From: Nitrospirota bacterium
GTDB lineage: Bacteria > NPL-UPA2 > JAADIA01
Direction of reading: 5' to 3'
Assembly: GCA_013151555.1 (NCBI GenBank)
Contig: JAADIA010000052.1
Coordinates: forward strand, 1-21,310
DNA: 21,310 nt
The notes below the pieces were generated by a model. That model had not been told where the DNA came from. It searched no databases and saw nothing but the letters and a program-made list of their open reading frames with translations. Shown in pieces: positions 1-21,310 of this stretch; position 1 is the first letter of the stretch, and every line of letters begins with the position of its first letter. The position numbers and the translations under genes were made by a program.

Positions 1-105
1 TAAATCTGTATTCTGTTCTCTGTCTTCTGACTTCTGTCTCTAACCACCGTCCCAAACCCTCTCGACACCAACTTCCCAATCCCCCAGTAATCAGGTATTT
101 CAAAA
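1..105. other. Non-coding flank of the CRISPR relic, TCTG-rich at its outer end
   Basis: No gene is visible here. Positions 1-40 are a low-complexity TCTG/TTCTG run that resembles the short dispersed repeats of some uncultivated bacterial genomes (recalled from memory, not checked). Positions 67-105 lie just past the intact CRISPR repeat and could be a spacer, though 39 nt is slightly long for type I-C. Positions 36-66 read on the minus strand as a possible decayed terminal repeat: it starts with GTCG, and its last 12 bases match GTGGATTGAAAC at 9 positions, but its middle does not match. Confidence 0.4.
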
Positions 106-137
106 GTTTCAATCCACGCCCCCGCGTAGGGAGCGAC
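106..137 (-). CRISPR. Solitary type I-C-like CRISPR repeat
   Basis: On the minus strand this 32-bp unit begins GTCGCTCCCTACGCG and ends GGGGGCGTGGATTGAAAC. It has the short CCC..GCGGGG inverted repeat and the GTGGATTGAAAC 3' end that mark type I-C repeats. Only one intact copy is present; the next ~35-nt step on either side does not give a second good copy. Its first base directly follows cas3 coding sequence, so there is no leader and no array. Its orientation equals that of the cas3 fragment, as expected for a type I-C locus. It is most simply the last surviving repeat of a deleted array. Confidence 0.85.
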
Positions 138-308
138 TGGCTTTTCCAATATCATGCAAAAGACCAATCAGCTCACCTTGTTCTTGCAGTCCAATCTTCG
201 AAGCAAACTTACCAGTTTTTTTCGAAACTTCATCAAGATGCTCAGTCAGATATTGAATTACTCCATCTTTTTTTTGCTATGAGCAATATAATCAGTGTGT
301 TTAAACAT
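138..308 (-). pseudogene. cas3: cas3 5' fragment (HD nuclease domain), truncated and frameshifted
   Basis: Reading from ATG at 308 gives MFKHTDYIAHSK. After one compensating base in the 8-nt A run (268-275 on the plus strand) it continues through QYLTEHLDEVSKK, FASKIGL and GELIGLLHDIGKAS. The AH, EHL and HDIGK motifs are the opening of the Cas3 HD nuclease domain, which degrades DNA in type I CRISPR interference. Without the correction, a TAG stop follows the A run. Coding stops after about 57 codons, where a CRISPR repeat begins; full Cas3 proteins are roughly 700-900 residues, so the helicase is entirely gone. Reading on into the repeat reaches TGA within ten codons. No other cas gene occurs in the window. 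The identification rests on motif order and on the adjoining repeat, which support each other. Confidence 0.82.
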
Positions 309-375
309 ATTTCAAGACCTGTTATTCGATATTTTTGTTTAGGTAATTATATCACCCTTACTCCCCCAAATGATG

Positions 376-892
376 TCCTACCGGTAAATTTTTTGCATTT
401 TTTTGATTTCTTCTTTTATTTCTTTTTTGAGAGCAGCAGGGGAAATGACTTCTACATCAGCGCCGAATTTCAGGATTTCTCTTTTAATCTCCCGGAAATC
501 GGATACAGGAATTGTCAGAGTTAACCGGCCCTTCTTATCTATCTTTGTTTTTTGACTCTTGTGCCAGACCTGTTCTTTAACCCAGCGGGAAGTTTGCGGA
601 GAAAAACTCAAGGTTACTTTATATCTTTCCTTACCGGAAAATATCCCGAAGTTTTGCCTGATAAATTGCTTGATTCGTAAGTCTTTCTTTAAATGGTTCT
701 CTTTGTTTCAACCTCTTTATAAGGGAAATAATAATTTATCCGGAGGGAGCGGCTGGAGATAAGGGCGTTTATTATTTTTTCAAAAACCGTTTCATTTACA
801 TTATAATACTCGATATTTTTAAGAGATATTTTATCGCTTAATTGGTTTATATGGAACCAGAAAAATCTTTCGTAAGAAAGTTTTCCGCTCAT
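376..892 (-). pseudogene. Degraded WYL-domain transcriptional regulator next to cas3
   Basis: Two remnants of one regulator lie in different frames. From ATG at 892 the protein starts SYERFFWFHINQ, typical of the N-terminus of YafY-like WYL regulators. It jumps to VFEKIINALISSRSLRINY, the entry to the WYL domain, with the winged-helix region missing. That frame stops at 689-691 just after KRTI. The second frame, open from about 698, carries RQNFGIFSGKERYKVTLSF and WVKEQVWHKSQ, and ends DFREIKREILKFGADVEV...YR, the normal WYL C-terminus. The core between these parts, about 40 residues including the expected ligand-binding strands, is absent. WYL proteins are known neighbours and regulators of CRISPR-Cas loci; this gene lies directly upstream of the cas3 remnant in the same direction. 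It is not expected to make a functional regulator. Confidence 0.75.
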
Positions 893-941
893 TTAGGCCT
901 TTTCTATAGAGTTCAATTCATTTACTACTCGCGGCAGGCTT

Positions 942-2663
942 CTATATAAATCTCTTGAAGTATTCATCTATTTGTTCTTTGGATTCAAGTTTATAGAATT
1001 CGGTTATCAGCTTTTTATCCCGCAATTGCTGCAGGTGAAGCAATTCACATTTAAGATCGGAAAACTTTGAGGCAGCTACGCTGAAACTCTTCAGCCCTAT
1101 TTTTAATAATAAAGGATAAAACTCCTCAAAAGAAGCTATTTCTCCACAAAGACAGACCTCTTTTCCGGCTTTTTTCCCTTCCCGGGCAATCATCTCAATC
1201 ATCTTGAGAAGGGCCGGATGCAAGATATGGTATCTCTCCTCAACCTCTGTACTTCCCCGGGAAGTAGCCAGGGTATATTGCAACAAGTCATTAGAACCAA
1301 TATTAACAAAATCAACTTTTTCAAGCAATGTCTCTACCATCATCGCCGCCGCCGGGGTTTCAATCATCACTCCTTCCTTAATCTTCATGGCGTCAATGTT
1401 AACTTTTTCTTTTTTAAGAGCTCTCTTCGCTGCGCTGAGAACGTTTCTAAAAGTCTTCAGGTCGTTCAGGTCCGAAACCATAGGATAGAGAAGACACAGG
1501 TTTGAAGAAACATTTGCTCTCAGCAAAGCCTTCATCTGCGTAAGATAGATATGAGGAAATTTTTCCACTGCCATTGCTCCCCGCAATCCCAGGTCAAGGT
1601 TCATTATACCGGAGATTTTAAAATACAGCGGCATTTTATCGGAACCAATGTCCAGCACTCTGACAACAACCGGTTTATCCCCATTCTCATCGAGAATTCT
1701 CTTATACATTCGGTACTGTTCTTCTTCTGTAGGAGGTCGGTTTCTTTCCATGAACAAGAATTCTGTCCGCAAAAGTCCTACTCCATCATGCACCAACTCT
1801 TTTGCAAAGCTAAATTCTCCCGGAGTGCTGATGTTAAGTTTTAGCTTAATTCTCTTTCCGCTTTTCGTACGCGAGGAAAGGCTTTTCCTGACCTCACAGA
1901 AATCTTTTTTCTTTTCTCTGCCTTGCATCTTTCGAGCATAATACTCTTCCGTTTTCCTGTCGGGGGCAATAATGACTTTCCCCGCTGAGCCGTCTACAAT
2001 AACTTCCATTCCACAGTCCAGTTCCTTTTCTACCTGGATACCAAAAATTATCGGTACCCCGTGAGAACGGGCTAAAATAGTGGCATGGCTGGTAAAACCT
2101 CCCTCTTCGGACACAAAGGCGAGCACATTTTTTCGGGGGATACTCAAGACCATGGAGGGGGTCAACCTTTTGGCCGCTACAATCACCGGTCCTCTTATAC
2201 CAACAGGACACTTGAACTTCCCCGTCTCAATATTGAAGGAATGGAGCAAGCGGTTCCGGGTATCAACAAAATCATGGATAAGTTCTCTGAAATGTTCGCT
2301 TTTTATTTCATATTTTTTTATATATTGTTCAAAAATATCGTTGACGGCATGTTCTGCATTTACCTTCCGTTCTTTAATAAATTCGGAAATGCTTTCCAAA
2401 AGACTGGGGTCATTAAGTATTGACAGGTGCATATTAAATATCTCCACGGCACTTTTATCCAACTGAGTTTCCGCGGTTTTAAGCACTTGCTTCATCTCCT
2501 GTCTGGCATGCTCGAAAGCCTCCTTGACACGATTTATTTCCTTGGGAATTTGCTGTGCATCTACCGTATAGTGCGGTAGCGTATCTTCAATTTCGTTAGA
2601 ATAAAAGCAGGTCGTTCCCCTCACAATTCCCGGGGCAGTTGCTATTCCTTTTAAAATTTTCAT
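942..2663 (-). CDS. ptsI: Phosphoenolpyruvate-protein phosphotransferase (PTS enzyme I)
   Basis: Cytosolic enzyme I transfers phosphate from PEP to HPr at the head of the sugar phosphotransferase system. At 573 residues it has the full family length (E. coli 575). The phospho-histidine is H193 in EGGFTSHATILAR. PEP-binding R299 (LLRTEFLF), R335 (VRVLDIGSDK), E435 (MIETPAA), N458/D459 (IGSNDLLQYT) and R469 are kept, and the catalytic cysteine is C506 in LCGEIA. Departures from the usual pattern are GSDK for GGDK, RGAM for RAIR, and ATSRG for AVDRG. No HPr (ptsH), EIIA or sugar permease gene is near, so it may serve a regulatory or distant transport role. It follows the MBL gene by about 40 nt and may be read through from it; AT-rich TATAAT-like boxes also precede it. 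Confidence 0.92.
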   Translation of the reverse strand: MKILKGIATAPGIVRGTTCFYSNEIEDTLPHYTVDAQQIPKEINRVKEAFEHARQEMKQVLKTAETQLDKSAVEIFNMHLSILNDPSLLESISEFIKERKVNAEHAVNDIFEQYIKKYEIKSEHFRELIHDFVDTRNRLLHSFNIETGKFKCPVGIRGPVIVAAKRLTPSMVLSIPRKNVLAFVSEEGGFTSHATILARSHGVPIIFGIQVEKELDCGMEVIVDGSAGKVIIAPDRKTEEYYARKMQGREKKKDFCEVRKSLSSRTKSGKRIKLKLNISTPGEFSFAKELVHDGVGLLRTEFLFMERNRPPTEEEQYRMYKRILDENGDKPVVVRVLDIGSDKMPLYFKISGIMNLDLGLRGAMAVEKFPHIYLTQMKALLRANVSSNLCLLYPMVSDLNDLKTFRNVLSAAKRALKKEKVNIDAMKIKEGVMIETPAAAMMVETLLEKVDFVNIGSNDLLQYTLATSRGSTEVEERYHILHPALLKMIEMIAREGKKAGKEVCLCGEIASFEEFYPLLLKIGLKSFSVAASKFSDLKCELLHLQQLRDKKLITEFYKLESKEQIDEYFKRFI

Positions 2664-2702
2664 TTTTTACAACCTTATTATAATTATAATAGGGACCGTT
2701 TT

Positions 2703-3560
2703 TTAAAATTTGATTGGTTCGGCTAACTCGTAGTGTCGCTTGCCCATCCGGACAGTTGAGGCAATATAATCAGGATCATGTTCATAGAAAATAATCCAGC
2801 CCTGCTTTACTGCCTGCTCAAGAAGCTCTCTCTTTTTTTCCATCGTCGTAACCGGGTAAAGGTCATAGCTCGTTATAAAAGGAACCGGTAAATGCCAGGA
2901 AGTCGGAATCACATCAGCAGCATGGATAAGCGTCCTATCACCATCGCTTACTTTTACACCCTGCTGACCGACGGTATGACCTCCTGAGAGAAAAACCTCG
3001 ATTTCGTCGAAAAGTTTCACATCTCCTTCCACAACATTAAGCTTGGCTTGCCTGGCAATAGGCTGGACGGTATCCGGAAGATAAGAGGCGTGATCCCTTG
3101 GCAAAGGATTTTGCGCATAGTCCAGATTAGCTTTTTGAATGTGGTGCACCGCTCCGGGAAAAGTAAGTTTGAGGTCACTATTCTCATCTCGATAGGTAAG
3201 CCCACCCGCATGATCGAAATGAAGATGGGTAATAATAACGTCAGTCACCTCTTCCGGCGCAATGCCAAGATTTCCCAGCGAACCAAGTAGGTTCACCTGC
3301 TCAAAAGAAAGCTTGTAAATATTGGCAAGTTTCTTATTGAACTTCGTGCCAGTGCCGGAATCGACGAGAATCGTGCGACCGTTCCCACGAATAAGCAGGG
3401 CTCGCACGGCAAGAGGAATACGCATTTTCTCATCCGGCAAAATAAACGTTGACCATATCGTCCACGGCACTATGCCAAATATCGCACCGCCGTCCAGCGC
3501 AAAACTTCCGGTCTCCACAGCATTAAGAGTATAGCATCCAATGGTGAGTGAATCAGTCAT
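2703..3560 (-). CDS. MBL-fold metallo-hydrolase (lactonase-like)
   Basis: A metallo-beta-lactamase-fold hydrolase with the HLHFDHAGG di-zinc motif (about residues 112-120), a later GGHTVGQQG histidine, the bridging aspartate in HAADV, and a final YEHD histidine. The N-terminal FALDGGAIFGIVP is seen in AHL-lactonase-like and related hydrolases. The substrate cannot be read from sequence; a lactone or other ester is possible. An in-frame TTG at 3593 would extend it by 11 residues. I chose ATG at 3560 because it follows GGAATCTGCA and gives a tight 8-nt ATGACTGA overlap with the stop of the upstream phosphoesterase gene, typical of translational coupling. No signal peptide is seen. Confidence 0.85.
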   Translation of the reverse strand: MTDSLTIGCYTLNAVETGSFALDGGAIFGIVPWTIWSTFILPDEKMRIPLAVRALLIRGNGRTILVDSGTGTKFNKKLANIYKLSFEQVNLLGSLGNLGIAPEEVTDVIITHLHFDHAGGLTYRDENSDLKLTFPGAVHHIQKANLDYAQNPLPRDHASYLPDTVQPIARQAKLNVVEGDVKLFDEIEVFLSGGHTVGQQGVKVSDGDRTLIHAADVIPTSWHLPVPFITSYDLYPVTTMEKKRELLEQAVKQGWIIFYEHDPDYIASTVRMGKRHYELAEPIKF

Positions 3561-4104
3561 TGCAGATTCCGGGGACAGAGAATGTCTCAGCAAGAATTTC
3601 TTTGCTTTTCATTAAGTCGATAACACTAACTTTTATCCGGTCTTCTTTTAGTTCCATAAGGGCATAGCTGGGGGGATAACCCCTTTTATCTTCATTTCTC
3701 AAGTGCCCGGGATTTATCCAGAGGATATTATCTTTTTTTTCTATTCGAGGAAGATGGGTATGCCCATGAAGAACAATATTTATTTTCTCTTTAGTTATTA
3801 TCTCTTCCGGACTCCTATCCATAGGAAGGTCGTTCGCATGAGCAGTGGGAGCATGAGTGAGGAGAACCTTCCAGGAAAGGAATTTTCTTACAATCCGGTT
3901 GGGGATCCCGGGGTTTTTGTAATAGCTGCTGAAAATGCCCGGGACTCTCAGAAGTTCAATGCCCGGTCTTTCGATTGCCCGGGCATCATCGTAATCATCC
4001 CCCAGATGAATGATTATTTCTACCCCTTCCGCTATCAGCTTGCTTGCCGCCAGACGCAGATTATCCAGATAGCTATGGCTATCACTGACTGCTCCTATCT
4101 TCAT
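3553..4104 (-). CDS. YfcE/MJ0936-like metallophosphoesterase
   Basis: A small (183-residue) calcineurin-fold phosphoesterase. It shows the SDSH motif (D8, H10), HLGDD (D36), LTHAP (H84) and HGHTH (H115, H117), the usual two-metal ligands. The expected GNxD/GNHE block after the third strand is replaced by RVPGIFSSYYKNPG, so the bridging asparagine is not in its normal place. The run IPNR followed later by NDLPMD and INPGHLRNEDKRG suggests a distinct subfamily rather than a decayed gene. Family members hydrolyse phosphodiesters or small phosphate esters; the substrate here is unknown. It is the first gene of a likely three-gene unit with the MBL hydrolase and enzyme I. Confidence 0.83.
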   Translation of the reverse strand: MKIGAVSDSHSYLDNLRLAASKLIAEGVEIIIHLGDDYDDARAIERPGIELLRVPGIFSSYYKNPGIPNRIVRKFLSWKVLLTHAPTAHANDLPMDRSPEEIITKEKINIVLHGHTHLPRIEKKDNILWINPGHLRNEDKRGYPPSYALMELKEDRIKVSVIDLMKSKEILAETFSVPGICND

Positions 4105-4169
4105 CTTCTTTGCCCCTAAAGAGTACGCACAACTCCTTAGCCGAAAGACTTTTCACCTTAAAGTATTAC

Positions 4170-4194
4170 AATAAGTTTAATCATTTAACTTATT
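4170..4194. repeat. AT-rich inverted repeat after the ApgM-like gene
   Basis: AATAAGTT (4170-4177) and AACTTATT (4187-4194) form an 8-bp stem with a 9-nt loop. It starts 9 nt after the stop of the ApgM-like gene and lies 66-90 nt before the phosphoesterase start. It could be a weak transcript end or an operator for the next unit. There is no clear U-tract, so I do not call it a terminator. Confidence 0.35.
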
Positions 4195-4202
4195 ATAATT
4201 AG

Positions 4203-5429
4203 CTAACTTAACGTACTCAAAAAATGTTCCATCAATTTCCATCCTTCTTTCAGATGGAGAGAACCTTTTTCAGCGGAAGACTCACTGAAAGAAGCCATTG
4301 CATCGCTTTCCACATCTGTTCCCCAGAAAGCAAAAGGAACAGGGTCATGACTGTGTGTCCTCAACTTCAGGGGAGTAGGATGATCAGGCAGAACCAGCAC
4401 CCGCTGTTCAGGAAAACTTTTAAGTCCTTCTAATATTGTGCCTACTACCTTCTTGTCAAAATCTTCAATGGACTTCAATTTGGCCCGGACATCGCCCATA
4501 TGGCCGGCTTCATCGGGAGACTCGACATGGACGAAAACAAAATCTTTCTTCTCCAACGATTTTAAAGCTGACCTGGCCTTACCCTCATAATCGGTATCGA
4601 AGTAACCGGTCGCTCCCGGGACATTGATCACTTCCAGGTCAGCATAACAAGCAATCCCTTTTACCACGTCGACAGCGGAGATGACCGAACCTTCTACTCC
4701 AAATCTTTCTTTAAACGTAGGCATCGTCGGAGTCATTCCCTGCCCCCAGAGCCAAATCATATTGCCCGGATTTTCTCCCAGGTCTCTGCGAACACGATTA
4801 ATATCATGTTTATCAAGCAAGGAGAAAGAATCTTTCATAATCTTTTGCAGTATTTCTCCTCCCTTTCCCCGGGGAAAATTCTTTTTGAGGGATTGACCAA
4901 TAATATCATGAGGAGGAACACATTCAATAGAGTTGAAGGTTGAAGGTTGAAGGTTAAGGGAGTCTTGCTCCAGAGCTCCTTTCACTATCATCAGGTGGCG
5001 ATAGCTGGTTCCGGGATAAAACCGGACATCTTTATTTCCCAGTTCTTTGTCCAGAAATTCAATGAGGATTTTTGCCTCCTTATTGGATATATGCCCGGCA
5101 CTGTAATCAACAAGAATATCACCCTCAACCGTTATCAAGTTACATCTAAAAGCAACTTCATCTTCCTTCAGGTTGATTCCCAAACTGGCTGCTTCCAATG
5201 GCCCCCGCCCGGTATAATATTTATTCGGGGAGTATCCTAACAGGGAGAGGATAGCCACATCACTGGAGGGAGTTATACGCTTGGGAACAGTCGCTACCGT
5301 TCCTCCCTTTCCCTGCCGGGAGATAAAGTCCATGTTAGGAGTGCGAGCGAATTCCAGAGGAGTTTTATTATCCAGTTCGGCAACGGGATAATCGGCCATC
5401 CCATCGCCAATTAGCATCATATATTTCAT
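4203..5429 (-). CDS. ApgM-family phosphoglycerate mutase-like protein, proposed homoserine kinase
   Basis: A 408-residue alkaline-phosphatase-superfamily enzyme of the archaeal-type cofactor-independent phosphoglycerate mutase family. Metal and catalytic motifs are complete: GDGMAD (D9), TPSSD (S55/S56), GRGPLEAASLGI, HVESPDEAGH (D306, H310), LPDH (D349, H350) and RTHSHDP (H359, H361). A bacterial branch of this family has been annotated as a proposed homoserine kinase because it occurs with threonine genes in genomes lacking ThrB. Here it directly follows hom and thrC on the same strand, and no GHMP-type ThrB is in the window. Phosphorylation of homoserine is therefore the best contextual guess, and glycolytic phosphoglycerate mutase is the alternative. 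Residues 157-167 are encoded by a GTTGAAG tandem repeat (see that entry). A 245-nt gap separates it from thrC. Confidence 0.82.
   Translation of the reverse strand: MKYMMLIGDGMADYPVAELDNKTPLEFARTPNMDFISRQGKGGTVATVPKRITPSSDVAILSLLGYSPNKYYTGRGPLEAASLGINLKEDEVAFRCNLITVEGDILVDYSAGHISNKEAKILIEFLDKELGNKDVRFYPGTSYRHLMIVKGALEQDSLNLQPSTFNSIECVPPHDIIGQSLKKNFPRGKGGEILQKIMKDSFSLLDKHDINRVRRDLGENPGNMIWLWGQGMTPTMPTFKERFGVEGSVISAVDVVKGIACYADLEVINVPGATGYFDTDYEGKARSALKSLEKKDFVFVHVESPDEAGHMGDVRAKLKSIEDFDKKVVGTILEGLKSFPEQRVLVLPDHPTPLKLRTHSHDPVPFAFWGTDVESDAMASFSESSAEKGSLHLKEGWKLMEHFLSTLS
4932..4959. repeat. Heptanucleotide tandem repeat inside the ApgM-like gene
   Basis: Three perfect GTTGAAG units (4932-4938, 4939-4945, 4946-4952) are followed by a diverged GTTAAGG (4953-4959). 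On the coding strand they specify a LNLQPSTFN stretch at residues 158-166, in a loop just before the PPHDI motif. Because the unit is 7 nt, gain or loss of one copy would shift the frame. The sequence looks like a dispersed simple repeat that expanded or inserted in a tolerant loop. Confidence 0.9.
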
Positions 5430-5485
5430 TTGCTTACTCCTGATATTATCTTCATTATACTTAGTTACCGGCTTTCCTATCCTAC

Positions 5486-5515
5486 CCAGATTAAAACATA
5501 AATCCTCTAATCTGG
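5486..5515. repeat. Inverted repeat between thrC and the ApgM-like gene
   Basis: CCAGATTA (5486-5493) and TAATCTGG (5508-5515) form an 8-bp stem with a 14-nt loop, 57-86 nt before the ApgM-like start. It may be an operator or an RNA hairpin in the thrC-apgM spacer. The rest of the 245-nt spacer (5430-5674) holds no gene that I can support. Confidence 0.35.
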
Positions 5516-5674
5516 CAACTCTTTTAATTCGGAGTTAAACCTGTAATAAGAAGCTATTTTTCGTCCTCTAAAAGAACGGTATCTTGCCACCTTATTATCA
5601 CATATCTTTCAGGAAGAAATTATTGAGTTCTGCAAGACAGGTAAGGAAAAGGCTGAAGGTATATATCTTCCTAT

Positions 5675-6736
5675 TTAGAGTCCAATTTCCTTAAGAACAG
5701 ATTCCCTTCGGGCGGGGACGACTGTAGGCTCTTTAACCACAGCTATAGCTCGGTCCGGATCTTTCAAACCATGGCCGGTAAGAATACAAACGGCAGTTTT
5801 CGATTCCAGGTCTTCAGCTTTAGAGGTCTTGCTCCACTTTATCAAGCCGGCAACCGAGGCAGCCGAGGCAGGCTCGACAAAGACGCCTTCTAAGTTAGCT
5901 AACATTTTATAAGCTTCAATTATCTCCTCATCGCTCACGGCCTTAATTATTCCCCCGGATTCATCCCGGGCAGCTTCTGCTCTTTTCCAACTGGCAGGAT
6001 TGCCTATGCGGATAGCCGTAGCTATAGTCTCCGGATTATCAATTGGATATCCTTTAACAATAGGAGCAGAACCTTCCGCCTGGAAACCCATCATCCGGGG
6101 TAATTTCTTTGACTTCCCCTCTTGATGATATTCCTGATATCCCTTCCAGTAAGCAGTGATATTCCCGGCGTTCCCTACCGGCATGAATTGATAATCAGGA
6201 GCATCTCCCAGGTCATCAACAATTTCAAAAGCAGCCGTCTTTTGTCCTTCTATACGATGGGGATTAAGAGAATTAACGAGAGTAATGGGGAATTCAGAAG
6301 TAATTTCCCGGACCAGGGTTAAGGCCTCATCGAAATTTCCCTCAACGGCTAACACCTGGGCTCCATGCACTAAAGCCTGAGCTAATTTCCCCAGGGCAAT
6401 GGCTCCTTTGGGAATAAGAACGACACACCGCATTCCCGCCCGGGCGGCATAGGCGGCAGCTGACGCCGAGGTGTTCCCGGTAGAGGCACACATTACCGCT
6501 TTAGATCCGGCTTCCAAAGCCAAGGAAACAGCTGCCGTCATTCCTCTATCTTTAAAAGATCCGGTGGGATTCAAACCTTCGAATTTTAGATAGACTTCCA
6601 GGTCTGTCCCTATAGCCTTGCTTAGATTGCTAACTTTGATTAGAGGAGTATTTCCTTCATTCAAGGTGACAATAGGGGTGCTATCCGCAATGGGAAGATA
6701 TTTCCGGTATCTGTTAATAATTCCTTCCCAGAGCAT
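5675..6736 (-). CDS. thrC: Threonine synthase
   Basis: A PLP enzyme that converts O-phosphohomoserine to threonine. The 353-residue length and the N-terminus RYRKYLPI followed by LNEGNTPL match the short bacterial ThrC class. The PLP lysine is K62 in [17 protein letters not shown] binds the substrate or cofactor phosphate, PVGNAGN follows, and the last part has [13 protein letters not shown] at 6736 is preceded by GGAGG (in GGTGGAGGATTAAAA). The hom stop lies only 2 nt upstream, so hom and thrC are almost certainly co-translated. The adjacent ApgM-like gene could supply the phosphohomoserine substrate. Confidence 0.95.
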
Positions 6737-6738
6737 TT

Positions 6739-8031
6739 TTAATCCTCCACCCGGATAAGCATAGTTTTAGCTTTTACCACGGCAAGCTGATCAATTTTTT
6801 GGAGAGCGATCCGGATGTTCTCTTCTTTGGCTTCATGCGTCATTATAACAATAGGAACAATGTCTTCTTCTCTTCTTTCCTTCTGAATAACCGAGGCAAT
6901 GCCAATATCTTTCTTTCCCAAAAGGTTGGAGATGCTGCCCAGGACCCCCGGTCGATCAAGGACGGAAAATCGCAGATAATAACGGCAGAGAGTCTCTTTC
7001 ATGGGTTTCATCTTCGCAGCTCCCAACGGGTAAGTAAGCACAGGAACCCGATGAGGAGTTCCCGAAAGGATATTGCGAGCCAAGTCAACCAGATCGGCAG
7101 CCACGGCACTCCCCGCGGCCATCTCTCCCGCGCCCTGACCGTAGACAAGGATATTACCTACAGCATCACCGGTCAGGAAACAAGCGTTAAAAACACCGTT
7201 AACGGAAGCTAACAGGTGCTCTTGAGGAAGAAGGGTTGGATGGACCCTTGCTTCTATCCTTCCCTGGTTCTCCTTAGCAATAGACAACAGCTTAATAGAA
7301 TAGCCAACTTCTTTAGCGTAACGAATATCAGCTTGGGTTATCTCTTTTATCCCTTCCACATAAATATCGTTCAGCTTTACCCGGGTGCCGAAAGCCAGGG
7401 AAGCTAAAATAGCCAATTTGTGAGCAGAGTCGGTTCCCTCGACATCCATGGCCGGGTCAGACTCAGCGTATCCCAACCTCTTTGCCTCTGCGAGAACTTC
7501 CTGAAAATCCTTATCCTCAGAAGTCATCCGGGAAAGGATATAATTAGCAGTGCCGTTAATAATTCCCAGAATAGCCTCCATCCGATTCGCTACCAGACCT
7601 TCTTTTAAAACCTTGATAATGGGCATCCCTCCACCCACACTTCCTTCAAAGCCAATATTTACCCCCCTCTTCCCGGCAGCTTTAAAAATTTCCCCGCATT
7701 CAGCTAAGAGAGCTTTGTTTGCAGTAACGATATGTTTTCCTTCTTTAATGGCTTCCAGAAGATAAGTCCGGGCAGGTTCTTTTCCTCCGATCAGTTCCAC
7801 AATGATATCTATCTCTGGATCATGAAGAAGCGACTCTACATCAGTCGTGAGAAGTTTTTTATCAATCTCTATGGAACGGGGGCTGACAATATCTTTATCA
7901 GCAATAGCTTTTATTTCCAGTTTACCTCCCAATCTTTCCTCAATAAGATGAGCATTGGTTTTGAGAATCTTAACCAGCCCCCCTCCTACTGTCCCCCAAC
8001 CTATAAGGCCAATTTTTACTATCTTTTTCAT
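6739..8031 (-). CDS. hom: Homoserine dehydrogenase
   Basis: Reduces aspartate semialdehyde to homoserine with NAD(P)H. The 430-residue protein has a Rossmann N-terminus ([16 protein letters not shown]), TANKALLAE, the catalytic-domain run [26 protein letters not shown] and [19 protein letters not shown]. It ends in an ACT domain ([18 protein letters not shown]), usually a site of threonine feedback control. It is monofunctional: no aspartokinase is fused. ATG at 8031 follows AGGATTTGCT. It is the first gene of the hom-thrC pair; the 147-nt leader before it is filled with ATTGGTTATT-type repeats and a hairpin. Confidence 0.95.
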
Positions 8032-8060
8032 AGCAAATCCTATACAACGCTTTCTGAAAA

Positions 8061-8169
8061 AATTGAATAACCAATAACCAAACCCGGAAGACTTCTCAGT
8101 GTTTGGTTATTGGTATTTCAATCATTGGTTATTATTTGATTATTGGAATTTGGTGATTGATTATTGTTT
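8061..8169. repeat. ATTGGTTATT-type repeat cluster with a 14-bp inverted repeat
   Basis: ACCAATAACCAAAC (8070-8083) pairs perfectly with GTTTGGTTATTGGT (8101-8114). The loop contains GAAGACTTC, itself nearly self-complementary. Further degenerate copies (CATTGGTTATTATT, GATTATTGG, TTGGTGATTGATTATTG) run on to 8169. It fills the alaC-hom spacer. It could end or attenuate transcription leaving alaC, or simply be a low-complexity repeat insertion. I see no T-box or other leader RNA consensus. Confidence 0.8.
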
Positions 8170-8178
8170 TTAGCCATT

Positions 8179-9354
8179 CTACATTATCGTCTTTTTGATT
8201 CCTCTAACTGCCTGGCGAAGACGATGCTCATTCTCCACCAGGGCAAAGCGGACATATCCTTCTCCCTGTTTTCCAAACCCGATCCCGGGAGATACCGCTA
8301 CTTCACTTTTCTTCAAGAGAAGCGAGGAAAATTTTAAAGAGCCCATCTTCTTAAATTTATCAGGGATAGGAGCCCAGACATACATAGTCGCCCGGGGAGT
8401 AAGAACCGGCCAGCCGATTCTATTCAATCCTTTTACCAGGACATCTCTCCGCCGCCGATAGGTCTCCACTATCTCTTCCACACATTCCTGTGACCCCCGC
8501 AAAGCAACAATGGAAGCCACCTGGATAGGGGTAAATATTCCATAATCGTAATAACCTTTTATTTTAGCTAAAGCTTCCAGTATTTTCTTATTACCCAGAG
8601 CAAACCCCACTCTCCAGCCAGCCATATTATAACTCTTAGACATACTATAAAACTCAATGCCTACATCCTTTGCCCCCTTGACCTGCAAGAAACTGGGAGC
8701 TTTATAACCATCAAAACAAAGTTCGGAATAGGCCAAATCGTGAAGGACAATTATTCCTTCCCTCTTAGCAAAACGAACTATTTCTTCGAAGAATCCCAAA
8801 TCCACTACCCGGGTGGTAGGATTATGAGGATAACTGAGGATAAGCACCTTAGGTTTAGGGTAAGTCTCCGAGACAACCTTAGCCAAATCCGGCAAAAAAT
8901 CCTTCTCCTCCGTCAAGGGAATACCGACTAAGTTCCCTCCGGCAATGGCTACGCTGTAAAGATAAGCCGGGTAGGTAGGGTCCTGGACAAGGACAACATC
9001 ACCGCGATTGAGGATGGCTAAAGTAAGGTGACTGATCCCCTCTTTAGAGCCGATAGTAACCATAGCTTCCTTCTCAGGATCAAGTACTACTCCAAATCTT
9101 TTCTCATACCATTCCGATATTGCCCGCCGCAGGTGAGTAATACCCTTGGAGGCCGAATAGCGATGAGCCTTAGAGTCATGGGTTACCTGGCAAAGTTTTT
9201 CTATAATATGATTAGCCGGGGGACAGTCGGGATTCCCCATCCCCAGGTCAATCACATCCACTCCTTGCTGCCTGGCCTCTAATTTCTCCTGATTTATCTT
9301 TCCGAACATATAAGGTGGCAACCGGGATATTCTATCCGATTCTATCTTCGTCAT
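8179..9354 (-). CDS. alaC: AlaC-type class I/II aminotransferase
   Basis: A PLP aminotransferase closely resembling E. coli AlaC (glutamate-pyruvate aminotransferase) along its length: [53 protein letters not shown], the PLP lysine in [15 protein letters not shown], and VSPGIGFG near the end. It probably makes alanine from pyruvate and glutamate; related enzymes act on LL-diaminopimelate or aspartate, so the substrate is not certain. An open frame runs back to 9417, but ATG at 9354 is preceded by AGGAG with 7-nt spacing and begins where the family begins, so I chose it. Members of this family often sit before hom in bacteria, as here. Confidence 0.9.
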
Positions 9355-9451
9355 TCTATTTCTCCTGGCAAGAAAACCGGGTAAACAGTATATTAAGAAA
9401 TAGCAGTTAATAACCAATTGTCATTCACGGCTAACTAACCATTAGCTGGAT

Positions 9452-9682
9452 TTATTCTATGCTGGCTAACTTCTGTCCTACCTTGATAACTTCTCCTTCT
9501 TCGGCAGAAATTTCTTTTAAAATTCCGGAAAAAGGAACCGGAACACAGAAAGTAGCCTTATCTGTAGTCATCTCCACCAGATCCTCACCTTCCTTTACCT
9601 CATCTCCCTCCTGATGAAGCCAATAAGAAATAGTAGCTTCGTTAATCTCTTCTCCCAATTTAGGTAATTTTACTTCAGCCAT
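9452..9682 (-). CDS. Free-standing lipoyl (biotinyl/lipoyl-attachment) domain protein
   Basis: A 76-residue single-domain protein that matches the N-terminal lipoyl domain of 2-oxoacid dehydrogenase E2 subunits: KLGEEINEATISYWLHQEGD, then EMTTDKATF with the likely lipoylated K42, and PFSGILKEI and EGEVIKVGQ. Biotinyl domains have MKM at that place, so lipoate is favoured. The start at 9682 is set by GGGAGG just upstream; ten residues could be added from 9712. No E1, E2 catalytic core, E3 or lipoate ligase is in the window, so its partner complex lies elsewhere. It could carry an acyl group or aminomethyl-like intermediate for an unlinked enzyme. Confidence 0.88.
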   Translation of the reverse strand: MAEVKLPKLGEEINEATISYWLHQEGDEVKEGEDLVEMTTDKATFCVPVPFSGILKEISAEEGEVIKVGQKLASIE

Positions 9683-9878
9683 TTTTCCTCCCTTCTCCAA
9701 TAAGGATATCATTAAAATTTAACCCAAATCATGAACCGATAACATCTCCGACCATACCATAAAATGCTGTCAAAGGCAATAAAAAAAGACGGTTCCGTTT
9801 ATAGAATAAGAGCTTGCTTAAGCATTATCTGTTGGCAGGATAGGTTGGGAGCTTTTGGGACAGTTACGTTCGGCAAGG

Positions 9879-10631
9879 TTAGTTAGCTTTTTCAAGGAGT
9901 TCAGCAGCTTTTAAGGCCATTCCTTTAACGATTAAGTCGCAAGCTTTTCTACCGACTTCCACAGAAGCTTCTTTGCGAGGATCATCACCAAAGACACCAA
10001 CTAATTTCTCTTTTTTACGATTCAGAAAAATACTCATATCGACACAGTCCGGACGCAAATACCAAAGATATGATGTTTCCCATTTTGCGGCATGGTCCCC
10101 TCCAACGCATTTTGATTTTTTTGGGTAATGAAACTCAATACCTGCAAAAACCTGAGTATCGCTAAAAATGGAATTGAATTCCTCCGCAACCTCCGAGGCC
10201 CATTCATGTAAGGGATAGTGCCCACATAGAAGACAGACAGCTTTCATTTCAAGAGAATTCATTTGAACCAAGGTATGAAAAAGAAGCTCCTTATAGAACT
10301 TGATTTGTTCCTCAGGCGATTTTTTATAACCCCTATATTTTTCAGAAAACTTATGTTTTTTGAACTTCATATGTGACCGTGTGTCCTCATATTTTACTTC
10401 TATCAGTCTTGTAATCCTCGGTTCTCCATACCATAAAGTCGGAAAGGCAAACCCTCCCGTTTTTTCTGCAGCCAATTCGCAGAGTTTCTCGGCCTTCAGG
10501 GCATCATTACCAACAGCAAGATGTTCACCGTGCCATTCCAAACCGCCAAGTCCAATGAAAGCCGCAGGAAATTTCTTGCGGCGGCCAATTATTTCGTGTG
10601 GTAACATTTCCTCATATCTGACTTTTTTCAT
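9879..10631 (-). CDS. Creatininase-family amidohydrolase
   Basis: A 250-residue creatininase-fold metal hydrolase. The GLGGLEWHGEHLAVGND block supplies E32, H34 and D43. LLCGHYPLHE supplies H138, and GGDHAAKWETSYL supplies E185, together the usual binuclear metal site. Family members open cyclic amides or cleave short peptides (creatinine, formamidopyrimidine, mycofactocin precursor). The substrate is unknown here, and no radical SAM or peptide gene is near. ATG at 10631 follows AGGAGAAGACA; an upstream ATG at 10661 has no such site. The preceding gene is a cupin and the following one is the lipoyl protein. Confidence 0.85.
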   Translation of the reverse strand: MKKVRYEEMLPHEIIGRRKKFPAAFIGLGGLEWHGEHLAVGNDALKAEKLCELAAEKTGGFAFPTLWYGEPRITRLIEVKYEDTRSHMKFKKHKFSEKYRGYKKSPEEQIKFYKELLFHTLVQMNSLEMKAVCLLCGHYPLHEWASEVAEEFNSIFSDTQVFAGIEFHYPKKSKCVGGDHAAKWETSYLWYLRPDCVDMSIFLNRKKEKLVGVFGDDPRKEASVEVGRKACDLIVKGMALKAAELLEKAN

Positions 10632-10743
10632 TGTCTTCTCCTCTATGCCGAATATCAACAATCAGCGGCGGGAATCGGAATCACCGGAGGCAAACCCGGT
10701 TCACTGGATCGATTGGGATTGAATTGGATTAGAAAAAATAATT

Positions 10744-11061
10744 TTATGATCTGATCATGGTAAGCATCATTTTAAACTTTTTGATGGCCTTAAGAGAATG
10801 CGGTTCGTTGACCGGCAAAATAATCATTTCTCCTTTTTTTAAAATATATGGGCTGCCTGAAATCATTATTTCCACCTCACCGTCCAGCACAAAAACTAAA
10901 GCATCAAAGGGAGCAGTATGCTCACTTAATTCTTGTCCCTCATCAAAAGCAAATAAGGTTACTGTACCTGTTTCCTTTTTGATTAGAGTTTTACTTACGA
11001 CAGATTTGTCTTGATAATTCACTAAATCAGCCAATGGACTTATTTTGGGTTCCGAGCTCAT
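10744..11061 (-). CDS. Small cupin-domain protein
   Basis: A 105-residue single cupin barrel. Motif 1 is weak (LSEHTAPFDALVFVLDGEVEI) and motif 2 is GEMIILPVNEPHSL, with histidines H48 and H87 as likely metal ligands. Such proteins bind a metal or small ligand and act as sensors, isomerases or dioxygenases; nothing here fixes the role. GAAAGGGGGATGAA before ATG at 11061 is a strong ribosome-binding site. It lies between the helicase and creatininase genes, about 110 nt upstream of the latter. Confidence 0.82.
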   Translation of the reverse strand: MSSEPKISPLADLVNYQDKSVVSKTLIKKETGTVTLFAFDEGQELSEHTAPFDALVFVLDGEVEIMISGSPYILKKGEMIILPVNEPHSLKAIKKFKMMLTMIRS

Positions 11062-11142
11062 TTCATCCCCCTTTCAAGTTATAATCAGTTTATTGCTTTA
11101 GTACCCAACATCCAACAGAACAGGATAAGGTGGGGTTCTTTA

Positions 11143-12306
11143 CTAAGCCCTTTTTCCCTTTTGAGTTTTCCGTCCTCGAGGCATGTTATTTTTTTGCAGC
11201 GGATCTTTTCCAATCCAGCGGGGAGATATCTTATTTTTAATAATAAGTTTGCGCAGATTAGGAAGGTCATGTCCAGTTACAAAGGTAAAAGCTTTTCCTT
11301 TTTTCCCCATCCGTCCGGAACGGCCGGTACGATGAGTATACTGCTCTCCATATCTCGGGAAATCCCAATTAATTATATGCGAGACATGCGAAAAATCAAG
11401 CCCCCTCCCGGCGACATCAGTAGCAATTAGATAACGGACCTTCTTCTTTTTGAACTGCCTGAATATCGAAGTACGTTTATCCTGACTAAGCCCGGCGTGT
11501 ATATACTCAGCATCTTTAAAATCTTTACGCATATTGCGGAATAACGTATCAACCTTATGGCGGGCATTGCAAAAAATGATTGCCTGCTCAACCTTCTCCA
11601 CGGTAAGATACTTGATAAGTTCTGCCTGTTTACGTTCTTGAGGAAGATAGGCAAAATAATGCTCAATGCTCTGAGGTGCTGCCTGCGTTTCAATAAGAGA
11701 AATATGCCGGGGATCCCGCAAACAGTCATGAGCAAGTTTTTTAATATCGTCAGCCATAGTCGCGGCGAAAAGGAGAGTCTGATGTTCGTGGAGGATACAT
11801 GACATAATAAACTCAATATCTTCTAAGAACCCTACCTTTAAAAGTTCATCCGCCTCGTCAAGAATGGCACATTTCACATGCGATAAATCAACTACCCCCT
11901 CATATAAAAGATCAATAAGCCGACCCGGGGTTGCAACTAAAATATGCACTTTATGTTTAAGCTTGGCGATCTGAATATCTCTATCAAAACCGCCATACAC
12001 TGCAAAAGGAGCCAAGTCAGTCATTGCTGCAATCTTTTGGATTTCATCCACATACTGAATACATAATTCACGTGTCGGAACAATCACAAGTCCCTGAATA
12101 GCATTATGCGCAGTATCGACTTTCTGAATAAGCGGAATCGCACAGGCAGCAGTTTTCCCCGACCCGGTCTCAGCAAGAGCACAAAGATCTTGCCCCGCAA
12201 AGATGACCGGATAAGTAACCTCCTGAATAGGTGTCATTTCCTTAAATCCCATCTTCTTAATTGCTTCGAAGAGGTTTGAAGGAAGGTTCAATTCACTGAA
12301 TTTCAT
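11143..12306 (-). CDS. DEAD-box RNA helicase
   Basis: A 387-residue ATP-dependent RNA helicase with all motifs in order: Q motif (MTPIQ, Q28), motif I AETGSGKT (K51), PTREL, ATPGRL, DEAD (150-153), motif III AAT in place of SAT (181-183), ATDVAGRGLD (motif V) and HRTGRSGR (motif VI, 325-332). The tail after the helicase core is short, basic and rich in Lys and Arg, probably for RNA binding. Its short length is close to RhlE/RhlB-type core enzymes, which act in ribosome assembly or RNA decay. I cannot assign a specific subfamily. The upstream spacer is AT-rich. Confidence 0.94.
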   Translation of the reverse strand: MKFSELNLPSNLFEAIKKMGFKEMTPIQEVTYPVIFAGQDLCALAETGSGKTAACAIPLIQKVDTAHNAIQGLVIVPTRELCIQYVDEIQKIAAMTDLAPFAVYGGFDRDIQIAKLKHKVHILVATPGRLIDLLYEGVVDLSHVKCAILDEADELLKVGFLEDIEFIMSCILHEHQTLLFAATMADDIKKLAHDCLRDPRHISLIETQAAPQSIEHYFAYLPQERKQAELIKYLTVEKVEQAIIFCNARHKVDTLFRNMRKDFKDAEYIHAGLSQDKRTSIFRQFKKKKVRYLIATDVAGRGLDFSHVSHIINWDFPRYGEQYTHRTGRSGRMGKKGKAFTFVTGHDLPNLRKLIIKNKISPRWIGKDPLQKNNMPRGRKTQKGKRA

Positions 12307-12406
12307 GCACTCTTTCTCTCTGAAGTTAAAGTTTTATAAAATATCTTAATATTTTCGCCTGGAAGCGGCTATCATCTGTCCTACAAATTTACTTCTACCC
12401 TGGATA

Positions 12407-13072
12407 TCAGACGTTGAAGCGTATTTCAAGAACGGTGTTCTCCGGGATAACATAGTCACGATCAACGAGCTTGGTCAACCCCTTGGAGCGGGCATCCTGC
12501 AGGCTGTGAGCTGTCATCATATCATCGCAGCTTACGAGTTCCGCTTTGATAAACCCCCGGGCTAAATCAGAATGGATTTTCCCGGCACACGTTACCGCAT
12601 CCGTACCTTTCTCCACCAACCAGGCATGAACTTCCTGCTTACCCACCGTGTAGAAAAACATCATCCCCGCTTTCTCCATGATGGCACGGCACACAACATT
12701 AGCGTCCAATGACGTATCTTCGAAAACCGCCGTGGGCTTGAAGCTCAACAGTCCGAACGCATTGACAACAGCCCGTTCGCTAACGTCCAAAGACAAATCA
12801 CAAACCGGTTTCTCCTCTTCAAGACAGGCCATACACTTCCCGAGCACAGCCTTTTCAACCGGGTCATCCGCCCGGCACAGTCGGCCTTCAATTTTCTCTA
12901 TATCAAGGATGAGCAGATCCAGAACCCGGTCCTTCGCTATCGCAATGGCATCGGCCGTCTCGTAGTCTTCCGACAGGAATTCGAAATAGTACGGAGACAA
13001 CTTTGCCGGTTGAAACTTCTCGGCAAAGTCCATGAAGATCCGGTCATCATATTTCACCTTGCCTTCCGGCAT
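12407..13072 (-). CDS. DUF933/TGS protein, YchF relative without the GTPase domain
   Basis: The C-terminal third matches the TGS-like DUF933 domain of the ATPase YchF: VGKQEVHAWLVEKG (144-157), AGKIHSDLARGFIKAELVS (163-181) and a final VLEIRFNV. A helical segment (about 49-90) resembles the YchF coiled-coil insert, but the P-loop, switch and NKxE motifs are absent. The 221-residue product starts at ATG 13072, which has no ribosome-binding site. A well-placed AAAGG precedes ATG 13110, whose frame opens MKIAYTGLN, like the start of YchF. Removing one copy of an 11-bp tandem duplication joins MKIAYTGLN to MPEGKV in one 230-residue frame. As the DNA stands, the 13110 frame stops after 11 codons, 2 nt before ATG 13072. 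Expression would need reinitiation. Confidence 0.8.
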   Translation of the reverse strand: MPEGKVKYDDRIFMDFAEKFQPAKLSPYYFEFLSEDYETADAIAIAKDRVLDLLILDIEKIEGRLCRADDPVEKAVLGKCMACLEEEKPVCDLSLDVSERAVVNAFGLLSFKPTAVFEDTSLDANVVCRAIMEKAGMMFFYTVGKQEVHAWLVEKGTDAVTCAGKIHSDLARGFIKAELVSCDDMMTAHSLQDARSKGLTKLVDRDYVIPENTVLEIRFNV

Positions 13073-13091
13073 ATTCAGCCCATATTCAGCC
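13070..13091. repeat. 11-bp tandem duplication at the 5' end of the DUF933 gene
   Basis: CATATTCAGCC occurs twice back to back (13070-13080 and 13081-13091). On the coding strand it covers codons 7-10 of the original frame from 13110. Since 11 is not a multiple of three, it breaks the frame at NMG-stop. It may be a recent mutation, a switchable site or an assembly artefact. Confidence 0.9.
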
Positions 13092-13138
13092 CTGTATATG
13101 CTATTTTCATCTATAAAAAACCTTTCATCTGCTTAACT

Positions 13139-13158
13139 ATTCAGGGACGTTCCTGAAT
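13139..13158. repeat. 20-bp near-palindrome upstream of the DUF933 gene
   Basis: ATTCAGGGACGTTCCTGAAT is self-complementary apart from one mismatched pair, which would be a G-U pair in RNA. It lies 29 nt before ATG 13110. It could be an operator or a copy of a REP-like element; GGGACGTTCC cores of this kind are associated with REP sequences in some bacteria (recalled, not checked). Confidence 0.6.
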
Positions 13159-13464
13159 ATTCTTCAATTACCCAAGGAGAACCCCATAAAACCCATGATG
13201 CTCTAAAACAATTTTACCGCAGAATCGACCTACATGCAAGAAACATTTACTAAAAATGGGTCTCTTTTTTCCTTCTCCTACAGCCACATGATTAAAACGC
13301 TCAGCGTTTTAATTAAAGATTACAGGGCAACGCTATGTTCGTTCTAACTTTGGGAAAGGGATAAATAAAACGGGCGGGATCTCACAAATATGGGCTGATT
13401 GACTCTCTCCAATATTATTAGCTAACCCCGGCAGCACCCGCCGAGACTCAAAGATTTTATTTTG
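13159..13464. other. Gene-free spacer between the nucleotidyltransferase and DUF933 genes
   Basis: This stretch holds no open frame that I can support. Its one clear structure is the 23-bp palindrome at 13291-13313. A weak GC hairpin (CGGC/GCCG with a 7-nt loop) at about 13428-13442 follows the nucleotidyltransferase stop but has no U-tract. Confidence 0.6.
13291..13313. repeat. Perfect 23-bp hyphenated palindrome
   Basis: ATTAAAACGCT (13291-13301) and AGCGTTTTAAT (13303-13313) are exact inverse complements around a single C. An 11-bp arm with a 1-nt centre suits a dimeric protein binding site better than an RNA hairpin. It lies about 180 nt upstream of the DUF933 start and 150 nt past the nucleotidyltransferase stop. 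Confidence 0.8.
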
Positions 13465-13923
13465 TTATTGCTTTTCAAGGTATTCGAGGTCACCCAAGTC
13501 CCTGTATCGTCCACTTGCTCTTTTGTTTTTCTTCAGATCTCCCAGAGATATAAAGTTTATCTCTACATCATCAATGATTGCAGCTTGCTTATGTTCATAA
13601 CATTCAGAGAATTCAACACCGTCTATAGAGGTTAATATCTCAATTCTTAAAGGAGGATTTCCCATTCTAATATTTTTTTCTTTCTCTAAAAAAAGTCCCT
13701 CCTGTAATTCCGGAATATTAAATCCAAATTCTTTTAAAGCCTCTACTATTTTGCTGGCATTATTCTTGGAAATAGCAATCCAGATATTCATATCGCCGGT
13801 AGCACGGGGATATCCATAAAATGCGTAAAATGCGACAGCATAACCTCCAACAACTAAATATTCAATCCCTTTTAAGCGGAGTAATTGTAAGAACTCTTTG
13901 AAGTCTTTCGGTAGACGGATCAT
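13465..13923 (-). CDS. Nucleotidyltransferase-like protein, possible toxin-like partner
   Basis: A 152-residue minimal nucleotidyltransferase-fold protein: LVVGGYAVAFYAFYGYPRATGDMNIWI holds the GG and D-x-D region. The second acidic residue of D-x-D is asparagine (D46, N48, numbered from the TTG at 13929), and the third carboxylate position reads RIEIL (E97) where I would expect RIDLL. The GG and first Asp are kept, so activity may be reduced or altered. Families of this shape are found next to a small upstream protein and are often listed as toxin-antitoxin or AbiEii-like systems. The start is ATG 13923, or TTG 13929 two codons earlier. Either way the gene overlaps the upstream gene by about 62-68 nt in another frame. 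Confidence 0.72.
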   Translation of the reverse strand: MIRLPKDFKEFLQLLRLKGIEYLVVGGYAVAFYAFYGYPRATGDMNIWIAISKNNASKIVEALKEFGFNIPELQEGLFLEKEKNIRMGNPPLRIEILTSIDGVEFSECYEHKQAAIIDDVEINFISLGDLKKNKRASGRYRDLGDLEYLEKQ

Positions 13924-14047
13924 AGCCAAACATAGACCTCCTTAATTCTTCCAATCCTTCAATTCTTTCAAGATATGTTTTATCTTTCCAATAATCATAA
14001 TCGTCACTCTCATGAAGTGATTTGACTTTAAAGATTTTCTTGTCCAT
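13862..14047 (-). CDS. Small acidic/basic partner of the nucleotidyltransferase gene
   Basis: A 61-residue protein rich in charged residues: KKIFKVKSLHESDD, YLERIEGLEELRRSMFGYDP and STERLQRVL. The pattern of 'RIEGLEELRR..GYDPSTERLQRV' is typical of the short protein encoded just before GGYAV-type nucleotidyltransferases. It may be an antitoxin or regulator, which is inference only. Its last ~20 codons are read in a second frame as the start of the next gene (GYDPSTERLQRV in one frame, AMIRLPKDFKEF in the other). An extended -10 promoter ends only a few bases before its ATG. Confidence 0.65.
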   Translation of the reverse strand: MDKKIFKVKSLHESDDYDYWKDKTYLERIEGLEELRRSMFGYDPSTERLQRVLTITPLKRD

Positions 14048-14054
14048 GATCCTA

Positions 14055-14063
14055 ATTATACCA
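14055..14063 (-). promoter_or_regulatory. Extended -10 promoter abutting the start of the small partner gene
   Basis: On the minus strand TGGTATAAT gives a perfect -10 hexamer with a TGn extension. Its end is 7 nt from the ATG at 14047, so the predicted transcript start falls at or next to the start codon. No convincing -35 box is seen. AGG lies between the -10 box and the ATG but would hardly be transcribed. Confidence 0.55.
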
Positions 14064-14117
14064 TAAAATATTACATTTATCTACTATTGGGATACTTTCT
14101 TGTTTTTCAGGCGAGTT

Positions 14118-16031
14118 TTAAAAAATTGCACTCGGGGTAGCAATACGCTGGTATGAATCGATATGGTATGATTTATCCACCGAGCCTTTTTTAAATTTCA
14201 GCAGCTCAGTTTCAAACTCGGGAATGCTATTAATATCATCTTTTAAATATTGTTCAAGTCGAGTTATCAAACTTTCTAAACGTGCTCTTAAACCACCGTA
14301 GCGTATTTCGATAACCTCCAAGCCAAAAGGTTTATATGTTGCCAGCCACATATCGCGATGAATCTGCCAGAGTTTCTTTACTTCTTCCAACAAAGGTTTA
14401 ACTTCCCGTTCCAACAGATCAGCAATCTTTTTCTTGTCATTATCCCTATAAGCAGAAACCAGGTTCTTGCGGCAGTCACACTTAATAGCCAGAACTTTTG
14501 CTATCTGTGCCGGGAAAGATAATCTCTTTGAAGCAGCATCTTTGCCAATTGCTCTTTCAAGATCTTCTGCTAAATCAGCGTAATGTTCTCTAAAAGATTG
14601 ATTCTCCTGCAGGGGTTCACATAAACCAATAAACGGGTCGTCCCATAACAACCATTTAGAAGCATTATTCGTATTATGTTGAGAGTTTTCCAAATAAGGA
14701 AGCGAGTCAAGTTTACCTGCCAGATTATAGGTATCCATATCCGCTCTACAGGCTCCCCGGAAATCAGCTTTCAAAAGTTCCTCATCAACACTATCGGCAT
14801 AAGATAGTTCAGCAAAGAATTGAAGTGCCGGCAGAGTTGAATAAATATCGTTCTCCATACCGTCATCACCCCAGGTAGTTATAAAGACTTGATTGATATT
14901 TTTATCTTTGCAGGCCCGTAAGCAAGGCTCAATTGTAGAATAAGCAAGCGGCAAGGCAGACCAAAAGCGGTTCCAATTCCACGCCCCCGAGGCCACAATA
15001 AGCTCTTTTCCAAGCCGGCGATGCAAATCAATGAACTTCACATAAAAATCGTAGTCCGGATGATAATAATCCCAATATACCAACTCCAACCCTTCCGGGA
15101 TACCATTAATTACCTCCTCCGGAATCTTTGTATGCAAGTCATAATAGGCATCCGTTTCCGAGCCCATACGGAAATACATATCACTCCACATCATTGGCTT
15201 TAACCCCAGGCGATTGCATATATTACACACCTGGGTCAAATGTTCGTTCATAATATCAAACGGGGAACGCTCACCATGACGTTTCTTGTATTCACCCGTC
15301 CCCAGACCATGAGCTTCATCCATACCAATATGGATACGATTTGATCTAAACGGAGTTGTTGCTGCAGATATTATTTGTTCCAAAAGTTGATAAGTTTTTT
15401 CCTCCCCCACCAAGAGAATATGTTCGGTATCAGTAACATCCTTGTAGGATTCCTGCCATTGTAAAACTTGCTTCAAATGTGCCAGCGTTTGCAGGCAAGG
15501 AAACATTTCAATGCCAAGGTTACAAGCATAACTGTCCAGCTCACGTAATTCATTTTGGGTATAACGGCCGCGCAAATAACCCCAGAAAGGTTGTCCCGGA
15601 ACTTCATAGGTATCTTCAGTGTAAAGCATCAGGACATTAATTCCCATAAGAGCACAACGGCGCAAAAATGCTTTGACATTATCAACAGTCATCACCCCGT
15701 TACGGGAAGATTCGAGCATAGCCCCAACCATATCAAACCGGGGATATTCAACAAAACCGGATTTCAGAGGAACTTCATTGCTTCTTCCTAACAGGCACCC
15801 CAAAGCCCGAAATGCATCAATTTTACGTCCATAGCTAACTATTATCTTGTCAGCGGCACAAACCTTTAATCCACCTTTTTCTGACAAGGCTCTATCGGGG
15901 GAAAAACAAATTTCTCCGGCCCCGTTTTTCTTACCAAGATTTATTTGATACTCATCCGCAACCTGTCTGATTCCAGGCTCAAGTTCTTGCGGTAATTTTT
16001 GTATCTCAATAAAGTAACTGCTGTTTTGCAT
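14118..16031 (-). CDS. GH20-family beta-N-acetylhexosaminidase-like protein
   Basis: A 637-residue glycosidase with a small N-terminal alpha/beta domain (about 1-95), then the GH20 TIM barrel starting at YPRFDMVGAMLESSRNG. The catalytic pair is D238-E239 in IHIGMDEAHGLG; MMWSDMYFRM and FITTWGDDG supply further substrate-site residues. The C-terminal 250 residues are helical. There is no signal peptide, so it should act in the cytosol on imported amino-sugar oligosaccharides. ATG at 16031 follows GGGAAAAGAG; a TTG at 16058 that overlaps the preceding gene is the alternative. It closes the unit formed with the FAD oxidoreductase, AraM and HAD genes. Confidence 0.85.
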   Translation of the reverse strand: MQNSSYFIEIQKLPQELEPGIRQVADEYQINLGKKNGAGEICFSPDRALSEKGGLKVCAADKIIVSYGRKIDAFRALGCLLGRSNEVPLKSGFVEYPRFDMVGAMLESSRNGVMTVDNVKAFLRRCALMGINVLMLYTEDTYEVPGQPFWGYLRGRYTQNELRELDSYACNLGIEMFPCLQTLAHLKQVLQWQESYKDVTDTEHILLVGEEKTYQLLEQIISAATTPFRSNRIHIGMDEAHGLGTGEYKKRHGERSPFDIMNEHLTQVCNICNRLGLKPMMWSDMYFRMGSETDAYYDLHTKIPEEVINGIPEGLELVYWDYYHPDYDFYVKFIDLHRRLGKELIVASGAWNWNRFWSALPLAYSTIEPCLRACKDKNINQVFITTWGDDGMENDIYSTLPALQFFAELSYADSVDEELLKADFRGACRADMDTYNLAGKLDSLPYLENSQHNTNNASKWLLWDDPFIGLCEPLQENQSFREHYADLAEDLERAIGKDAASKRLSFPAQIAKVLAIKCDCRKNLVSAYRDNDKKKIADLLEREVKPLLEEVKKLWQIHRDMWLATYKPFGLEVIEIRYGGLRARLESLITRLEQYLKDDINSIPEFETELLKFKKGSVDKSYHIDSYQRIATPSAIF

Positions 16032-16050
16032 AACATTCTCTTTTCCCGGG

Positions 16051-17496
16051 TTAATCAATTAAAACCCTGGGAAAAATATTATCAAGTCCCAGAATACAGC
16101 TCTTGTCTATACTCTTCTTTACTCTTGCCATCTGCTTTAAGCCTTCTTCTCCATACATTATTTTCAAAAGCTGATGTTTCCTTTTCCCTATCCCGTGTTC
16201 TCCAGAAACTGTTCCGCCCAACTCTACTCCCTTCCGGGAAAATTCAAGATACAATCTACTCGCTTCCTGCCGTTCTTCTTCATTTTCCGGAAGCAAATTG
16301 ACATGCAAATGACTTTCTCCGATATGACCGAAAATCACATGCTTCATTCCCGTACCCTTTAATTTTTCCCGGTAGAAATCATTCATCTGCCAGAATTTAT
16401 CCTCGGGGACCACAATATCAGTAGAAATCTTAGGATAACTGTTCTTCCTTACGATCTCATTTATTATCTCAGGCAACTTATGGCGAAACCCATAAAGTTC
16501 TTCTTTCTGTTTTGGGCTATCTGCAAACCAATTACTTATAGAATTATACCCGCCTAATAACTTATCCCACACATCCAAACTCTCAGGAGAATTAACCTGA
16601 GTTGCAAATAGAAGGCATTCTTCCGCAACCCCGGGCACCTGGGGATAAAATTCTTTTAACAACTGCAGGGAATTGCTATCAAAATATTCCAGGCAGAGAA
16701 TATCGTTTAAGATATCTTTTCTTTTTTCAATATCTGTGACCATTGAAAAAGCATTCTCCGAATCCTGAAAAAATACTGCACAAAAAAAGACATCAGGTGG
16801 CTCCTCTATTACTTTTACCTCCACTTCCGTGATTATACCCAACGTTCCTTCAGAACCAATAAAGATATCAATTAAATCCATATCCGCTTTGGAATAATAC
16901 CCGGCTGCGTTTTTTCTCACGGAGGGCATTTCGTACCCGGGCACTTTAAACTTTATGTCTGTTGAAGGGATGCCCAGATAACCGTCCTGAGCAAAAGTTT
17001 CCCCTCTTCTTATCCAGACTACCTTACCATCAGACAAAACCACTTTTATCCCTCTAACATATTCGCGGGTACTGCCGAACTTAAAACTATACTCACCCGA
17101 AGCATTGGTAGCCACATTACCTCCAATGAAGGCAGTCCTTTCAGTAGGAAAAGGGGGATAGAAAAGTTTCTGTTTTGAAAGTTCCTCCAGAAAATCACTA
17201 ATAACTACTCCCGCTTGAAGTACGGCATATTTCTTTTCCTTATTTATTTCTACAATCTCATTCAACTTCTCAGTAGATAAGATCACCCCACCACCTAAAG
17301 GCACCCGGCCTCCTACTACTCCCGTGCCTCCGGCAGATACAGTTAAAGGTATGTTTCGAGCACTACACTCACGCACGATTTCCCCTACTTCTTCCTCATT
17401 CTGAGGGATAAAAACAGATTCGATATTATCTGCTTTGAGGTTAGAAGCATCTTCCAGATAATTTAAGGTCTCACCTTTTTCTTTTTTAACTATCAT
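16051..17496 (-). CDS. FAD-linked oxidoreductase of the GlcD / D-lactate dehydrogenase family
   Basis: A 481-residue flavoprotein with a PCMH-type FAD-binding domain (SVFIPQNEEEVGEIV; PLTVSAGGTGVVGG; FIGGNVATNASGEYSFKFG; FIGSEGTLGIITEVEVKV) and the C-terminal cap FGHIGESHLHVNLLP ... GGTVSGEHGIGKRK, which holds the substrate histidines. Such enzymes oxidise D-2-hydroxy acids such as glycolate or D-lactate. The N-terminus is about 30 residues shorter than typical GlcD. It starts 14 nt after the AraM stop with AAGGGAAGCGA before the ATG, so the two are co-translated. Together with a HAD-IIA phosphatase it could oxidise glycolate released from phosphoglycolate, but this is only a guess. Confidence 0.87.
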   Translation of the reverse strand: MIVKKEKGETLNYLEDASNLKADNIESVFIPQNEEEVGEIVRECSARNIPLTVSAGGTGVVGGRVPLGGGVILSTEKLNEIVEINKEKKYAVLQAGVVISDFLEELSKQKLFYPPFPTERTAFIGGNVATNASGEYSFKFGSTREYVRGIKVVLSDGKVVWIRRGETFAQDGYLGIPSTDIKFKVPGYEMPSVRKNAAGYYSKADMDLIDIFIGSEGTLGIITEVEVKVIEEPPDVFFCAVFFQDSENAFSMVTDIEKRKDILNDILCLEYFDSNSLQLLKEFYPQVPGVAEECLLFATQVNSPESLDVWDKLLGGYNSISNWFADSPKQKEELYGFRHKLPEIINEIVRKNSYPKISTDIVVPEDKFWQMNDFYREKLKGTGMKHVIFGHIGESHLHVNLLPENEEERQEASRLYLEFSRKGVELGGTVSGEHGIGKRKHQLLKIMYGEEGLKQMARVKKSIDKSCILGLDNIFPRVLID

Positions 17497-17510
17497 TCGC
17501 TTCCCTTATG

Positions 17511-18893
17511 CTATTCAGCACGTCCTTTTTTTACAAACTCCCCGGCGATCTCTTCCAAAACACCCAGCTCATCCGCAATATCTAAAACCGTAAGTTTGTT
17601 TCTAATATAACGGGCATTCATTATCGTCCGATAAGTCAATTCGTCATCTACCCCTATCTCAGAAAAATGGACCGGGCATCCGGCATCTTGAAGATATCCT
17701 TCAACTGTCTCTTGCGAAAAAACCATGGGAAGAACTTTATCTTTAATTTCGTTCCAGTTCCGGACAAGAGAGGTAGACAATCCTTTCAATACGGGTATCT
17801 TCTTTGCAAACTCTCGCCAAATAGTAGGAAACCTCTCGGGAAAAGCCTTACTTATCTTCTCTCTATAATCATCTTCATCGTGCCGGGCAAGCCTTTTCTC
17901 CACCTCTGTCACGTTAAGCGTTCCCAGTCTTTCATAGATTTTAGAGACGATTACCACTCCAATTCCTACTTGCAATCCATGATAGGAAAAAGGCTCTTCT
18001 TCTCTATTACAAGCTTCCATATCTAAATAGTGTGATAACAGATGTTCACCACCCGAGGCCGGAGAAGATGTTCCCGCGATTACCATAGCAAAACCGCCCC
18101 GAAGTAATCCGTCCATAAGGTCGCTAATAACACTTTCCTCTCTCTGCACTAATCTTTTGCCTTTGCCCAGATATCTCTTTTCCGATACGGTTACTATCTT
18201 CAAGGGCAACGGACAAAAATTCCCATCAGCAATGATAGAAGTCAAGCGCCAATCAGCATTAGCATAACATTTAGCCATACTATCAGCAAAGCCCGCCTGC
18301 ATGAGTTCCAGGGGAGCACTAAAAATTATATCGGTATCTATAATAACTGCTTTTGGCGGTGGAACCGGTAAAGTAACTTTTAATCCGGATTTAATTAAAG
18401 CCGCCACTCCCGAGGTATAAGCGTTCATAGAAGGGGCTGTAGGAAAAGATACCACCGGAATATCCAACTTATACCCTGTATATTTTCCCAGGTCGGTTAT
18501 ACTACCGGCCCCTATGGTAAAGATGATATCTTTTCCCTTCCCGGCAGAAAGGATACGGGGCAGATATCTATCCTCAGCATGCACCGTCTTTACCCCTTCA
18601 GGTTGGAGAACAATTCCCTCTACTTGCCAGCCGGCATCCTTAAAAATCGTTTGCACCTTTTCTCCGGCCACAGCATAAGTTATATTATCAGACAAGAGCA
18701 AGATACTTTTTCCTTTACTAACCTTTTCAGTTAGGGAAGGAAGCATAGATATAGCACCCTTTTTATTTTCTATCATCTCTATAGGAAGATAATGTTCTCT
18801 TTTACAGTATGGACATGGGAATTTTTTTCCTAAGAGAGAATAAACATCATAATCATCTTTTTTGTCTTGTTTGTTTTCATCTTTTGCTGACAT
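17511..18893 (-). CDS. araM: sn-Glycerol-1-phosphate dehydrogenase, AraM/EgsA-like
   Basis: An iron-type dehydrogenase that reduces dihydroxyacetone phosphate to sn-glycerol-1-phosphate, the stereoisomer used in archaeal lipids and in some bacterial prenyl-glycerol lipids. Visible are the N-terminal CPYCKREHYLP cysteine/histidine motif of bacterial AraM relatives, TIGAGSITDLGKYTGYKL for NAD(P) and substrate binding, SFPTAPSMNAYTSGVAAL, the metal-site regions FADSMAK and GGEHLLSHYLD, and FSYHGLQVGIG. At 460 residues it is longer than B. subtilis AraM (about 394). ATG at 18893 is preceded by GGGGAG; an in-frame ATG at 18935 has no such site. The HAD-IIA gene directly upstream mirrors the B. subtilis araL-araM order. 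Confidence 0.87.
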   Translation of the reverse strand: MSAKDENKQDKKDDYDVYSLLGKKFPCPYCKREHYLPIEMIENKKGAISMLPSLTEKVSKGKSILLLSDNITYAVAGEKVQTIFKDAGWQVEGIVLQPEGVKTVHAEDRYLPRILSAGKGKDIIFTIGAGSITDLGKYTGYKLDIPVVSFPTAPSMNAYTSGVAALIKSGLKVTLPVPPPKAVIIDTDIIFSAPLELMQAGFADSMAKCYANADWRLTSIIADGNFCPLPLKIVTVSEKRYLGKGKRLVQREESVISDLMDGLLRGGFAMVIAGTSSPASGGEHLLSHYLDMEACNREEEPFSYHGLQVGIGVVIVSKIYERLGTLNVTEVEKRLARHDEDDYREKISKAFPERFPTIWREFAKKIPVLKGLSTSLVRNWNEIKDKVLPMVFSQETVEGYLQDAGCPVHFSEIGVDDELTYRTIMNARYIRNKLTVLDIADELGVLEEIAGEFVKKGRAE

Positions 18894-18951
18894 CAATCGT
18901 TTCTCCCCATTTGCAAGATAAGCTAATATCTCCATCTACAACGAAACAATA

Positions 18952-19761
18952 TTAATGCTTTTTAAGAAAGCATTGTTTTAAATCTGCAAGGGAATAAAAG
19001 ACAAAGTCCGGTTTAAAGTTCGATTCTTTTAGCGTCTCCTCCCCCGTTTCTCCAGTCAATACTAAAATAGTGGTGAGACCGAAATCTTTGCCCATTTTTA
19101 TATCCGTATATAACCGGTCGCCCACTATCGCCGTATTTCCCGCCTTTCCTCCCAATCTCTTTAAGGCAGCTTCAACCGTCTCTTTATAAGGTTTTCCTAA
19201 TACTTTTGGCTTTACTCCTGTAGCCGCCGTTATCGCTGCGGATAGTGAACCACAGTCAATTAAAGGGCCTATTTCACTGGGACATATTTTATCAGGATGA
19301 GAAGCAATAAATTTTACTCCCCTATGGATAAAGAGACAGGCCTTCATCAACTTTTCATAAGTAACCCCGGTATCAAAGCCTAAGACTACATAGTCAGGGT
19401 CTGTTTCTACCATCTTTAAATTTCTCTTCTCAAGTTCCTTCCGAAACCCCTTTGTGCCCAATAAAAAGATTCGCTTACCGTTATTTAATGACTTGATATA
19501 ATCCGCCGTTACCTGCGAAGAGATGAGAATATTCGCAGGTTCAATATCAACACCTAAACCTTTTAACTTTTCCACATATTCATTAATGCTTTTTGAGGAA
19601 TTATTAGTCAGAAACAGAAACTTTTTGCCCTGTTCCTTCAGGAACTGCAAAAATTCTTTTACTCCCGGCAAAAGCCTGTCCCCGAGATAAATCGTCCCAT
19701 CCAGGTCAAAGATGAAATACTCAAGTTCAGCTAAGGTACGTTTCAGCAATTTATTATCCAT
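18952..19761 (-). CDS. HAD-IIA phosphatase (NagD/AraL-like)
   Basis: A 269-residue HAD phosphatase of subclass IIA. Motif I is FDLDGTIYLG, motif II LFLTNNSSKS, motif III lies near VLGKPYKET and motif IV is VGDRLYTDIKMG; the cap is of the NagD C2 type. Relatives dephosphorylate sugar phosphates, phosphoglycolate or 4-nitrophenyl phosphate. The next gene is AraM-like, and in B. subtilis the AraL phosphatase is encoded just before AraM, so a shared role in phosphate-ester housekeeping is likely. The start is uncertain: ATG at 19761 or TTG at 19770, neither with a clear ribosome-binding site. Confidence 0.88.
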   Translation of the reverse strand: MDNKLLKRTLAELEYFIFDLDGTIYLGDRLLPGVKEFLQFLKEQGKKFLFLTNNSSKSINEYVEKLKGLGVDIEPANILISSQVTADYIKSLNNGKRIFLLGTKGFRKELEKRNLKMVETDPDYVVLGFDTGVTYEKLMKACLFIHRGVKFIASHPDKICPSEIGPLIDCGSLSAAITAATGVKPKVLGKPYKETVEAALKRLGGKAGNTAIVGDRLYTDIKMGKDFGLTTILVLTGETGEETLKESNFKPDFVFYSLADLKQCFLKKH

Positions 19762-19845
19762 AAAAGACAAAATATCTTGGTTAATTCAAGAGCTCAGTTC
19801 CCCACATCCTCACCACGCAAGCTGTCTGAAAGCCATGAGGAAACC

Positions 19846-21310
19846 CTATTTCGATAGTTTACCTTCAGCCTTAATACCGGACGATGAAGAACCTACCGGC
19901 AAAGACGTCGGCTTGGTTCGCTCAGGAACCACGACAAGCTCCTGGAAAAGAACGTTATCATCATTATAAGCCTTGATATCAAGTTTGTTTAAGGTAACAT
20001 CCACGACAATGAAATTGTAAGTTCTCAAACCATAAATACGATAATCGGGCCAACCTTTCCGGTAAGGATTAGCCCGCCTATTCGCACCGCCGGAGGTAAT
20101 ATAGGTCACCCCATTGCGGTAATGAGAATCATAGGTGTGTATATGACCAGAGAAGACGAGATTCATCCCGTTGTCCTCAAAGATCCGGCGGAACGCAGCT
20201 CCAACCTCATTCAAGTAAGTCGGCTTATGGAAGAAAGCAATCTTCCAGGGCTTCTTGGTAGCGGCAAGGTCTTTTTTAAGCCAGGCCGTCATCTCGGCAG
20301 CGCGGGCTGCGTTCTTATATCTTCCCAGGACCAACTCGGTATCGAGAGAAACGAAGTGGACACTGCCGTAATCAAAGGAGTAATAATCCTCAGTGCCGTT
20401 AGCGCTGTTAGTGGGAAGACTGAACATATCGCGATAATTGTCATGTTCATAACTGCTGGCAATCGGAAAGGGGAGGTCATGATTGCCGATAGCAGTAAAG
20501 TAAGGGGTATTCTTCATTAGGGCAGCATCGGGGGTAAAGAGATAATCGTCAAACTGCCAGACTTGCCCGGCGCTGGCGATGTCGCCGGAAAGGAGCACAA
20601 GGTCAGGGTTGTGTTTGCGCATCGCTTTGCTTATACGAAGATGGGCATTAGGAGTATAATGAGTATCTCCATAGTCAATGAACCGGAAAGAGGCATTACC
20701 GGACGGAGCCGCAGTAGCATAGTAAGACGAGTCGTCCTTGCCAACGGTGCCGGGACCGGCATCCAGGTAGTAATAAACTTTCTCACCGGGAGTTAACCCG
20801 CTGATGGTTGCCGTGTGGACTTGATAGCCGCCGGTATCTTCAAAGACAACACTGGAAACGCTGTGGGTATAATCCCCAGGCGCACTGCCCCAGTAAAGCT
20901 TACTGCCCGTCTCATCATCATAAGTACCCCACATCACCTGCACGCTGCTCTGGGTAACATTCTGAAGATAGGGATAACGGACAAGTGCATCCTGGGTTGT
21001 AAAACTCCAGACTTTGCCTATCCACGGACTATCAGGGTTAGACTCATTGACTTCATCAATCCGCCAATAATAAGTCTTATCCAAGTCAAGAGGTCCGGGA
21101 TTGAAAGTGGTTCCGGTCTGATTAACAACGAAGGGCGGAGGGTTAGTCGTGCCAAAATATACATTGTGGGAGACGGCAGAATCTCCCGGCAACCAGTTCA
21201 GGGAACTCTGCCACAGTACCTTATCTGCCCCATCTATCGGAGTTGGGTGCCAGGCAAGAGCCGGAGTCCGGACAGGAGAGATAGCAACGATGTTATCCAC
21301 CCAGATGCTT
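19846..21310 (-). CDS. Purple-acid-phosphatase-like metallophosphoesterase with Fn3-type domains (5' truncated)
   Basis: The frame is open to the window edge (SIWVDNIVAIS), so the true start lies outside; the GTG at 21300 is not a real start. Domains from that codon: an Fn3-like module with PIDGADKVLWQSSLNWLPGDSAVSHNVYFGT (about 21-51), a purple-acid-phosphatase N-terminal module (VRYPYLQNVTQSSVQVMWGT, 107-200), then a calcineurin-type core with DYGDTHY (D209/D212), LSGDI (D240), IGNHD (N273, H274), FFHKP (H358) and SGHIHTY (H386, H388). It is probably secreted and hydrolyses phosphate esters, though the signal peptide is not in view. The 'DGA..SHNVYFGT' module is common in Planctomycetes and related bacteria. 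Confidence 0.88.
   Translation of the reverse strand, partial: SIWVDNIVAISPVRTPALAWHPTPIDGADKVLWQSSLNWLPGDSAVSHNVYFGTTNPPPFVVNQTGTTFNPGPLDLDKTYYWRIDEVNESNPDSPWIGKVWSFTTQDALVRYPYLQNVTQSSVQVMWGTYDDETGSKLYWGSAPGDYTHSVSSVVFEDTGGYQVHTATISGLTPGEKVYYYLDAGPGTVGKDDSSYYATAAPSGNASFRFIDYGDTHYTPNAHLRISKAMRKHNPDLVLLSGDIASAGQVWQFDDYLFTPDAALMKNTPYFTAIGNHDLPFPIASSYEHDNYRDMFSLPTNSANGTEDYYSFDYGSVHFVSLDTELVLGRYKNAARAAEMTAWLKKDLAATKKPWKIAFFHKPTYLNEVGAAFRRIFEDNGMNLVFSGHIHTYDSHYRNGVTYITSGGANRRANPYRKGWPDYRIYGLRTYNFIVVDVTLNKLDIKAYNDDNVLFQELVVVPERTKPTSLPVGSSSSGIKAEGKLSK

What the first reader, a model, noticed from the sequence alone, without database searches (positions are those of the whole stretch)
106..308. A type I-C CRISPR-Cas locus reduced to one repeat fused to the cas3 start
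The minus strand runs from a cas3 ATG (308) through the HD motifs to GKAS, then straight into GTCGCTCCC...GTGGATTGAAAC with no gap. Both parts have the orientation expected of a type I-C locus, in which cas3 is first and the array last. One deletion between the cas3 HD region and a distal repeat would remove the helicase, all other cas genes, the leader and the spacers. It is a rare snapshot of complete loss with a readable breakpoint; AGT or GTC shared by cas3 codons and the repeat start could have been microhomology.
Basis: partly seen in the sequence, partly recalled or inferred. Interest (0 to 1): 0.78.

Follow-up and report, generated by a model that had tools for sequence, protein, structure and literature searches.

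The report
Scar of a lost CRISPR-Cas system
A bacterium has lost a whole type I-C CRISPR immune system, and what remains is the broken start of the cas3 gene joined directly to one leftover CRISPR repeat; such scars are a known way these systems are lost, and relatives of this one suggest that cas3 starts are often left behind when one CRISPR system is lost or replaced.

Summary
On the minus strand, 308-138 encodes the first ~58 codons of a type I-C Cas3, with a frameshift in an A8 run. It runs, at a join ambiguous by up to 3 bp (GTC, 137-135), into one complete 32-bp I-C repeat (137-106). Closest relatives are I-C loci in metagenome-assembled genomes (76% aa, 81% nt), where cas3 continues past this point and the array lies 7-10 kb away. 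The genome holds no other copy of the repeat, no other Cas3 N-terminus and no Cas1. A WYL-regulator pseudogene (892-378), a family found just upstream of cas3 in other loci, probably belongs to the remnant. Best reading: a deletion from cas3 to the leader-side edge of a repeat, plus array collapse. The same anatomy is published for type I-E Salmonella (23 distinct cas deletions), and a second I-C case is in Ca. Brocadia. Caveats: the scar lies 105 bp from a contig end, and no intact locus at this site was found. Unexpectedly, 18 related loci carry short cas3 5' stubs directly upstream of another, intact cas3, apparently layers of successive takeovers; that is the more surprising lead.

The parts
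138..308 (-). 5' remnant of a type I-C cas3 (about 58 codons, through HDIGKAS), frameshifted in an A8 run (+ strand 268-275)
   Evidence: PADLOC Cas3c 7e-13; NCBIfam cas3_HD 2e-8; 76% aa and 81% nt to L042 cas3
106..137 (-). one complete 32-bp type I-C CRISPR repeat, the only copy in the genome
   Evidence: 88-94% to repeats of intact I-C arrays; no other copy
135..137 (-). GTC that can belong to either side of the join (possible microhomology)
   Evidence: BLAST matches to relatives' cas3 reach this point and repeat matches start at it; 8 of 15 relatives have GTC here
378..892 (-). pseudogene of a WYL/WCX regulator (broken frames; the N-terminal HTH part is mostly missing)
   Evidence: Pfam WCX 9.4e-18 on 378-611, weak WYL match (0.009) on 689-892; similar WYL regulators stand just upstream of a cas3 start in L111, L115 and L185
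1..105 (.). far flank: no second repeat at spacer distance; 5-44 is a dispersed simple repeat at the contig end
   Evidence: no significant repeat match above shuffles; other copies of 5-44 in the genome

Best explanation
This is a dead scar of a type I-C CRISPR-Cas locus. The ancestor carried, on the minus strand, probably a WYL regulator, then cas3 and the other I-C genes, then the leader and array. A deletion of several kilobases (cas3 start to array is 7-10 kb in close relatives) joined cas3 codon ~58 to the 5' (leader-side) edge of a repeat, removing the rest of cas3, the other cas genes and the leader. The array is down to one repeat, either through the same deletion or through recombination between repeats, which leaves one intact copy. 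The leftovers then decayed (frameshift in cas3, broken WYL gene). Shown: the two halves, their identity, the join, and the absence from the assembly of Cas1, of another Cas3 N-terminus and of other repeat copies. Inferred: the ancestral gene order (from relatives), that this was a deletion rather than another rearrangement, and the order of events. No function is proposed: nothing here can make a Cas protein or be processed by one.
For: cas3 homology stops and repeat homology starts at the same 3 bases. In close relatives cas3 runs on for about 820 codons and repeats start 7.4-9.9 kb after the cas3 start on the same strand, where the contig reaches the array. No Cas1 in the genome, one Cas3 N-terminus, one repeat. 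The cas3 stub is frameshifted and the neighbouring WYL gene is broken. Same anatomy in 23 Salmonella I-E deletions (PMC3356390) and in Ca. Brocadia L054.
Against: The scar lies 105 bp from the end of a contig of a draft assembly, so an assembly error or a continuing array beyond base 1 is not excluded. No intact ancestor at this site was found. cas genes other than cas1 and cas3 were not searched for in the genome.
Confidence: 0.88

Rival explanations
1. The join was made by the adaptation machinery: a broken 3' end in cas3 was joined by Cas1-Cas2 to the leader-repeat junction as if it were a prespacer end, deleting the leader and the cas operon, so that the boundary falls exactly at the leader-side edge of the repeat. 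(This refines the best explanation; it does not exclude it.)
For: The join is at the first base of the repeat within a 3-bp ambiguity, roughly 6% by chance for a 66-bp repeat unit (own reckoning). In Salmonella I-E all type A deletions share one array-side coordinate and all type F deletions another, described for the sequenced genomes as the end of the last repeat of CRISPR1, while the cas3 end varies (PMC3356390). That Cas1-Cas2 attacks the leader-repeat junction is established knowledge.
Against: A 2-3 bp microhomology explains the window's join without it. The Brocadia join lies 4 bases inside the repeat. The two truncated E. coli cas3 loci examined are IS1-associated instead. Whether the surviving repeat was the leader-proximal one cannot be told. 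I know of no experiment showing such a reaction.
Confidence: 0.25
2. The stub was left earlier, when an incoming CRISPR operon displaced the resident one (as seen in many relatives), and the newer operon was lost later, bringing the old stub next to a repeat.
For: 18 related loci carry Cas3 N-terminal stubs directly upstream of a longer cas3, ending at profile positions 34-104, median 57; the window's stub ends in the same narrow zone, about 5% if breaks were uniform along cas3.
Against: No trace of a second cas3 or of its start between the stub and the repeat; the direct join at GTC needs no intermediate.
Confidence: 0.15
3. Assembly artefact: an assembler joined a cas3 start to a repeat from another place at the contig end.
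For: Contig end 105 bp away, next to a dispersed simple repeat.
Against: The join has only 2-3 bp of shared sequence, far too little for a k-mer or overlap join; the repeat has no other copy in the assembly; the neighbouring sequence is decayed, as expected of a real remnant.
Confidence: 0.07

Closest known systems
cas-operon deletions of Salmonella type I-E (deltaA1-A12, deltaF1-F12; Fabre et al. 2012, PMC3356390)
   Same: All cas genes gone except a 5' remnant of cas3, joined at the edge of a CRISPR repeat; the cas3 break varies, the repeat edge is fixed.
   Different: Type I-E instead of I-C; a normal array usually remains there, whereas here a single repeat is left; the locus here is older and decayed.
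Ca. Brocadia sp. AMX1 WYAU01000095.1 (L054), found here
   Same: Truncated I-C cas3 fused directly to a repeat on the same strand; no cas genes follow within the contig.
   Different: Break at about codon 278; the first 4 bases of the repeat are lost; a 33-nt spacer and 7 bases of a second repeat follow; another Cas3 stub lies upstream.
Degraded cas loci of Escherichia, Shigella and Salmonella (PMC2886076)
   Same: Loss that leaves only a cas3 pseudogene, with few repeats.
   Different: Type I-E; part of those losses is associated with IS elements.
Intact type I-C loci L042-L059
   Same: Same cas3 lineage (up to 76% aa), same repeat family and the same orientation of cas3 and array.
   Different: Full-length cas3 and further cas genes, which the window lacks.

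Membership tests
Type I-C CRISPR-Cas locus (as ancestor) | Cas3 of the I-C lineage | tested here: met
   PADLOC Cas3c best, 7e-13, ahead of Cas3b and Cas3g; nearest loci have an I-C layout
Type I-C CRISPR-Cas locus (as ancestor) | I-C type 32-bp repeat on the same strand as cas3 | tested here: met
   88-94% to repeats of arrays downstream of I-C cas3
Type I-C CRISPR-Cas locus (as a working system) | cas1 present | tested here: not met
   no Cas1 in the genome, with positive controls
Type I-C CRISPR-Cas locus (as a working system) | cas5, cas8c, cas7, cas4, cas2 present | not tested
   none in the window next to the scar by position; the rest of the genome was not searched for them
Type I-C CRISPR-Cas locus (as a working system) | array of at least two repeats with a spacer | tested here: not met
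   one repeat only; sequence beyond the contig end is unknown
cas-deletion scar (5' cas3 remnant joined to a repeat) | cas3 5' remnant in direct contact with a repeat | tested here: met
cas-deletion scar (5' cas3 remnant joined to a repeat) | boundary at the leader-side edge of a repeat | tested here: met
   join at the first base of the repeat within a 3-bp ambiguity; whether it was the leader-proximal repeat cannot be told
cas-deletion scar (5' cas3 remnant joined to a repeat) | intact locus at the same site in a relative | tested here: inconclusive
   the one close PtsI ortholog has other neighbours and no CRISPR; no closer genome is held

The most novel reading that the evidence does not exclude
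CRISPR loci are deleted and replaced by a recurrent process: cas deletions end at the leader-repeat junction because the adaptation integrase joins a broken chromosomal end there, and takeovers repeatedly cut the resident cas3 within its first ~70 codons, leaving stackable stubs that record earlier systems.
Probability: 0.2. Interest if true: 0.75.

Novelty: new member of a known kind. Interest (0 to 1): 0.45.

Why it matters
It adds a type I-C case, with a second one in Brocadia, to cas-loss scars known from type I-E, so that the repeat-edge boundary becomes a question that can be tested across subtypes. The cas3 stubs found in relatives could order successive CRISPR takeovers at one locus, a process usually inferred only from conflicts between trees.

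Tried and rejected
Degenerate second repeat in 1-105: not above shuffles. Non-Cas HD protein: weaker than Cas3. Intact locus at the same site in relatives: not available. Spacers of the fetched arrays aimed at the cas3 5' region: 272 spacers, no convincing match. Stub as a conserved small gene that travels with the downstream cas3: several stub lineages stand before several cas3 lineages, and pairwise identities do not correlate (r 0.03 over 8 loci), so not favoured, though not excluded. E. coli K-12-type cas3: the two 5'-remnant loci examined are IS1-associated; the other partial matches were not read. Plasmid and viral-contig searches gave nothing useful. Remains of a displaced operon downstream of arrays in relatives: none recognised among the ORFs listed. 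Papers on cas3 stubs upstream of an intact cas3: none found with the terms tried, which is no proof that none exists.

Full report
Observation. The window is a complete contig (G000:C6, 21,310 bp) of a 1.81-Mb, 99-contig draft genome, 93.7% complete. On the minus strand, the ATG at 308 opens MFKHTDYIAHSKKK; the frame is lost in a run of eight A (+ strand 268-275) and the reading continues in another frame as KDGVIQYLTEHLDEVSKKTGKFASKIGLQEQGELIGLLHDIGKAS; at 137 the sequence becomes GTCGCTCCCTACGCGGGGGCGTGGATTGAAAC, ending at 106. The joined peptide matches Cas3c (PADLOC 7e-13), cas3_HD (2e-8) and, only weakly, solved Cas3 chains (8zns 0.03, 8g9u 0.12), better than RNase Y or generic HD. The repeat has no second copy in the genome at up to 3 mismatches.

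Relatives. A scan of GTDB genomes returned 61 related loci. The closest cas3 genes are in draft genomes labelled Planctomycetes, Scalindua, Nitrospirae, Deltaproteobacteria and Omnitrophota (up to 76% aa). DNA similarity to L042 is 81% from window 320 down to 136 and stops at the join, while repeats of several arrays match from 137 on. In relatives the gene continues for about 820 codons, and where the contig reaches the array, repeats start 7.4-9.9 kb after the cas3 start on the same strand in these close relatives. The bases of relatives at the join agree with the repeat start for 3 nt in 8 of 15 cases, 2 nt in 2 (the closest relative L042 among them) and 1 nt in 5, so the microhomology is probably 2-3 bp. 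By simple reckoning a random join shares 3 or more bases about 5% of the time: plausible, not proven.

Surroundings. No Cas1 and no other Cas3 N-terminus of this kind were found in the genome; other cas genes were not searched for. Upstream of the stub, 892-378 minus, is a WYL/WCX regulator pseudogene (WCX 9e-18) in broken frames. WYL regulators stand just before a cas3 start in L111, L115 and L185, and L059 has a WYL N-terminal piece about 1 kb upstream, so this pseudogene is probably part of the remnant. The far side, 105-1, has no second repeat at spacer distance and ends in a dispersed simple repeat where the contig breaks. The ptsI neighbour (942-2663) has a 64% ortholog in G006, whose own neighbour is a MATE-like transporter, with no CRISPR in the stretch read. 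A test at the same site was therefore not possible.

Explanation. The simplest account is a deletion between cas3 codon ~58 and the leader-side edge of a repeat, with the array reduced to one repeat by the same event or by recombination between repeats, followed by decay. The anatomy has a direct precedent: Fabre et al. 2012 (PMC3356390, Table 3) list 23 distinct deletions of the Salmonella I-E cas operon. All type A deletions share one boundary coordinate and all type F deletions another; [quoted passage not shown] the other end varies within cas3 and leaves a 5' remnant. The discussion of that paper gives no mechanism. A 2010 study of Escherichia and Salmonella (PMC2886076) describes losses that leave only a cas3 pseudogene. 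A second I-C case is L054 (Ca. Brocadia sp. AMX1): cas3 is cut at about codon 278 and runs into a repeat that lacks its first 4 bases, followed by a 33-nt spacer and the 7 bases GTCGCTC. A repeat-edge boundary would be natural if the adaptation integrase, which attacks the leader-repeat junction, joined a broken chromosomal end there. I rate this at 0.25: one exact edge is weak evidence, and the Brocadia case is off by 4 bases.

What else turned up. In 18 distinct loci (L042, L043, L044, L045, L047, L048, L050, L052, L054, L059, L077, L172, L173, L204, L210, L211, L212, L220) a 5' stub of another Cas3 lies just upstream of a longer, mostly full-length cas3. The stub matches end at profile positions 34-104 (median 57), and L042 has an additional stub of about 22 residues, against cas3 genes of roughly 750-830 codons. 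L042 carries two successive stubs, and in L220 the second of these layers is still a full-length cas3; the DNA between the layers is nearly identical in the two loci. This reads as successive takeovers of one locus. Pairwise identities of the stubs do not track those of the downstream cas3 (r 0.03, 8 loci), which speaks for residents being cut rather than for a stub that travels with the newcomer. Why the breaks cluster in the first ~70 codons is unexplained: selection on expression, a functional leader peptide and a mechanism of exchange are all open. The uniform-break probability treats the loci as independent, which they are not fully, and takes 800 codons as the length. The window's own stub ends in the same zone.

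Verdict. Taken alone the finding is a new member of a known kind of scar. The recurrent cas3 stubs are the part worth following.

Noticed in passing
L042 3059-3560; L043 9826-10001; also L044, L045, L047, L048, L050, L052, L054, L059, L077, L172, L173, L204, L210, L211, L212, L220: A short 5' stub of one Cas3 lineage lies directly upstream of a longer cas3 of another lineage in 18 loci; stub ends cluster around codon 57; L042 has two stubs in a row and L220 still has the middle layer intact.
   Followed up: partly
L054 7101-8006: Ca. Brocadia: cas3 cut at about codon 278 and fused to a single I-C repeat, followed by one 33-nt spacer and 7 bases of a second repeat: a second scar of the window's kind.
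   Followed up: yes
window 5-44 and many places in G000: A dispersed simple repeat (units like GACAGAAGTCAGAA) occurs between genes across the genome and coincides with the contig end.
   Followed up: partly
L049 9497-9828: An ORF6N-like gene appears to be cut off at the start of an I-C cas3, so the left border of the incoming operon seems to lie just upstream of the cas3 start codon.
   Followed up: no
L172 9585-10088 and L173 1-338: A small ORF (LIPPHGGYRELQSYxMAEIV..., resembling four-helix-bundle proteins) stands directly after cas7 in two loci of different genomes.
   Followed up: no
L071 9947-10300; L175 1498-1700: Two further cas3 5' stubs of about 76 and 50 codons are followed by what look like mobile-element sequences instead of a second cas3.
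   Followed up: no
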